Below are positions 1 through 61,979 of a DNA stretch of 61,979 nucleotides, one piece after another; position 1 is the first letter of the stretch; each line of letters starts with the position of its first letter. The notes under the pieces are model-generated. The model was not told the origin of the DNA, did not search any database, and worked only from the letters and a program-made list of their open reading frames with translations. Made by a program: the position numbers and the translations under genes. The DNA is from an uncultured Flavobacteriales bacterium (GTDB taxonomy: Bacteria > Bacteroidota > Bacteroidia > Flavobacteriales_D > Crocinitomicaceae): positions 1 through 61,979 of the forward strand of contig CAJAVU010000076.1 of the NCBI GenBank assembly GCA_903945495.1, given 5' to 3'.

Positions 1-103
1 CACCAAGATTCGAAATCGTTTTTTGCTCTTCCATCATACTGATTACCGGATATTTCGAGTCTTCCGCAATTTCAGTTGTGTGTGCATCGGCGTATCCTAA
101 GAC
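1..103 (-). pseudogene. pyrG: CTP synthase fragment (glutamine amidotransferase domain), running off the window
   Basis: Read on the minus strand, this stretch encodes about 34 residues including VLGYADAHTTEIAED and YPVISMMEEQKTISNLG. These match the segment of CTP synthase (UTP + ATP + glutamine to CTP) that lies in the C-terminal amidotransferase domain, just before the family motif GGTMRLG, which would lie beyond position 1. The family match is from memory and was not searched. The homology stops abruptly at about 103. Further upstream, where the first ~430 residues of pyrG should be, there is instead a recombinase gene on the other strand. It is therefore a 5'-truncated pyrG, a rearrangement endpoint, or an assembly join. 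Confidence 0.6.
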
Positions 104-1157
104 GTGGACTCCGCCTCGAGGTTATACGAATATCAACAAGCATCACAAAGCGATTGATTGGAAAATTGAAGTCAATAAAGAAGGTGAATTATTGCGTGAA
201 GCTTTTAAATGGCGTTCAAAGAACATGTTTTCAAATGCTGAAATAACACGTAAGTTACAAAGTCTTGGAATGAAGATCGATGATCGCAGGTTACAAGAAA
301 TTTTTCGTAATCCATATTATTGTGGTGTTTTAACTACGAAAATGCTCCCAAATGAAGCGTTTGAGGGAAACCATGAAGCAATAGTTTCAAAAGAAGACTT
401 CCTCAAAATAAATAACAAAGAAATATCATATCATCCTAAAGAACATAAATGCGACAATGAAAATTTGCCACTAAAGAATTTTGTAAAATGTTCAACATGC
501 GGATTGCCTCTTACAGGTTTCCTAGTAAAGAAAAAAGATCTTTACTACTATCGATGTCGAACACTAACGTGTAAGTCTGTGAAAAGTGCTAAAAATCTAC
601 ATGGAGACTTTAATGATCTGTTACAAGATTTTCAACTTAATCCAAAATACATTTCTATAGTAAAAGAAATTATGATTGATGCATTAACTCAATCTACAAA
701 GGAGGATAAAGAAATGATTAAATTGCTAAAATCAAATCAAACCAAGATACAAAGCCAACTAAACAAAATTGAAGAACGATATGTCATTGGCGAATTAAGT
801 AATGAATTGTTTCAAAAATATTCTACCCAATTTAAAACTGAAATAGAACAAATCAATCAACAATTGAATCACAATAATATTTCGAGTTCAAACCTTGAAA
901 AAGGAATAAAAACTGCCTTAAAACTTTCACAAAACCTCAGTAAAACATGGGAAATGAGCAATTTGTTCGAAAAACAAAAACTTCATAATTTGATTTTTCC
1001 AGGCGGAATAGTCTATGACAAAAAAAATGACTCAGTTCAAACCAACGAAGTCAATTCAATCTTTAGCTTAATTCCTTATATATCAACGGATTTGAATAAA
1101 ATAAAAAGCGGAGATTCAATCAAAAATGACCAAATCTCCGCTAGAGTGACCTCGTAA
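78..1157 (+). pseudogene. Serine recombinase, N-terminally truncated (catalytic domain missing)
   Basis: The 359-residue frame carries the middle and C-terminal parts of a large serine recombinase. It begins at a typical WTPPRGYTN motif (from base ~105) and continues with the Recombinase domain (about residues 30-120), including LQEIFRNPYYCGVL. A zinc-ribbon follows (CSTCGLPLTG then CRTLTC, about residues 138-165), and then a coiled coil (about 225-300). The catalytic resolvase domain with its nucleophilic serine, normally the first ~140 residues, is absent: upstream bases are antisense to pyrG, although the frame stays open to the window edge. The GTG at 78 is only a formal start. The last codons overlap the 3' end of tRNA-Arg. 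As it stands the product cannot catalyse recombination. Confidence 0.75.
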
Positions 1158-1220
1158 GGATTCAAACCTTAAACCTCTACAGCCGTAATGTAGTGCTCTA
1201 TTCAGTTGAGCTACGAAGCC
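1147..1220 (-). tRNA. tRNA-Arg (anticodon ACG)
   Basis: The minus strand folds as a standard cloverleaf. The acceptor stem GGCTTCG pairs with CGAGGTC (with G-T pairs). The D stem is GCTC/GAGC. The anticodon stem CTACA/TGTAG carries loop TTACGGC, giving anticodon ACG. The variable loop has five bases, and the T arm is TAAGG/CCTTA with loop TTTGAAT. CCA is not encoded. The anticodon reads CGN arginine codons, normally after deamination of A34 to inosine. The 3' end (1147-1157) overlaps the end of the truncated serine recombinase reading frame. A full promoter lies about 35 bases upstream. Confidence 0.93.
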
Positions 1221-1254
1221 TTTTTGCATCGGTATTACTACCGTATTGCGGGTG

Positions 1255-1286
1255 CAAATATAAGTCGTTTTTTTTGTTTTTACAAA
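1255..1286 (-). promoter_or_regulatory. Bacteroidota-type promoter for tRNA-Arg
   Basis: On the minus strand, TTTG (complement of 1283-1286) is followed after exactly 20 bases by TATATTTG (complement of 1255-1262). This matches the -33 (TTTG) and -7 (TAnnTTTG) consensus of the Bacteroidota primary sigma factor. The predicted start lies about 28 bases before the mature tRNA 5' end. Confidence 0.75.
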
Positions 1287-1299
1287 GAAAAAAATAAAA

Positions 1300-1569
1300 T
1301 TATTCTATTGTAGCGCTTATTCCTCTGTCTAACAAGGCTGTACACATTGGTTCTAAGCGTTCATATTCACCTCTTTTTACCTGACACTTGCCATTGTGGT
1401 GAATAATCCATGTGCATTGTTCTGCTTGAATTGGGTTGTGATCACATACTTTTACTAAAGCTTCGATAACCGTATCAAAAGTATTTACATCGTCATTGTA
1501 AACTATTAAGTCTTTTTGATCCACCAATGCCTCTAAAACCAACTCATCAAATTCTACTTCTGTTAACAT
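1300..1569 (-). CDS. clpS: ATP-dependent Clp protease adaptor ClpS
   Basis: An 89-residue protein with the ClpS fold signature: LIVYNDDVNTFDTVIEAL near residues 21-38, then CDHNPIQAEQC and the GKC-VK-GEYERL-P pattern, ending in a short C-terminal helix. ClpS binds the N-terminal domain of ClpA/ClpC-type unfoldases and delivers N-degron substrates in the cytoplasm. Length is normal for the family. It is the last gene of the long minus-strand array, starting 22 bases after the stop of the 3125-residue protein, so it is probably cotranscribed with it. No ClpA/ClpC gene is in the window. Confidence 0.9.
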   Translation of the reverse strand: MLTEVEFDELVLEALVDQKDLIVYNDDVNTFDTVIEALVKVCDHNPIQAEQCTWIIHHNGKCQVKRGEYERLEPMCTALLDRGISATIE

Positions 1570-1591
1570 CTAACTCTATTTTTTATTATTG

Positions 1592-4500
1592 TTATTCTTG
1601 AATTCGTTCTTCTCTAAATGGAATTGCAAACTCATTTAATTTATTCTCTAATTCTGGTAATTTCTCATCTGAAACTCTTGAAATTCTTAATTCAATTGTA
1701 TCTTCTGTTTGTTTCATTTCTCTTCTGAAATTGTAACGCAACAACCAATCTGTGAAATCACCAGGTAAACTTGTTGATGCAAAGGTAGCAATTACAGTAA
1801 CTCCTGGCTCATCACCTTCATCCAAAGTTATCAACGTGTCAACATCATTTCTGAATGCATAAACATCAGGCAATTCATCCTTACTACTCGCAACGGTCGA
1901 TTTGACAGTTTTATCCGTTTCATCATAATAAAAGCTTCCATGTGCATTGTATCGATTCAAGACTTCACGTGGGAATTCATCAAACGTTTTCTTTGTAACA
2001 ATTTGATAACGATTAAATTCTACAACGGTTGTTTCTTCAATTACTTCTTCAGTTGTTACTGCAGGCGTTACTCCTACAACTTCTTTTGGAGTCTCAACGA
2101 CAGGTGTCGCTTTTAGTTGATTCAACTCTAAAACACCATTTCCTTGATCTTCTAACAATTTCAACGCATCAGCAATCGGAATGCGTTCACCTTTGTAATA
2201 GGCTGTAATAAATGCATCTTTTATTCCACGATCAATTGCATCTTGTTTTTTCGGACGAGCCTCTTCAACCGTATTAAACATTCCAGTTGTGTAACGTATT
2301 TGTCCATTTACTAAGCGTAAAGTATTTAATGGTTCTATTCCATTCAATGTATTTGCTGCAACGGGACGATTAAACGCTCCCACTTGAACAGTAAAGAACA
2401 AGCCTAAGTGTTTTTCAATCGGTTCAGCTTTAACAGCTCCAGGAGCTTTATTATAGGTTAATGGATCAACCTTTACCAATTTGGTTGTGTCACCCAAGCC
2501 CATTTTTTCAGCTGTGTTTGTTGCCACCTCCAACACTAATTCATTTTCTCCTTTGGCAACACATTGTCCATTTGCTTCTAAAATACGCGCCTCAGCCAAG
2601 GTAATTCGCTTACCATCACAATAGGCAACGGCAAATGCATCGTTATAGCCTAACTGCTTGATTTGATCACGCGCTTCAACCACTTTCTTCGAATTGTTGA
2701 AATATCCAGCCATGTAGCGCGTAATTCCATTGTTCAATTTCTCACCAGAAACCGGGTTGAATTTGTTGAATAGATTTTGAGGAATTGGTTTAGCAAAAGC
2801 GCCAATTTGAACACGATACACAAGTCCAGTTGGCGTTTTCACATCAACAGGAATTGGATTGGTTGTTGAGTAAGTGTCTGCTTCTTTTATAGTTAAACCA
2901 TTTGCAGGCATTGGGACCAAAGCAGCCACAATCGCCATTCGTTGGATTGGCTCAATTCCACGTTTAACCAAATTTTGCATTTTCATAGCTTTTTCAGTAT
3001 TCGTTGGTAAAGCAGCATTTGCTTCTACTTGCTTACTATCCAATTCTTCTTTCAACTGAACACGTGTAGCTTCTAATTGTTTAATAGTAGTTACATTTTG
3101 CTCCAAGGATTGCTTGTTTTCATCTGACGGATCCTCAAGCACTTTGGAAGCTAGTTGTTTCGTTTGATTCTTTTCTTGAAGAATTTGTGCATCTAATTTA
3201 GTAATTTGTTTTTCAATTTCCAATGCAGCGTTTGCTTTCTCCTGGTAATTTTTATATCCTTCAGTAGCGGCAATCTCTCGCTCTTCATTGTACGAAACAG
3301 CTGTTTCCATTGCCAAAGGACTGATTGTTTCAGGAAGTTTATCCTCTTTCGCTAAAACATTGTTCACTTCTTCTAATTGTTTTTGAACTAATGAACGTTC
3401 CTCAACTTTCTGATTTTTCTCAGTTTGAAGATTCATTAAATCTTTTCCTTTTGCTGAAGCAATTTGTTGGTCCAATGTTTGAATTTCACGTGTTAACTCT
3501 CCTACCAGAATCGTATAACGTCGTTGTTTTTTCTCTAAATCAGCTTTTGTTTCAAGACTTTCAATTCCTTTTTCTTCTTCAAGTGCTTGAAGTTTATTTT
3601 CTACCAATGTAGCTTGAACAATATCATTTGCCTGTTCTTGTTTTTCAAGTGCTTTATTCAATAAATAGTTTTTCTCAACTGGATTTTTTGTAGAATTTGC
3701 ATCTTCTATTAATGTTGCTGCCTCTTTGTTCAATTCTTTTTGTTGAGCCAAGGCTACACGAGAATTCGTTTGCGCTGTTTCATTAATCTTCGCATCGTCT
3801 TTCAATTGAGATTCAGATTCCGTTGATTGCTGTTTATTGTCTGCAATCTCTTCCGTCATTAATTTGTTTTCCTGAACCGTTTTTTGCGTCTCAACTTGCG
3901 TTAACTCTTTTTGAAGCGATTGTTTTTCTTTCGCACTCAAATTCTCATTTGCTAATTCCTTTTGTAGTGAAGCAGATTTCTCATTCAATTGATTCAACTC
4001 AGGATCATCATATCGTTGATCTTCTGTCGTTCCAAAAGCTGCGATTTTCTCCAATTCACCAATGGATATTTTTGCCTTGCGTAGTTTTTTCTGAACGTGT
4101 GTCAATTCATCTTTTAAATAAAGTACTTCTTTTTGAGAAGCTTCATCTGATGGATTCGATTTCAATACAGTTTCTTTTTCAGCAATGCGCTCTTTCAAGG
4201 CTGTTTCATAACGTTCAAGAACAACTACTTGCTCTTTTATTTCATTCAATTCACTTGGTTCCGCATTTACAACAGATGCATTTTCTTGTAACACATCCTC
4301 ACGCAAATTTGATTGATATGACTCTTGTTCTTCTAGGTCAATAGAAATGTTCGAAGGCGAAGTTATTCCACCACTCACACGTTCTTTACTTGCGGACAAT
4401 TCTTCCTTCAAGGCGGTGTTTTGCGCTTCTAAAACTGGATTCTCCTTTTTCGCTAAAGCTTTATCATTTGTAGCAATTTGCGTTTCAATTTTTGTTTGAT

Positions 4501-7500
4501 GCGCCTCTTCTCTTGCAACTAAATCCGCTTGTTTTGTTTCAGAAGTTGAAGTAGTTAATTTTTCAATATCAGTAGAATATGTTGGGTCAACTTTCGCCAA
4601 GGTTGCTTCTTTTTGCGCTTCAACTGCACGGGTTGCTTTTTGATTTTCTAGTGTTTCAATTGTAGATTTTTGATCGTCAATTAATGCTTTAACCGCTGCA
4701 AGTTTTTCTTTTAACTCAACAGAAGTTGGATCCTTAGCTAAGGCCTTTTCAATTGTCTTTTCCTCAGCAGTTAACTTCGTTAGCAATTCATTTTCCAATT
4801 TCAAACTTGCATCAATCTTCCTCGTTTCTTCTAATTTAGAAACTGCCAACGTTTCTTTCTTTGATTCGTAATCTGGATACACTTCACTGATTACTTTTTC
4901 TTTCTCTGCTTCAGAAACGGTTGTTTGACTTGATGCATCAGATGATTTAATTTCTTCAATTCTTGCTTCAGAATCAGTTTCTAATGCTTCGACTACAGCC
5001 AAACGATCTTTCACTTGTGTATTTGAAGGATTACTTGCCAACTCTTCTTTCAAAGTGATTTTCTCGGTTGAAATACGCTCACCCAATTCATTTTCAACTG
5101 ACAGAATTGCATCTTTTTTCTCTTCGACAGAAAGCGAAGAATTGTTCTCAATTTCTTTTACCGACGTTGCATAATCAGGCATTAATTCAGCTTGAACGGC
5201 TTCCTTCTCTGCTTCTGAAACTTGGGCAGTTGAAGTCGTTCCAGAAAGTTGATTTTCACGTTCTTCAATTCTATTCTCTGCATCCGTAATAAGTACTTTC
5301 AAGGTAGCAACCGTTTGCTGTTTCTCTTTATTTGTTGGATCTTTTTCTAACTCTTTTTCTGCCTGAACTAGCGCTTTTTCCAATTTACCTTTCAAGACAA
5401 CATCACGCTCATTCAAGTCTTTCAACTTTTTCTCTTCGCTTGAAACGTTGTTTTCAAGATCTTGTACATCTTTATCATACGATTCGTCGACTGAATTGAG
5501 CATTTTCGCTTTCTCTGAAGTTGAAATACTCGCAACTCCACCAGAATTGATTTCTTTTTGTCGTGCTTCTATTTTCGCTTCTAATTCCTTTTCAATAACT
5601 TTTAATACACGGTATTCATCTTGTAAATTCGTGTTCGATGGTTCCTCATTCAAGGCATCTTCTAGCTGTTCAATTCGATCGTAAACCGCTGCTACCAATT
5701 TCTGATCTTCCGTTTGTAAGGCTTCCAATTTTTCAAGCTCTGTCAAATTCGAATTCGCTTGAATGTCGCTTATCTCTTTAGCGTATTCCGGACGTAAGGA
5801 TTCAATTTCTTTGTTCTTTTCATCACTAGAAGCACTATAGTTCTTTTCAACCTCTGTGCCTGTTGAATTCAATTCCTCAATTCGTTCTTCAGTTTCTTTT
5901 TTAACTTGATTTAAAACGGCCAAATCGCGTTTCAATTGAACATTCGATGGATCATTTTTAAGAGCCGTTTGTTTAACTGTAATCGCTTCATCAATTGATT
6001 CCACTAAATCATTTTCGAGTGCTAATTCAGCATCCACTTTTTCCTCTTTCGACAAATCACCATTTGAAGCGATTTGTTCTTTTTCGCTTGCGTACGTTGG
6101 AAGTGCATTTGCAATAGTTGTTGCCTTTTCTTCTTCTGAAATTGCAGCAATTGAAGTCCCATTTTTAACAGCATCAATAGATTCATTTAACGATGAAATG
6201 CGGTTTTCTGTATCTTTTCTTAATTGCTGCGCAACGGTTAATTGTGTTTTCAATTCCGCATTTGAAGGATCTTTTGCTAGTGCTTTTTGCAATTTGGTTT
6301 CTTCAGTTTTCAGTTTTGTAAGTAACGTCTCCTCAACTTTCAATTCAGCACTTAGCTTCTCAACTTCAGGCTTATCACTGGTCTGCGCTTCTTCAATCTT
6401 TTTATCGTATGTTGGATCCAATTGCGCACGTAAATTCACTTTCTTTTCTGTAAGCACCTCATCCGACAAATCGATTGTTGTTTGACTAGCCATTAATTGT
6501 TCGCGTTCCTCTACTCTCGATTCTACAAGCGTTTTCAATTCTGTCAACGATTCTTTTTCCTGAAGCAATGTTTCATTTGTAGGATCTTTTTTCAGAGATT
6601 TTTCAATCGCTGTTTGACGTTCATCAATTGTCGTCAAGAGTTCTTTATCCAACTTCTGATAAGCCGCTTCCTTTTCATTTTCAGTCAATGACTCATTCGA
6701 CGCAATTTTTTCAACATCTTTCGTATATGTTGGATCAAGCGAATTAATCAATTGTTCGTTCTGACTTGAAGCAACTGTATTTCCAGCATTCAATTCAGCT
6801 TTACGTTGTTCAATCGCTGCTTCTTTCTCAGCTTTAATTTGATTTAAGGCTGTTTCTTTAGCTTGTACAGCTTTGTTACTTGGATCCTTTGCTAATTGTG
6901 TTTTTACAGAAGCTAATTCCTTGTCCACCGAAGTCAATAATGTTTCGTCTTCCTTGTTCAAAGCATTTAATTTCTCATCATCCGATAAAGTTGAACTTGT
7001 CAGAATTTCATTCGTTTTTTCTTCATACGATGGATTCAATTGCGCAATCACTTCTTTTGTTGAAACAGTACTAGCAACCGTATTTCCAGCATTCAATTCT
7101 GCTTTACGCTGTTCAATCGCTGCTTCTTTCTCTGCTTTGATTTGATTTAAGACTGTTTCTTTTTCTTGAAGCGCTTTGTTCTCAGGATCTTTCTTCAATT
7201 GCTTTTGAACACTTGTCAATTCTGTTTTTACATTAGCAAGCAAGGCTTCATCTTCTTTGTTCAGAGCCGTTAATTTCTCATCATCCGACAACGTCGAACT
7301 TGTCAGAATCTCATTTGTTTTCTCTTCATACGAAGGATTCAATTGAGCAATCACTTCTTTCGTTGAAGTCGTTCCAGCAACTGTATTTCCAGCATTCAAT
7401 TCTGCTTTGCGCTGTTCAATCGCAGCCTCTTTATCAGCTTTAATTTGATTTAACGCTGATTCTTTCGCTAGTAATGCTTTATTGTTTGGATCTTTTGCTA

Positions 7501-10500
7501 TTTGTGTTTTTACAGAACCGATTTCTTTATCCACTGAAGTAACCAACGTTTCGTCTTCCTTGTTCAAGGCCGTTAATTTCTCATCATCCGATAACGTCGA
7601 ACTTGTCAGAATCTCATTTGTTTTTTCTTCATACGATGGATTCAATTGAGCAATCACTTCTTTTGTTGAAACAGTACTAACAACCGTATTTCCAGCGTTC
7701 AATTCTGCTTTGCGCTGTTCAATAGCAGCCTCTTTATCAGCTTTAATTTGATTTAACGCTGATTCCTTCGCTAGTAATGCTTTGTTACTTGGATCTTTTG
7801 CTAATTGCGTTTTCACAGAAGCGATTTCCTTATCCACTGAAGCAACCAATGTTTGGTCTTCCTTGTTCAAGGCCGTTAATTTCTCATCATCCGATAATGT
7901 CGAACTTGTCAGAATTTCATTCGTTTTTTCTTCATACGAAGGATTCAATTGCGCAATACGTTCTTTTGGAGTAATCGCCAATTGTTTTTGTTCCAACGCT
8001 TTGTCGCGGGTTGCAATTGAGCTTTCTGTAGCCGACTTAATCTGTGTTAGGTTAGCTTCTTTCTCTTTCAATTTCGCGTTCGAAGGGTCTGCAGCCAATT
8101 GTTTTTTAACCGATGTCAGTTCTTTATCGACCGAAGAAACAAGTTTTTCATCTTCAGCATTCAAAGCAGTCAACTTCTCTTCTTCCGATAAATTAGGATT
8201 CGACTCAACTGCTTTCTTGTTATCCGTATAACCTGGTTCAAGTGCATTAACAAGTATTTCAGGATCATTCGAACCATTTTGACTCAATAAATTCTCTACT
8301 AATTTTTCGTGTTTCGCAACCTGTTCTTCAATTTCTTGTTTGTACGTTAACAAAGAAGCTTTCTCATTATTGAGTTGCTCATTTGTTTTGTCGTTTTCAC
8401 GTAATTTTTCAATTTCTTCTAAGCGGTTATCTAATTGTTTAATTGCATTTCGCTCATTGGATAATAACTTATAGATTTTATCTTCTTTCGATAAAGATGG
8501 ATCATCTTGAATTCCCTTGGTAGAGGATTTATAATCACTGTAAATATTTTGAGCACGCAAACCAGAGCTTACAACAATTCGGTCTTTTAACGTTGGATCC
8601 TTTTTCTCCAACTCATTGATTTGTTGCGTTACGTATGCCGTTAACGTATTGGAATTGGTTTTTTCTGTTTCAGCAATTGCTTTCGTCGCTTGCTCTTTCG
8701 TTACAGAAGCAACGGATTTATTTGAAATAGCATCTTGAAGAATTTCGATTTGTTGATTCACTTGGTATTTCTCCAATGATTTTTTATCAATTGAACGTTG
8801 CAAATTATCACGTTCCTCTTTAATTATTACAATTTCATTTTGTTTTTCAGCTATTTTTTGTTCAATGGCAGGAACATCCTTTTTCTTCGCAGTGTATATA
8901 CTATTTTGAAGTGTATTGATCTCAATTTCATTGTTAGAGAGATCTTTACTGTAAGCATCTACTTTGTCTTTCAGTTTCGACATTTCGTCATCTAACCTAA
9001 CAACTTTATCAACCAAATTCTGAATTAAATCTGTCGACTTGTCGTTCATTACATCTTTCAGTAAATCCTTGTTATCAACAACTAATTGGATGGCTTCTTT
9101 TTCTTTGCCACTTTCATACAATTGATTGAATTGCTTGCTCAATTCCTGCATTTTCTGTTGATCTGAGCCACTAGAAGAAGTCGACAAAACTCCTTTAATA
9201 GAATCATTTAATCGCACTAAACTTTTCGAATATTGTTTTAATTCTTGCTGTTTATTGATCATGCGTTCCGCTTCCTTCAGCGCAACATACTTTGCATCTG
9301 TTTGAGTAGTACTGTTTGCTTCTGCAACCTTACTTTTTATTTGTTCCTCTAATTGAACAAATTCATTCGCATTTTCAACAACAAGGTTATTGATATTATT
9401 CCCAATATTATTGATTAAGTTTTTGTTTTCATTACCTCGCTGAACTTGTTTTTGCAAGATGTCTCCAAGTTCATTTGTATTCAAGTCTCCTAAGCCGATT
9501 TCACTAAGTACTTCTTTGTTTTTTTGATCTTGTTCAAGTTCGTTTAAATCAAATTCATTCACATTTATATTCAACTCTGAACGCATTTTAATTACTTCTG
9601 CAATAACTGCTTGCGGATCTTCCACATCTTCATCAAACAGGTTGAGAATCTTAACAATTTCTTTTCCTCCTTCTGTTGTATGAATAATTTTCTGTTTGAG
9701 TGGCTTAAATTCTTTCAAGAAAGGAATCGAAACAATGGACCTGAATTCCTGACTGCTTCCCTCTATTGTCATGATGTATTCATACTTCCCTCCTTTTGGG
9801 AAGGTAATTAAATAAACAGCTTTATCATTTGAGTTGAATTTACCAACCGATTCACCATTGGAATAATCCTTGATCTCAAAGTTGATTTTCTTGATTTTCG
9901 GATCCACTTCAGAAACGAAATTTCCTTTTACTACGGCTAATTGAATTGGAACACGATCCACCTTAACTCTATAAACGAACAATTTGCCATCCTGACTTTG
10001 ACGTGCAGAGGCAAAATAAGCTTCCTTATTTAAGGAATCGACAACATAGAACATATCATCGTCGGGTGATGAGATTGCAAAGTCCATGTTTTCAGGTGGA
10101 CCATACGAATTTGTTTCTGGATCGTATTTACTTCGGAAGACATCGAAACCTCCCATGGAATTATGGCCCTTCGATGAGAAATACAAATAGTTTCCATCAG
10201 GATGCATGTACGGAAAATCTTCGTCGAATGGCGTATTCACATTCCCAGGAATTGGCTGAGGCATCCCCCAAGTTCCATCCGGTAATTTTCGACGAACGTA
10301 AATATCTTTTCCATTCGTTCCATTTTCACCATAACTTGAATAGTAAATCACGGATGGATTCTGAGGGAAATGAATTAATGGTGTATGATTATTTTTCTTG
10401 TCTAATTTCGTTTGAAACTCAGCCGTAACCAATAAATTACCGCCAATATCTTTCAAATCATAAATTCGGAAAAACTTATCAATTGTAATTTCCTTTTTGT

Positions 10501-10969
10501 CTGTCACAATGATATCCGAAATGGTTGTCATCAAACGTTTACCATTTTGGCACATTTGAATGCCGCGTTCAGCTTCTGCAGACTTTAGACCTTTTGGATT
10601 TTTTTGTAAATAGGTCGTATAGTGCTTAATCGCCTCATTGAATTGATAATTCAAATGCAATGCTTTTCCTAAAAAATAGAACGCTTCGGGAGCAATATTT
10701 GGATCATTTGTAGCAAACGAAAGATAGCGAATCGCTTCTTGTTTATTATTTGAATTGTATAATAAACATGTTCCGTATTTGTAATTATAGCTAACATCCC
10801 TTGGTTGAAGAGCAATTAAACGCAAATACAATGGCGTGGCTTCTAAGTATTTTTCAGTATCGAATAACTTATCGGCTTGCACCTTCATTTCTGCTTCCGT
10901 CTGGGCATAAAAAATCACAGGCACGAATGCAAAAATCAAGAATAGTATGCTATGTTTAATAAAACGCAC
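1592..10969 (-). CDS. Giant exported TPR/PD40/coiled-coil repeat protein with C-terminal SPOR-like modules
   Basis: A 3125-residue protein with an N-terminal signal peptide (hydrophobic stretch ending FYAQ at about residue 23). TPR-like helices follow (about 25-150), then WD40-like PD40 beta-propeller strands (for example HPDGNYLYFSSKG near 255). A very long Glu/Lys/Gln-rich coiled-coil region runs from about 460 to 2650. Inside it, from about 906 to 2190, are some 13 tandem units of about 101 residues, each starting with a [LV]xPxY motif and containing EKLxALN and DPSN. Two SPOR-like modules follow (YRVQIGAF near 2715, FTVQVGAF near 2856), then a ~140-residue C-terminal domain I do not recognise. 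The layout suggests an elongated periplasmic or cell-surface protein, with SPOR modules able to bind peptidoglycan glycan. TPR-PD40 N-termini are common in Bacteroidota envelope proteins, often with OmpA ends; here SPOR-like modules take that place. Exact function is unknown. Confidence 0.8.
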   Translation of the reverse strand: MRFIKHSILFLIFAFVPVIFYAQTEAEMKVQADKLFDTEKYLEATPLYLRLIALQPRDVSYNYKYGTCLLYNSNNKQEAIRYLSFATNDPNIAPEAFYFLGKALHLNYQFNEAIKHYTTYLQKNPKGLKSAEAERGIQMCQNGKRLMTTISDIIVTDKKEITIDKFFRIYDLKDIGGNLLVTAEFQTKLDKKNNHTPLIHFPQNPSVIYYSSYGENGTNGKDIYVRRKLPDGTWGMPQPIPGNVNTPFDEDFPYMHPDGNYLYFSSKGHNSMGGFDVFRSKYDPETNSYGPPENMDFAISSPDDDMFYVVDSLNKEAYFASARQSQDGKLFVYRVKVDRVPIQLAVVKGNFVSEVDPKIKKINFEIKDYSNGESVGKFNSNDKAVYLITFPKGGKYEYIMTIEGSSQEFRSIVSIPFLKEFKPLKQKIIHTTEGGKEIVKILNLFDEDVEDPQAVIAEVIKMRSELNINVNEFDLNELEQDQKNKEVLSEIGLGDLNTNELGDILQKQVQRGNENKNLINNIGNNINNLVVENANEFVQLEEQIKSKVAEANSTTQTDAKYVALKEAERMINKQQELKQYSKSLVRLNDSIKGVLSTSSSGSDQQKMQELSKQFNQLYESGKEKEAIQLVVDNKDLLKDVMNDKSTDLIQNLVDKVVRLDDEMSKLKDKVDAYSKDLSNNEIEINTLQNSIYTAKKKDVPAIEQKIAEKQNEIVIIKEERDNLQRSIDKKSLEKYQVNQQIEILQDAISNKSVASVTKEQATKAIAETEKTNSNTLTAYVTQQINELEKKDPTLKDRIVVSSGLRAQNIYSDYKSSTKGIQDDPSLSKEDKIYKLLSNERNAIKQLDNRLEEIEKLRENDKTNEQLNNEKASLLTYKQEIEEQVAKHEKLVENLLSQNGSNDPEILVNALEPGYTDNKKAVESNPNLSEEEKLTALNAEDEKLVSSVDKELTSVKKQLAADPSNAKLKEKEANLTQIKSATESSIATRDKALEQKQLAITPKERIAQLNPSYEEKTNEILTSSTLSDDEKLTALNKEDQTLVASVDKEIASVKTQLAKDPSNKALLAKESALNQIKADKEAAIEQRKAELNAGNTVVSTVSTKEVIAQLNPSYEEKTNEILTSSTLSDDEKLTALNKEDETLVTSVDKEIGSVKTQIAKDPNNKALLAKESALNQIKADKEAAIEQRKAELNAGNTVAGTTSTKEVIAQLNPSYEEKTNEILTSSTLSDDEKLTALNKEDEALLANVKTELTSVQKQLKKDPENKALQEKETVLNQIKAEKEAAIEQRKAELNAGNTVASTVSTKEVIAQLNPSYEEKTNEILTSSTLSDDEKLNALNKEDETLLTSVDKELASVKTQLAKDPSNKAVQAKETALNQIKAEKEAAIEQRKAELNAGNTVASSQNEQLINSLDPTYTKDVEKIASNESLTENEKEAAYQKLDKELLTTIDERQTAIEKSLKKDPTNETLLQEKESLTELKTLVESRVEEREQLMASQTTIDLSDEVLTEKKVNLRAQLDPTYDKKIEEAQTSDKPEVEKLSAELKVEETLLTKLKTEETKLQKALAKDPSNAELKTQLTVAQQLRKDTENRISSLNESIDAVKNGTSIAAISEEEKATTIANALPTYASEKEQIASNGDLSKEEKVDAELALENDLVESIDEAITVKQTALKNDPSNVQLKRDLAVLNQVKKETEERIEELNSTGTEVEKNYSASSDEKNKEIESLRPEYAKEISDIQANSNLTELEKLEALQTEDQKLVAAVYDRIEQLEDALNEEPSNTNLQDEYRVLKVIEKELEAKIEARQKEINSGGVASISTSEKAKMLNSVDESYDKDVQDLENNVSSEEKKLKDLNERDVVLKGKLEKALVQAEKELEKDPTNKEKQQTVATLKVLITDAENRIEERENQLSGTTSTAQVSEAEKEAVQAELMPDYATSVKEIENNSSLSVEEKKDAILSVENELGERISTEKITLKEELASNPSNTQVKDRLAVVEALETDSEARIEEIKSSDASSQTTVSEAEKEKVISEVYPDYESKKETLAVSKLEETRKIDASLKLENELLTKLTAEEKTIEKALAKDPTSVELKEKLAAVKALIDDQKSTIETLENQKATRAVEAQKEATLAKVDPTYSTDIEKLTTSTSETKQADLVAREEAHQTKIETQIATNDKALAKKENPVLEAQNTALKEELSASKERVSGGITSPSNISIDLEEQESYQSNLREDVLQENASVVNAEPSELNEIKEQVVVLERYETALKERIAEKETVLKSNPSDEASQKEVLYLKDELTHVQKKLRKAKISIGELEKIAAFGTTEDQRYDDPELNQLNEKSASLQKELANENLSAKEKQSLQKELTQVETQKTVQENKLMTEEIADNKQQSTESESQLKDDAKINETAQTNSRVALAQQKELNKEAATLIEDANSTKNPVEKNYLLNKALEKQEQANDIVQATLVENKLQALEEEKGIESLETKADLEKKQRRYTILVGELTREIQTLDQQIASAKGKDLMNLQTEKNQKVEERSLVQKQLEEVNNVLAKEDKLPETISPLAMETAVSYNEEREIAATEGYKNYQEKANAALEIEKQITKLDAQILQEKNQTKQLASKVLEDPSDENKQSLEQNVTTIKQLEATRVQLKEELDSKQVEANAALPTNTEKAMKMQNLVKRGIEPIQRMAIVAALVPMPANGLTIKEADTYSTTNPIPVDVKTPTGLVYRVQIGAFAKPIPQNLFNKFNPVSGEKLNNGITRYMAGYFNNSKKVVEARDQIKQLGYNDAFAVAYCDGKRITLAEARILEANGQCVAKGENELVLEVATNTAEKMGLGDTTKLVKVDPLTYNKAPGAVKAEPIEKHLGLFFTVQVGAFNRPVAANTLNGIEPLNTLRLVNGQIRYTTGMFNTVEEARPKKQDAIDRGIKDAFITAYYKGERIPIADALKLLEDQGNGVLELNQLKATPVVETPKEVVGVTPAVTTEEVIEETTVVEFNRYQIVTKKTFDEFPREVLNRYNAHGSFYYDETDKTVKSTVASSKDELPDVYAFRNDVDTLITLDEGDEPGVTVIATFASTSLPGDFTDWLLRYNFRREMKQTEDTIELRISRVSDEKLPELENKLNEFAIPFREERIQE
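4400..8250 (-). repeat. Tandem coding repeat array, ~303-bp unit, about 13 copies
   Basis: The codons for the [LV]xPxY motif recur near positions 8230, 7930, 7627, 7324, 7021, 6722, 6405, 6092, 5782, 5475, 5170, 4867 and 4575. The four copies at 7930-7021 are spaced exactly 303 bp (101 codons) and are almost identical in DNA (motif LNPSYEEKTNEILTSSTLS). Outer copies are progressively divergent and their spacing drifts by a few codons. This pattern fits recent unit duplication or homogenisation in the centre of an older array. Confidence 0.9.
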
Positions 10970-11015
10970 TTATATATCGAGCTTCATTTAATTAGGTAAC
11001 AATGAAGTAGTACGA

Positions 11016-11642
11016 TTATTTTTTAAAAAGGTTCATTTTACTTTCTTCTCCTTTCAAGAGACGTCCAATGTTTTTTCGATGTGCAAAAATGACTAAACCA
11101 CTCAATAGTATGCTAAACCCAAACAGCCACATCGATTCTTCTTTTAAAACAAAACGCACCACCAACGGAAATGCGATCGAAGCACAAATCGCACCAAGTG
11201 ACACGAACTTTGACCCAATAAATACGACTAAGAAAATGACCAAACAAATTAATGCAGCAATCGGTTGTAGCCCAATAATAACACCTAAAGATGTTGCCAC
11301 ACCTTTTCCACCTCTGAATTGAGCAAAAATTGGAAAAACGTGACCTGTCACGGCGAAGATAGCGGCCAATATTTGCATTTTAATCAAAGTATCAACTTCA
11401 AGGTGCAAATAAAAGTGTGATGCAATCACAGGTATCAAGGTTGCCAATGCGCCTTTCAAAACATCAATTAACAATACAACTTTGCCAGGTTTTTTACCCA
11501 AAACACGGAAGGTATTTGTTGCACCTGCATTTTTACTTCCGTGCTCACGAACATCGATTCCATACCACGCTTTCCCCACCCAAACAGCTGTTGGAATAGA
11601 ACCAAAAAGAAATGCAACCAATGAAAAAAGTATATAAAACAT
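11016..11642 (-). CDS. plsY: Acyl-phosphate:glycerol-3-phosphate acyltransferase PlsY
   Basis: A 208-residue integral membrane protein with the PlsY signatures: FGSIPTAVWVGK at residues 13-24, the HGSKNAGATNTFRVLG loop near 34-49, and GHVFPIFAQFRGGKGVATSLG near 100-120. PlsY transfers the acyl group from acyl-phosphate to the sn-1 position of glycerol 3-phosphate, the first step of phospholipid synthesis at the inner membrane. Length and about five membrane segments are typical. It starts one base after the stop of the 1539-residue gene and lies 46 bases upstream of the giant repeat protein, so it is embedded in the minus-strand array. Its partner PlsX is not in the window. Confidence 0.93.
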   Translation of the reverse strand: MFYILFSLVAFLFGSIPTAVWVGKAWYGIDVREHGSKNAGATNTFRVLGKKPGKVVLLIDVLKGALATLIPVIASHFYLHLEVDTLIKMQILAAIFAVTGHVFPIFAQFRGGKGVATSLGVIIGLQPIAALICLVIFLVVFIGSKFVSLGAICASIAFPLVVRFVLKEESMWLFGFSILLSGLVIFAHRKNIGRLLKGEESKMNLFKK

Positions 11643-11643
11643 C

Positions 11644-14600
11644 TTATTTTTCGAATAAACGCATGAACTTACTTAAGTAAACACTTGCTGTTGAAGCCTC
11701 AAATTTAAAATTCTTTGTCTTACGTTTCTCTTCTTTCATTGCATTTACTGCAGTATTAAATTCTGGATCACCAGAAATAATCTTCATATCTCCATCTTTT
11801 TTAACCATTGTATAGTCAAAATAGTAGTCTCTACCACCTGGAATTTCAATTTGCAAACCAAATTTATCACCACCAGATTCAGAGTAAATTTGTTGGAAGA
11901 ATGCGCGACACGGAACATATTTCATTACTGGTTTTTCAAAGACATTGATCAATACGGCTGTATTTGCAGATGAAATCAATCCCTTTTCTTGCATATCCGA
12001 TTTGTCAAATGAACTTAATTTCAAACCTGTAATTGTGAAGGCCGTTTCGATTTGCTCTGGTAATTTTTTGATTTCACCTTTAATCGTGTAATCTGATTTA
12101 ATTCTATCGGCCGTTTTTCGATCTGTCCATTCAACTAATGCTTGCTCAAAAGTTGTTGGATTGAAATCCATTGGTTGAAGACCTTCAATAGTATTGATAC
12201 GTGTTGCCACATCTTCCATTATACCTTTGTCTAAGGCCATACTGAGGCGAGCCGTAATGTTCATAGACGTTTCACCTGTTGATTGATTGTAGTCTACTAC
12301 TCCAACCGCATCAACCTTAACATCTCCGTAATCCATTCCTAGATCAATAACTCCTTCACCGTGCAATGAACAACTTTCAGTATGCAACGCCAAGAAGTTT
12401 CCTTTTTCAGATCTGTTCAACAATTTCTCTTTCGATGCAATTTGGAATTCTTTTGCATTTTGGTTATACTGCAAATAACCACTTGCTGTAATAACATTTG
12501 GATCTGTTGGAACGGTCAATTTCGACAAGAATGTAGGATACAATTTAATACTATCCACTGCTGCTGAATTTCTCCAAACAATACCTGCTGAAATTGGCTC
12601 ATTTGCCAAGTTTTTCATTTTTTCAGATACTGGAATTTGAATATTTTTCGGATCAATTGGCGCAGAGAAACTCATCCATGTTCTATCAAACTTCTCACAT
12701 GTATGATTAATGCGTGTTGCACCATTAAAACTAATGAATGGATTTGACGCATTAACTGCCACTTGACCATAGTAATCAAATTCTTTACTCAATTTAAATC
12801 CTGATGCTTCCGGAATCTCTCCTTTCGCAATTGTTTGGTAGGACGTATCCAAACCTATAGAAGCCATTTTGAAATAAGTCAACGTACTATCTTTATCGTA
12901 GTAAGGATATTCTCCCTTACCAGAATAGGCACGTCGCGCTGTTACTTCAACTTCCGCCTTTACAAAAGAGTGATATTTCGTGATATAATTGGCTACAATT
13001 TTTGCATTCACAAAAGGATCTAATTTCGCTTTTTTGCGAATGACTACTTTCAAACTATCTGGGTAAATTCGAGCATCGGCAATTTCCAAGTATGGCACTT
13101 GCTCACAAAAAATTGTTCGTTCCTTTAAGTCATAACGTGCTTTCGGTGCTCTAAACTGCAGCGAATCTTGTTTTGGGTGAATTGAGAAAAAGTTTGGTCC
13201 AACCATATCCATATCTGTATCAATCGTAACATCTTTCTCTCCGGTATTTTCCATTTGCAATTCCGCGTAATCCATGAACCAATGAAATTGATCCATTCGA
13301 CAAATGTATTGGTTTACAGGGAAGTTCAATTGGGAAGACCCTTTATTCGAAATAAAATCACCTTTACGTTCTTTAAACGAAATATCAGCTTTCACGTTAT
13401 CAGCTTGGAAAGCTAACTCTCCCTCTCCAGGTTCGGCATACGTATTCTTTAAACTAAATCCTGATGTATCCGCTTTAATATCCCAACGGGTAAATGAATA
13501 ATCATCAGAAACAGTCGTTGCAGTTTTGAACGTCATCAATCCATTTCCTCTCATTCCTTTCGGAGTAACAATTGCTGCTCCTCTCAATTTTGCTTCAGCC
13601 TTAAAGAAATTAAGGTCTCCTCTTGGAGTAGAAGCTGCTCTTAAGTAATTTTTCTTAGGAACATAGGTAATGTAGGCTTCTTCCGCTTCCACATCTGGGA
13701 ACTGAATACCTGTTTCAATTGGCTTATTTGAAAATTTAGCTAAACCGATAGTCGAATCAGGCAAGAACGTTAAAGCTTGTGAAATAGACGTTGAATGCAC
13801 AAAGTTGATTGTTCCACTTCCTTGTAAACCATTGTTCGATAAAAGAATTTTGTTTTCATATTTTGCACCAGTTCCATAGAAATCATGACCACCTTCAGGC
13901 GCTTTCGTTGAGAATCCAAAGGAATAATCGGGCATGATTTTCAATTCCTCATTAATTTTTGGAAAGATTCCTGCCGAAGTTAATTCACCTTTAAGTCTGA
14001 ATTTTTTCTCAATAAAGTTATCCAAACTGTCCATTTCGAATGGAGCAACCGTATAATAAAAACGAGTACTGTCATAAGCGCCGCGGTATATTTCACGGGA
14101 ATTATAATATACAAATGACGGTTTTGTCACTTTTATAACAGGATATTTTGTGATTGTTTTGCTATTTCCTGAACGGTTTGTTGGATCGTCGACAATTAAT
14201 TCACCTACAATTCCATTGATATTACTCCCCATCGCAATTGGTTTTGCACCATCTGTTTCAGATAACGGTAATACTCTAAACAAGGATTCACCTGTTTTTA
14301 ATAGATTAAATTTATTGTCACGATAATTATAATTGGCAGTATAGGTATTGATTTCCATTTTACCGCAATTAATCCATCCGTTAAAGTCAAAATTTCTATT
14401 TTCTTTAATCGTCAAACGGCTATCATCTGGAAATACCATTGTATTTTGAGCATCTGAAATCTTAACGCGATCAACACCATTTAAATCTATTTCCAGCGTT
14501 CCTAAATTCATTTTACCAAAGAAGGTCATCAATCTTCGCTCTTCGGATTGTTTTTTATATAAATCACGCAAGGCTTTTAAATTTGCATCCTTTTCAATTT

Positions 14601-16263
14601 GCTCTTCCGCATAACCTTTTAATTCTTTTGGACGCAAATCTGAAACGAACAATAAATTATCATAGTCATACTTCCCTGCTTTCCCTTGCACAAAATTTTC
14701 AAGTTTCGGATTTATTGTCAACATTTTACTATCCGTATCGTAGCTGATGAATCCAAGATTCGATAACTCAATCAATAATGGACGAACTTGCTCAAGTGTC
14801 TTTCCTAAAGCTGTCGCAGCCTTTCCTTCATTGATCACATATTCATCATATTTATAACAATATTTCCACAATGCTCCAAGTGGATGAACCGCATCCATTC
14901 CTTGTAGTTTATCATACATGCGTTCATCAAAATAGCTTTGTGACTCAAAATTCGCTACACGTTGTTCCTGAGAAGTTCCAAAATCATACGTGAAATAAAC
15001 GTCCAAATCATCCACTTTCCATGTGATTTTAGGTACATAAACGTCTAACTTATGATATGAATCTTGGAACGGAGCCTGTCCATTACCAGTTGACGTTCTT
15101 GTTAATTCTATAAGCTTTTTTTCTAAATCATAACTAAAATGCAGTCCTGGATGCGTAATCGAATCTCCAGTATTCAAAAACATTGCCGTTGCTGAATTGT
15201 TGCACATAATTTTCTTAGGCGAAATATATATTTGCTGTGCGCTTGATTTAACAAAGACCAAACTGTTGCGATAAATAATAATTTTTGCTGGAATCGCTGG
15301 AGTTCCAATACCTACAAAACTTGCACCTTGCATTGAAAAACCACCATCGTAATCAACATTTTCGCGAATGTTTTTAATTTTCAATCGTTTTTCATAGGAA
15401 ATGAATTGAGGAAACACTTTGTCTTCTTCACGATTTACTTTGAAAGCCTTATCATTTAATGCACCTAAAATTGATTTTGTAAAGTACTTAGTCGTCAAGG
15501 CAACTGAATCGGCATTCAAATTAGACGATTTGCAGGATACGTCATATTTTTTTAGCGTTGCAAATGTTTCATTTTTTGGTAACCCTACTTTTTCCCAAGT
15601 AATAACACCTCCGTCACCGTCCCATTTTTTTAAGACTGGGTCATAGGTTCCTGTTGTTTTGAACACTACTAAACTATCGACAAATGGATTATCTGCTTTT
15701 TCCTTTACATCGCGATTTGCAACGCGGCAAATTAAATTTCCATTCGTACATTTAATAAATGGTTTATCTGAAAATTCGAATGAATATTCACCACCTTCGT
15801 AGAACCAACTAAAATTGGATGCTTCAGAAATACGTCTCTCTGAAAAGAAACCAGCAGATAAATCAATGAAATCCTCAAATTTTTTGATGTTTTTATTATC
15901 CAATAATTTATCAACGGAACTATGCCATGCTTGAAAACTTGCCGCTGATTGTTTTCCTTTGATCAGCGAAGCAACAGAAAAAACATATTGATAAATTTCG
16001 GGATAAGGCTTCAATTTTTTTGTAACCATCAAGTTACACGTTTCGACCATCTTTGTGAAATAAGCTTCTGGAAACTCGCTTGATTCCAGTAACATTTGTG
16101 GTAGCGTTTTTTTTGCAAAATCGTGGAATTCTCCTTTACCAAATTCAGTTAATGATGCTTGAAATTCTTTAACAAATTTCTCTCTATTAGCTGTAAATGT
16201 TTGTGCATTAAGGCTCAATGTGAACAACATTGCACACATTAAAATTAATCGATTTACTACCAT
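11644..16263 (-). CDS. Large exported protein of unknown function (1539 aa)
   Basis: I do not recognise this protein. It has a clear signal peptide (MVVNRLILMCAMLFTLSLNAQ) followed by about 1500 mostly beta-rich residues without obvious repeats, membrane spans or a T9SS sorting tail. An early helical part (about 20-150) precedes long stretches alternating strands and polar turns. A short segment near residues 465-540 (IELSNLGFISYDTDSKMLTINP) has the look of a winged-helix-like insert, but this is weak. The export signal and composition suggest a large periplasmic or outer-membrane-associated protein. It sits ten bases after prmA and one base before plsY, so it is translationally close to housekeeping genes, which suggests a conserved role rather than recent acquisition. 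Confidence 0.75.
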   Translation of the reverse strand: MVVNRLILMCAMLFTLSLNAQTFTANREKFVKEFQASLTEFGKGEFHDFAKKTLPQMLLESSEFPEAYFTKMVETCNLMVTKKLKPYPEIYQYVFSVASLIKGKQSAASFQAWHSSVDKLLDNKNIKKFEDFIDLSAGFFSERRISEASNFSWFYEGGEYSFEFSDKPFIKCTNGNLICRVANRDVKEKADNPFVDSLVVFKTTGTYDPVLKKWDGDGGVITWEKVGLPKNETFATLKKYDVSCKSSNLNADSVALTTKYFTKSILGALNDKAFKVNREEDKVFPQFISYEKRLKIKNIRENVDYDGGFSMQGASFVGIGTPAIPAKIIIYRNSLVFVKSSAQQIYISPKKIMCNNSATAMFLNTGDSITHPGLHFSYDLEKKLIELTRTSTGNGQAPFQDSYHKLDVYVPKITWKVDDLDVYFTYDFGTSQEQRVANFESQSYFDERMYDKLQGMDAVHPLGALWKYCYKYDEYVINEGKAATALGKTLEQVRPLLIELSNLGFISYDTDSKMLTINPKLENFVQGKAGKYDYDNLLFVSDLRPKELKGYAEEQIEKDANLKALRDLYKKQSEERRLMTFFGKMNLGTLEIDLNGVDRVKISDAQNTMVFPDDSRLTIKENRNFDFNGWINCGKMEINTYTANYNYRDNKFNLLKTGESLFRVLPLSETDGAKPIAMGSNINGIVGELIVDDPTNRSGNSKTITKYPVIKVTKPSFVYYNSREIYRGAYDSTRFYYTVAPFEMDSLDNFIEKKFRLKGELTSAGIFPKINEELKIMPDYSFGFSTKAPEGGHDFYGTGAKYENKILLSNNGLQGSGTINFVHSTSISQALTFLPDSTIGLAKFSNKPIETGIQFPDVEAEEAYITYVPKKNYLRAASTPRGDLNFFKAEAKLRGAAIVTPKGMRGNGLMTFKTATTVSDDYSFTRWDIKADTSGFSLKNTYAEPGEGELAFQADNVKADISFKERKGDFISNKGSSQLNFPVNQYICRMDQFHWFMDYAELQMENTGEKDVTIDTDMDMVGPNFFSIHPKQDSLQFRAPKARYDLKERTIFCEQVPYLEIADARIYPDSLKVVIRKKAKLDPFVNAKIVANYITKYHSFVKAEVEVTARRAYSGKGEYPYYDKDSTLTYFKMASIGLDTSYQTIAKGEIPEASGFKLSKEFDYYGQVAVNASNPFISFNGATRINHTCEKFDRTWMSFSAPIDPKNIQIPVSEKMKNLANEPISAGIVWRNSAAVDSIKLYPTFLSKLTVPTDPNVITASGYLQYNQNAKEFQIASKEKLLNRSEKGNFLALHTESCSLHGEGVIDLGMDYGDVKVDAVGVVDYNQSTGETSMNITARLSMALDKGIMEDVATRINTIEGLQPMDFNPTTFEQALVEWTDRKTADRIKSDYTIKGEIKKLPEQIETAFTITGLKLSSFDKSDMQEKGLISSANTAVLINVFEKPVMKYVPCRAFFQQIYSESGGDKFGLQIEIPGGRDYYFDYTMVKKDGDMKIISGDPEFNTAVNAMKEEKRKTKNFKFEASTASVYLSKFMRLFEK

Positions 16264-16273
16264 TATTTTCGTT

Positions 16274-17113
16274 TTATAGTTTATTCAATTCAATAGCTGC
16301 CCAATTGTCTTTGTTCAAAACACGTCGTTTTTTAAGACCGAATTGTTCAGCAAAAGTTACAAGTTCATCCACGTCTGAGTCAAAAAAGCCACTTAATAAA
16401 AGTGTGCCATTTTTTTCTAAAATTTCAGCGTAAGATGACATGTGTGCTTTTAAAATATTTTTGTTAATGTTGGCAAGAATCAAACCAAAAGTTCTTCCGC
16501 TCAAAACATCAACATCTCCGCAAATTGCTTCAATTGTTTTACAGTCGTTTCGTTCTGCGTTTTCCAGCGTATTTTCTACTGACCAATCTTCGATATCCAC
16601 AGCAACAACATGTTTTGCTCCCAAACGTTCCGCAACGAAAGCCAAAACACCTGTACCAGTTCCCATATCCAACACTTCAGCAGGAATACTTTTTAATTCA
16701 AAAAGTGCCTTAGACATCATCCATGTAGTTTGGTGATGCCCTGTTCCGAACGACATTTTTGGAAGAATTTCAATAATCATTCCTTTGGCTGTTGAACGGT
16801 CGTGAAAAGGAGCAACAATGGTCAAATAATCTTCCACTTCTACTGGTTGAAAATCTGATTCCCAAACGGCATTCCAGTTTTGTTGTGGAATTATTTTCGA
16901 ATTGATAACAACTTCGACATCGTTTGATTTGGTTTCAAGAAATGTATTTTTCAAAGGATTTTCTGCATCTACAAGTTCAAGTTGACCGTACGCCAAAATC
17001 CCGTCTTCTGTTTCCACAAAACTTTCAAATCCATTGTCCGCTAATTCAGCAGTTAGAATTTCTGTCCAAGGATCTCTTGGTGTTAATGCAATTGATAATT
17101 CTAAGTAATCCAT
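16274..17113 (-). CDS. prmA: Ribosomal protein L11 methyltransferase PrmA
   Basis: A 279-residue protein starting at MDYLELSIAL. The frame is open further upstream, but this start overlaps the tpiA stop in a TAATG arrangement and gives the family length. The N-terminal substrate-recognition domain (about 1-95) is followed by a class I SAM-dependent methyltransferase fold. This contains the motif GTGHHQTT near 133, the SAM-binding loop LDMGTGTGVLAF near 153-164 and LANINKNIL near 217. PrmA trimethylates lysines and the N-terminus of ribosomal protein L11 in the cytoplasm. Translational coupling to tpiA is likely. Confidence 0.92.
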   Translation of the reverse strand: MDYLELSIALTPRDPWTEILTAELADNGFESFVETEDGILAYGQLELVDAENPLKNTFLETKSNDVEVVINSKIIPQQNWNAVWESDFQPVEVEDYLTIVAPFHDRSTAKGMIIEILPKMSFGTGHHQTTWMMSKALFELKSIPAEVLDMGTGTGVLAFVAERLGAKHVVAVDIEDWSVENTLENAERNDCKTIEAICGDVDVLSGRTFGLILANINKNILKAHMSSYAEILEKNGTLLLSGFFDSDVDELVTFAEQFGLKKRRVLNKDNWAAIELNKL

Positions 17114-17859
17114 TAAAATGATTGTGCTATTGAGATGAATGCATCCAACTGTAAGGCTGCACCACCAATTAATCCTCCATCCACATTTTCGCATGCGAAT
17201 AACTCTTTTGCATTCGATGCGTTACAACTTCCGCCGTATAAAATTGAAATTTCTTCTGAAAGTTCTTTTGAATAGTGCTCTGCAATCCATGAACGAATTG
17301 ATTTGTGCATTGATTCAGCCTGTTCAACACTTGCTGTTTTTCCGGTTCCGATTGCCCAAACAGGTTCATAAGCAACAATACATTTTGCCATATCATCCGC
17401 TGACAAATGAAACAAACTATCCATCAACTGTTGCTTCACGTAGTTTAATTCTTCGTTTGCTTCTCGAATTTCAAGCGGTTCTCCACAACAAAATACAGGA
17501 GTTAAGTCGTTTGCCAATGCTGCGTTCACTTTTTCTTTCAGGAACGCTTCGTTTTCATTGAAAATCGCACGACGTTCACTATGGCCAATTAACACATACT
17601 TTGCTCCGATATTCTTTGCTTGTGTTATTGAAACTTCACCAGTAAATGCACCTTTATCAGCAGGATAAAAGTTTTGTAATCCAACGTTTAACTCTGGATT
17701 CTTACTAATTATTGTTGGTGCAAAAATAAAAGGAGGAAATACAATTAACTCAGCGTTATTCACTTTAGTTGACGCTTCGCTAACTCCTTGAGCTAATCCC
17801 AAAGCCTCATCCCAAAGCAAGTTCATTTTCCAATTACCTGCTACAATTTTCTTTCTCAT
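17113..17859 (-). CDS. tpiA: Triose-phosphate isomerase
   Basis: A 248-residue TIM barrel with all catalytic residues visible: Lys11 in AGNWKMN, His93 in IGHSERR and Glu165 in AYEPVWAIGTG, with the phosphate-binding YGGSCN near residue 210. It interconverts dihydroxyacetone phosphate and glyceraldehyde 3-phosphate in glycolysis and gluconeogenesis. The start codon overlaps the stop of the BT_3928 gene (ATGA type) and the stop overlaps prmA (TAATG), so three genes are translationally linked. The order DUF1599, BT_3928, tpiA, prmA is, as I recall, a recurring Bacteroidota arrangement. Confidence 0.96.
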   Translation of the reverse strand: MRKKIVAGNWKMNLLWDEALGLAQGVSEASTKVNNAELIVFPPFIFAPTIISKNPELNVGLQNFYPADKGAFTGEVSITQAKNIGAKYVLIGHSERRAIFNENEAFLKEKVNAALANDLTPVFCCGEPLEIREANEELNYVKQQLMDSLFHLSADDMAKCIVAYEPVWAIGTGKTASVEQAESMHKSIRSWIAEHYSKELSEEISILYGGSCNASNAKELFACENVDGGLIGGAALQLDAFISIAQSF

Positions 17860-19607
17860 TTTTTAAATGTATTTTTCTTCAACCATTCATACGATGGAAT
17901 AGATCGATGTGGAAATTTCCCTTTGACGATTCCTTTTTCAATCACCATCATGGATGGATTCGAACGTGCAATTGCTTTAAGTCCAGTTTCATCATTCAAG
18001 AACACAGGTACGTTAAAATTATTTTTCTTTCTAAATGCATTGATTTTTGCGCGACTAGAACTTGTCAACAAGAGGAACGGAATACCATCTTTTTTACACG
18101 AAGCATATATTGATTTAATCTCAGCTATGTTTTTCCAATTCGCGTCGTTTAAGTTTCTAGCTGTCACCAAAACAATTCGTTTTTCTTTAACGATTGCTTT
18201 GCGCAAATTCACCTCTGAATTTTCAGGGTCTTTTTCGATGATTTTTTTCACCATCTCCAAATTCACTTCAACTTCATTAAGGTCTTTGCGGCTCAAATAA
18301 GGATTAAACTGATCATTAATTGTTGGTAAACGAGATGGTTCAATTTCGACAGTTGTCATTTTAACATACGCATATTGCTTTTCGTCCCATAAATCAGCAT
18401 TGTTTCCATATTCTTTTTCAGAATATGTCTCTAATTCACCTGTACGTTTGTTTCTTAGTTTATGCGTATTTTCAAATTTACCAGCATACCCATCGTGCAT
18501 TTGCCATTCAAGATTTTTACCTTCAGCAAAAGGACGGTAATCTTTTAATGGTTCATACATCAAAACATAGCTAACCATTGCAATACAAGCAATTGTTACA
18601 ATTGAAAAACTTCCAAAATAATTTCCTAAGAAATAGCCACCTGCTCTAAGAATCCAAAGTGCGGCAATAATTAAGAACATCCCAAATCCAACGAGAAAAT
18701 ACCAATTGAACACTACAGAAAGTAAGGAAAGTAATACGACGCTGCTGAATAAGTATTTTACATTTTGAGTTTTCGTATTTGGTTCAATCAGCCATTGGGC
18801 AAGAAAAATCCAAACAACTAAATACAACAAAACAATATCTTTCCATAAGGATTCAAGCGGTGTTAAAGAACGACCAACTGAACCTTTCATCGCATCACCA
18901 AAACATCCGCAATCCGTTACACATTGAGGCGTTTTCCATTCTTCAATAACAATTTCAGTACTTGTTTTTGAAACAATTTTCACTTTCTTGTTCAGCTTCG
19001 CTTCTGCTATTTTAGCCATTCCCATTTCACTTGATGCCACATACGTGTCATGGTCTTTGAATTTTTTGTGTCCATCACAACTTGCAGTATGCCATGTTAA
19101 AAAGGTGAAAAACAACATCATTAGAAGCGATAAATGAGCAACCCATTTAATTTTGCCTCCAATAATTAACAAAATTCCAAGCAGAATTTCAACTATACAA
19201 ATCGCAATAGAAAGTCCTAAAGCATACGGAATCAACCATTCAAGAGAAAATCCTGGGGCTCCGAACAGTTCTTTGATACGATAGGCCAATGCTCCATCTT
19301 CAAAATATTCTTCTAATTTATATGCGAATCCAATCGGATCATTTGCTTTAACAAGCCCAGAAACGATGAACAAAGCTCCTACAAAACCTCGTGCAACATT
19401 TGCCATCATTAGTCGACCGCGAAAAACAAATAAACCAGCGGCACTTACTCCAATTAGAACATATCCAATAAAATTGAATAGCATGAAGTAATCCTTAAAG
19501 GCTTTTTGTGAACCAATTACGACAGCGGCCAAACCAATAATATTTAACACTACGAATAAAACGTTAAACACCATTGAGCGACCTTGTACAGTTGCTTTTT
19601 GTTTCAT
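17856..19607 (-). CDS. BT_3928-type DoxX-like membrane protein with C-terminal thioredoxin-like domain
   Basis: A 583-residue protein. The N-terminal half has about nine hydrophobic segments, including a DoxX-like four-helix core (GFVGALFIVSGLVKANDP near residue 75) and a cysteine-bearing loop (TPQCVTDCGCFGDAMKGS near 227-244). The C-terminal ~220 residues are soluble and look thioredoxin-like: IVLVTARNLNDANW, a CKKDGIPFLLLT strand, then VPVFLNDETGLKAIARSNPSMMVI. The usual CxxC active site is not seen. This is the BT_3928 family next to tpiA and DUF1599 in Bacteroidota. A role in membrane redox chemistry is suggested by the fold and cysteine loop but is not established. Confidence 0.8.
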   Translation of the reverse strand: MKQKATVQGRSMVFNVLFVVLNIIGLAAVVIGSQKAFKDYFMLFNFIGYVLIGVSAAGLFVFRGRLMMANVARGFVGALFIVSGLVKANDPIGFAYKLEEYFEDGALAYRIKELFGAPGFSLEWLIPYALGLSIAICIVEILLGILLIIGGKIKWVAHLSLLMMLFFTFLTWHTASCDGHKKFKDHDTYVASSEMGMAKIAEAKLNKKVKIVSKTSTEIVIEEWKTPQCVTDCGCFGDAMKGSVGRSLTPLESLWKDIVLLYLVVWIFLAQWLIEPNTKTQNVKYLFSSVVLLSLLSVVFNWYFLVGFGMFLIIAALWILRAGGYFLGNYFGSFSIVTIACIAMVSYVLMYEPLKDYRPFAEGKNLEWQMHDGYAGKFENTHKLRNKRTGELETYSEKEYGNNADLWDEKQYAYVKMTTVEIEPSRLPTINDQFNPYLSRKDLNEVEVNLEMVKKIIEKDPENSEVNLRKAIVKEKRIVLVTARNLNDANWKNIAEIKSIYASCKKDGIPFLLLTSSSRAKINAFRKKNNFNVPVFLNDETGLKAIARSNPSMMVIEKGIVKGKFPHRSIPSYEWLKKNTFKK

Positions 19608-19610
19608 ATA

Positions 19611-20162
19611 TTAATTTGTAGTAGCTGACACATTCAAATGTATCAATGAAAATACGGAATAATTCAGCATATCAAAATAATTAGCATCAATTCCTTCACT
19701 AATCAATGTTGCTCCATTATTATCTTCGATTTGTTTAACACGCAAAATCTTCATTAAAATCAAGTCCGTCAATGAACTAACACGCATATCACGCCATGCC
19801 TCACCGTAGTCATGGTTTTTCTTTGCCATTAATTCAAATGCTTCTTTTGCGTATTTATCGTACAACGCAATTGCTGTTTCTGCGGGCAATTCCATTTCTA
19901 CTAAATCAGTTTCGCGTAATTGAATAATTGCCATAATGCAATAGTTGACAATTGCGACGAATTCATCTTCAACTGATTCACCTACTTTATTTTGTCCAGT
20001 CTCTTGAATTGTTCGAATTCGCTGTGCTTTAATGAAGATTTGATCCGTTAAAGAGCTTGATCTCAGTATTCTCCAAGCAGTTCCATAATCTTTCGTTTTC
20101 TTAGAGAAGATATCTCTGCAAACATTGATTACATTTGTATATTCTATATTAGTTTGATTCAT
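19611..20162 (-). CDS. DUF1599 domain protein
   Basis: A 183-residue protein made of two related halves: KKTKDYGTAWRILRSSSLTDQIFIKAQRI (residues 22-50) and KKNHDYGEAWRDMRVSSLTDLILMKILRV (about 115-145). The repeated K-DYG-AWR and SSLTD motifs are characteristic of DUF1599 (nucleotide-modification-associated domain 1), all-alpha and MazG-like in character. Biochemical function is unknown to me. It is the first gene of the long minus-strand array and lies back to back with folP, only ten bases apart, so promoters for the two directions must lie inside coding sequence. Three bases separate it from the BT_3928 gene. Confidence 0.85.
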   Translation of the reverse strand: MNQTNIEYTNVINVCRDIFSKKTKDYGTAWRILRSSSLTDQIFIKAQRIRTIQETGQNKVGESVEDEFVAIVNYCIMAIIQLRETDLVEMELPAETAIALYDKYAKEAFELMAKKNHDYGEAWRDMRVSSLTDLILMKILRVKQIEDNNGATLISEGIDANYFDMLNYSVFSLIHLNVSATTN

Positions 20163-20172
20163 TTATTTCGCA

Positions 20173-21033
20173 ATGGGCTTTTCAAGGGTTGAAGATACAC
20201 ATTTTCCAAAAAACAGATACATCCGAGTACAGGATAAATTGATGGATTTAACAATCCCGAAGGTTATGGGTATTGTAAACTTAACTCCTGACTCTTTTTT
20301 TTCAGAATCTCGTAAGCAAAATGATTCGTTTTTATTGAATGAAATTGAAAAAATGATTGTTGATGGAGCTGATTTCATTGATATTGGAGGCTATTCAACA
20401 CGACCTAAAGCCGAAAATGTTTCAGAAGCAGAAGAAATCGAACGCGTTTTAGAGCCTCTTCAGAAAATTCGCAAAGCATTTCCTTCAGTTCCAATTTCAC
20501 TTGACACATTTCGTGGGACAGTTGCAGAAATTGGTTTTAACGAAGGAGTTGATATCATCAATGATATTAGTGGTTTTCAATATGATAAATCAATGCTTTC
20601 AACTCTTGAAAAAATTAAACTTCCTTACATATTGATGCATGTTCAAGCAGATAAAAAAAACATGCACAAGACCGAAGAAAACGATCTAATTTTCAGAGAA
20701 ATGATTCAGTATTTTTCTCAAAAAATTCATCTGTTAAATGAAAGAGGTTTGACCGATATTATCGTTGACCCTGGGTTTGGTTTTAGCAAAACACTTGAAC
20801 AAAATTATCAACTCCTTGACCAACTTGATTTATTTCATTTATTAGACCGCCCATTACTTGCCGGATTCTCTCGTAAATCAATGATATACAAAAAACTAGA
20901 AACATCACCTGAAGAAGCTTTAAATGGAACGACTATTCTTAACACGCGCGCCATTCTCAAAGGAGCTTCAATTCTTCGTGTTCATGACGTTAAAGCTGCA
21001 AAAGAAGTAATTACACTTACACGATTAAGTTAA
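20173..21033 (+). CDS. folP: Dihydropteroate synthase FolP
   Basis: A 286-residue TIM-barrel enzyme that condenses 4-aminobenzoate with dihydropterin pyrophosphate in folate synthesis. Signatures: PKVMGIVNLTPDSFF (near 29-44), GADFIDIGGYSTRP (near 70-84), SLDTFRG, DIINDISG, and the C-terminal pterin/phosphate loops VDPGFGFSKT and AGFSRKSM. The ATG at 20173 is used here. A later ATG at 20242 (MDLTIPKVM) would still keep the first barrel strand and would open a more normal gap to the divergent DUF1599 gene, so the start is uncertain. Confidence 0.93.
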   Translation: MGFSRVEDTHFPKNRYIRVQDKLMDLTIPKVMGIVNLTPDSFFSESRKQNDSFLLNEIEKMIVDGADFIDIGGYSTRPKAENVSEAEEIERVLEPLQKIRKAFPSVPISLDTFRGTVAEIGFNEGVDIINDISGFQYDKSMLSTLEKIKLPYILMHVQADKKNMHKTEENDLIFREMIQYFSQKIHLLNERGLTDIIVDPGFGFSKTLEQNYQLLDQLDLFHLLDRPLLAGFSRKSMIYKKLETSPEEALNGTTILNTRAILKGASILRVHDVKAAKEVITLTRLS

Positions 21034-21098
21034 ACCAACTTTTTTCTTGGTATTTTCGTCATAATTGTTATATTCGATGTATTAACTAATGCTATATC

Positions 21099-23339
21099 AT
21101 GAGGAAACTACTTACACTACTTATTTTTTCCTGCACTTTATTTGTTGGCAATGCACAAACAGTGTTATGGACTGAAACATTTTCGAATGCTTGTGCCTCC
21201 GATTGTGACGCAACAGCTTATGTTGGTCCGAATGGCGCATGGACCGAAACATTAACAGGTTTTAACGATATTGATCCTAACGTTTTTTATGTTAGTGGAC
21301 AAGAATGTGGTAACGCTGCAGGTGCTTGTGGTTCTGTTTGTGGCGCTGCTGACCCATCTTTACATATTGGTTCAAATGCTTCGGTTTTAATGGATCAAGG
21401 TGCTGCCTATTTAAGTGGTGGTTTTGGTATTTGGTTCCCTGAAACAGATAGAAGAATTGAATCTCCAACCATCAACATGACTGGAAATTCTAATTTAACA
21501 TTAACCTTCAATTATATTGAAAATGGCGATGGAACAATTGACAATGCATCCGTTTGGTATTTTGATGGCGCTACATGGACGTTATTACAAGACATGGCAA
21601 AAACGCCGCTAACATGTAACCCTCAAGGAACATGGACAAGTGTTTCAATTGCATTACCAGCCTCTGCAAACAACAATCCATCAATGAAAATTGGTTTCCG
21701 TTGGGTAAATAACGATGATGGGATTGGAACTGACCCTTCTTTTGCAGTTGACGATATTCAAATTACTACACCTTCGGCAGGTTCTGCTCCAGTTGCCAAT
21801 TTCACTGCATCTTCAACTTCGCTTTGTGCTGGTGATTGTATCACATTTACGAATACAAGTACATTTGCACCAGGTGCAACATTCTCGTGGAATTTTGGGA
21901 ACTCTCAAACATCAACACTCCAAACACCTGGAAGTATTTGTTATGCTACAGCTGGTTCTTATACCGTTACGCTAACCGTGACAGATGCAAATGGAACAGA
22001 TACAGAAACCAAAACGAATCATATTGTTGTCAACGCAGCAGTTTCTGCAGGTCTTGACAATACGGCAAATCTGTGTAACAATAATTCCATCAATTTAACA
22101 ACATTACTTTCTGGATCAACAGGTGGAGGAACTTGGGCTGAAACAACTGCTGTTCCAAGTGGACAATTAACAGTTGGTTCTGGAGTTTTTGATGCATCAG
22201 GATTAACTCCTGGAGCTTACACATTCTCTTATACTGTTGCAGGAACGGCTCCTTGTCCAAATGATGTTGCCAATTTTACAATCAATGTAACTGCTTGCGC
22301 CGGTCCAACTGCCATTATTAATGCTTCAAGTTTGACTGTTTGTGCTGGACAATCATTAATATTCAATGATGCAAGTACTGGAACAAACATCAACTCTTGG
22401 ACATGGTCATTCGGAAGTGGATTACCAGGAACTGCAAATACAGCTGGACCTCATTCCATTCAATTTAACACTGTTGGTACTTTTAACGTTTGGTTAGAAG
22501 TAACTGATGACAACGGTACAGATGACCAAACGATTCAAATTACAGTTACTGCTTGTAGTTCACCAACTGCTTCTTTTAGTATTTCTGATGATATAATTTG
22601 TCCAGATGATTGTATCAGCTTTGGCAATACATCAACATCAACAGGACCAACAACTTACACATGGACCTTCCCTGGAGGAACTCCTGCAACCTATACGGGA
22701 CCTACTCCTGGACAAGTTTGTTACAGTACACCGGGAACGTATGCCGTTGGCTTGACCGCAACAAATAGTTTTGGGACGAACAGTTATTCTCAAAATGTTG
22801 AAGTTTTGACTGCACCAACAATTGTTGCTGGAAATGACACCATTATTGAAATGGGTGGTATAGCTGATTTAAGTGCTACAGCATCTGAAGGCGAAATAAC
22901 TTGGTCTTGGACACCAAATACACAAGGAAGCATTCTTGATTGTATCGTATTTGATTGCACATTAGCAGAAGTAATGCCTGTCATTACAACAGTTTTCACT
23001 GCCACAACAACGACAAGTGAAGGATGTCAAGCAAGTGCGAATGTAATTGTAACAGTGGATTATAAAGCATTTATTGGTGTGCCAACAATGTTCTCACCAA
23101 ATGACGATGGTGAAAATGACATTTTATATGTAAAAGGGTTGGGGATTACCAACATGATTTTCCGTGTTTACAATCGCTACGGACAATTAGTTTTTGAGTC
23201 ACTTGACCAAAAAGATGGATGGGACGGTAAAGTGAAAGGACAAGCAGAAAATTCTGCAACGTTCGTTTATACTCTAGAATATCTACTTGTGAACGGATCT
23301 TCTGGAAATGTCAATGGTAATGTAACTTTAGTTAAATAA
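21099..23339 (+). CDS. Secreted PKD-repeat protein with T9SS type B sorting domain
   Basis: A 746-residue secreted protein. The signal peptide ends near residue 19 (LFVGNAQ). An N-terminal galactose-binding-like or MAM-like region (about 20-225) is cysteine-rich (CASDCDA, CGNAAGACGSVCGA). At least three PKD-type Ig domains follow (for example FTNTSTFAPGATFSWNFGN near 250, and similar blocks near 425 and 510). The end is the gliding-motility-associated C-terminal domain (FSPNDDGENDILYVKG near 665, VYNRYGQLVFES, DGWDGKVKG), which directs export through the T9SS. The porP/SprF gene starts four bases after its stop, a pairing typical of type B cargo. Likely role: surface adhesion or polymer binding (inferred). 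Confidence 0.88.
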   Translation: MRKLLTLLIFSCTLFVGNAQTVLWTETFSNACASDCDATAYVGPNGAWTETLTGFNDIDPNVFYVSGQECGNAAGACGSVCGAADPSLHIGSNASVLMDQGAAYLSGGFGIWFPETDRRIESPTINMTGNSNLTLTFNYIENGDGTIDNASVWYFDGATWTLLQDMAKTPLTCNPQGTWTSVSIALPASANNNPSMKIGFRWVNNDDGIGTDPSFAVDDIQITTPSAGSAPVANFTASSTSLCAGDCITFTNTSTFAPGATFSWNFGNSQTSTLQTPGSICYATAGSYTVTLTVTDANGTDTETKTNHIVVNAAVSAGLDNTANLCNNNSINLTTLLSGSTGGGTWAETTAVPSGQLTVGSGVFDASGLTPGAYTFSYTVAGTAPCPNDVANFTINVTACAGPTAIINASSLTVCAGQSLIFNDASTGTNINSWTWSFGSGLPGTANTAGPHSIQFNTVGTFNVWLEVTDDNGTDDQTIQITVTACSSPTASFSISDDIICPDDCISFGNTSTSTGPTTYTWTFPGGTPATYTGPTPGQVCYSTPGTYAVGLTATNSFGTNSYSQNVEVLTAPTIVAGNDTIIEMGGIADLSATASEGEITWSWTPNTQGSILDCIVFDCTLAEVMPVITTVFTATTTTSEGCQASANVIVTVDYKAFIGVPTMFSPNDDGENDILYVKGLGITNMIFRVYNRYGQLVFESLDQKDGWDGKVKGQAENSATFVYTLEYLLVNGSSGNVNGNVTLVK

Positions 23340-23343
23340 GATC

Positions 23344-24396
23344 ATGAAAACGAAATTAAACATACTCGGTATTTTAGCTTTGACATGGTCAGCGAATACA
23401 TTTGCACAACAAGATAAGCACTTAACTATGTGGAATGAAAATGCATCTAGTATTAATCCTGCTGCTGTTGCATCAATGGATGAAGATGTACGTTTTTTAA
23501 CAAACTTCAGAATGCAATGGTTACCCTTAAATGGGAATGCTTTGCGCACAAATACTTTTTCATTTGATGCAAAATTGATGAAAGTTAAGAAGACAGGAAG
23601 TCACTTGGGTGTAGGACTAAACTTCACCAATGATCAAACTGGTGATATTCGTTATACTTCAAATGTTATTTCTGTTCCAATTGCTTATAATATTGGACTA
23701 GATAGAAATAGTTTTTTCTCAATTGGTATTTCTCCTGGATTTGTTTCAAGAAGTTTAGGAACGGGAAATCAAACATGGGATAATCAATGGAATGGTTCAA
23801 CTTTTGACCAAACAATATCTAGTGGTGAAATCATTCAAGGAACAGCATCTGCTTTTGATATTGGTGCTGGATTACAATACAAATATCAATCGGATAATCA
23901 ATCGCATTTAAAAATTGGATTTAGTGTTAACCATTTGACCTCACCTTCGCTTTCGTTTACATCAACTGGTGATAATTTGTATAAGAACATCAACATTTAT
24001 GCAAGCGGAACCTATTTCCAACCGGAAAGAAGATTTGGTATTTCTCCATCAATTTTAGTTTCGTTGATCGGGCCAAATTACAATGTTCTTCTTGGTTCCA
24101 ACTTTGATCACGAATTGTTTGAAAGTTCAAGAAGAACGGATTATGTTCAACGATCTTTTATTTCTTACGGATTCTATTTACGTTGGAAAGATGCATTTAT
24201 TGCGACCATAGCTTATAAATTCTATGGATTCAAAGTTGGCGTAAGTTATGATATAAATGTTTCAAAATTGAGCAGTGACACACGTGCCCAAGGTGGTTTT
24301 GAATTGTATTTAAAATACTCACTAATGGTCGACAAAAGCAGTTATATTCATGACCGTCGCTTGTTTAGATGGCGAGGTGGTCGTGGAAGACTGTAA
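23344..24396 (+). CDS. PorP/SprF family outer-membrane protein
   Basis: A 350-residue protein with signal peptide (WSANTFAQQD) and the PorP/SprF hallmark near the N-terminus (NENASSINPAAVASMDE), followed by alternating beta strands of an outer-membrane barrel. Family members accompany T9SS; SprF-type paralogues are often encoded beside one specific type B cargo and help localise it. Here it follows the PKD/type B gene by four bases, so the two probably form a dedicated cargo-partner pair. A strong terminator follows at 24418. Confidence 0.9.
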   Translation: MKTKLNILGILALTWSANTFAQQDKHLTMWNENASSINPAAVASMDEDVRFLTNFRMQWLPLNGNALRTNTFSFDAKLMKVKKTGSHLGVGLNFTNDQTGDIRYTSNVISVPIAYNIGLDRNSFFSIGISPGFVSRSLGTGNQTWDNQWNGSTFDQTISSGEIIQGTASAFDIGAGLQYKYQSDNQSHLKIGFSVNHLTSPSLSFTSTGDNLYKNINIYASGTYFQPERRFGISPSILVSLIGPNYNVLLGSNFDHELFESSRRTDYVQRSFISYGFYLRWKDAFIATIAYKFYGFKVGVSYDINVSKLSSDTRAQGGFELYLKYSLMVDKSSYIHDRRLFRWRGGRGRL

Positions 24397-24417
24397 ATAA
24401 ATTATATAGTGTATTCG

Positions 24418-24456
24418 GAAGGTAGATGTTAACTAAAACGTCTACCTTCTTTTTTT
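24418..24456 (+). terminator. Rho-independent terminator of the PKD-porP operon
   Basis: A nine-base stem, GAAGGTAGA (24418-24426) with TCTACCTTC (24441-24449), has a 14-base loop and is followed by seven T. The 3' arm and T-run lie inside the last codons of the convergent gene at 24429-25358. Confidence 0.9.
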
Positions 24457-25358
24457 GCAATCATTTTTCCACCTTGAATTCCTCCCGTGTGAACAAACAG
24501 TATTCGTTTGTTTTTAATGTCGCTTTTTAATAGCCAATCTTGAATTGCATAGAGAACTTTTCCCGTATAAATTGGATCTAAAGGTAGACGTGTTTCCGAA
24601 AATACACGTTCCATGAAATCGATTAGCTCATCTGTGTATTTCCCATAACCACCAAAATGATACTCATCTAAAACATCCACTTTTGCCAACACGTCATCTA
24701 TCATTGATGATTCAAACCCTGTGTAACCTAACAAAGATTTCATTTCGCCCAATGAATCAAATCCTTTAAGAACTGGTACAACTAGCAATTTTGTTGTTTC
24801 AGGCAAAGCCAAGGCTAATCCGATGCTAGTTGTAGTTGTTCCTTGTGCAACAAAAACGTAATCATAATCGTTGGGAGTTTCTTTTAAAATTTCTTGACAT
24901 CCAATCATTCCATAATAATTTGCACCACCTTCCGGAACAATCAAATAATTTGGAAATTCAAAGTTTAATTCTTCATGATACGATTTTTCATAGCGTGCTG
25001 CGTAATCCAATCGAGAAACAAAATGCAGCTCCATTCCGAAATCGGCACATTGGCGAAGTGTTGGGTTTGAATCTTCATTTAATTCATCTCCTCTAACAAT
25101 TCCTATTGCTTTAAGACCTGATTGATGACAAGCCGCAGCTGTAGCAACTATATGATTTGAATATGCTCCACCAAACGTAAGAATTCCATATTTTTTTAAT
25201 GTTTTAGCCTGTTCAACATTGAATTTAAGCTTCCGCCATTTATTACCAGAAACATGTTCATCAATTAAATCGTCACGTTTTACAAACAATTCGATGTTTT
25301 GCGTGTTTAACTCATTCAATTCAAGCTTTTGTAGTAGGGATTTTGTTACATCAAACAT
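24429..25358 (-). CDS. D-cysteine desulfhydrase / ACC deaminase family PLP enzyme
   Basis: A 309-residue fold-type II PLP enzyme. The PLP lysine is Lys40 in SGNKWRKLK, aligned with Lys51 of the ACC deaminase family. The catalytic serine region FGGAYSNHIVATAA lies near residues 72-86, and the C-terminal THTGG-like phosphate loop is HTGGIQGG near 290. Family members deaminate ACC or desulfhydrate D-cysteine; sequence alone does not decide the substrate, though many Bacteroidota members are annotated simply as pyridoxal-dependent. Single gene, convergent with porP. Its last codons double as part of the porP terminator. Confidence 0.85.
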   Translation of the reverse strand: MFDVTKSLLQKLELNELNTQNIELFVKRDDLIDEHVSGNKWRKLKFNVEQAKTLKKYGILTFGGAYSNHIVATAAACHQSGLKAIGIVRGDELNEDSNPTLRQCADFGMELHFVSRLDYAARYEKSYHEELNFEFPNYLIVPEGGANYYGMIGCQEILKETPNDYDYVFVAQGTTTTSIGLALALPETTKLLVVPVLKGFDSLGEMKSLLGYTGFESSMIDDVLAKVDVLDEYHFGGYGKYTDELIDFMERVFSETRLPLDPIYTGKVLYAIQDWLLKSDIKNKRILFVHTGGIQGGKMIAKKEGRRFS

Positions 25359-25385
25359 TTATACTATTAATTGCTGGTTTATAAA

Positions 25386-25393
25386 TAACTTTG
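25386..25393 (+). promoter_or_regulatory. Promoter -7 element four bases before an ATG
   Basis: TAACTTTG is an exact TAnnTTTG match ending four bases before the ATG at 25398. No good -33 match is visible at the expected distance. The position would place transcription start close to the start codon. Confidence 0.5.
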
Positions 25394-25397
25394 CTGT

Positions 25398-25589
25398 ATG
25401 AAAAATGACATGTCTGGATTTTCAAAGAAACCTAATCTTACTGAAGAAGATTATTATTTGAGTCCAGAAGGCTATATTATTTTCACTGAAAAGTACCACT
25501 TAAAACGCGGTTATTGCTGCAAAAGTGGTTGTAAACATTGTCCGTATGGTTTTGATAAGAAAACAGGTCAAATCAAGAAAAATCAATAA
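25398..25589 (+). CDS. DUF5522 small cysteine-rich protein
   Basis: A 63-residue protein with the DUF5522 pattern: YYLSPEGYIIFTEKYHLKRGYCCKSGCKHCPYGF, in which the four cysteines and the histidine of GYCC-SGC-HCPYGF could bind a metal. The function of the family is unknown. The C-terminal tail is basic. It lies between two minus-strand genes, its 3' end overlapping the stop of the acyltransferase gene by a few bases. A -7 promoter element ends four bases before the ATG. Confidence 0.85.
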   Translation: MKNDMSGFSKKPNLTEEDYYLSPEGYIIFTEKYHLKRGYCCKSGCKHCPYGFDKKTGQIKKNQ

Positions 25590-26125
25590 ACACCATTTTC
25601 TGGGAAACGCCCCTTGTATTGCCCCATAACGCTTTTAATGTAAGCAATATCCTTATCAACATCTCCTGTTGGTTCAAAACGACTATGGAATCCTCCAATT
25701 TTCTTTTCATAATCCATATAACAGATATAAATTGGAACTTTCGCTTTTAGAGCAATGTAATAAAACCCTTTTTTCCAATTTGGATTGTAGCTTCTTGTTC
25801 CTTCTGGAGTAAATACCATGCACAATTCCTCGCGTTCGTTAAAGAGTTTCACAGCATAATCGGTAATGTTATTGTTCTTTTTACGATCAACAGGAATTCC
25901 ACCCAGACCTTTTAAAATCCATCCCATTGGTGGAAAAAACAAATCTTTTTTGATTAAGATTTTTGGTTTAATACCATACATGATGAATGCCAAGCGACCA
26001 ATAATAAAATCCCAATTTGAGGTATGAGGTCCAACAGCAATAACAAATTTTTCAACTCCTTCAGGTGGATTTGGATCAATTTTCCAACCGAATAACTTCA
26101 ATATAAAACGTGCAAATCCTTTCAT
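25583..26125 (-). CDS. 1-acyl-sn-glycerol-3-phosphate acyltransferase family protein (PlsC-like)
   Basis: A 180-residue short PlsC-type acyltransferase with the catalytic HX4D motif HTSNWD (residues 33-38), the acceptor-binding block GGIPVDRKK (near 74-82), and the PEGTRS motif (near 107). It probably acylates a lysophospholipid or related alcohol at the inner membrane. The enzyme is shorter than canonical PlsC (~240) and lacks a strong N-terminal membrane anchor, like other compact Bacteroidota members. Precise substrate unknown. Confidence 0.85.
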   Translation of the reverse strand: MKGFARFILKLFGWKIDPNPPEGVEKFVIAVGPHTSNWDFIIGRLAFIMYGIKPKILIKKDLFFPPMGWILKGLGGIPVDRKKNNNITDYAVKLFNEREELCMVFTPEGTRSYNPNWKKGFYYIALKAKVPIYICYMDYEKKIGGFHSRFEPTGDVDKDIAYIKSVMGQYKGRFPENGVY

Positions 26126-26258
26126 TTTATTTTATTTATTTAGTCAATTTGACCTTGCATTTAAAGACAATTGACAACTTTAACTGTATTTGAATCAATT
26201 TGTTGAAAAAAACCGCATTCAAATCGCTGAACAAAGGTAGCTATTAAACAAATACCTT

Positions 26259-26266
26259 TACTTTTG
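26259..26266 (+). promoter_or_regulatory. Promoter -7 element four bases before an ATG
   Basis: TACTTTTG matches TAnnTTTG exactly and ends four bases before the ATG at 26271, the same spacing as at 25386 and 36306. Confidence 0.5.
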
Positions 26267-26270
26267 TTTC

Positions 26271-27605
26271 ATGCAATTTAAAAAAGCTATTGCCACGTTT
26301 TTATCCACGATTGTTTTATTTTCAATCGCTTGGATGGTTTTGCTTTTTTCTCAAGGAATTCTTGAATCGAATGAAAACAAGAATGTTGCATATGTCCCTT
26401 CCAACGCACTATTTGCAGTTCGAATTGATGGCCGTGAGCTTGCAGACAAAACCTTATTTTCTGTCTTTTTAGAATCGAAAGATGAAGAAATTCTAACGAT
26501 GATTCAAGAAACTTTTTCGGAAAATAAATCAAGTGAAAAGAAATGGATTAAAGATGGTGTAGATTATCTTTCTGATATAGTATTTTTTCAAATTAAACAT
26601 GAATCGATCTCATTGAATTGTATTCTTTTAAATGTATCCAACGAAATTCTTTTTAAAAAATTCCATACAAACGAGTTAGAGATCTGTGCTGTAAACAATG
26701 GTGTTGGCGTTATCATCACTAAAAACAGTGCTGTTAATATCACTGGATTACAAGCATTAGCAAGCAAAATTGTTTCTTCACCACAAAATGGAGACCTTTC
26801 TTCTTCGATTGATCATCCACAGGCTGGAAGATTTATTGAAGCTGTTATTCATTCTAAAACGAAGGATAAAAGCACATTTTCATTTGAATTAGCGCATAAT
26901 AGTTTATTAATGAATGGAGAAATGGAATTTAGTTCTTCAAAAAATCTAGATCCTATTCACAAAAAACTACAACCAAAAGGATTGCATATTTCAACCAGTT
27001 TGATTCCAACTGAATTAAGCGACACATTAAATACTTGGTTGAAACAATTTGGGGTAAAAGTTCCAGCGTTTAAAGAACTTTCAATGAATTACATGAGCAC
27101 AACTGTGATTAATCATTCTTCTGGATTTTTCATTGTTCCTCAAATGGAATTGTACGTTGAATGTGTTTCGCCGTTCGCAATTAATACTCTTACAGAATCA
27201 GATACAATTGCAAGCTTTTTGGATTGCAAAATGAATGAAGGCTGGATTGAAATTCAAGATGAGAAATTGTATTACAAACAGTTAAGTCCGAGCTCTTTCT
27301 ACATTGGTGTTTCAGAAAATCCTGTTTTCACAAGCGTACAAAAAAACAACTATTTAATAATTTCTGGAACTTTATCTCCATTAACATCGATAAAATGTGG
27401 CGGATTAATGAGTACAATTCTAGAAATGATACCTGAATACCGTGCAGGTAAAACCTTTGCTAATCGAGCAGAGAGAATTGACTTTAGCATTGTAAAATTG
27501 AATGCTCAAAAAGCAAAAATCAGTGGTGATATTCATTTCAAATCGGGTTACTTCCCGATGAATGAAGTTCTGAAATTATTGATTACAGGGAAAAACCTAA
27601 ATTAA
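26271..27605 (+). CDS. Membrane-anchored protein of unknown function (444 aa)
   Basis: I do not recognise the family. One N-terminal hydrophobic segment (residues about 8-30, FLSTIVLFSIAWMVLLFSQ) acts as signal anchor or uncleaved signal. The remaining ~410 residues look like a soluble mixed alpha/beta domain outside the cytoplasm. Phrases such as VPSNALFAVRIDGREL and the repeated strand-helix pattern resemble Bacteroidota proteins annotated DUF4836/DUF3352, but the match is weak. The 3' end overlaps the convergent metal-receptor gene by nine bases. Confidence 0.6.
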   Translation: MQFKKAIATFLSTIVLFSIAWMVLLFSQGILESNENKNVAYVPSNALFAVRIDGRELADKTLFSVFLESKDEEILTMIQETFSENKSSEKKWIKDGVDYLSDIVFFQIKHESISLNCILLNVSNEILFKKFHTNELEICAVNNGVGVIITKNSAVNITGLQALASKIVSSPQNGDLSSSIDHPQAGRFIEAVIHSKTKDKSTFSFELAHNSLLMNGEMEFSSSKNLDPIHKKLQPKGLHISTSLIPTELSDTLNTWLKQFGVKVPAFKELSMNYMSTTVINHSSGFFIVPQMELYVECVSPFAINTLTESDTIASFLDCKMNEGWIEIQDEKLYYKQLSPSSFYIGVSENPVFTSVQKNNYLIISGTLSPLTSIKCGGLMSTILEMIPEYRAGKTFANRAERIDFSIVKLNAQKAKISGDIHFKSGYFPMNEVLKLLITGKNLN

Positions 27606-28358
27606 TTCGGAAACGTAGTTCGGAAAGAATTTCATTCGCGAACCATACCACGAAAACAATTCTCCATCGACAAACACAATTTGTGCTTCAGGAAAACGGT
27701 TTTGAAATTCTTCTGCATGTTCTTTTTTGAAAGGATAAGGTTCTGAACTTAGAAATATAAAATCAGGATTTTCAGTGAGTTCTTTTAATTCAGGATAGCG
27801 ATCATCTTTGCATAAATTTTCAAAACCAGCTTTAGATATCATCGCATCAATAAAGGTTGATTTTCCCGCCAAATAATCGGGATCTTTCCAAATGAAATAC
27901 AAGACTTTTTTGGAATCCACTACAGGTAATTTCTTGAATTCAAGCTCAATGCCGGCGCAAATAGTAGTCGATTCATTCTCCTTACCAAGGACATTCCCGA
28001 GCAAAGAAATCATTTCCAAAGCATCTTCATACGTGTAAATATCACTCATCCACACAGGAGCAATCTTCTCTAACGCTTCAATGTCCTCAACTGTATTTTC
28101 TTCTTTATTTCCAATGATCAAATCTGGTTGTAAGGCTTTAACCTTCTCGATGTTGACTTGCTTCGTTCCTCCTACTCTATTTTTGGATTTAAACCATTCT
28201 TCTGGATAAATACAAAACTTAGTGATGCCAACCACCTCTTCGTTTAATCCTAAATCATATAATAATTCAGTTTGGGATGGCACTAACGAAACAATCCGAC
28301 GTGGAATTCCTTCCAGTCGGATTGTGCGATTCATTTGATCTGTTACTTCTCTTGCCAT
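27597..28358 (-). CDS. Helical-backbone metal receptor (BtuF-like substrate-binding family), no signal peptide
   Basis: A 253-residue protein with the class III solute-binding fold: RRIVSLVPSQTELLYDLGL near 20-38, VVGITKFCIYPEEW, GGTKQVNIEKVKALQPDLIIGNKEEN, and the second lobe beginning near 135 (KKVLYFIWKDPDYLAGKSTFIDAMISKAG). Relatives bind cobalamin, haem or siderophores in the periplasm, but no signal peptide or lipobox is seen here, and no permease or ATPase gene is adjacent. It may be a cytoplasmic derivative or have an unrecognised upstream start. It lies 18 bases downstream of the cystathionine beta-synthase gene in the same direction. Confidence 0.8.
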   Translation of the reverse strand: MAREVTDQMNRTIRLEGIPRRIVSLVPSQTELLYDLGLNEEVVGITKFCIYPEEWFKSKNRVGGTKQVNIEKVKALQPDLIIGNKEENTVEDIEALEKIAPVWMSDIYTYEDALEMISLLGNVLGKENESTTICAGIELEFKKLPVVDSKKVLYFIWKDPDYLAGKSTFIDAMISKAGFENLCKDDRYPELKELTENPDFIFLSSEPYPFKKEHAEEFQNRFPEAQIVFVDGELFSWYGSRMKFFPNYVSELI

Positions 28359-28376
28359 TTGAACTCAATTAGTTCA

Positions 28377-29738
28377 TTATGACATTGCAGAGATAATGTC
28401 GTAACGCGTCACAATATGATAACCGCCGTTTGGCATTTCAACCAATACAGCAGGTGTGTTTTTATTAATCAATTTACATAAATCATCCAAATGCGTCGCG
28501 GCTTTAACCACTGGGAAAGCTTCACCCATTATTGATGAAATTGGTGCATCACGTAATTCAGGTGAATCAACAAGCAATTGGTAAACTTTGCTATCGTCAA
28601 TTGAACCAACAAAAATTCCGTCTTTCATTACAGGAATTTGAGAGATAGAGAATTTACGCATTTTTGCGATTGCATGCGAAACCAATTCTTCAGCAAATAC
28701 GCTAACCAAAGGAGTATCAACGTGCTGTGCGACTAATTCACCCGCAGTTTTATAATCTTCATCTAAGAAACCGCGCTCACGCATCCAATCATCGTTGAAG
28801 ATTTTACCCACATAGCGTGAACCATGATCATGGAACAATACCACTACAACATCATCTTCAGTCAATTGATCCTTCAATTGTAAAATTCCTTTGATGGCAG
28901 AACCCGCAGAGTTTCCAACAAAAATTCCTTCTTCACGTGCAATTTTACGCGTATAAACAGCCGCATCCTTATCCGTTACTTTTTCGAAGTAGTCAATCAC
29001 ATCAAAGTCAACATTCTTTGGAAGAATATCTTCTCCAATTCCCTCAGTGATGTATGGATAAATTTCATTTTCATCAAAGATTCCTGTTTCCTTGTATTTT
29101 TTGAAAACAGAACCATACGTATCAATACCCCAAATTTTAATGTTAGGATTTTTCTCTTTCAAGTATTTCCCAACCCCAGAGATTGTTCCACCCGTTCCTA
29201 CTCCAACGACAAAATGTGTGATTTTACCACCTGTTTGTTCCCAAATTTCAGGACCAGTTGATTCGTAATGTGCCAAACGATTTGAAAGGTTATCGTATTG
29301 ATTCACATACCATGAGTTTGGTGTTTCTTCTGCTAAACGTCTTGACACTGAATAATAAGAACGAGGATCAGAAGGTTCAACAGCCGTTGGACAAACGACC
29401 ACTTCTGCGCCAACTGCACGAAGAATGTCCATTTTTTCTTTCGATTGTTTATCATTCAACACACAAATCAATTTGTACCCTTTGATGATTGCAACCAACG
29501 CCAAGCCCATTCCAGTATTTCCAGATGTTCCTTCAATGATTGTTCCTCCTGGTTTAATCAAACCTGCTTTTTCTGCATCTTCAATCATTTTAACGGCCAT
29601 ACGGTCTTTAACCGAGTTTCCAGGATTTGTCGTTTCAACCTTCGCAAAAACTGTTGCCTTTACGTCTTTAGTGATTCTGTTTAATCGAACCATTGGCGTA
29701 TTTCCAATCGTTTCAAGAATATTGTTATAGATTTTCAT
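28377..29738 (-). CDS. Cystathionine beta-synthase with C-terminal CBS domain pair
   Basis: A 453-residue PLP enzyme of the cysteine synthase/CBS family. The catalytic domain (about 1-325) has IGNTPMVRLN, the PLP lysine Lys44 in NPGNSVKDRMA, EGTSGNTGMG near 69 and the GVGTGGTISG phosphate loop near 180. Two CBS motifs follow (about 335-453; for example ISQIPVMKDGIFVGSIDDS), as in human cystathionine beta-synthase. It joins serine and homocysteine to cystathionine, or forms cysteine by related chemistry. The 215 bases upstream contain no gene. Confidence 0.9.
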   Translation of the reverse strand: MKIYNNILETIGNTPMVRLNRITKDVKATVFAKVETTNPGNSVKDRMAVKMIEDAEKAGLIKPGGTIIEGTSGNTGMGLALVAIIKGYKLICVLNDKQSKEKMDILRAVGAEVVVCPTAVEPSDPRSYYSVSRRLAEETPNSWYVNQYDNLSNRLAHYESTGPEIWEQTGGKITHFVVGVGTGGTISGVGKYLKEKNPNIKIWGIDTYGSVFKKYKETGIFDENEIYPYITEGIGEDILPKNVDFDVIDYFEKVTDKDAAVYTRKIAREEGIFVGNSAGSAIKGILQLKDQLTEDDVVVVLFHDHGSRYVGKIFNDDWMRERGFLDEDYKTAGELVAQHVDTPLVSVFAEELVSHAIAKMRKFSISQIPVMKDGIFVGSIDDSKVYQLLVDSPELRDAPISSIMGEAFPVVKAATHLDDLCKLINKNTPAVLVEMPNGGYHIVTRYDIISAMS

Positions 29739-29953
29739 CTCTTTAATTGATTTTACGTGTGTATTGCTGTTTTAAAAATACCATCCTGAATTCAGATGAA
29801 ATGCTTAAAACTTTTGCAAATATAGCGATTGGATTTCAAGAAATCAGGCTTTCATTTTGAGAATTAGTCATTAACTTCGGCATAATTAATTTTCTGTGAA
29901 TGGAAAAACAAATAAATTGATTAAGTGTTATCGAAGAAATTAAACACAGCGCA

Positions 29954-31321
29954 ATGAACATTAATGAAGTTATTGAAAACCAACGTCTTTTTTTTAATAC
30001 GAATCAAACAAAGGAAATTTCCTTTCGCACAGAACAATTAAAAAAACTCAATCAACTTTTGGTTCAATACGAAGCAGAAATGATTAATGCTATACATCAA
30101 GACTTCGGTAAATCAGAATTTGACGTTTACACGACAGAATTTGGCATTCTTTATTCAGACATTTCAGTTGCTCTAAAGAACATAAAAAAATGGTCAAAAT
30201 GGAAACGTGTTCGTACAAACATGACCAATTTTCCAGCTAAATCATATATCGTTCCTGAGCCTTTTGGAGTTTCTTTGGTAATTGGTGCCTGGAATTATCC
30301 GTATCAACTTTCACTAGCTCCTGTTATTGCAGCTTTAGCAGCAGGGAACACCGCAATATTGAAACCAAGCGAATTACCTGAAAACACAAGTAAGGTGATG
30401 GCAAAAATGATCAATGACAATTTTGATCCTCGAATTTTAAAGGTTGTAGAAGGAGGAGTTGATATAACAACGGAATTGCTCAATAATAAATTCGATAAAA
30501 TTTTCTTTACTGGAAGCGTCCCCGTTGGGAAAATTGTCTATCAAGCTGCTGCTAAACACATGACTCCTGTCACTTTAGAATTAGGTGGAAAAAGCCCAGC
30601 AATTGTTGCTGCTGATTGTGATTTGGATGTTACTGTTAAACGATTGGTTTGGGCTAAATTTTTAAATGCTGGTCAAACATGCATTGCTCCTGATTATATT
30701 TATGTTGATGCGAAAATTGAAAATATCTTCTTAGCTAAACTAGAAGCTGAAATCGAGCGATCAGCCTTTTCACTCGAAAATGGAAATTATGTTCGCATCA
30801 TAAACGATCGAAATGTACAACGACTTGCTAAATTAATTGATCCGTCAAAAATATATTTTGGAGGAAAGATTAATGAAAAAGAGCGCATTATAGAACCAAC
30901 TATTTTAACGTCATGCAACTTTGAATGTCCATGCATGCAAGAAGAAATTTTCGGACCTATTTTACCTGTTTTGCGCTATACAACTTTAGATGAAGCAATT
31001 GGTATGATTAAATCAAAACCGAAGCCACTTGCTTTGTATTTATTTACGAATGATCGTTCGATCAAAACGAAAGTCACCGACGAACTTTCATTTGGTGGAG
31101 GTGCAATTAACGATGCAATTATGCATATTACCAATCATCATTTACCATTTGGTGGCGTTGGAGAAAGTGGAATTGGGAGTTATCATGGTGAGGCTGGATT
31201 TCAAACCTTTTCGCATTACAAAAGCATACTAGAAAAACCATTAAGATTCGAGCCGAATTTAAAGTATTCGCCACATTCTGAATCGAAATTAAAGTGGATA
31301 AAGCGTCTATTGAAATTTTAA
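29954..31321 (+). CDS. Aldehyde dehydrogenase family protein
   Basis: A 455-residue NAD(P)-dependent aldehyde dehydrogenase of the compact class 3 type. The cofactor-binding region includes FGVSLVIGAWNYPYQLSLAP (near 95-115) and FTGSVPVGKIVYQAA (near 183-197). The glutamate motif is LELGGKSPAIV (Glu near 209). The nucleophilic cysteine is in NAGQTCIAPDYIYV (near 243). The C-terminal QEEIFGPILPVL and PFGGVGESGIGSYHG motifs are intact. Class 3-like enzymes oxidise medium or long-chain aliphatic or aromatic aldehydes; substrate not determined. Monocistronic by context. Confidence 0.93.
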   Translation: MNINEVIENQRLFFNTNQTKEISFRTEQLKKLNQLLVQYEAEMINAIHQDFGKSEFDVYTTEFGILYSDISVALKNIKKWSKWKRVRTNMTNFPAKSYIVPEPFGVSLVIGAWNYPYQLSLAPVIAALAAGNTAILKPSELPENTSKVMAKMINDNFDPRILKVVEGGVDITTELLNNKFDKIFFTGSVPVGKIVYQAAAKHMTPVTLELGGKSPAIVAADCDLDVTVKRLVWAKFLNAGQTCIAPDYIYVDAKIENIFLAKLEAEIERSAFSLENGNYVRIINDRNVQRLAKLIDPSKIYFGGKINEKERIIEPTILTSCNFECPCMQEEIFGPILPVLRYTTLDEAIGMIKSKPKPLALYLFTNDRSIKTKVTDELSFGGGAINDAIMHITNHHLPFGGVGESGIGSYHGEAGFQTFSHYKSILEKPLRFEPNLKYSPHSESKLKWIKRLLKF

Positions 31322-31357
31322 TTTGAACGATTTGTATTTAGATATGTATTCTCCGCT

Positions 31358-33637
31358 ATGAAATTTATCTTTTTAATTTTTAGTTTGGTAATTGGAACAT
31401 CGTTCGCGCAAGATAATTGTATCTTCAATTCTCAACAAAAAAAAGGAAGCTTTTATTTCTTTAGCACTTATTTCAAAAGCGATTACAAAACGCCATTAGA
31501 AGGAAAATGTGAATCCTTTATCCAGGGGAAACTTTATGAATCTAGAACGTTTATCTATGGTCATATTTATCAAGAAACACTTTATACTTTGGAGGGGAAA
31601 TTGCGCTCCGAATTTAAAATTACGCAACTACCTAGCGATACACTTTTGGGATCTTTCAAACAATATGCTGAAAACGGAAGCCTAAAACAACATGATATTT
31701 ACTATTACGACAAAACGAAACGCCGTTGTGAATACACGCAAGAATTTTGGCCAAATGGAAAATTAAAGTCAGCCATGCATTTTGCTTGGGCTAAAAAAGA
31801 AGATTTGGATACTTTTGAGTTGGTAAATCATCCTAATCATGTCATTGACGATGAAGGCTATACTTATATGAAATCTGCGTTTGGAAATTACTATTCTTAT
31901 CATGAAAATGGACAATTAAAAGAACGCTATTCGTTCAAACCAGTTTATACTCCTCATTTAGATGAGCTAGCACGTTTTGGTCCCGTTGTTACCTATCATT
32001 CAAATGGACAACTTGCATCAACTGGATTTTATGAGGACAGCAAAAACGATGGTACTTGGATGTTTTATGATACCCTAGGAAACGTCATCGAAGAAAACTA
32101 TTACAAAGACAACCTAAAAACGGGAACATGGAAAGGTTATTATTCAAATGGGAAACCACGATTTATAGCTGTTTATGATGTGAATTCCAATCATCCCTTT
32201 AAACCAAGTTTAACTGAATGGGATGAAAACGGAATTAAGACACACGAGATCATTTATGATTCCGAAGGAAATTATGTCGAACACAAATGGACGAATGACG
32301 GAACAATTGTTCAATCTTACGCCTTCAATGCACGCAACGAACCAACTGGAAGCACGTTAAATTGGTTTGCAAATGGAAAAATGCATACGCGCATGAATCA
32401 CAACCCAAATGCAGATACCATCTATGTTGAATACTACCCAAATCGACAAATGGCTAAGTTGATCCTAACATCAATGTCGGATACGAACCTTGTTTCAAAA
32501 CAGGTTTCAAAGATTTCAATGGAAACTCCTCCTTATAAAGAACTCGTGAAAGTAAAATCGACAAGCGTTTGGTATGAATCGGGAATTTTACAAAGTGAAA
32601 CTATCGATCGTTTATCGCAATCAACCCATTCCGTCTGCATCAAGAATTTTTCTTCAACGGGAACACTTTTGCATTTGATGGAAGACAATTCTAAACTGCG
32701 ACACGAAGAAATTTACTTTCACAATGGTAAATTGGAAAAGGAAGTTAATTCAGTTAAAGGACGATTGTTTGGAAGCTATCGGGAATATGATTCATTAGGG
32801 CAATTACGTGTTGATTTTAATTACTTCGATGGATTAAGACATGGTATTTGTAAGGAGTATTCCACTTCAGGAAAACTTGTTTACGACCAACAATTTGAAA
32901 TGGGTTGTATCGTTAAATCATATCAATCTAAACTACCCAATAAAACAACCTCGCTGTCTTCATTAAGTAGTATCGAAAGAAAAAAAATCATTACCTCTGT
33001 TTATCAGTTGTTAAGTCAAACAAATCAATTTACAACTAAAGATTATTACACTCCAACCGAAATTGATTCATTGGTTGAACGTTTAATGTGGCTAAAAAAA
33101 TCATGGAATACATCCGTTGATTTTCCGCTTGAGGAAGAACAAAATGAGCATCCATTTGCGCATATTGAATTCCATATTCCTGCAGTTTACTATCCCTATT
33201 TTTACAATGGAGATACTACTTCTCCCTTTGTGCGTGATTTCATTAAAACCTTTGACTCCTTGAATTGGGAACTGCCAGCTAAAATGGAAAAAGGAGATAA
33301 TGAATATATTTTCACTCATCAGGATACAAATTTCTACACGTATTCCTTTTATCAAAAACACTTTTACAAATTACTTATGCCTGGTTATGCACGACTTCCG
33401 CACATGTTTCAAAAAAGAGTTGAAATAGATTATGGCGTCAAAAAACGAACCCACCGAGCACCAAGTTTGTCGATTGCTCGCTTCAATTCGTGTGTTTTTA
33501 TGGCCAATTTCACTTATTCAGGAAGGAGTTACCCTATTTATATTTATGATGATGGAACAATGGAATTTGTCAATCGATCCGTTAAATGGGAAGATATTAA
33601 GTCAACGCCTGAAATTCCTGAAATAGGTTGGGATTAA
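31358..33637 (+). CDS. Exported YwqK/MORN-type repeat protein (759 aa)
   Basis: A 759-residue protein with signal peptide (FSLVIGTSFAQ). The first ~530 residues contain many copies of a short repeat of the form Y-xNGQLxxxxxYxxGxxxGxWxxY (for example YHSNGQLASTGFYEDSKNDG near 210-230 and YYSNGKPRFIAVYD). This is the repeat family annotated as toxin-antitoxin YwqK antitoxin or MORN-like in Bacteroidota, where it most often occurs in exported proteins and there is no evidence for a toxin partner. The last ~230 residues form a different, non-repetitive domain I do not recognise. Location probably periplasm or surface. Confidence 0.8.
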   Translation: MKFIFLIFSLVIGTSFAQDNCIFNSQQKKGSFYFFSTYFKSDYKTPLEGKCESFIQGKLYESRTFIYGHIYQETLYTLEGKLRSEFKITQLPSDTLLGSFKQYAENGSLKQHDIYYYDKTKRRCEYTQEFWPNGKLKSAMHFAWAKKEDLDTFELVNHPNHVIDDEGYTYMKSAFGNYYSYHENGQLKERYSFKPVYTPHLDELARFGPVVTYHSNGQLASTGFYEDSKNDGTWMFYDTLGNVIEENYYKDNLKTGTWKGYYSNGKPRFIAVYDVNSNHPFKPSLTEWDENGIKTHEIIYDSEGNYVEHKWTNDGTIVQSYAFNARNEPTGSTLNWFANGKMHTRMNHNPNADTIYVEYYPNRQMAKLILTSMSDTNLVSKQVSKISMETPPYKELVKVKSTSVWYESGILQSETIDRLSQSTHSVCIKNFSSTGTLLHLMEDNSKLRHEEIYFHNGKLEKEVNSVKGRLFGSYREYDSLGQLRVDFNYFDGLRHGICKEYSTSGKLVYDQQFEMGCIVKSYQSKLPNKTTSLSSLSSIERKKIITSVYQLLSQTNQFTTKDYYTPTEIDSLVERLMWLKKSWNTSVDFPLEEEQNEHPFAHIEFHIPAVYYPYFYNGDTTSPFVRDFIKTFDSLNWELPAKMEKGDNEYIFTHQDTNFYTYSFYQKHFYKLLMPGYARLPHMFQKRVEIDYGVKKRTHRAPSLSIARFNSCVFMANFTYSGRSYPIYIYDDGTMEFVNRSVKWEDIKSTPEIPEIGWD

Positions 33638-33653
33638 ATGAATTAATCTAAAA

Positions 33654-34709
33654 TTACAATTCCATGCGCAACTGCTCTGGTTCACCTTCCATGAATCCAC
33701 TAATTTGAAAGCCAAGCAAGCGAATCGGACGTTCCAATGGTGTAAATTGAATCGTTAATTCATCTGCTAACAACTTCAATTGTTCCATGGTCTTTATACC
33801 TTCTGGTAATGTTTTAGAACGATTACGCACTGTGAAATCATTGTATTTCACTTTTAAAGTCAATGATTTACCCAACTTTCCAAATCGCTGATAACGCTCC
33901 CAAACAGAATTCAACATTCGTTCTGATAAATCCAAGAAACGGTTCGTATCGAAAATATCGGCATGCAAAGTTGTTTCAGCGGCAATACTTTTTCGCTCGC
34001 GATCTGGAACAACTGGACGGTTATCAATTCCGCGACAAATATCAAACAGGAACTTTCCTGCTTTACCAAAATGTTGCGTTAATTGTTCAAGACTAAATCC
34101 TTTTAAATCTTTCCCTTTGTATATCTGCAATTCATGCATTCGATCGGCAGTCACCTTCCCTACTCCAAAAAAACGTTCGATTGGCAATTCATTGACATAC
34201 GCTTGTGCTTCTTCAGGAGTAATGACAAACAAGCCATTTGGTTTATCTTGGTCGGAAGCCAATTTCGCTAAAAACTTACTATATGAAACACCAGCTGATG
34301 CGACTAAACCCAATTCAGTTTTGATATCCGTTTTGATGGCTTGAGCAATAAAAGTAGCGGATGCCATTTGTTGTTTATTCTCCGTTACATCCAAAAATGC
34401 TTCATCCAACGCAAGTGGTTCAATCATATCCGTGTAACGATGAAAAATGGTGTGAATATGATTCGAAATTTCCTTGTAGCGCGCAAAATTTGGTTTCACA
34501 AAAATCAACTCAGGACACAACTTTACGGCTGTTTGAGAATTCATTGCTGACTTTACTCCAAACTTTCTAGCTTCATAACTAGCTGCTGCAATTACACCAC
34601 GTTCTCTGGTTCCGCCAACTGCAACAGGTTTTCCTATCAAATCAGGATTATCCAATTGTTCCACCGATGCATAAAAAGCATCCATATCGATATGAATGAT
34701 TTTTCTCAT
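33654..34709 (-). CDS. dinB: DNA polymerase IV (Y family)
   Basis: A 351-residue Y-family polymerase. Catalytic acidic residues appear in IHIDMDAFYASVEQ (residues 5-18) and LALDEAFLDVTE (near 102-113). The steric region YEARKFGVKSAM is normal, HhH motifs follow near 175-205, and the little finger domain starts near 235. The C-terminal EQLRMEL resembles a beta-clamp-binding peptide. It performs translesion synthesis with low fidelity. It follows the TerC-family gene by 18 bases in the same direction. A second, different DinB homologue is at 50128-51345. Confidence 0.94.
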   Translation of the reverse strand: MRKIIHIDMDAFYASVEQLDNPDLIGKPVAVGGTRERGVIAAASYEARKFGVKSAMNSQTAVKLCPELIFVKPNFARYKEISNHIHTIFHRYTDMIEPLALDEAFLDVTENKQQMASATFIAQAIKTDIKTELGLVASAGVSYSKFLAKLASDQDKPNGLFVITPEEAQAYVNELPIERFFGVGKVTADRMHELQIYKGKDLKGFSLEQLTQHFGKAGKFLFDICRGIDNRPVVPDRERKSIAAETTLHADIFDTNRFLDLSERMLNSVWERYQRFGKLGKSLTLKVKYNDFTVRNRSKTLPEGIKTMEQLKLLADELTIQFTPLERPIRLLGFQISGFMEGEPEQLRMEL

Positions 34710-34727
34710 AATGGATTTTGAAGGAAA

Positions 34728-35486
34728 TTAATTTTTCTTCTGAAAGAATTTCGCAGAAAGTAATGGAATGATAAAAATCAACAGTGTTAATGCAGAAACA
34801 AATAAATCGAATTCTTCTGATTCAATCCATTTGAAGTTTGGAAAGAAATGTACAACCAAAGCGAAACACAATTTCAAGCCTAAAATTCCAATTACCAAGA
34901 AAGCTGATTTCTCCAAAAACGGATACTTATCCATTAAAACCACGAAGTATTTCGCAACATAACGCATTGCAAGAATCCCGATAAAAACTCCAGTACAAAT
35001 GATGAAAATATTCGGTGTATAAGCGACAACGGCGAAAATATTGTCAATTGAAAATACAATATCCATAAACTCAACTGCAATCACAGTTGACCAAAAAACA
35101 CCAAACATTCCGACAGTTGAACGGTACAACACACTTTTCTTGGTATCTTGAACTTCTTCATCAATTTCCTCTTGAGATCCTTTCGCGAAATGACTAATCG
35201 CCATGTACAATAAATACAATCCACCAATTGGTTTTAACCACCATATTTCAAGAATATGTTCCACCAAAACAAGTGCAATTCCTCGAAACAAATACGCTCC
35301 TAAAATACCATAACGCAATGCTTTCGCTTGTTGATCTTCTGGTAAATCTTTTACCATCGTTGCTAAAACAGCAGCGTTATCAAACGACAAGATGACTTCC
35401 AATAAAAGAATTCCCAAGACAAGAAAAATGGCATTCAATGGATGCTCCGTTAAAATCTTCATTAAATCTGCCCACTGCTCAGCCAT
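34728..35486 (-). CDS. TerC family integral membrane protein
   Basis: A 252-residue protein with seven or so hydrophobic segments and the two diagnostic acidic membrane motifs of TerC/Alx: LEVILSFDNAAVLATMVKDL (near 29-48) and VEFMDIVFSIDNIFAVVAY (near 142-160). Relatives export manganese or confer tellurium/pH tolerance; metal transport is the most supported role for the family. A TATCTTTG promoter element lies 19 bases upstream of the start. Probably cotranscribed with the downstream dinB gene. Confidence 0.9.
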   Translation of the reverse strand: MAEQWADLMKILTEHPLNAIFLVLGILLLEVILSFDNAAVLATMVKDLPEDQQAKALRYGILGAYLFRGIALVLVEHILEIWWLKPIGGLYLLYMAISHFAKGSQEEIDEEVQDTKKSVLYRSTVGMFGVFWSTVIAVEFMDIVFSIDNIFAVVAYTPNIFIICTGVFIGILAMRYVAKYFVVLMDKYPFLEKSAFLVIGILGLKLCFALVVHFFPNFKWIESEEFDLFVSALTLLIFIIPLLSAKFFQKKN

Positions 35487-35505
35487 ACTTCATTTTTTGT
35501 TTGTA

Positions 35506-35513
35506 CAAAGATA
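35506..35513 (-). promoter_or_regulatory. Promoter -7 element for the TerC-dinB pair
   Basis: The minus strand reads TATCTTTG (exact TAnnTTTG) 19 bases before the ATG of the TerC-family gene. No consensus -33 is visible. Confidence 0.5.
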
Positions 35514-35599
35514 GTTTTAGAATTTTAAAAATGGGAATCTGCTGAATTTTATGTTTGATTCAAAAGAACTTTTTTATTAACTTAATTGATAAATTGATT

Positions 35600-35665
35600 T
35601 GACACGGATAGGTCACTCGGTAGTAGGGACAGGTCGCGACCTGTCCCTACCAATGCTCCTATCCC
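35600..35665. repeat. REP palindrome upstream of the RAYT transposase
   Basis: A perfect 28-bp palindrome spans 35623-35650 with core ggacaggtcgcgacctgtcc. It is preceded by a partial unit (gataggtcactcggtagta) and followed by accaatgctcctatcccc. The palindrome and both flanks recur inside the RAYT gene at about 35968-36053, so the homologous unit is longer than the palindrome itself. Confidence 0.9.
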
Positions 35666-35703
35666 CAAAAACAAATCATTATCATTTATTTCAACTTAAC
35701 CAA

Positions 35704-36258
35704 ATGAAAAAACGAAAATTAAACCGCCTTAACAATTTCGATTACCGAACTCAAACTGTCTATTTTGTAACTACCAACACGCATCAATTTAAACATCATT
35801 TCGGGAAGGTCGTCAAAGGAAAAATGAATCTGAATTCATTCGGTGAAATTGTTCAAAATCAACTTTTATGGTTGGAAGAAAATTATAGCTACGTTCATCT
35901 ACACAATTATGTGATAATGCCAAATCACGTGCATATCTTATTGGAAATTAATCAAGGTTTGATTGGCAGGGACAGATCGCTCGATAGCAGGGACAGGTCG
36001 CTCGGTAGTACGGACAGGTCGCGACCTGTCCCTACCGATGCTCCTATCCCCAAAATCAAATCCTTGTCATCAATCATCGGTGCGTTTAAAACAACATCAT
36101 CCAAACAAATACACTTAAATGGGAATTTGGATTTTAACTGGCATCGCTCTTTTCATGATGTAATTGTCGACGATGAAATTGCCTTTAATAAAATTAATTG
36201 CTACATAAATGAAAATCCATTAAAATGGAAACTTGATAAATTAAATGTGTCGGAATAA
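35704..36258 (+). CDS. REP-associated tyrosine transposase (RAYT, Y1/HUH family) with a REP unit inside the frame
   Basis: A 184-residue HUH single-strand transposase homologue. The ATG at 35704 (MKKRKLNRLNNFDYRTQTVYFVT) is the natural start; the longer open frame upstream crosses a REP palindrome. The FVTTNTH strand is followed by the HUH metal site in YVIMPNHVHILLEI (near 72-85), LSSIIGAFKTTSSKQI (near 120-135), FNWHRSFHDVIV and the C-terminal YINENPLKWKLD. Between HILLEI and LSSIIGAF lies an Arg/Ser/Asp-rich insert of about 30 residues (RDRSLDSRDRSLGSTDRSR) encoded entirely by REP sequence. RAYTs are domesticated IS200/IS605-like enzymes thought to mobilise REP elements. Flanking genes (TerC, uvrB) are unrelated. 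Confidence 0.9.
   Translation: MKKRKLNRLNNFDYRTQTVYFVTTNTHQFKHHFGKVVKGKMNLNSFGEIVQNQLLWLEENYSYVHLHNYVIMPNHVHILLEINQGLIGRDRSLDSRDRSLGSTDRSRPVPTDAPIPKIKSLSSIIGAFKTTSSKQIHLNGNLDFNWHRSFHDVIVDDEIAFNKINCYINENPLKWKLDKLNVSE
35968..36053. repeat. REP array within the RAYT coding sequence
   Basis: Three head-to-tail units of about 21 bp related to ggacaggtcgctcggtagta end in the palindrome at 36012-36031 (ggacaggtcgcgacctgtcc). The flank cctaccgatgctcctatccccaaaa follows, as in the copy upstream of the gene. The repeat maintains the reading frame of the transposase. Confidence 0.9.
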
Positions 36259-36305
36259 ACATTGAAAAAATCAAAAAACACTAAAACTTTCATGTGGATT
36301 TAAAG

Positions 36306-36313
36306 TATCTTTG
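36306..36313 (+). promoter_or_regulatory. uvrB promoter -7 element, four bases before the ATG
   Basis: TATCTTTG, an exact TAnnTTTG match, ends four bases before the uvrB ATG at 36318, implying an mRNA with almost no leader. Confidence 0.55.
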
Positions 36314-36317
36314 AAAA

Positions 36318-38342
36318 ATGGAATTCCAACTCGAATCAGACTTTCAGCCAACAGGTGATCAACCAGATGCAATTCGGCAATTAGTTGAAGGATTGAATGC
36401 TGGAGTGCAGCATCAAACCTTGCTTGGTGTGACAGGAAGCGGTAAAACGTTTACAATTGCAAACGTGATTCGGGATGTCAATCGTCCTACATTGATTTTG
36501 TCGCACAATAAAACATTGGCGGCGCAGTTGTATGGAGAATTCAAGCAGTTTTTCCCACATAACTCAGTCGAATATTTCGTTTCATACTATGATTATTATC
36601 AACCAGAAGCTTTTATGCCGGTTACTGGAACGTATATCGAAAAGGATTTACAAGTAAACGATGAATTAGAGAAATTGCGATTATCGGCTACATCTGCTTT
36701 ACTTTCAGGTCGAAAAGATGTGATAATTGTTTCATCGGTTTCCTGTATTTATGGTATTGGAAATCCGAATGAGTTTGCGAATAGTATTATCAGTCTGCGT
36801 GTTGGACAAACCGTTTCACGCAATAAGTTCTTGTTCAAACTTGTTGAAAATCTTTACTCAAGAGCCAATATCGACTTCAAACGAGGCATGTTCCGTGTAA
36901 AAGGTGATACAGTTGATATTTTCTTAGCGTATGCAGATCACGCCATTCGCATTGAATTTTGGGGAGACGATATCGAGGCGATTTCTTCGATTGATCCAGT
37001 TTCCAATTCCAAAATTGAAGTATTCCAAGACATTAATATTTATCCCGCAAATATTTTCGTTTCAAGTCCTGAAACAACGCGAAAAGCAATTGACCAAATC
37101 GGTGAAGACATGGTCGTACAGGTTGCAAATTTCAGAGCTGAAGGAAAAATTGAAGAAGCGAAACGTTTAGAAGAACGCGTCAATTACGATATGGAAATGA
37201 TTCGAGAATTGGGTTATTGCTCAGGAATTGAGAACTATTCGCGTTATTTCGATCAACGTCAGCCGGGTGAACGACCATTCTGTTTATTGGATTATTTTCC
37301 AGATGATTTCTTAATGGTAATTGATGAAAGTCATGTTACGATTCCTCAAATTCGAGCAATGTACGGTGGTGATCGTGCACGTAAAATCAACTTGGTGGAT
37401 TATGGTTTTCGTTTACAAGCTGCCATTGACAATCGCCCGTTGAAATTTGAAGAGTTCGAAACCTTGTTAAATCAAGCAATTTATGTTTCAGCAACTCCAG
37501 CAGATTACGAAGTAGAAAAATCTGAGGGAATATTGGTTGAGCAGGTTATTCGTCCAACTGGATTATTGGATCCAATCATCGATGTGCGACCAAGTTTAAA
37601 TCAAATTGACAATTTGATTGAAGAAATTCATTTACGAATAGATAGAGACGAACGCACGCTTGTAACAACCTTAACCAAACGAATGGCGGAAGAGTTGTAC
37701 AAATACTTGGATCGATTGGGAATTCCATGTCGTTATATTCATAGTGATGTAGATACAATCGAACGTGTTGAAATCTTGAGACAATTGCGCCTAGGAACGT
37801 TTGATGTATTGATAGGTGTGAATTTATTACGTGAAGGATTGGATTTACCTGAAGTTTCATTGGTAGCCATTCTCGATGCCGACAAAGAAGGATTCTTGAG
37901 AAATGTGAGATCGCTAGTACAAACAACAGGACGTGCAGCGCGAAATGTCAATGGAATGGTGATTATGTACGCCGATAAAATGACCGATTCAATGCGCAAA
38001 ACAATTGAAGAAACAGCGCGTAGAAGAGCGATTCAAATTGCTTACAACGAAGTACATGGAAAAGTTCCGACAGCATTGAATAAATCCAAAGCAAAAATCA
38101 TGGAATCCACAAAAGTGGCAGATGGCGACCCTGCGACGCGCAATTTGAAATACGAATACACAGAAGAATTATCGATTGCTGCCGATCCAGTGATTGCCTA
38201 CATGTCAGTTGAACAATTGGAGAAAACAATAACGTTCACACGCAAAGAAATGGAAAAAGCCGCGAAAGAATTAGATTTCATTGAAGCGGCAAGACTACGT
38301 GATGAATTGTATGCGCTGGAGGAACGAAAAAAATCTCTTTAA
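36318..38342 (+). CDS. uvrB: Excinuclease ABC subunit B
   Basis: A 674-residue UvrB, the damage-verifying helicase-like subunit of bacterial nucleotide excision repair. Walker A is GVTGSGKTF (near 37-45). The beta-hairpin region YYDYYQPEAFMPVTGTYIEKD lies near 92-112. DESHVTIPQIRAMYGGDRARK (near 337) is the DEAD-type motif, and YVSATPADYE, LLREGLDLPE and QTTGRAARN are the further helicase motifs. The C-terminal UVR domain (about 632-670) that contacts UvrC is present. Length is normal. Single gene with its own promoter; no uvrA or uvrC in the window. Confidence 0.97.
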   Translation: MEFQLESDFQPTGDQPDAIRQLVEGLNAGVQHQTLLGVTGSGKTFTIANVIRDVNRPTLILSHNKTLAAQLYGEFKQFFPHNSVEYFVSYYDYYQPEAFMPVTGTYIEKDLQVNDELEKLRLSATSALLSGRKDVIIVSSVSCIYGIGNPNEFANSIISLRVGQTVSRNKFLFKLVENLYSRANIDFKRGMFRVKGDTVDIFLAYADHAIRIEFWGDDIEAISSIDPVSNSKIEVFQDINIYPANIFVSSPETTRKAIDQIGEDMVVQVANFRAEGKIEEAKRLEERVNYDMEMIRELGYCSGIENYSRYFDQRQPGERPFCLLDYFPDDFLMVIDESHVTIPQIRAMYGGDRARKINLVDYGFRLQAAIDNRPLKFEEFETLLNQAIYVSATPADYEVEKSEGILVEQVIRPTGLLDPIIDVRPSLNQIDNLIEEIHLRIDRDERTLVTTLTKRMAEELYKYLDRLGIPCRYIHSDVDTIERVEILRQLRLGTFDVLIGVNLLREGLDLPEVSLVAILDADKEGFLRNVRSLVQTTGRAARNVNGMVIMYADKMTDSMRKTIEETARRRAIQIAYNEVHGKVPTALNKSKAKIMESTKVADGDPATRNLKYEYTEELSIAADPVIAYMSVEQLEKTITFTRKEMEKAAKELDFIEAARLRDELYALEERKKSL

Positions 38343-38392
38343 AATTCTAACATATCCTTTTAATATTCAATCATTTTACTATTTTCGTCTTT

Positions 38393-38800
38393 ATGATCAC
38401 TGTTAAAACCACAATTCACTCTTCGATGGAGCTCGTTTGGGCTGCTTGGACTTCTGCAGAACATATTACACAATGGACATTCGCGTCGGATGATTGGCAT
38501 GCGCCTTATGCAGAAATAGATTTAAAAGTCGGTGGACGTTTCATGACCACCATGGCTGCAAAGGATGAAAGCTTTTCATTTGACTTAAGCGGAACATTCA
38601 CAGCGGTTGAACAATTTAAAACAATTGCTTACACGTTGGATGATGAGCGAAAAGTTGTGATTGAGTTTTCGGAAAAGGATGGTGACATAACTGTTGTAGA
38701 ATCATTTGAACCAGAATCTCAAAATCCACATGAATTACAAGCATCAGGTTGGCAGATGATTTTAAACAATTTCAAAAAATACGTTGATTCACTTTCATAA
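38393..38800 (+). CDS. AHSA1-type SRPBCC domain protein
   Basis: A 135-residue START/SRPBCC fold protein of the AHSA1 type: TIHSSMELVWAAWTSAEHITQW (residues 7-28), KVGGRFMTTM, and a C-terminal helix GWQMILNNFKKYV. These small cytoplasmic proteins bind hydrophobic ligands or chaperones; a specific role cannot be read from sequence. First of five closely spaced plus-strand genes (38393-40513), eight bases before the next SRPBCC gene. A TATTTTCG promoter-like element lies just upstream. Confidence 0.85.
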   Translation: MITVKTTIHSSMELVWAAWTSAEHITQWTFASDDWHAPYAEIDLKVGGRFMTTMAAKDESFSFDLSGTFTAVEQFKTIAYTLDDERKVVIEFSEKDGDITVVESFEPESQNPHELQASGWQMILNNFKKYVDSLS

Positions 38801-38808
38801 AACAAATT

Positions 38809-39348
38809 ATGACCATTCTACTATACATTTTACTCGGAATCGTTGGACTAATTGCATTAATTTTAATTGTAGCACTTTTTTCTAAAAAGAACTATTCGAT
38901 GGAGCGTTCAATCACCATCAATCGATCTTCACAAGATGTTTTTGACTATTTGCGCCACTTGAAAAATCAAGAAAAATTCAGCAAATGGGTCATGACAGAT
39001 CCAACAATGGATGTGAAAATAACGGGTGAAGATGGTCAAATTGGATTTATATATGCTTGGGACAGTAAGAACAAACAAGCTGGAGCTGGTGAACAAGAAT
39101 TAATCGGTTTAACAGAAGCCAAATTGATCGAAATTGAAGTCCGTTTTCTACGTCCGTTTAAAGGAGTAGCAAAAACACCATTTAAAATTGACGCATTAAC
39201 AGCAACACAATCGCGTGTAACTTGGGGAATGAGCAGTAGCATGGCCTATCCAATGAATGCGATGATGTTCTTCATGAATTTCGATAAAATCCTTGGAAAC
39301 GATATTGAAATAAGTCTTAAACGATTGAAAGGAATACTGGAGAAATAA
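38809..39348 (+). CDS. Membrane-anchored SRPBCC (polyketide cyclase-like) protein
   Basis: A 179-residue protein with an N-terminal membrane helix (LLYILLGIVGLIALILIVALF, about 3-24) followed by an SRPBCC domain (ERSITINRSSQDVFDYLRHLKN near 33-54; TWGMSSSMAYPMNAMMFF near 144-161). It binds an unknown ligand. It is paired with the preceding AHSA1-type gene in a small-gene cluster. Confidence 0.85.
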   Translation: MTILLYILLGIVGLIALILIVALFSKKNYSMERSITINRSSQDVFDYLRHLKNQEKFSKWVMTDPTMDVKITGEDGQIGFIYAWDSKNKQAGAGEQELIGLTEAKLIEIEVRFLRPFKGVAKTPFKIDALTATQSRVTWGMSSSMAYPMNAMMFFMNFDKILGNDIEISLKRLKGILEK

Positions 39349-39354
39349 TCTATT

Positions 39355-39702
39355 ATGAATGAAATTGATCACTACATTTCGACCTTTCCTTCAGAAGTTC
39401 AGGAACGTTTAGAATTGATTCGTTCAACAATAAAAGCTGCTGCTCCGGATGCTGAAGAAGTGATTTCTTACAAAATGCCAGCTTACAAATTAAAAGGGAT
39501 TTTAGTATATTTTGCTGGTTACAAAAACCATATTGGGTTTTATCCAGGTGCAAATGGCATCAGTCATTTTTAGAAAGAAATTGATCACTATAAAAACGCA
39601 AAAGGATCGGTTCAATTTCCACACACTTCTCCTCTACCATTGGATTTAGTAAGGAAAATTGTAAAATTCCGTCGCGACGAAAACTTAATAAAAAAGAAAT
39701 GA
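39355..39702 (+). pseudogene. DUF1801/YdhG-like protein interrupted by one amber codon
   Basis: The first 72 codons (EVISYKMPAYKLKGILVYFAGYKNHIGFYPG) are a typical DUF1801 (YdhG-like) start. Codon 73 is TAG (39571-39573). The same frame continues without further damage for 42 codons with the conserved family C-terminus (KEIDHYKNAKGSVQFPHTS, PLPLDLVRKIVKFR) and ends in TGA at 39700-39702, overlapping the ATG of the GNAT gene. The codon expected at the TAG is Lys or Glu (AAG/GAG), so one substitution accounts for the break. Recent pseudogene, sequencing error, or readthrough are all possible. Intact members are about 115 residues. Confidence 0.85.
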
Positions 39703-40214
39703 ATTATTTCTCGCAAACTTCCGATCGACTCAATTTTCGAAAATTAACACCTGAAGATATTCCAAATTGGTTAGAGTTTTTTGAAAACAATCCTGGAATT
39801 CATTTTCTGGGAATGGATTTAACGAAAACGCCCTTAGAGTTAGCAACTGGTTGGATTACAGCCCAATTTGACCGCTACGAAAATCAAGGTTTGGGACATC
39901 TAGCCATCGAATTGAAAGAAACTGGTGAATTCATTGGAATGGCGGGAATAATTCCGCGAGAAGTAAATGATACAGAATACTATGAAATCGCTTATTCTTT
40001 TAAACCACTTTTTTGGGGTAAAGGTTATGCCGCAGAAGCTGCTCAACAACTTAAAAAATTCGGGATAGAATCAGGTCTTTCAGAACACTATATTTCCATA
40101 ATTGATTTAGACAATTTCCCTTCGCAAAATGTCGCACGAAAAAATAATATGGAAATTCTTTTCAAAACGGACTATTTAGGCATGGAAGTGTTTATTTTTG
40201 GCACTTCAAATTAA
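39699..40214 (+). CDS. GNAT family N-acetyltransferase (RimJ/RimL type)
   Basis: A 171-residue GNAT enzyme: FRKLTPEDIPNWLEF (near 13-27), LAIELKETGEFIGMAGI (near 66-82), the acetyl-CoA loop FWGKGYAAEAAQQL (near 106-119) and IIDLDNFPSQNVARKNNM near 135-152. It transfers acetyl from acetyl-CoA to an amine, substrate unknown. Start overlaps the downstream end of the broken DUF1801 gene (ATGA), so translation was probably coupled. Confidence 0.9.
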   Translation: MNYFSQTSDRLNFRKLTPEDIPNWLEFFENNPGIHFLGMDLTKTPLELATGWITAQFDRYENQGLGHLAIELKETGEFIGMAGIIPREVNDTEYYEIAYSFKPLFWGKGYAAEAAQQLKKFGIESGLSEHYISIIDLDNFPSQNVARKNNMEILFKTDYLGMEVFIFGTSN

Positions 40215-40219
40215 GCATT

Positions 40220-40513
40220 ATGAATATCAAAACAGTACTTGGTCAATTACAACTTTTAGCAATTCTTGAAGGAATTTCATACATCTCATTCGGATTAACA
40301 ATGCCGCTAAAATATATTTGGGACATCACTGGTCCGAATTATTATGTTGGGATGGCACACGGCGTTTTATTTATTGCTTATTGTATGTGGGTAGTGTTGG
40401 TTCACTTTGACAAAAAACTTCCAATTAAAACAACTGCAATTTTACTTTTTTCCTCATTGGTTCCATTTATGACGTTTTGGGCCGAACGTAAAATTCTTAA
40501 AAAACTTGATTAA
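40220..40513 (+). CDS. DUF3817 membrane protein
   Basis: A 97-residue protein with three hydrophobic segments and the DUF3817 pattern (LLAILEGISYISFGLTMPLKY, MAHGVLFIAYCMWVV, PFMTFWAERKIL). Inner-membrane protein of unknown function. It closes the five-gene cluster, five bases after the GNAT gene. Confidence 0.85.
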   Translation: MNIKTVLGQLQLLAILEGISYISFGLTMPLKYIWDITGPNYYVGMAHGVLFIAYCMWVVLVHFDKKLPIKTTAILLFSSLVPFMTFWAERKILKKLD

Positions 40514-40774
40514 ATAGTTATAAGCGTTTGAGTGATGAGTGATGAGTGCATAGAGAGAATTGATTTAATAGCATAACAAATTAAATTTCCTTTTCTAAAT
40601 TTCTCTTCGCTGCAATTATAATGCTTTTTAGCATTTTTAAAAGTTCAGTTCCATTTTTGTGAAATCTAAGAGTTCATTCGTTCAACGCTGCGTTAAGACT
40701 CTCATCGCTCATAGTTAAGACTCTCATATCTCATCGTTAAAAGTTCATTTCAATTTCTTATCTTCGTGCCGACT
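40514..40774. other. Intergenic region with short degenerate repeats
   Basis: No gene is seen. Near 40530-40550 the heptamer gtgatga is repeated twice, and 40670-40740 holds several copies of gactctcat/gctcat words (aagactctcatcgctcat, aagactctcatatctcatc). A TATCTTCG promoter-like element sits at 40759-40766, eight bases before the comB ATG. Confidence 0.6.
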
Positions 40775-41494
40775 ATGGACACAAGAAAACATGTAGAAGT
40801 ATGCTTCACACCTGGTGAATATGCTTATTATAAAGATGATTACGAAATCGTAGTAGTAATTGATGTATTGCGCGCAACCTCAGCTATTTGTGCTGCTTTT
40901 GATAATGGAATCAAAGCAATCATTCCTGTTCCAACTGTTGAAGAAGCATGGGAATACAAGCAAAAAGGATACTTAGCAGGTGCTGAACGTAAAGGTCAAA
41001 TCGTTGAAGGTTTTGACTTTGGAAATTCACCATTCTCTTACATGCGCGAAGAATTCAAAGGGCAAGAGGTTGTATTAACGACAACCAATGGTACAAAATC
41101 ATTGGATGTTGCCAAAGACGCTGAAATTGTGGTTGTTGGATCTTTCTTAAACCTTGAAGCACTTTCCGTTTGGTTAAGCAAACAAGAAAAAAATGTCTTG
41201 TGTTTATGCTCAGGTTGGCAAGACAAATTCAATTTGGAAGATACAATTTGTGCAGGAGCCATCTCCGACTACTTGCTTTCAACAGGAAACTTCACTTCCG
41301 ATGAGGATTCATCAATTGCAGCAAAATATTTGTATCTTTCTGCTAAGGATAACTACTTCGGTTATTTAAAATCAAGCTCTCATCGTCGAAGATTGAAAAA
41401 CTTGAATTTAAATGAAGACATTAAATACTGTTTAACACCAAATCAAACGAATGTTATTCCGATTTTAAAAGATGGGAAACTGGTTCAATTATAA
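40775..41494 (+). CDS. comB: 2-phosphosulfolactate phosphatase family (ComB)
   Basis: A 239-residue protein from the ATG at 40775; an in-frame GTG three codons earlier is less likely. Signatures of ComB: VVVIDVLRATSAICAAFDNG (near 27-46), LAGAERKGQIVEGFDFGNSP (near 68-88), VLTTTNGTKSLD and LCSGWQDKFNLEDTICAGA. ComB dephosphorylates 2-phosphosulfolactate in coenzyme M synthesis in archaea. In Bacteroidota, which do not make coenzyme M, the physiological substrate is unclear (possibly sulfolactate/sulfonolipid chemistry, inferred). Its 3' end overlaps the next gene by 23 bases. Confidence 0.85.
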   Translation: MDTRKHVEVCFTPGEYAYYKDDYEIVVVIDVLRATSAICAAFDNGIKAIIPVPTVEEAWEYKQKGYLAGAERKGQIVEGFDFGNSPFSYMREEFKGQEVVLTTTNGTKSLDVAKDAEIVVVGSFLNLEALSVWLSKQEKNVLCLCSGWQDKFNLEDTICAGAISDYLLSTGNFTSDEDSSIAAKYLYLSAKDNYFGYLKSSSHRRRLKNLNLNEDIKYCLTPNQTNVIPILKDGKLVQL

Positions 41495-42491
41495 AATTGC
41501 AATTATTGTCTTAGTGCCTGTTTTATTGGCATTAGGTTCCTCTACTTCATCTGAAAAGGATGTAAAAGTGGAACGTTGGGGGTTTTATGGTCACAAACGA
41601 ATTAACCGCGTTGCCATTTTCACTCTTCCACCAGAAATGTTCGGGTTTTACAAAGAACACATTGAATATCTTACCGAACATGCCGTTGATCCAGATAAAC
41701 GTCGCTATGCGGTTGAAGGTGAAGCGCAATGTCATTACATCGATTTAGATCATTACTATGTTGGTGATCAAGATGTTTTTTCTTTAATGCCACGAAAATG
41801 GTACGATGCGGTAGCTAAATATTCAGAAGACACACTTCAAGCATATGGAATTGTTCCTTGGCACATCAACGTGATGAAATTGAAACTTCAAAAAGCCTTT
41901 GAATCTAAAAATGTTGATTTAATCTTAAAATATTCAGCTGATATTGGTCATTACATTGGAGACGCTCATGTTCCTTTACATACCACAGAAAATTACAACG
42001 GCCAATTAAGCAATCAAAAAGGAATTCACGGTCTTTGGGAAAGTCGATTGGTGGAAATTAATGCTGAAGATTACGATTATTTTGTTGGGAAAGGTGTTTA
42101 TGTCAAAAGCGTAACGGATTTAGCATGGGAGGCTGTGAAAGAATCTCATTTTGCATTGGATTCTGTGCTGCGCATTGAAAAGGAATTAACTGCTGAATTT
42201 CCTTCTGACAAAAAATATAGTTTTGAGCAACGCGGAAACACCACTATTCCCGTTTACAGCTACGAATTTTCACAAGAATACCACAAACGAATGAATGGAA
42301 TGGTTGAACGAAGAATGCGTGCGGCAATTATTTCTGTAGGTTCGATATGGTACACTGCTTGGGTCGATGCAGGTCAACCCGATTTAACTGAATTACAAAA
42401 CATTCCTCCTTCTGCCGAATTATTGGAAGAAATGAAAGAACTCGACGATCATTTTCACAATGACGAACACAAAGGAAGAATTTGCGAATAA
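41472..42491 (+). CDS. Zinc-dependent phospholipase C / S1-P1 nuclease family protein
   Basis: A 339-residue exported protein. An N-terminal hydrophobic segment (IAIIVLVPVLLALGSS, about 9-24) is followed by the mature-terminus pattern ERWGFYGHKRINRVAIF, where the Trp and His are zinc ligands in this superfamily. It also has CHYIDLDHY and the main zinc site GHYIGDAHVPLHTTENYNG (near 158-177) with HGLWES. Related enzymes hydrolyse phospholipids or single-stranded nucleic acids; sequence alone does not separate these. The start at 41472 overlaps comB by 23 bases. Confidence 0.85.
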   Translation: MGNWFNYKIAIIVLVPVLLALGSSTSSEKDVKVERWGFYGHKRINRVAIFTLPPEMFGFYKEHIEYLTEHAVDPDKRRYAVEGEAQCHYIDLDHYYVGDQDVFSLMPRKWYDAVAKYSEDTLQAYGIVPWHINVMKLKLQKAFESKNVDLILKYSADIGHYIGDAHVPLHTTENYNGQLSNQKGIHGLWESRLVEINAEDYDYFVGKGVYVKSVTDLAWEAVKESHFALDSVLRIEKELTAEFPSDKKYSFEQRGNTTIPVYSYEFSQEYHKRMNGMVERRMRAAIISVGSIWYTAWVDAGQPDLTELQNIPPSAELLEEMKELDDHFHNDEHKGRICE

Positions 42492-42501
42492 CCACTGAAT
42501 A

Positions 42502-43134
42502 ATGAAACATACTCTACTTTTTTTGACCTTCGCTTTGGCGTTAGGTGCGAACGGTCAATTAACCAATCGTCAATTTAATCTGTATGGTAAATACAGCTAT
42601 GGATTTAATTCTGCGACGACTTATAACAATTATGGATTAACGGGAGAATTGATCGTTCATAGACATTTTGGTTTAAATTACAATTTTGACTTTGTAGATC
42701 GTTCAGATGATTATCGTCAAATCCACACTCCGATGGGAATTGTTGGAGGTCCACTTATTATTGCTGCTGGATTAGCAAATCTCTTTGATGGAGATTCAAC
42801 TTCATCTGGTGGATTGGCATTGGTGGGAATTGTTTTGTTTTTTCTTCCGGAAGGTGTCAGCTTTCACCAAAACATTGGTTACCGATGGGATATATCGCCT
42901 TATGCAAATATCTTAGGGATTGATTTTATAAAAAATAGAGCTACTGACGAAAGTTGGATAAAATATGCTTGTTCCTTTGGAATTCGTGGGACGTATGTTT
43001 TAAAGAATCGCATTACTTTTTCCCCTTTCGTTGAGACGCGCAAGACAGCAGGTGTTCCATGGGGATTCGGTGCTGGATTTGGCATTGGCGTTTTGTTTGG
43101 AGAACGCGATGAATTCACAGAAGAAACACCGTGA
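42502..43134 (+). CDS. Exported outer-membrane-type protein of unknown function
   Basis: A 210-residue protein with signal peptide (LLFLTFALALGANGQ). Amphipathic strands (FNLYGKYSYGFNSATTYNNYG, ITFSPFVETRKTAGVPWGFGAG) suggest a small beta-barrel, interrupted by a hydrophobic glycine-rich stretch (about 76-115). I do not recognise a named family. It follows the zinc phospholipase-like gene by ten bases and may be cotranscribed with it. Confidence 0.65.
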   Translation: MKHTLLFLTFALALGANGQLTNRQFNLYGKYSYGFNSATTYNNYGLTGELIVHRHFGLNYNFDFVDRSDDYRQIHTPMGIVGGPLIIAAGLANLFDGDSTSSGGLALVGIVLFFLPEGVSFHQNIGYRWDISPYANILGIDFIKNRATDESWIKYACSFGIRGTYVLKNRITFSPFVETRKTAGVPWGFGAGFGIGVLFGERDEFTEETP

Positions 43135-43254
43135 TTTAGGACTTCACCGTTCTTACTTTTTTACTTCCTTTTAACTATTGATTTTTAAGATTGCACCATT
43201 TATTTTGGAGGTGATTTAATTTAAACCTTACATTTAGTTACCTAAATAAAAAGA

Positions 43255-44025
43255 ATGATTGAAGTCACGAACCTTAAGAAAGAGTTTATCTTGTCGCGCC
43301 AGCAACAAAAAGAACTCAACACAAAAGAAAAAACGGCATTAGCAGTTGATTCAATTAGTTTTCGATGTGAACCAGGAAGAGTTTTTTCGTTACTTGGTCC
43401 AAATGGAGCAGGTAAAACTACCACTTTACGCATGCTTTCAACGATTTTTAAACCAACATCAGGTTCAATAAAAATAGCCGGAATTGACGCAATTGCACAA
43501 CCACAAGAAGCGAGAAAAAAGATTGGATTCTTAACAGGTTCAACTGGTTTGTATGCCCGATTAACACCAAACGAATTAATCCAATATTTTGCAGATTTAT
43601 ACGGAGTTTCGAAAAGTGATTTAGCAGAACGCAAAGAACGGTTGTATACTCTCTTGGACATGCACGAATTTCAAAACAAGCGTATTGGAAAATTGAGTAC
43701 AGGCATGAAACAAAAAGTTTCTATTTGTCGAACGATGATTCACGACCCTGAAGTTGTTGTTTTTGATGAACCAACTAGTGGTTTGGATGTGATTACAGCT
43801 GAAAATATTATCACCTTAATACGCGATTGTAAAACACAAGGTAAAACGGTTATTTTCTCGAGCCACATTATGAGTGAAGTCGATTTGTTGTGCGACGATA
43901 TGGCCATCATTCACAAAGGAAAAATTCTTTTTGAAGGAACCATGCAGGATTTTAGATCCAACATGCAAGCAGACAATTTAACTGCTGAGTTTATTCGAAT
44001 TGTTCACGCATCTCAAAACGCTTAA
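43255..44025 (+). CDS. ABC transporter ATP-binding protein (NatA-like)
   Basis: A 256-residue ATPase: Walker A GPNGAGKTT (near 48-56), Q-loop region near 95, signature LSTGMKQK (near 146), Walker B VVVFDEPTSGLD (near 166-177) and H-loop FSSHIMSE. Closest in style to NatA sodium/drug exporters, matching the next gene. It works as a dimer on the cytoplasmic face with the permease encoded three bases downstream. Confidence 0.92.
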   Translation: MIEVTNLKKEFILSRQQQKELNTKEKTALAVDSISFRCEPGRVFSLLGPNGAGKTTTLRMLSTIFKPTSGSIKIAGIDAIAQPQEARKKIGFLTGSTGLYARLTPNELIQYFADLYGVSKSDLAERKERLYTLLDMHEFQNKRIGKLSTGMKQKVSICRTMIHDPEVVVFDEPTSGLDVITAENIITLIRDCKTQGKTVIFSSHIMSEVDLLCDDMAIIHKGKILFEGTMQDFRSNMQADNLTAEFIRIVHASQNA

Positions 44026-44027
44026 TC

Positions 44028-45218
44028 ATGATTTTTACTATATTCAAAAAAGAACTCAAAGATACTTTACGCGATCGTCGCACGTTGATGATGATGCTCG
44101 TAATCCCAGTATTGATTTTCCCAATCATCATGAATGTCTTTGTTTCCATTTCTGCCAGTTTTCAGAAGGAAGCCGCAACAAAAAAGATTAAAATTGGAAT
44201 GGTTGGCGAAAAGAACAATTTTCTATTTCAAGAATTAAAAGCTGTTCCTGCGACTGTCGGTCCGAAAGAAATAATTGTGTACAAAGACACTGTGAGCATG
44301 TTGGCCGATTTAAAAAACGATTCGATTCAACTTGGTACATTTGTCCCTGCTGATTTTAACCAGTATTTGGACTCAATGAAACCTGCTCCGATTGTGTTTT
44401 ATCACAATGCAACAGACATGGGAATGCAAGAACGAGCTGAAGTATACATGAAAATCATTGAAGACAAAGCAAAACAAGCGCGCTTCAAAAAGTTAAAAAT
44501 AGACGAAGCAAAGGTTCAACCAATTGTCACCGAATACCGCAATATTGCCTCTGACAAGGAGATGATTGGAAAATTAGCTGGTGGTATGTTACCTTATATT
44601 TTCATCGCCTTTGGTTTTATTGGTTGTATGTATCCAGCGATTGATTTGTTCACTGGAGAAAAAGAACGTGGAACAATTGAGACCTTATTGACGACTCCTG
44701 TTGCACGTTGGCAAATCCTATTCGGAAAAATGGGTGTTGTTGTTCTTTCTGGTTTAACTGCTGCCACTGCTGCCCTATTCGGTTTATTCATGTCGATTGA
44801 AGTATTGGATGTGGTTGACAATAAAGAAATTCTAGAAATCATTCACAGTATTTTGAGTGTGAAATTCATTCTGATGCTCTACAGTTTATTGATTCCATTA
44901 ACTATTTTCTTTGCTGGCGTAATGATCCCAATTGCTGTTTATGCAAAAAGCTTTAAGGAAGCTCAAAGCATTATTACACCGCTAAACATTGTGATGGTTT
45001 TACCGGCAATGGTTGGTTTTTTTCCTGGCATAGAATTGAACACAGTTACTGCATGTATTCCGGTTGTGAACATCGTTTTGGCAACAAAAGAACTGATTGC
45101 AGGAACACTTGATTTCGGACTTGTTGCTTTGAGTTTTACAGTAATGTTGACACTTGCTATTGTTGCAGTGATTGTTTCGTACAAGCGATTTGATAAGGAA
45201 ACGAATGTTGTAATGTAG
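44028..45218 (+). CDS. ABC-2 type permease (NatB-like)
   Basis: A 396-residue permease: one N-terminal membrane helix (MMLVIPVLIFPIIMNVFVS, about 21-40), a large periplasmic domain (about 45-180), then about five helices, with the ABC-2 motif FTGEKERGTIETLLTTPV (near 210-227). NatB-like members export sodium or drugs. Forms a transporter with the ATPase gene directly upstream; the operon seems to contain just these two. Confidence 0.9.
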   Translation: MIFTIFKKELKDTLRDRRTLMMMLVIPVLIFPIIMNVFVSISASFQKEAATKKIKIGMVGEKNNFLFQELKAVPATVGPKEIIVYKDTVSMLADLKNDSIQLGTFVPADFNQYLDSMKPAPIVFYHNATDMGMQERAEVYMKIIEDKAKQARFKKLKIDEAKVQPIVTEYRNIASDKEMIGKLAGGMLPYIFIAFGFIGCMYPAIDLFTGEKERGTIETLLTTPVARWQILFGKMGVVVLSGLTAATAALFGLFMSIEVLDVVDNKEILEIIHSILSVKFILMLYSLLIPLTIFFAGVMIPIAVYAKSFKEAQSIITPLNIVMVLPAMVGFFPGIELNTVTACIPVVNIVLATKELIAGTLDFGLVALSFTVMLTLAIVAVIVSYKRFDKETNVVM

Positions 45219-45309
45219 AAAATAGATTTAGAAGTTAGATGCTAGAATTGATGATAAAAATCATATTAATTTACACTTGATTTTAAGAACTTTGTAAAAA
45301 CGAGAAACC

Positions 45310-46698
45310 ATGAAAAAATTACTACTATCGATTACATTGCTTTCAAGTTCATTGATGACTTGGGCCCAAAATGGTCAGCTGCAAAATGGTGGCTTTGAAA
45401 ATTGGTCAAATACCACATTGTACAATTACACTACTGTTTGGAACACTTCTGACCAAGATCAATTTGTTGGAGTTCCAACAGTTGTAAAATCAACGGATGC
45501 ACAAATTGGAACTTACTCAGCTGAAATTCGCTCAGTTGCTTATGGTCCGGCTGGAGACACTGCTTTTGGATACCTATTTCATGGAAATACTGGCGCCATG
45601 GGACCGGATGGAGGAATTCCATATACAGCTTCGTTTAATACCATTAAATTCCAGTACAAGTGTGACTTGCCCGTTACGAATGATTCTGTTTACATCTATA
45701 TGATTCGCTTTTTAGGTGGAACAATCGTAGATTACGCTGTTGAACCAGTTGTTGGTGGAACAACAAGTACATGGACTCAGGGTTCATTAACTGTTTCAAG
45801 TGTACCACAAGACGAACTTTTCTTCGGATTTGTCATGGGTGATCCTAATAATGGTGTTTTATGCGCTCCAGGTTCTTGGGCACGTTTCGACAATGTGCAG
45901 TTATTCAATGGTGCGACAGCGGCAACGGCTGTTCCAGATTTCAGTTTTGAGTCGTGGGCTGCGAACTCAATTGAATCGCCTGATGATTGGTTCACCTTAA
46001 ATGATATTTTATCAGGAATGGGCTTAGAAAATGCAGTAAAATCAACCGATGCTGCTGTTGGAACGTATGCGATTGAATTAACAACCATTCAAGATCCACA
46101 AAGTGGAGACACGATACCTGGAATTGTTTCTGTGGGACCAATCAATTTTATGTCGATGGGAAGTCCTTTTGCATCTATTCCTTACAATGCTTCACCTACT
46201 TTGTTAAGCTGTAAATACAAGCATCTTCCTGTGAATAGCGATCAAGGAATGATTCAAATTCAATTTTTCGAGGCAGGTAACCCAATTGGAAATGTGATGA
46301 TGCCTTTCGTAACGAACCTATCATGGACGAATTTATCTGTTCCTGTAATCATTTCAGGGACACCAGATTCAATGTTGTTCATTGCATTTTCAGGGCAAAA
46401 ACCAGGTACAATTTTGAAATTGGATGAATTGTCTTTATCTGGTGGAAATGTCGGATTGGATGAATTTAAAGCTATGAATCTTTCTATTTATCCAAACCCA
46501 GCAAGTGACAAAGTAATGGCGAAATTGGATGGAACATTTGGATATGAATTAATCAATGTGTACGGCACAGTTGTCGCTTCAGAATCCAATTTGAACAATG
46601 CAATTGAAATTGATTTAACGCAATTTACTGCAGGTTCTTACCTTATTCGTTTGACAAATGCTGGTTCAACAGAAACACATTCTCTAGTGATTCAATAA
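45310..46698 (+). CDS. Secreted protein with two tandem domains and T9SS type A sorting signal
   Basis: A 462-residue secreted protein. The signal peptide ends at SLMTWAQNG. Two related domains follow: NGGFENWSN...VVKSTDAQIGTYSAEIRS (about 25-205) and PDFSFESWAAN...AVKSTDAAVGTYAIELTT (about 210-380), carbohydrate-binding-like in pattern (PCMD-like). The C-terminal ~75 residues (LSIYPNPASDKVMAKLDG and SYLIRLTNAGSTETHSLVIQ) are the T9SS type A sorting domain. Likely a surface-anchored or released binding protein. A strong terminator follows. Confidence 0.88.
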   Translation: MKKLLLSITLLSSSLMTWAQNGQLQNGGFENWSNTTLYNYTTVWNTSDQDQFVGVPTVVKSTDAQIGTYSAEIRSVAYGPAGDTAFGYLFHGNTGAMGPDGGIPYTASFNTIKFQYKCDLPVTNDSVYIYMIRFLGGTIVDYAVEPVVGGTTSTWTQGSLTVSSVPQDELFFGFVMGDPNNGVLCAPGSWARFDNVQLFNGATAATAVPDFSFESWAANSIESPDDWFTLNDILSGMGLENAVKSTDAAVGTYAIELTTIQDPQSGDTIPGIVSVGPINFMSMGSPFASIPYNASPTLLSCKYKHLPVNSDQGMIQIQFFEAGNPIGNVMMPFVTNLSWTNLSVPVIISGTPDSMLFIAFSGQKPGTILKLDELSLSGGNVGLDEFKAMNLSIYPNPASDKVMAKLDGTFGYELINVYGTVVASESNLNNAIEIDLTQFTAGSYLIRLTNAGSTETHSLVIQ

Positions 46699-46714
46699 GA
46701 ATTTTATACCGCAT

Positions 46715-46750
46715 AAAAAAAGGAGATTGCATTACGCTTTCTCCTTTTTT
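46715..46750. terminator. Bidirectional terminator between convergent genes
   Basis: An 11-base stem pairs 46716-46726 (aaaaaaggaga) with 46740-46750 (tctcctttttt). A-rich and T-rich ends allow termination from both sides, for the T9SS cargo gene and the TPM operon. Confidence 0.85.
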
Positions 46751-46773
46751 ATTTAATGTGTTTTTCTGTGTTT

Positions 46774-47595
46774 CTACCAACTACCTCCAGATCCACCGCC
46801 TCCGAAGCTTCCGCCTCCAAAACCACCGAATCCGCCGCCGCCGCCAGAACTACCGCCGCCCCAGCTTCCGCCTCCAAAACCACTTCCGAAGAAAATGCCA
46901 CGTGAACCCATGGTCATTCCTCTTCCTCCGCCGCCTTTGTTTCCGCGAGCCATTACAATGACGATTACAATAATGATGATGATTACAAAAATCACTTTTA
47001 CAAGACTATCTTTTTTCTCATTTTCCTTGGCATATTGATCTGAATTAAACTCTCCTTTCGACAGCGATTTTAAAACAGACAAGGCTGCCGTGATTCCTTC
47101 GTAATAATTCTCCTTCTTGAAATTTGGCAACAGTTCATTTTCAACAATTTGATTGCATGTATAATCTGGAATCGCACCTTCTAAACCACGACCTGTTGCA
47201 ATGAATGTTTCACGTCGTCCATTGCGTTTTGTTGGTTTAATTAACAAGACAATTCCATTGTCTTCTTTCTCATGACCAACTTTCCATTTGTCGCCCAATT
47301 TTGTTGCAAATTCCCAAGGTTCATATCCTCCTAAATCATCCACAACCACTACAACAATCTGATTCGATGTGCTTTTCGCAAACGCTTCTAAATCCTTTTC
47401 CAATTGAATAGCTTCACTTGCAGAAAGAAAATCAGGTAAATCTTTTGAGAAATTATTGTATAGCTTCGGAGGATTCGTTTCATTTGGAATCCCATCTTGT
47501 GCCGAACTTAATAGAGCAAGAACGCCAACAAAAAGTACGCTCAGCAAGGAATTCAATCGAAACAACTTGCTTTTAGTTTGAATGAACTGTCTCAT
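46774..47595 (-). CDS. TPM domain protein with Gly-rich tail (YgcG-like)
   Basis: A 273-residue protein: N-terminal hydrophobic segment (about 14-32), a TPM domain (about 50-175: SNQIVVVVVDDLGG, WKVGHEKEDNGIVLLI, GRGLEGAIPDYTCNQIV), one membrane helix (VIFVIIIIIVIVIVMA, about 202-217), and a Gly/Ser-rich tail (GGGSWGGGSSGGGGGFGG). This is the YgcG/methanol-dehydrogenase-regulator type. Its start overlaps the upstream TPM gene (ATGA). LemA-TPM-TPM clusters are frequent in Bacteroidota; function unresolved. Confidence 0.9.
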   Translation of the reverse strand: MRQFIQTKSKLFRLNSLLSVLFVGVLALLSSAQDGIPNETNPPKLYNNFSKDLPDFLSASEAIQLEKDLEAFAKSTSNQIVVVVVDDLGGYEPWEFATKLGDKWKVGHEKEDNGIVLLIKPTKRNGRRETFIATGRGLEGAIPDYTCNQIVENELLPNFKKENYYEGITAALSVLKSLSKGEFNSDQYAKENEKKDSLVKVIFVIIIIIVIVIVMARGNKGGGGRGMTMGSRGIFFGSGFGGGSWGGGSSGGGGGFGGFGGGSFGGGGSGGSW

Positions 47596-48029
47596 GCTTC
47601 TCCGTCTTCAAAAGTTATTTCATTGCTCAATTCATTTGTATCATCTGATTGATACGGGAAAGCCAATTTGAGCTGTTCTCCGGCCATTACAATCCCTTTC
47701 GATAATCCTTCAGTAAATTCACCTTTTTTAAAGTGACTCACCATCAAATCACGAATCTCGTCCCAAAAATTGGTAGGAACTGCTTCATTGATTCCTTTAT
47801 CACCTAAAATTGCCAGTTTTTTATCGTCCATTGCCAAGTAAAACAAAACCGCATTGCGCTGTTCCGTTTTGTGCATCCCCAATTTTTCAAATACAGCAAT
47901 TGCCATTTTCATTGGTTCTTCCTTGCAACGTTTATCAATGTGCACGCGAATCTCTCCTGAAGTATTCAACTCCGCTTGAGCAATTGCATCTTGCACTTGT
48001 TGTTGCTGTTGTTCTGTAAATAATGCCAT
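47592..48029 (-). CDS. Small cytoplasmic TPM domain protein
   Basis: A 145-residue single TPM domain without signal peptide: FTEQQQQQVQDAIAQAELNTSGEIRVHI (4-31), RNAVLFYLAMDDKKLAILGDKGINE (near 58-82) and a C-terminal acidic tail. It partners the membrane TPM protein encoded with a four-base overlap downstream. A hairpin lies between it and the upstream lemA gene. Confidence 0.87.
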   Translation of the reverse strand: MALFTEQQQQQVQDAIAQAELNTSGEIRVHIDKRCKEEPMKMAIAVFEKLGMHKTEQRNAVLFYLAMDDKKLAILGDKGINEAVPTNFWDEIRDLMVSHFKKGEFTEGLSKGIVMAGEQLKLAFPYQSDDTNELSNEITFEDGEA

Positions 48030-48089
48030 TCGAATTTACTTAATAGCTGAATCTTGATACAATGATCAACACTCATTTTAATTGAAATG

Positions 48090-48119
48090 AAAAAAGCGAT
48101 TCTTTCAAACCGCTTTTTT
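48090..48119 (-). terminator. Terminator or attenuator between lemA and the TPM genes
   Basis: A nine-base stem, aaaaaagcg (48090-48098) with cgctttttt (48111-48119). On the minus strand it ends in a U-run just after lemA, so lemA can be transcribed separately or with reduced readthrough into the TPM genes. Confidence 0.7.
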
Positions 48120-48127
48120 TAGTGTTA

Positions 48128-48730
48128 TTATTGTCTCATTGATTTAATATCTGGTGCTTTATCTGCACCAACTTCTGAATCGAAATAACCTTTCTTTTCA
48201 AATCCAAACATTCCTGCCCAAATATTTTTTGGAAATCTTCGAATGTATGAATTATAATCCCCTACCTTGTCGTTATATTCTGTCCGTGCATAAGCGATTC
48301 TATTTTCCATTCCCTCATATTGAGCTTGAAAATCTCGAAAAGCATCATTAGCTTTCAACTCTGGATAATTTTCAGAAATTGCTAACAATTTTCCTAATGC
48401 ACTCCCAAATTGATCTTGCGCTTTTTGAATTTTAGCTATATTTTCATCAGATAAATCATCTACATTCAAATTAATCTTTGTAGCATTACTTCTTGCCTCT
48501 ATAATTTCTGTCATTGTTGACTTTTCATAATTAGCATTTGCTAAAACAATTTCAAATAAATTTTTTGTTTTATCCATTCTTGCCTGATATTGAACCTGAA
48601 TTTGTTGCCAACTTTTCTTTACGCCATCTTCCTCCTTGTTAACCATTGTATTATAGGTTGAACAACCGTTGAAGAAAATTAACAATATTGCTCCTAGTAC
48701 AACAAACAATGTAATTCTTGACTTACTCAT
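48128..48730 (-). CDS. LemA family protein
   Basis: A 200-residue LemA protein: N-terminal membrane segment with a lipobox-like FFNGC (Cys near 23), then the coiled LemA helices (YNTMVNKEEDGVKKSWQQIQVQYQARMD, FQAQYEGMENRIAYARTEYND). The conserved C-terminal part is FPKNIWAGMFGFEKKGYF. Envelope protein of unknown function that regularly accompanies TPM genes, as here. Confidence 0.92.
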   Translation of the reverse strand: MSKSRITLFVVLGAILLIFFNGCSTYNTMVNKEEDGVKKSWQQIQVQYQARMDKTKNLFEIVLANANYEKSTMTEIIEARSNATKINLNVDDLSDENIAKIQKAQDQFGSALGKLLAISENYPELKANDAFRDFQAQYEGMENRIAYARTEYNDKVGDYNSYIRRFPKNIWAGMFGFEKKGYFDSEVGADKAPDIKSMRQ

Positions 48731-48807
48731 TTTATTTTTTTTAAACTTTAGGCTAAAGATATTTGATTTTTTTGTTCAGTCAATCGTACGTTAACAAAAA
48801 ATGGGAA

Positions 48808-49497
48808 TTAGCTATTTTTAAGCGTATTCATTCCACCGTCTACATTTAGTATTTGTCCTGTAATCCAAGCAGATTCAGGCGATAAAAGAAAGTTGATTGC
48901 TGAAGCAATTTCAATCGGTTCACCTACCTTTTTCATCGGATTTCTATTTTGAGATGCTTCTACTTTTTCGGGCGTACTTAAAAACTTACTTCCCAGAGGC
49001 GTATCCGTTAGTGAAGGAGCAACACAATTCACTCTTATTTTCGGCGCAAACTCAGCTGCAAGTGAACGTGTGAGTGCTTCAATTGCCCCTTTTGCCATAG
49101 CGATTGATGCGTGAAAAGGCATTCCAACCGTTGCCGCAACTGAACTAAGATAAACAATCGATGGTGTTGAACCATTTTTCAAATTCGGTAAATAAGCTTG
49201 TGTCACTTCCACCGCTCCTAGTGAGTTTACCGAATAATCCTGTAAAAAATCAGTTGTACTCAAACGATGAAATGGTTTTAAATTGATTGTTCCTGGGAAA
49301 TACACCAAGCCATCTAATTCGCCTTCAATTTGAGGTAAATTCGCTTGTTCGTAGTTCTCAACTGTATAAAACGCATCGTAAATTGAAGCATCTGCTTGAC
49401 GTGATATCCCAATCACTTCATGTCCTTGAGCTTGTAATAATTGCGCTGTTGCTATCGCTATTTGACTAGATGCGCCTGCAAATAAATATCGTTTCAT
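48808..49497 (-). CDS. SDR family oxidoreductase lacking the catalytic tyrosine
   Basis: A 229-residue short-chain dehydrogenase-like protein: N-terminal cofactor motif FAGASSQIA (residues 5-13, atypical), LDGLVYFPGTI (NNAG position), YLSSVAATVGMPFHASIAMAKGAIE and VNCVAPSLTDTPLG. The conserved YxxxK is present only as its lysine; an isoleucine occupies the tyrosine position. The C-terminal WITGQILNVDGGM is normal. As I recall, related SDRs with PFHASIA(M/A)AK exist as a subfamily, so this may not be a defect. Start overlaps TIGR03643 by four bases. Confidence 0.88.
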   Translation of the reverse strand: MKRYLFAGASSQIAIATAQLLQAQGHEVIGISRQADASIYDAFYTVENYEQANLPQIEGELDGLVYFPGTINLKPFHRLSTTDFLQDYSVNSLGAVEVTQAYLPNLKNGSTPSIVYLSSVAATVGMPFHASIAMAKGAIEALTRSLAAEFAPKIRVNCVAPSLTDTPLGSKFLSTPEKVEASQNRNPMKKVGEPIEIASAINFLLSPESAWITGQILNVDGGMNTLKNS

Positions 49498-49904
49498 CGT
49501 TTGGAAATTTTGTTGTTTGTAATTGTTCGTTGTAGTTTACATTTGAAGCGTGAAATATCTTCTACCCTTTTTTTCGCATGCTTGGTTTGACAGTTTTCAA
49601 CGCGTTCACGCCAAAGCTTATAAGAACTGAATTTCAATTCCTTTTTCATCAACTTTTTCACGTCTGCTTCTTTCAATCCAAATTGATGATGAATTGCATC
49701 GAAAGGTGTTCGATCTTCCCACGCCATTTCAATGATGCGGTCAATTTCTTGGTCTGTCAATGTTGGTTCTTCTTCAACTTTCTGAACGTACGCCATTGGT
49801 GAAGGCAAATCGCTGTAATGACAATAGCTTTCTTCTTGTTTGATTTTTCTGTTCGTCATGTTGTTAAAACACCTTCCGCTTTTAGTTTGTTCAAAAGCAT
49901 TCAA
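49494..49904 (-). CDS. TIGR03643 family protein
   Basis: A 136-residue protein with the TIGR03643 core LTDQEIDRIIEMAWEDRTPFDAIHHQFGL (near 48-76) and LWRERVENCQTKHAKK (near 97-112), a helix-turn-helix-like pattern suggesting nucleic acid binding, though no activity is known to me. An alternative start is the Met at residue 16 (49859). Its stop overlaps the SDR start, so the two are probably translationally coupled. Upstream lies the 222-base divergent region shared with the translesion cassette. Confidence 0.8.
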   Translation of the reverse strand: MNAFEQTKSGRCFNNMTNRKIKQEESYCHYSDLPSPMAYVQKVEEEPTLTDQEIDRIIEMAWEDRTPFDAIHHQFGLKEADVKKLMKKELKFSSYKLWRERVENCQTKHAKKRVEDISRFKCKLQRTITNNKISKR

Positions 49905-49961
49905 GATTTCTTCGCTAAACGTAAATCCTTTACGTTCATCTTTACTTTTTTTGCACTCAAA

Positions 49962-50029
49962 TGTTGATTACTTATTCATCGTTTGTTGATTACTTTTTAA
50001 TCTTTCAACGAGATAAACATCTACATTTG
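49962..50029 (+). promoter_or_regulatory. Promoter and operator-like direct repeats before the translesion cassette
   Basis: TACATTTG at 50022-50029 is an exact -7 match. Upstream, the 12-mer tgttgattactt occurs at 49962 and again at 49984, a 22-bp period (two helical turns), as expected for a dimeric activator or repressor. The -33 position has no clear consensus, which would fit an activated promoter. Confidence 0.5.
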
Positions 50030-50127
50030 TAGTGAAAACGGAACACAATTCAAGTCATAATTCTAGGCTTGACGCTTTCACAAAATTTACGATATGCAGC
50101 ACATTCATTTAATTAACTTATTGAATA

Positions 50128-51345
50128 ATGGCTGGTTTACGCTCAATTGTACACATGGATCTCGATACGTTTTTTGTATCGTGCGAACGCTTGCTGGATA
50201 GCCGTTTAGTTGGTAAACCAATTTTAATTGGCGGCACAAGCGACCGAGGTGTTGTTGCTTCTTGCAGTTACGAAGCACGCAAATTCGGAATCCATTCCGC
50301 GATGCCAATGAAAATGGCAAAAGAACGCTGTCCGGAAGCGATTATTATTAAAGGAAATACGAGTACGTACACCAACTACTCAAAAATGGTAACGGATATT
50401 ATTCGTGAGGCCTCGCCTGTTTATGAAAAAGCGTCGGTGGATGAATTCTACATGGATTTTTCGGGAATGGACAAGTTTTTCGGAACGATGCAATATGCGT
50501 CGGAGTTGCGTCAAAAGATTATTCGTGAGACTGGTTTACCGATTTCCTTTGGTTTATCACAAAATAAGACGGTTTCAAAAATCGCAACGGGAGAAGCAAA
50601 ACCCAACAATCAATTGCTGATTGACTATGGCTCTGAAAAGAATTTCCTTGGTCCCTTATCGGTTCGGAAAATCCCAATGGTTGGATTAAAAACCTACCAA
50701 ACGCTCTGTAATTTGGGTGTTCGGAAGATTGAAACCGTACAAGAAATGCCTGTCGAAATGATGGAAAGTGCCTTAGGACAAAACGGTGTTGGCATTTGGA
50801 AAAAAGCACAGGGAATCGACAATTCAGCTGTTGAGCAATACAACGAACGCAAGTCAATTTCAACAGAACGCACTTTCGACCGCGACACCATTGATGTGTT
50901 TAAGCTGAAAGGGATTATGGCAGCAATGGCGGAAAATTTGGCTTTTCAACTGCGTCGTGGAGATAAATTAACGGCTTGCGTGACGGTCAAGATTCGTTAT
51001 TCCGATTTTCAAACGCAGACCTTGCAAAAGCAGATTCCATACACGGCTGCCGATCACGAGTTGATGCCTATTGTTGCGGAATTGTTTGAACGTATCTACA
51101 ATCGACGTTTATTGGTTCGCTTAATCGGCGTGCGCTACAGTTCACTTGTTTCGGGCAATCACCAGCTCAACCTCTTCGACGATGGAACGCGCTACACGGA
51201 ACTTTACGGCGCAATGGATTCCATTCGAAAACGCTTTGGCGATCGCGCTGTGATGCGTGCCGTTGGACTCGATGCCCGCACGATTGGTCACTTCAATCCT
51301 TTTAACGGCGAGCCTCCGTTGTTGTTGGCGAATAGGAGGGTTTAG
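50128..51345 (+). CDS. Second DinB/ImuB-like Y-family DNA polymerase
   Basis: A 405-residue Y-family polymerase: VHMDLDTFFVSCERLLDS (residues 8-25) and ASVDEFYMDFSGMD (near 97-110) provide the catalytic acids, so it is a potentially active polymerase rather than an inactive ImuB. SCSYEARKFGIHSAMPMK is the finger motif. The little finger ends in HQLNLFDD (near 346-353), a textbook beta-clamp-binding peptide, followed by ~50 further residues. It shares its operon-like context with the DnaE-type polymerase downstream, forming a Bacteroidota translesion (ImuB-DnaE2-like) cassette. Distinct from the shorter dinB at 33654. Confidence 0.9.
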   Translation: MAGLRSIVHMDLDTFFVSCERLLDSRLVGKPILIGGTSDRGVVASCSYEARKFGIHSAMPMKMAKERCPEAIIIKGNTSTYTNYSKMVTDIIREASPVYEKASVDEFYMDFSGMDKFFGTMQYASELRQKIIRETGLPISFGLSQNKTVSKIATGEAKPNNQLLIDYGSEKNFLGPLSVRKIPMVGLKTYQTLCNLGVRKIETVQEMPVEMMESALGQNGVGIWKKAQGIDNSAVEQYNERKSISTERTFDRDTIDVFKLKGIMAAMAENLAFQLRRGDKLTACVTVKIRYSDFQTQTLQKQIPYTAADHELMPIVAELFERIYNRRLLVRLIGVRYSSLVSGNHQLNLFDDGTRYTELYGAMDSIRKRFGDRAVMRAVGLDARTIGHFNPFNGEPPLLLANRRV

Positions 51346-51347
51346 AA

Positions 51348-51390
51348 GCGAGAGACGAGAACCGAGATTCGAGAGCCGAGAACCGAGATT
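51348..51390. repeat. Left 'accgaga' repeat flanking the four-helix-bundle gene
   Basis: A run of related 11-13-bp words (gagacgagaaccgagattc, gagagccgagaaccgagatt) begins three bases after the second dinB stop. The same words occur inverted at 51837-51870 and again near 58260 and 61815. Confidence 0.75.
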
Positions 51391-51451
51391 TAGTATATGA
51401 AATTTCAATAATAATTTTTAACTTAAAGTAAAACCTTTAAAACAACAAACA

Positions 51452-51805
51452 ATGCACAATTACAAGCATCTAAAAATTTGGGTTCGTTCAATGGACCTAT
51501 CCGAGATGATTTATCGCGAAACTGTAAATTTCCCAAGTAATGAAAAATTCGGACTCACAAGTCAACTAAGACGTGCAGCCACAAGTATTCCTAGTAATAT
51601 CGCCGAAGGAACTAGTCGCCAGAGTCAAAAAGAATTCAAGCATTTCTTATCTATTTCATTAGGTTCTTGTTTCGAAGTTAATACACAACTCGAATTAGCG
51701 AAACGTTTTAATCTAATCAACTTTGAAAATACTGAAAAGATATTTCATGAAATTGATCAATTAGAAAAGATGATAATTGGCTTTATGAAATCTATCAAAG
51801 AATAA
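51452..51805 (+). CDS. Four-helix-bundle protein (23S rRNA intervening-sequence type)
   Basis: A 117-residue all-helical protein with the family pattern HLKIWVRSMDLSEMIYRET (residues 6-24), FGLTSQLRRAATSIPSNIAEGTSRQSQKEF (near 33-62) and a C-terminal LEKMIIGFMKSI. This is the S23/IVS four-helix-bundle family, known from intervening sequences in 23S rRNA genes and as scattered singletons. It interrupts the dinB-dnaE cassette and is bracketed by inverted 'accgaga' repeats on both sides. Function unknown; possibly part of a small mobile unit (inference). Confidence 0.88.
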   Translation: MHNYKHLKIWVRSMDLSEMIYRETVNFPSNEKFGLTSQLRRAATSIPSNIAEGTSRQSQKEFKHFLSISLGSCFEVNTQLELAKRFNLINFENTEKIFHEIDQLEKMIIGFMKSIKE

Positions 51806-51836
51806 CATTAATAAGTCGCTTTGCTCTAACAATCCA

Positions 51837-51870
51837 TCTCGGTTCTCGATTCTCAGTTCTCGATTCTCAA
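51837..51870. repeat. Right inverted 'accgaga' repeat, adjoining the dnaE start
   Basis: Reads tctcggttctcgattctc then agttctcgattctcaa on the plus strand, the reverse complement of the words at 51348-51390. It ends one base before the dnaE ATG at 51872, so it provides that gene's entire near-start leader. Confidence 0.75.
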
Positions 51871-51871
51871 A

Positions 51872-54817
51872 ATGTTCGTAAAATCCCACTATAGCATCAA
51901 ATACGGAATTCTATCTCCGGAAGAACTCATTCACTGGGCGAAAGAGGCGAAGTATACCCAAACTGTTCTGTGTGATATCAATTCGACAACGGCGGCGATG
52001 AGTTATGTGCGAGAAGCGCAACGGAAAGAACATCCTGCAATTGTTGGAATCGACATTCGAAATGGAATGGATTGTTGCTACATATTGATTGCAAAAAATA
52101 ACCGTGGATTGCATGAAGCAAATGAGTTTATGTCAGTGCATTTACATCAACAAATTGATTTTCCAGAAAGAGCGCCGCATTTAGGAAATTGCTATGTCAT
52201 TTATCCGCAAGGAAAAGAACCGAAGAAGTTGTCCGAAAATGAATTCATTGGTGTTCCTGCGAAGAATTTGAATCGCTTAAAAATGCAGAAAGGAAGTATT
52301 CCGTTTCATAAAATGCTAGCCTTTGAATCGATGATTTTCCGCACGAAACGCGACTTTAATACGCATCGTTTGTTGCGAGCGATTGATCAAAATGTCTTGC
52401 TATCGAAATTAGAACCAGCGCAACAGGCAGATGAAAACGAAAAGCTGATTCCGTATGAAACGTTCAAAGAACATTTCGCAGACTTTCCTCAATTGCTTGA
52501 AAACACAAAACGTTTGCTCAGTCACTGTTCGATTCACTTTGAATTTGGCGATGATGCAAAGCCACAGAATTTAGCAACCTACACGGGTAGCAAGGAAGAA
52601 GATTTACAACTCTTGCGACAATTGGCTCAAGAAGGATTGGCGTATCGCTACACCGAACTCACCGAAGAAATCAGCAAGCGCATCGAAATGGAAATTGACA
52701 TTATTGCGCAAAAAGACTATCTCTCCTACTTCTTAATCACCTGGGATTTCACGTCGTATGCACGCTCCAAAGGCTATTTCTATGTCGGTCGAGGAAGTGG
52801 CGCCAATAGTATTATCGCCTATTTACTGCGTATTACCGATGTCGATCCACTCGAATTGGATTTATATTTCGAACGTTTCATTAATCTTTACCGAAAAAAT
52901 CCACCAGATTTCGATATCGATTTCTCGTGGAAAGACCGAGACGACGTGACGCGCTACATTTTTCACCGTTATCCAAATGCGGCCTTGCTTTGCACGTATA
53001 ACACATTTCAATACCGCGCAACTGTGCGTGAATTGGGAAAGGTCTTTGGTTTGCCGAAAACGGAAATTGACATATTGAGTAAGGGGAAATTCAATCCTGA
53101 AAAACTCGATGATTTATCGAAATTAGTTTTGAAATACAGTCATTACATCAAAGGATTGCCTTCGCATTTAAGTGTTCACGCAGGTGGAATTGTCATCAGC
53201 GAGAAACCAATTACGTGGTATTCTGGAACTTTTTTACCGCCAAAAGGCTATGCAACAACTCAATTTTCGATGTTGGAAGCAGAAGATGTGGGCTTGTTTA
53301 AGTTTGATATTTTGAGTCAACGCGGCTTGGGAAAAATTCACGATGCTTTGGAAGTTATCGCTTACAATCAGCCGGAAAATCCAGCGCATGACATTCACGA
53401 TATTTCGTATTTCAAGCACGATGAAAAAATCAAGGAATTGTTGCGCTCTGCTCGTGCGATGGGTTGTTTTTACGTTGAATCGCCCGCAATGCGCATGCTC
53501 ATGGTAAAATTGCAAGTGGATACGTATTTGGGCTTGGTCGCTGCGAGTTCGATTATTCGTCCAGGTGTTGCGCAATCGGGAATGATGCGGGAATATATTT
53601 TGCGTCACCGTTTTCCAGAAAAACGAAAAGAAGCCCACCCTATTCTGCAAGAAATCATGGCAGATACTTACGGAGTAATGGTTTATCAGGAAGATGTAAT
53701 TAAAGTGGCGCATCATTTTGCTGGCTTGTCTTTGGCGGAAGCGGATGTATTGCGACGTGGAATGTCGGGAAAATTTCGTTCACGCGAGGAGTTCAATAAA
53801 GTGCGTGAAACCTTTTTCTCCAATTGCCGCGCAAAAGGATTCCAAGATTCGTTAACAGCCGATATTTGGCGCCAAATTGAAAGTTTCGCTGGCTATGCAT
53901 TTTCCAAAGGTCACTCTGCTTCGTATGCCGTTGAAAGTTATCAAAGTTTGTACTTGAAAGCTTATTATCCTTTGGAATACATGACAGCGACCATCAATAA
54001 TTTTGGAGGTTATTACCGCACAGAAATTTATGTTCACGAAGCACGAACGTGGGGCGCAACCATCGTGGCACCATCACTCAACTTCGGTTCGTATGAATGT
54101 GTATTACACGGAACGAATCTGATTCTTGGATTCATTTTAGTGAGTGGTGTCGAAGGAAAATTGATCCTCTCCATTCTAGACGAACGTGAAAAATATGGCC
54201 CTTTCAAGAACTTTGAAGACTTGATGAAACGCATTTTTGTGCCGCTGGAGCAATTGGTACTCATCATTCGCATTGGCGGTTTGCGTGATTTTCCTGAAAG
54301 CCGAAAAGAATTGTTGTGGAAAGCACATTTGTACCATAATCGCGTGAAGGAAAAAGCACCTGTTCCGCAATTGTTTGAACAAGAACAACGTTCCTTTGAG
54401 TTACCCCAATTAACAGAGCAAACATTGGAATTGGCATTTGAGCAAATGGAACTCTTGGGTTTTCCTCTGTGCAATCCGTTTGATTTATTAGCCAAGCAAG
54501 TACCAACGCACACAAAAGCGCTAGAAATTCATCAGTTTCTTGGTTTACGCATCACGACTTTTGGTTATTTAGTTGCGCTCAAGCAATCACAAACAAATCG
54601 CGGCGACCACATGTATTTCGGGACATTTATTGATCAAGAAGGAAATATTATTGATACGGTTCATTTTCCAGAAGTTGCTCGTAAATATCCGTTTTATGGA
54701 AAAGGCGTTTACCAATTAACCGGTGTTGTTTCGGAAGAATTTGGGTATTACACAATCGAAGTTGGCGAAATGCAGAAGTTGGCGTTTATGGAGGATATAC
54801 GGTTTAGTGATTCGTGA
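51872..54817 (+). CDS. DNA polymerase III alpha subunit, short (error-prone DnaE2-like)
   Basis: A 981-residue C-family polymerase, shorter than replicative DnaE (~1150+). The N-terminal PHP domain (about 1-200) is degenerate: the start SHYSIKYGILSPEELIHWA keeps the outline, but the metal-binding D-H is D-I (LCDINSTTAAMSYV). The palm carries VGRGSGANSIIAYLLRITDVD and the catalytic acids in PPDFDIDFSW (near 348-357). Further motifs are HAGGIVISEKP, RRGMSGKF and GYAFSKGHSASYAVESYQSLYLKAYY. The OB fold is C-terminal (about 890-970). Together with the upstream Y-family polymerase it probably forms a damage-tolerance mutasome. The last codons (SDS, stop) lie inside a heptanucleotide repeat. Confidence 0.9.
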   Translation: MFVKSHYSIKYGILSPEELIHWAKEAKYTQTVLCDINSTTAAMSYVREAQRKEHPAIVGIDIRNGMDCCYILIAKNNRGLHEANEFMSVHLHQQIDFPERAPHLGNCYVIYPQGKEPKKLSENEFIGVPAKNLNRLKMQKGSIPFHKMLAFESMIFRTKRDFNTHRLLRAIDQNVLLSKLEPAQQADENEKLIPYETFKEHFADFPQLLENTKRLLSHCSIHFEFGDDAKPQNLATYTGSKEEDLQLLRQLAQEGLAYRYTELTEEISKRIEMEIDIIAQKDYLSYFLITWDFTSYARSKGYFYVGRGSGANSIIAYLLRITDVDPLELDLYFERFINLYRKNPPDFDIDFSWKDRDDVTRYIFHRYPNAALLCTYNTFQYRATVRELGKVFGLPKTEIDILSKGKFNPEKLDDLSKLVLKYSHYIKGLPSHLSVHAGGIVISEKPITWYSGTFLPPKGYATTQFSMLEAEDVGLFKFDILSQRGLGKIHDALEVIAYNQPENPAHDIHDISYFKHDEKIKELLRSARAMGCFYVESPAMRMLMVKLQVDTYLGLVAASSIIRPGVAQSGMMREYILRHRFPEKRKEAHPILQEIMADTYGVMVYQEDVIKVAHHFAGLSLAEADVLRRGMSGKFRSREEFNKVRETFFSNCRAKGFQDSLTADIWRQIESFAGYAFSKGHSASYAVESYQSLYLKAYYPLEYMTATINNFGGYYRTEIYVHEARTWGATIVAPSLNFGSYECVLHGTNLILGFILVSGVEGKLILSILDEREKYGPFKNFEDLMKRIFVPLEQLVLIIRIGGLRDFPESRKELLWKAHLYHNRVKEKAPVPQLFEQEQRSFELPQLTEQTLELAFEQMELLGFPLCNPFDLLAKQVPTHTKALEIHQFLGLRITTFGYLVALKQSQTNRGDHMYFGTFIDQEGNIIDTVHFPEVARKYPFYGKGVYQLTGVVSEEFGYYTIEVGEMQKLAFMEDIRFSDS

Positions 54818-54862
54818 TTCGTGATTTGTGATTTGTGATTTGTGATTCGTGATTAGTGATTA
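54807..54862. repeat. Heptanucleotide repeat gtgattN, eight copies
   Basis: Eight consecutive seven-base units (gtgattc, gtgattc, gtgattt three times, gtgattc, gtgatta twice). The dnaE stop codon (54815-54817) falls in the second unit. Confidence 0.9.
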
Positions 54863-54870
54863 AGAAATAA

Positions 54871-54912
54871 AATTATGAATTATGAATTATGAATTATGAA
54901 TTATGAATTATG
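54871..54912. repeat. Heptanucleotide repeat aattatg, six copies
   Basis: Six perfect consecutive aattatg units, eight bases after the previous heptamer array, in the gap between the convergent dnaE-like and SpoIIE-type genes. Confidence 0.9.
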
Positions 54913-54922
54913 AATCATCATC

Positions 54923-57055
54923 CTATCGTTTCACCTCAACGAAAAGCATACACACATCATCGACTTGTTCAAGGTTTCCTTTCCACTTATCGAATTGTTC
55001 TTTCATGAATTCTGACTGTTCGGAAACTTTCAGTTCACTTGAGCGAATCAAGAATTCAAGCAAGGCACCTTTTTTCAATTTCTTCGCGTTTTCACCACCA
55101 ATTTGATCAGCATAACCATCAGAGAATAAAACGATGCGATCGCCTTTCATCAATTTAATGCTCACTTGAGAAAACGGCTCTTGTGAAATTGAACGTCCGA
55201 TTGGTCGACGGGTTCCATTTAAACAAAGTAAAGAATGAGAATCGATGTGCAATTTCAAATGAATATTTTCATTCAAAATAGCTTCATCTACCAACGAATT
55301 GCGACGAATAATATAAGCAGAGTGATTCGCTCCTGTAAAGCGTAGCATGTTGTTTTCATGATCTAATTCACAAAAACTCACATCCATCCCATCGTTTACA
55401 GTGGCACTTCCATGATCCAAACTTTCCACCACATGTTGATTCAAAGACTCGACCATTTGACCTGTTGTCGTATGATTTGTTTCGCGTACCACTTTCTCCA
55501 AGGAGTTCATTCCCACCAAAGAAACCATGGCTCCAGGAACACCGTGTCCAGTACAATCTGCCACACCGAAAATCGAACGGTTGTATAAATTATAGGAGAA
55601 ATAGAAATCGCCACTCACGATATCTTTCGGAGCAAAAATCAATTCAAACTGTAAATAATCCGACGATTGCTTCGTGATGTTTGGCAAGGTTGCACGTTGG
55701 ATATATGTTGCGTAATTGATACTATCTATGATTTCTCGGTTCTTTTCCGACAACTCGGTTAAAGCACCCTGAAGCGCGACATTCGAACTTTCAATTTCTT
55801 CGTTTTTCGAGTTCAGCAAGTCATTTGCTTTGCGACGTGATTTATTTGAACGGTACAAAACACCAATTCCAGCTAAAAGAATTAAACCGGCGAGAAAGGC
55901 CAAAGTAAGTAAATTGCGATTTTTCTGTGCCTTCATTTCAAGGCTATCGTTTTTCACTTCTTGCAATTCCTTTTGCGTTTTCAAGTGGTCAATTTCTGCT
56001 TCTTTTTTCTCTGATTCGTACTTCGCTTCTAGGTCCTTCAATAAATTTGCTTGTTCAGCCAAATTCAAGGTATCTTTTAAATCAACATGTAATTTCAGGA
56101 ACACGTATGCATTTTTATAGTCTTGCAATTTAGCATACACATCACTAATTCCACGGTAGCCTGTTACCAACGACAATGAATCGCCTAATTCAATTTTCAA
56201 ATCATTCGACTTTTTGAAATTCAAAATCGACTCATTGTAGAGTTTCATGTCCTGATAGGTCATTCCGATGTTGTGATAATTGAATGACTGCCACAATTTA
56301 TTGTTGCTTTTTTCATTCATCTCCAAGGCTTTAAAAAAATAATCCAAGGCTTTTTTCGGATGTTTCAAGCGGCGCTCAATGTTTCCAAGGTTATTGAAGT
56401 TCCCTGCAATCAATCGTTTATTTCCTAACTTTTCAGCCAAGTCTAAACTCAATTCATAATATTTAATTGCTTCTTGGTAGCGTTCTTGTTCTTTCAAGGC
56501 ATTCCCTAAACTGATGGTCGAGTTTGCAATTCCTAACGAATCATTGATTCCTTTATAAATGGCATACGATTCACGCAGATATTTTTCAGCTGTTTTGTGC
56601 TGATCTAATTTCAAATATCCTGTTCCAATCGCACGTTTAAAAGCTCCAATCGATTTTTTATCCCTTAAGCGAATTGCAATTTTAAGTCCTGAATGAAAGA
56701 GCGAAATTCCTTTTTTAAATTCGTTTAAATCGGTCTGCAGATTCCCTAAACGCAAATAAATTTTAGAAGAAATCAAATAGTTTGAATTATCAATTTTTCC
56801 TTCCAAATTCATCGCCAATGTATCCGCTTTCCCATCCACGTCAAGGGAATCATAGATATAAAACTTCCATAGTTTTAATTCGATCTCTTTCTTTGGATTT
56901 TTTTTCAGATTGGTTGCATACAGTCCTTCAACCTTCGTTTCTAGCGCAGGCGACTCAAGATTGTTTATCTTTTTAGTGAGCTCAGGAAAAAAAAGTTTCT
57001 GAGAATAACTAAAAGTGGTAACAACGAGCAGTATGAATAGTAAAGCAAATCTCAT
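54923..57055 (-). CDS. TPR protein with SpoIIE-type (PP2C) serine phosphatase domain
   Basis: A 710-residue protein from the second ATG (MRFALLFILLVVTTFSYSQ), which gives a proper signal peptide; an ATG seven codons earlier is less likely. About six TPR units (residues 80-345: for example AIKYYELSLDLAEKLGNKRL, YHNIGMTYQDMKLYNESI) precede a membrane helix (LLTLAFLAGLILLAGIGVLY near 383-402) and a coiled coil (about 410-450). The SpoIIE/PP2C domain follows (about 465-710), with metal-binding acids in KDIVSGDFYFSY, VADCTGHGVPGAM and DRIVLFSDGYADQIGG. Periplasmic TPR sensing coupled to cytoplasmic dephosphorylation of an anti-sigma-antagonist-like partner is the usual model; no partner gene is adjacent. 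Confidence 0.92.
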   Translation of the reverse strand: MRFALLFILLVVTTFSYSQKLFFPELTKKINNLESPALETKVEGLYATNLKKNPKKEIELKLWKFYIYDSLDVDGKADTLAMNLEGKIDNSNYLISSKIYLRLGNLQTDLNEFKKGISLFHSGLKIAIRLRDKKSIGAFKRAIGTGYLKLDQHKTAEKYLRESYAIYKGINDSLGIANSTISLGNALKEQERYQEAIKYYELSLDLAEKLGNKRLIAGNFNNLGNIERRLKHPKKALDYFFKALEMNEKSNNKLWQSFNYHNIGMTYQDMKLYNESILNFKKSNDLKIELGDSLSLVTGYRGISDVYAKLQDYKNAYVFLKLHVDLKDTLNLAEQANLLKDLEAKYESEKKEAEIDHLKTQKELQEVKNDSLEMKAQKNRNLLTLAFLAGLILLAGIGVLYRSNKSRRKANDLLNSKNEEIESSNVALQGALTELSEKNREIIDSINYATYIQRATLPNITKQSSDYLQFELIFAPKDIVSGDFYFSYNLYNRSIFGVADCTGHGVPGAMVSLVGMNSLEKVVRETNHTTTGQMVESLNQHVVESLDHGSATVNDGMDVSFCELDHENNMLRFTGANHSAYIIRRNSLVDEAILNENIHLKLHIDSHSLLCLNGTRRPIGRSISQEPFSQVSIKLMKGDRIVLFSDGYADQIGGENAKKLKKGALLEFLIRSSELKVSEQSEFMKEQFDKWKGNLEQVDDVCMLFVEVKR

Positions 57056-57154
57056 AACAGTGTGAAGATAAGGCATTTTTTTTCGTCAGCCTTCAAATTT
57101 GGCTATTTTCTCCATTCAAAATAACAAAGCGTGCAAAAAATTTCGAAATTCAAC

Positions 57155-57162
57155 TATATTTG
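57155..57162 (+). promoter_or_regulatory. tRNA-Leu promoter -7 element
   Basis: TATATTTG is an exact TAnnTTTG match 16 bases before the tRNA-Leu 5' end, identical to the -7 of tRNA-Arg. No clear TTTG lies 20 bases upstream. Confidence 0.65.
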
Positions 57163-57178
57163 CAAGCGCACACACAAT

Positions 57179-57261
57179 GCCCACGTGGTGAAATTGGTAG
57201 ACATGCCATCTTGAGGGGGTGGTGCCTTCCGGGCGTGCTGGTTCGAATCCAGTCGTGGGCA
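57179..57261 (+). tRNA. tRNA-Leu (anticodon GAG)
   Basis: Class II tRNA of 83 bases. The acceptor stem GCCCACG pairs with CGTGGGC. The anticodon stem CCATC/GGTGG carries loop TTGAGGG, giving anticodon GAG (reads CUC/CUU leucine codons). A long variable arm follows (TGCCTTCCGGGCGT region), and the T arm is CTGG-TTCGAAT-CCAG. No CCA is encoded. A terminator hairpin lies directly downstream, and its 3' end is partly duplicated 167 bp further on. Confidence 0.95.
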
Positions 57262-57486
57262 CTCTGATAAAAGCATCTGATCATTAGATCCGGTGCTTTT
57301 TTCGTTTTACGACAATCAAAATGCACATTTTGAATTGGAGAAAAAAAGGGAAAAGTGCCGTATGCGTAGCATAGATGCTTTTATCCACTGCACGTCCCAC
57401 AAATGGTTCTGAAATCCAGTCGTGGGCACTCTGATAAAAGCATCTGATCGTTAGATCTGGTGCTTTTTTCGTTTTACGACAATCAA
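57249..57486. repeat. Direct repeat of the tRNA-Leu 3' end plus terminator
   Basis: The 71 bp at 57249-57319 (last 13 bases of the tRNA, terminator and tail) recur at 57416-57486 with two differences. Weaker homology reaches back to ggttc of the T arm with a two-base insertion. The 96 bp between the copies contains no gene. The remainder of this 324-base gene-free stretch (57487-57585) holds only short degenerate words such as gagcatgga and gagttaga. Confidence 0.9.
57269..57302 (+). terminator. Terminator of tRNA-Leu
   Basis: Arms aaaagca (57269-57275) and tgctttt (57294-57300) plus an inner gatc/gatc pairing form a hairpin ending in a T-run. A second copy of the same hairpin is at about 57436-57469. 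Confidence 0.8.
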
Positions 57487-57585
57487 TAGAACGTGGAGCA
57501 TGGAACATGGAGCATAGAAGATAGAGTTAGAACTTAGAGTTAGGTATTAGAATCGAGATGGATGAGTGATCTCAACTTACAATAC

Positions 57586-58023
57586 TTAAGAGTAAGCAAG
57601 CATTTGTCTGTGAATAACGATTGGTGCATTTCTCGTTTTTCCGTTGTGGTAATAGATGCGGAGTAATTCATAATTCACTGTTAGTGGAAATACATCCTTT
57701 GCTTCGATTCCTTCGTAATACAAGTGATTATTGTTGGGGACTTCATTGTTCGTGTTGGTGATATTAAAATTAAACACATATTCATCGGGATGAACTTCCA
57801 TCGATTGCAAACATCTAACCTTGTACCCCATTCCATCAATATTTAATTCCATTGAATCTACTTTGTAGCCTGGTTGCGCTACTGTAAAATGAACTGAAAA
57901 ACGTTCGCCAGAAGAACAACAAACGCCACCTGCCCAGTTTACAACATCGACATACGCAGAATCTTGCGCTTTCACATACAGCCCGAGAAATACGAAAATT
58001 CCAATTGCTACTAACTTTTTCAT
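57586..58023 (-). CDS. Small exported protein of unknown function
   Basis: A 145-residue protein with a clear signal peptide (KKLVAIGIFVFLGLYVKAQD). The mature part has three cysteines (GGVCCSSGE and RCLQSME) and a beta-rich pattern (SVHFTVAQPGYKVDSMELNIDG). No family recognised. It is a single gene between repeat-bearing intergenic regions. Confidence 0.65.
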   Translation of the reverse strand: MKKLVAIGIFVFLGLYVKAQDSAYVDVVNWAGGVCCSSGERFSVHFTVAQPGYKVDSMELNIDGMGYKVRCLQSMEVHPDEYVFNFNITNTNNEVPNNNHLYYEGIEAKDVFPLTVNYELLRIYYHNGKTRNAPIVIHRQMLAYS

Positions 58024-58142
58024 GTTGAGTGTTACATATTGGAAGGGAAATGGTTCAGCTCAATTGGATTCGTCATTCAGGATTCAGAATTCGTGAATGA
58101 AGGAAATTCGCAAATTATCCGCCGCGGCGGCCTCCTTTCTTA

Positions 58143-58212
58143 TTCAACCCCTTCAGGGTTGTGGAGTTTTTGGTAAAGCTTTTAGTATGGATGTTCAACC
58201 CCTTCAGGGTTG
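58143..58212. repeat. Paired palindromic element, left copy
   Basis: Two 19-bp palindromes TTCAACCCCTTCAGGGTTG (58143-58161 and 58194-58212) are separated by 32 bp. The pair with a related spacer recurs in reverse orientation at 61899-61968, on the other side of the WG-repeat gene. A 12-bp GC palindrome (ccgccgcggcgg, 58119-58130) lies just before it. Confidence 0.9.
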
Positions 58213-58285
58213 GGACAATCTTTGCCCCCTGTCTGCGCTGGAGGCCACGACAGGCATCTCGGCTCTCGGCTCTCGATTCTCGATT

Positions 58286-61200
58286 CTAAAGCCCCAGTTC
58301 CTTATACGTCAACACAACATTCTGATACGTGTTTCCGGGTTGACAAAAAACAATGCCTTCTTCACTAAGGTAGAAATTTTTGCGGTAATCGTTCAGAATG
58401 CTTGCCAGATTGACACAGTTAGCTCCGAAAAGTTGACGCTTGTTAATCTTCGCCGTAAGTAAATCGTCAACGATCTGAATGTAGTTTGATTTACCCATAA
58501 ACAGGTCTTTCAACTCAATGGCAGCATAGGTTGTTTCATTAATGCGGTAAGTGGTGTATTCAGTTTTAATCGATGTATTGCCACTAGTTGAATAACTATT
58601 CTGTACAAAGTTTTGCCAGTAGGTTGTTTTCTTTACACGTTTGACAGACATGTACTTATTGTTGTAAAACACGATGTTCAAGTCCAACTCGCGCAATTCA
58701 TTGATGTGAAAACTTCCATTATCAAAGTAGCGCGTTAAATATTGGTTTTGATTTGCCAAAGCATACCGTGTGGAACGTGTTTCAGCTAATTCCAATAAAT
58801 GGCGATTGTTAATCGTGCGTGAAACGACACTTGAATTATTCAGAAAATAAGTATTCGGATAGTAAACGGTTTTCATCGAAATCGAATTCCCCACCAATTT
58901 CATTAAATCCAAGGTTTCAACAGCGGTTTCTGTGTTCGTATACGGCAAGACAAAATTGAAATGCTTATCAACGATTGCAATTCCCTGGTAACCAAACAAT
59001 AGGTAACCATTGCGGTAAGGATCAATCGAAATGTATTCTGCCTTCAAATCAACAACACCTGTTTCGCGGCGGAAACCAAACCAATGTCCATCCTTCTTCA
59101 AGAAGAAGATACTATCCTTATCAATCACCTGATCATACATTGCTGGAACCAAAATCGTCATGGAAGTATCGAGAATCCCAAACTTTTTATCGGTAGCAAA
59201 GAAGGCCAAATTCGCACGGTTAAAATTGAACGGAAAATCCACCACTTTTGAAAAGAGACTCTCCCCTTTTCCATTGACTAAGTTCCAATCCGTTACCCCA
59301 TAATTTAAACTACTCGTCAAGGCTCCCCAATACGCATCTTTCGTTGCCTTGCCGTTCATCTGCATTGGTTTGATTTCATAATAATTCGGTTCGACCAAGG
59401 TTGCGCCAGTTGAAAAATCATACGCGCCCCAACGCAAATTTTTCAGTTGAATCGCGACGTAATTCTGGTTAGCATCATACGTCTTCGCATTTTTTATACG
59501 GTTGAGGAATTTCCCCGCTTCCAAACCTGGCACCGTTCCAGCAGCATACAGGTTAAAGTCATTGCCATTGCGCACGAGATAAATCGAATTGCGAATGTTT
59601 GCGATTAAGTCACCATTTGCAACAGCTTTGCCATCTTTTCGCACCAAGATTTGAGATCCGAGCGACATCACTGGTAATGGGAACAGAAGAAACGTTGAAT
59701 CTACTTTCTTAAATACGTGTTCATCTTCGAAATACACTTCACCATCCTTGATTGCAAAAAATGCTCGTCCATCCAAAAATGTTCCTCTGTAGGTTGGCTT
59801 CACCCGTTGCCCATTCATCGCTGATTTAAGAGAAGGAATAATCGCTGAACAGTTTGAAATCATTTCGCTGAAGTTCAAATCTAAAAGCGTCCATAGGCTG
59901 TCTTTTCGCATTTGAATGAATCCTGATTGATCCATGCGCACCTCATCGTATTCGATTGGTAAGAGTTGTTTTCCCTTCCAAGAATACACACCATTTTTCC
60001 CGTCTTTCTCAACAATCCAATTGTACATCGGACAGCTTCCATCTGCTCGTTCAATCTTACAATCTTGTGCTTTCGAATACTGAAAAGGCATTACGATTTC
60101 ACCTTTGGCATTCAAACCTCCAAACTTTCCTTCAGCATTTTGCAGGACAAACATGCGATCCTTTTCATCGGGACAATTGTAATAACTCGATTGAAAATGT
60201 TCACTCCAATTGCGCATGGTGCTTTTGAAGATGACTGCTAAATCTGAATTGTAAATCGTCAACTCACCTGTAGTAGAGAATGAATGCGCATACTTCATGG
60301 TCCAGAAATAGGATTTTCCGTCCAACTCTAATCGATACACTTGATGAAATTGGGGCACAATGCGCTCACCTGTTTTATAATTCAACAAGCCATAGTAATG
60401 AGTTTTACGTCCTTTCTTTTCGCCTGTATAACGCTCATCTTTCTTGAATTCTGTTATGACAACGATGCTCGAATCCAAGATTACTTTTTTGGGTGAATCC
60501 TCTCGTTCTGAGTAGAAATAAGCTGCGTTTGGCGAGGCAAATCCACGCTCATTGAACATCGCAAAGGGATAGTTTGAATGAATGGGTACTTCTTCCAAGT
60601 CTTGATTCAAGATACCGAAGATTGGTCGAATGGTCTTTTTACCTTGGACTATTTTTTTGGTCGAATACACATGATAATTCCCTAAAAATGTCAAATCAGC
60701 ATAAACCTTGGAATGCTTGCCTGTTGCAACGTTCAACAACTCTTTACCCTTCGGCAATTTGCAAACCGCATAGGTTCCAATTGGTTCGCAGCCTTGAGCA
60801 TACACCGTATTTAAGTAAATATCATCGTAGGGCTCGGAACTTAGTTTTCGTCCTTTCGCATCGTAAAGTGTAGCCTTACCTTCTGTTTCATAGGTTATAA
60901 AACAATAGGTCCATGTGTCGCAACCCACGCGAATTCGTTCATGCTGAAAGTCATGAAATTTTTCCTTAATAATTTTATTGCCTAATGTATCAATTAGATA
61001 AGCACCCGAAGTATCGTAGGCAATAATATAGTTCGATGCATCATAGTTCGTTTCATCAGAATTGTCCAACTGATGGATATGCCTATACGTTGGCGGGAAC
61101 AACAAACGATGATCTTCATTCATGAGTCCAACCAATCCATCTTTTTTTAGGTGATAATACGTTCGATTCACAAAAGGATACACATCAATTTCATCGTAGG

Positions 61201-61567
61201 TTCCTTCCACCACAACGGCTCCAATTCGTGAAACAACTCCCACCTTCCCGTTTTTATGAAAGATAAATTCGGATTGGTTTGCCCCCTCAGCTATCTCCTC
61301 GTATTCAAAAGGAATAATGTTTTTCCCCGTGCGATCTATTACACCCCAATACCCTTTGTATTTTGCCACCCAACAATAATCGTTTAAGAATTCATTGTAC
61401 GACGTAATATGTACCTGCTCAAATTGCGCTGGCCAAAGCGTATCACCTTTCGCCGACAAGAATCCCGTGTAGCATTTGGTATAATCTTCAAACAAACGCG
61501 CTTTTTCCTGCGCCGTGGAGCGAAGTCCAAAGGAGAAGAAGAGAAGAAGAATGAACAGATGTTTCAC
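58286..61567 (-). CDS. Exported WG-repeat protein (1093 aa)
   Basis: A 1093-residue protein with signal peptide (LFILLLFFSFGLRSTAQ). It contains many WG-type repeats of about 35-45 residues with the pattern WGVIDxxGKxIIPFxYxxI (for example YWGVIDRTGKNIIPFEYEEI near 73-92; KFGGLNAKGEIVMPFQYSKA; KNGVYSWKGKQLLPIEYDEV). These form a beta-sheet-like repeat solenoid. Family members are widespread exported Bacteroidota proteins; binding functions are assumed. No C-terminal T9SS domain is evident. The gene is flanked by inverted copies of a ~70-bp paired palindromic element. Confidence 0.87.
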   Translation of the reverse strand: MKHLFILLLFFSFGLRSTAQEKARLFEDYTKCYTGFLSAKGDTLWPAQFEQVHITSYNEFLNDYCWVAKYKGYWGVIDRTGKNIIPFEYEEIAEGANQSEFIFHKNGKVGVVSRIGAVVVEGTYDEIDVYPFVNRTYYHLKKDGLVGLMNEDHRLLFPPTYRHIHQLDNSDETNYDASNYIIAYDTSGAYLIDTLGNKIIKEKFHDFQHERIRVGCDTWTYCFITYETEGKATLYDAKGRKLSSEPYDDIYLNTVYAQGCEPIGTYAVCKLPKGKELLNVATGKHSKVYADLTFLGNYHVYSTKKIVQGKKTIRPIFGILNQDLEEVPIHSNYPFAMFNERGFASPNAAYFYSEREDSPKKVILDSSIVVITEFKKDERYTGEKKGRKTHYYGLLNYKTGERIVPQFHQVYRLELDGKSYFWTMKYAHSFSTTGELTIYNSDLAVIFKSTMRNWSEHFQSSYYNCPDEKDRMFVLQNAEGKFGGLNAKGEIVMPFQYSKAQDCKIERADGSCPMYNWIVEKDGKNGVYSWKGKQLLPIEYDEVRMDQSGFIQMRKDSLWTLLDLNFSEMISNCSAIIPSLKSAMNGQRVKPTYRGTFLDGRAFFAIKDGEVYFEDEHVFKKVDSTFLLFPLPVMSLGSQILVRKDGKAVANGDLIANIRNSIYLVRNGNDFNLYAAGTVPGLEAGKFLNRIKNAKTYDANQNYVAIQLKNLRWGAYDFSTGATLVEPNYYEIKPMQMNGKATKDAYWGALTSSLNYGVTDWNLVNGKGESLFSKVVDFPFNFNRANLAFFATDKKFGILDTSMTILVPAMYDQVIDKDSIFFLKKDGHWFGFRRETGVVDLKAEYISIDPYRNGYLLFGYQGIAIVDKHFNFVLPYTNTETAVETLDLMKLVGNSISMKTVYYPNTYFLNNSSVVSRTINNRHLLELAETRSTRYALANQNQYLTRYFDNGSFHINELRELDLNIVFYNNKYMSVKRVKKTTYWQNFVQNSYSTSGNTSIKTEYTTYRINETTYAAIELKDLFMGKSNYIQIVDDLLTAKINKRQLFGANCVNLASILNDYRKNFYLSEEGIVFCQPGNTYQNVVLTYKELGL

Positions 61568-61793
61568 TAGAAGTTAGAGTTAGAATTTAGAGTTAGAAGT
61601 TAGAACGGTGAGGCGGAAGAAGATAAAGATACTAAATTTCCAGTGAATTGAGTTCAATGCAGCGCAATCAGCTTAGCTTGTCTTTGGTCTCTGAGTTTGT
61701 CGAGGTGCCCAACTCCAAACAAATAAGAACGCGATCTTTTGATAAACTCAAGAACCGCGACGTCCCTACTTTTGGTTTAATTAAATAAATCAA

Positions 61794-61811
61794 AACCCTG
61801 AAGGGGTTGAA
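61794..61811. repeat. Single copy of the 18-bp palindromic word
   Basis: AACCCTGAAGGGGTTGAA occurs here singly, followed directly by ttagaaccgagaaccgagag. Confidence 0.9.
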
Positions 61812-61898
61812 TTAGAACCGAGAACCGAGAGCAGAGAGCAGTGATTAAAACCAAACTACTTCGGGGGGAATTGAATCTCATATAAGGAAGTCAATTCT

Positions 61899-61968
61899 AA
61901 CCCTGAAGGGGTTGAACATCCATATTAAAAAGTTCTACCCAACACCCCACAACCCTGAAGGGGTTGAA
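61899..61968. repeat. Paired palindromic element, right (inverted) copy
   Basis: AACCCTGAAGGGGTTGAA at 61899-61916 and 61951-61968, separated by 34 bp. In reverse complement the pair and its spacer (ending atATGGATG) align with 58143-58212 with a single-base length difference. Confidence 0.9.
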
Positions 61969-61979
61969 TTAGAACCGAG

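Follow-up and report, generated by a model that had tools for sequence, protein, structure and literature searches.

Can the gene of a transposase carry, as part of its own coding sequence, the very kind of repeat that the enzyme is thought to mobilise, and if so, how would the repeat have come there? This question is raised by a RAYT gene in a 61,979-nt contig of an uncultured Flavobacteriales bacterium, called the window below. The gene (35704..36258, + strand) has a divergently oriented terC-like gene on one side and uvrB on the other, and the ORF, Pfam, NCBIfam and Foldseek point to a RAYT / TnpAREP-like Y1 HuH transposase of 184 aa. The original prediction spans 35600-36258; the start of the gene is most likely the ATG at 35704, not 35600, since homologues begin at the same M-K-x-R-K. 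The stretch upstream of 35704 is open in the frame of the gene both in the window and in its nearest relative, HJF.29, and homology lends no support to its translation.

The 184-aa protein scored 24 bits against Pfam Y1_Tnp, barely passing the gathering cut-off of 23, and 50 bits in two stretches against NCBIfam NF047646 REP_Tyr_transpos, which is under the curated cut-off of 80. An AlphaFold2 model built on an alignment of 45 proteins reached a mean pLDDT of 85.3. When it was compared with the PDB by Foldseek, all matches with E < 0.001 were Y1 transposase entries, with ISDra2 and IS608 first and the REP-bound TnpAREP 4er8 tenth. A phmmer search of solved structures gave 8 matches, none with E better than 0.18 and none to a Y1 transposase. 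The HuH motif with His75 and His77 (35926..35934, +) and the catalytic Tyr167 (36202..36204, +) are invariant in 45/45 aligned proteins, that of the window included. Sequence and predicted fold together support the identification of the gene as one for a REP-associated Y1 transposase.

Between PNHVHILLEI and KSLSSIIGAF, this gene contains two 21-nt units followed by the palindrome GTACGGACAGGTCGCGACCTGTCCCTAC, and the whole is read as GRDRSLDSRDRSLGSTDRSRPVPT with no stop, so the predicted repeat array and palindrome do lie inside the RAYT coding sequence without breaking its frame. The units are degenerate REP halves arranged as an in-frame direct repeat (35967..36008, +; 35967-35987 and 35988-36008), and the in-frame REP palindrome of 28 nt (36008..36035, unstranded) is an inverted repeat with a perfect 20-nt core at 36012-36031. 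Three units of about 21 bp plus a palindrome had been counted originally; the palindrome and two full units were recovered, and the would-be third unit is the left half of the palindrome. The left foot of the in-gene REP reads GTAC, and the full GTAG..CTAC double foot is kept only by the copy upstream of the gene. Alignment and model pLDDT delimit a variable loop from the HuH strand to helix C (residues 83-118; 35950..36057, +) that is largely REP-derived and 36 aa long in the window, compared to 7-118 aa in the aligned genes. Residues 91-110 in the insert average a pLDDT of 54 and the adjoining blocks 82 and 79, and the REP-bearing loop is predicted to be exposed and disordered.

An ordinary Arg/Ser/Asp-rich linker that is palindromic by chance would agree with the predicted disorder of the loop. 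Against this, the perfect 20-nt core GGACAGGTCGCGACCTGTCC has 11 occurrences in the 3.64-Mb genome when up to 3 mismatches are allowed, the two of the window included and 7 of the 11 being exact copies, while the reversed GGACAGGTCGCGACCTGTCC pattern, used as a control, gave 0 matches in the same genome. The half-unit GGGACAGGTCGC had 13 matches on both strands together and its control 1. The palindrome thus recurs in the genome as the original prediction had supposed. The survey of RAYT relatives drew on a single sample of 200 genomes from the family, to which ten named loci were added, and 78/200 sampled genomes, that of the window included, had a match to the window protein. The 120 loci examined (L013-L132) yielded 103 ORFs fitting a motif and length filter, 17 loci yielding none, and removal of one duplicate left 102 distinct RAYT genes with the window's own gene counted. 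The loop between HuH and helix C was scored for inverted repeats against a control piece of the coding sequence just before it, equal in length to the loop save in 10/102 genes whose loop exceeds the possible piece length. A strong inverted repeat (score of at least 9, a threshold picked after the data had been seen) was present in 36/102 loops vs 4/102 control pieces, and a score of at least 11 was reached by 31/102 loops vs 0/102 controls; the full series for scores 7-12 is 46/38/36/34/31/31 for the loop vs 26/9/4/1/0/0 for the control. These counts refute chance, and with the genome copies and the survey controls ruling it out, we regard a fortuitous palindrome as virtually impossible. For this gene, neither an insert present in all RAYTs without similarity to dispersed repeats nor a palindrome absent elsewhere was observed.

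The nearest relative, the Crocinitomicaceae MAG HJF.29 (G134), has the same gene at the same place with the same neighbours, and its insert occupies the same site with one unit fewer than in the window. Over a core of 142 codons the two genes differ by a dN of 0.09 and a dS of 0.53 (omega 0.17), and over 29 codons of the loop omega is 0.43, so that the gene core has been under purifying selection with the REP inside the gene. Since the insert is common to the window and HJF.29 at the same site, it is older than their split, and the protein has been kept since. Of the surveyed RAYTs, 66/102 have a loop score below 9. No allele or locus without the REP (an empty site) was found for the window gene, and the fetched loci that were aligned held no clean empty site for any coding REP.

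The same REP with the same flanks had also been noticed upstream of the start codon. An 83-nt stretch at 35603..35685 (+) is indeed 90% identical to 35988-36070 and holds a full double-foot REP (35623-35650; an exact match to GT[AG]G..C[TC]AC), but it is not a second insertion. The repeat runs 35 nt beyond the palindrome into transposase coding sequence; its flank reads NAPIPKNKSLS in the matching frame and the gene counterpart DAPIPKIKSLS, and KSLS, with which helix C begins, also occurs in REP-less RAYTs, L036 for example. In HJF.29 a protein search recovered the upstream relic over residues 85-125, with one stop inside, and this copy retains the array in three parts that is seen in the loop of the window gene. 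Because its flank is gene sequence, the upstream copy is a relic of the gene itself, common to both species, which came from the loop and the start of helix C and not from elsewhere. An independent REP insertion was rejected on the grounds that the flank is coding sequence of the gene and that the same relic occurs in HJF.29. Separately, the intergenic stretch between terC and the RAYT gene (35487-35598) is 109/112 identical to HJF.29, while the dS of the RAYT core is 0.53.

Two palindromes at one locus could be kept as a cis-acting control, through which the enzyme, or mRNA hairpins formed by the upstream relic and the in-gene REP, would regulate expression of the transposase. Between the window and HJF.29 the REP core matches at 20/20 positions, compared to 67/108 for the loop around it, and both the leader and the internal copy are kept in the two species. 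In computed folding, a 471-nt region with the two palindromes paired is better than its shuffles (z -4.55, with 1/100 as good or better), and the energy is -98.7 kcal/mol with pairs limited to span 60, -113.6 with span 150 and -127.8 once long-range pairs are allowed. Each palindrome, however, forms a stable local hairpin too, and local hairpins would form first during transcription. A second copy of the core (at most 3 mismatches) was found before the gene in only 5, and after the gene in 5, of the 36 genes with an in-gene palindrome, the window gene and HJF.29 being two of the five with a leader copy, and a strong palindrome is absent from 66/102 surveyed genes altogether. The pairing of the palindromes in the mRNA, as originally suggested, is favoured by energy, but regulation by such pairing is not general because a leader copy occurs in 5/36 genes only and because of the local hairpins. 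No Rfam match to a structured RNA was obtained in 33500-38500 at E up to 1. We consider retention for control of expression unlikely, and continue with the reading in which the REP was inserted into the gene and has been tolerated there.

The repeats in the loops usually take the form GTAGRGRC..GYCYCTAC. A search with this pattern covered 23/27 genomes with a loop score of at least 9, that is, all but G080, G109, G024 and G118, and the pattern was found in 22/23 of them with 1-19 copies each among the matches listed; its control had no match in any of the 23 genomes, again among the matches listed. In the window's own genome, no convincing gene was found over the palindrome at the nine other loci: the frames of at least 60 codons over those nine palindromes, where there are any, have 61-85 codons, bar one of 379, in which the palindrome stands at the very start. 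The in-gene REP might itself be a master copy that gave rise to the dispersed REPs, and not a late arrival. The upstream copy is an instance of DNA having left the gene together with its coding flank, and in 4/23 genomes (G094, G046, G074, G037) the sole match to the double-foot pattern, among the matches listed, lies inside the RAYT gene. Yet the other own-genome matches to 35500-36300 comprise the palindrome and at most one preceding unit, with the coding flank after it in none, and since the double-foot pattern is strict, the single-copy genomes may hold divergent copies. A master copy therefore seems to us quite improbable, and we keep to the arrival of the REP from outside the gene.

A second RAYT gene of the same genome, L053 (G000:C103), has the in-frame palindrome GTAGAGACACACGGCCGTGTGTCTCTAC, the 22-nt core of which has no second match in that genome when up to 3 mismatches are allowed. 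Across the survey, 27/36 genes with an in-gene palindrome have no second core copy in either fetched flank. Because the L053 core is single-copy and these 27 genes are without a second flank copy, in-gene palindromes do not all belong to a visible dispersed or flanking family.

The RAYT genes of relatives hold different REPs in the same HuH-helix C loop. Exact double-foot REPs in RAYT genes number 19 when orthologous duplicates are counted; 11 of these are read as GTA-GRG, 8 as NGT-AGR and none in the third frame, which has a TAG stop. In three Flavobacterium RAYTs (L046, L048, L049) the same core, GGTCGCGACC, occupies another loop, one that precedes HuH, and its frame differs from that of the window; two Oscillospiraceae RAYTs (L051, L052) have another in-frame palindrome before HuH. 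Because both open frames and two loops are in use, the DNA element, judged from these sequences, is the shared unit and the peptide incidental. Conservation of the insert at the peptide level was rejected on the same grounds. As further observations, the leader of L046 holds three REP copies at 64-nt spacing, and in two species (L158, 671-698; L166, 699-726) a class I tRNA synthetase gene carries in-frame double-foot REPs that differ from each other but are almost identically placed, shortly after the Pfam tRNA-synt_1 match. We take this synthetase, by its motif, to be the isoleucyl enzyme.

In-frame REPs in their own RAYT genes are already known from TnpAREP subclass 2.4, described in 2018 (Quentin et al. 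2018, PMC6006769), and the novelty initially seen in the mobilising enzyme as host does not stand. According to the sections of that paper available to us, REPs of subclass 2.4 lie inside tnpAREP genes with the frame intact, generally between HuH and Y and in a peripheral variable region; in-gene REPs are predominant in this subclass (RAYT group 4), which includes double-foot REPs and is abundant in Cyanobacteria and Bacteroidetes. The window gene is of this kind by likeness of features, a formal class not being assigned: it is a Y1 HuH transposase whose motif form NHVH fits the NH[IFV]H of the subclass, with a variable insertion between the HuH strand and helix C, an in-frame REP between HuH and Y, double-foot GT[AG]G..C[TC]AC REPs and a Bacteroidetes host. 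It differs from the entries of Table 1 for subclass 2.4, which are a consensus and not absolute motifs, in having WH instead of WQ (H follows W in 10/45 aligned proteins) and YINENP instead of YIxNNP, and it differs from the subclass, as presented in those sections, in an Asp at the Arg104 position, in the left foot GTAC of the in-gene REP and in the gene-derived relic in its leader.

Other systems resemble the locus less closely. The intragenic GTAG/CGTC REPs of PMC3733652 are likewise in frame in real genes, often with 20-30 residues, and are thought there to be harmless in loops or linkers; their hosts, in contrast, are other genes, many of them for DNA synthesis and repair, and the available part of that report does not name the RAYT gene among them. 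Rickettsia palindromic elements, as presented in the same part, are also palindromic DNA in frame in ORFs, a resemblance by description only, but they are CGTC repeats without a dedicated transposase in several unrelated host genes. The E. coli TnpAREP (PDB 4er8) shares the Y1 HuH fold according to Foldseek, but is 12% identical to the window protein and, as a member of subclass 2.2, has DHLH and no listed insertion between the HuH strand and helix C (Table 1, PMC6006769, as far as available). No in-gene REP is shown in the accessible portions of PMC2817692 and PMC3686654.

Whether the enzyme still acts on such repeats was judged from the GTAG-contact positions (W94, Q95, E100, H101 and R104 in E. 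coli), which were placed by offset from a shared Trp and are occupied by W, H, D, V and D in the window protein. The Arg104 equivalent is Arg in 39/45 aligned proteins and Asp in the window protein alone (codon 156 of the window gene, 36169-36171). In the part of PMC6006769 available, W94, Q95 and R104 are described as well conserved and are not listed among the key motifs of subclass 2.4. Because Asp replaces the GTAG-contacting Arg104 uniquely among 45 proteins, the present activity of the window protein on GTAG is doubtful. With the changes Gln95>His, His101>Val and Arg104>Asp together with the in-gene left foot GTAC, the enzyme may no longer act on its own in-gene REP. The view of the gene as a target of the elements that it mobilises is thus upheld with respect to the dispersed repeat in the loop and weakened with respect to action on GTAG.

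We consider it highly probable that the window carries the gene of a REP-associated Y1 transposase, of the subclass 2.4 / group 4 kind, with an in-frame double-foot REP in a loop predicted to be disordered, and that this REP arrived by HuH chemistry and has been tolerated. Arrival would have involved a single-stranded hairpin, HuH cleavage and strand transfer by this or a related RAYT, in which case the gene may have been targeted by the very enzyme it encodes. In vitro, TnpAREPs of groups 2 and 3 cleave REPs at CT or CA, leaving a 3'-OH, according to the available part of PMC8266576. Survival of the REP would be due to two features: of the three frames of a 28-bp GTAG palindrome two lack a stop, and the loop can take up additional residues. 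The 21-nt units would later have grown and shrunk by slippage.

In many double-foot REPs, the perfect palindrome runs past the GTAG/CTAC feet into site-specific sequence (91 sites). Extensions of at least 5 bp, an arm threshold also picked after the data had been seen, were counted at 11/21 sites in RAYT genes (9/16 without orthologous duplicates), 37/48 intergenic sites (unthinned, orthologous pairs included) and 12/18 sites in other open frames, many of which are probably spurious, and at 0/2 sites in tRNA-synthetase genes and 0/2 in RAYT leaders. In a control with left and right flanks paired across sites, such extensions appeared in 95/8190 pairs, and in 7/420 among the in-RAYT sites. The in-RAYT set includes L140, missed by the motif and added by hand; the leader sites L007 and L087, neither of which reaches 5 bp, were moved out of the RAYT class, and the non-redundant count drops L086, L090, L104, L124 and L182 as orthologous or paralogous duplicates. 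One extension, of 46 bp at L169, is situated at the end of a contig and could be an artefact of assembly. Extended palindromes in RAYT genes include L108, L102, L128, L083 and L140; the arms at coding sites reach up to 19 bp (L140, L108, L102), and a T-tract is absent. The window gene shows the feature weakly, as TCGGTAG..CTACCGA around a 3-nt bulge. In related genes the arms differ in step, with GCGATT/AATCGC in L084 and L086 and CGGTT/AACCG in L091, a pattern that fits either a pairing constraint or copying. In L084, L086, L091, L112, L119, L128 and L131, tandem repeats beside the REP reproduce one arm of the palindrome, as though that arm had been amplified.

Six genomes (L205-L210) share an orthologous site where a REP forms the top of an intrinsic terminator. 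The feet of this REP mostly change in step (GTAG/CTAC; GTAC/GTAC in L208; GTAA/TTAC in L209), as do mostly its outer arms (CCCCTG/CAGGGG; CCCTTG/CAAGGG in L209), with L210 as the exception in which one foot pair is broken. Among four more distant genomes at this site, L212 and L213 have an ordinary hairpin and L211 and L214 align poorly, and at another site REP-type hairpins and hairpins of other types have replaced one another. Intergenic extended palindromes are at least partly terminators. Selection for terminators as the sole cause of the extensions is plausible at intergenic sites but not at coding ones, which need another cause because they are without a T-tract. The REP hairpin might enter the apex of existing hairpins, or prime the copying of its own flank by template switching and so build an in-frame inverted copy, a tentative proposal that we hold with somewhat less than even confidence. 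Template switching has been reported to homogenise inverted repeats (PMC7202029, PMC8604942, available in part). A limited set of literature, including the accessible parts of PMC8266576 and PMC12306157, yielded no description of extended site-specific arms, and the extended palindromes of double-foot REPs may be new.

This locus offers a clear example of a REP housed in the gene of its presumed mobilising enzyme, at the same site in two species and in a gene that is still constrained, and the reading of REPs in either open frame among relatives shows the unit to be the DNA element. The survey provides material on how RAYTs move REPs, in the form of orthologous sites with and without REPs, and the flank palindromes may record how REPs enter or grow. 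If apex insertion or flank copying did occur, the repeat in the transposase gene would itself shape the loop of the enzyme.
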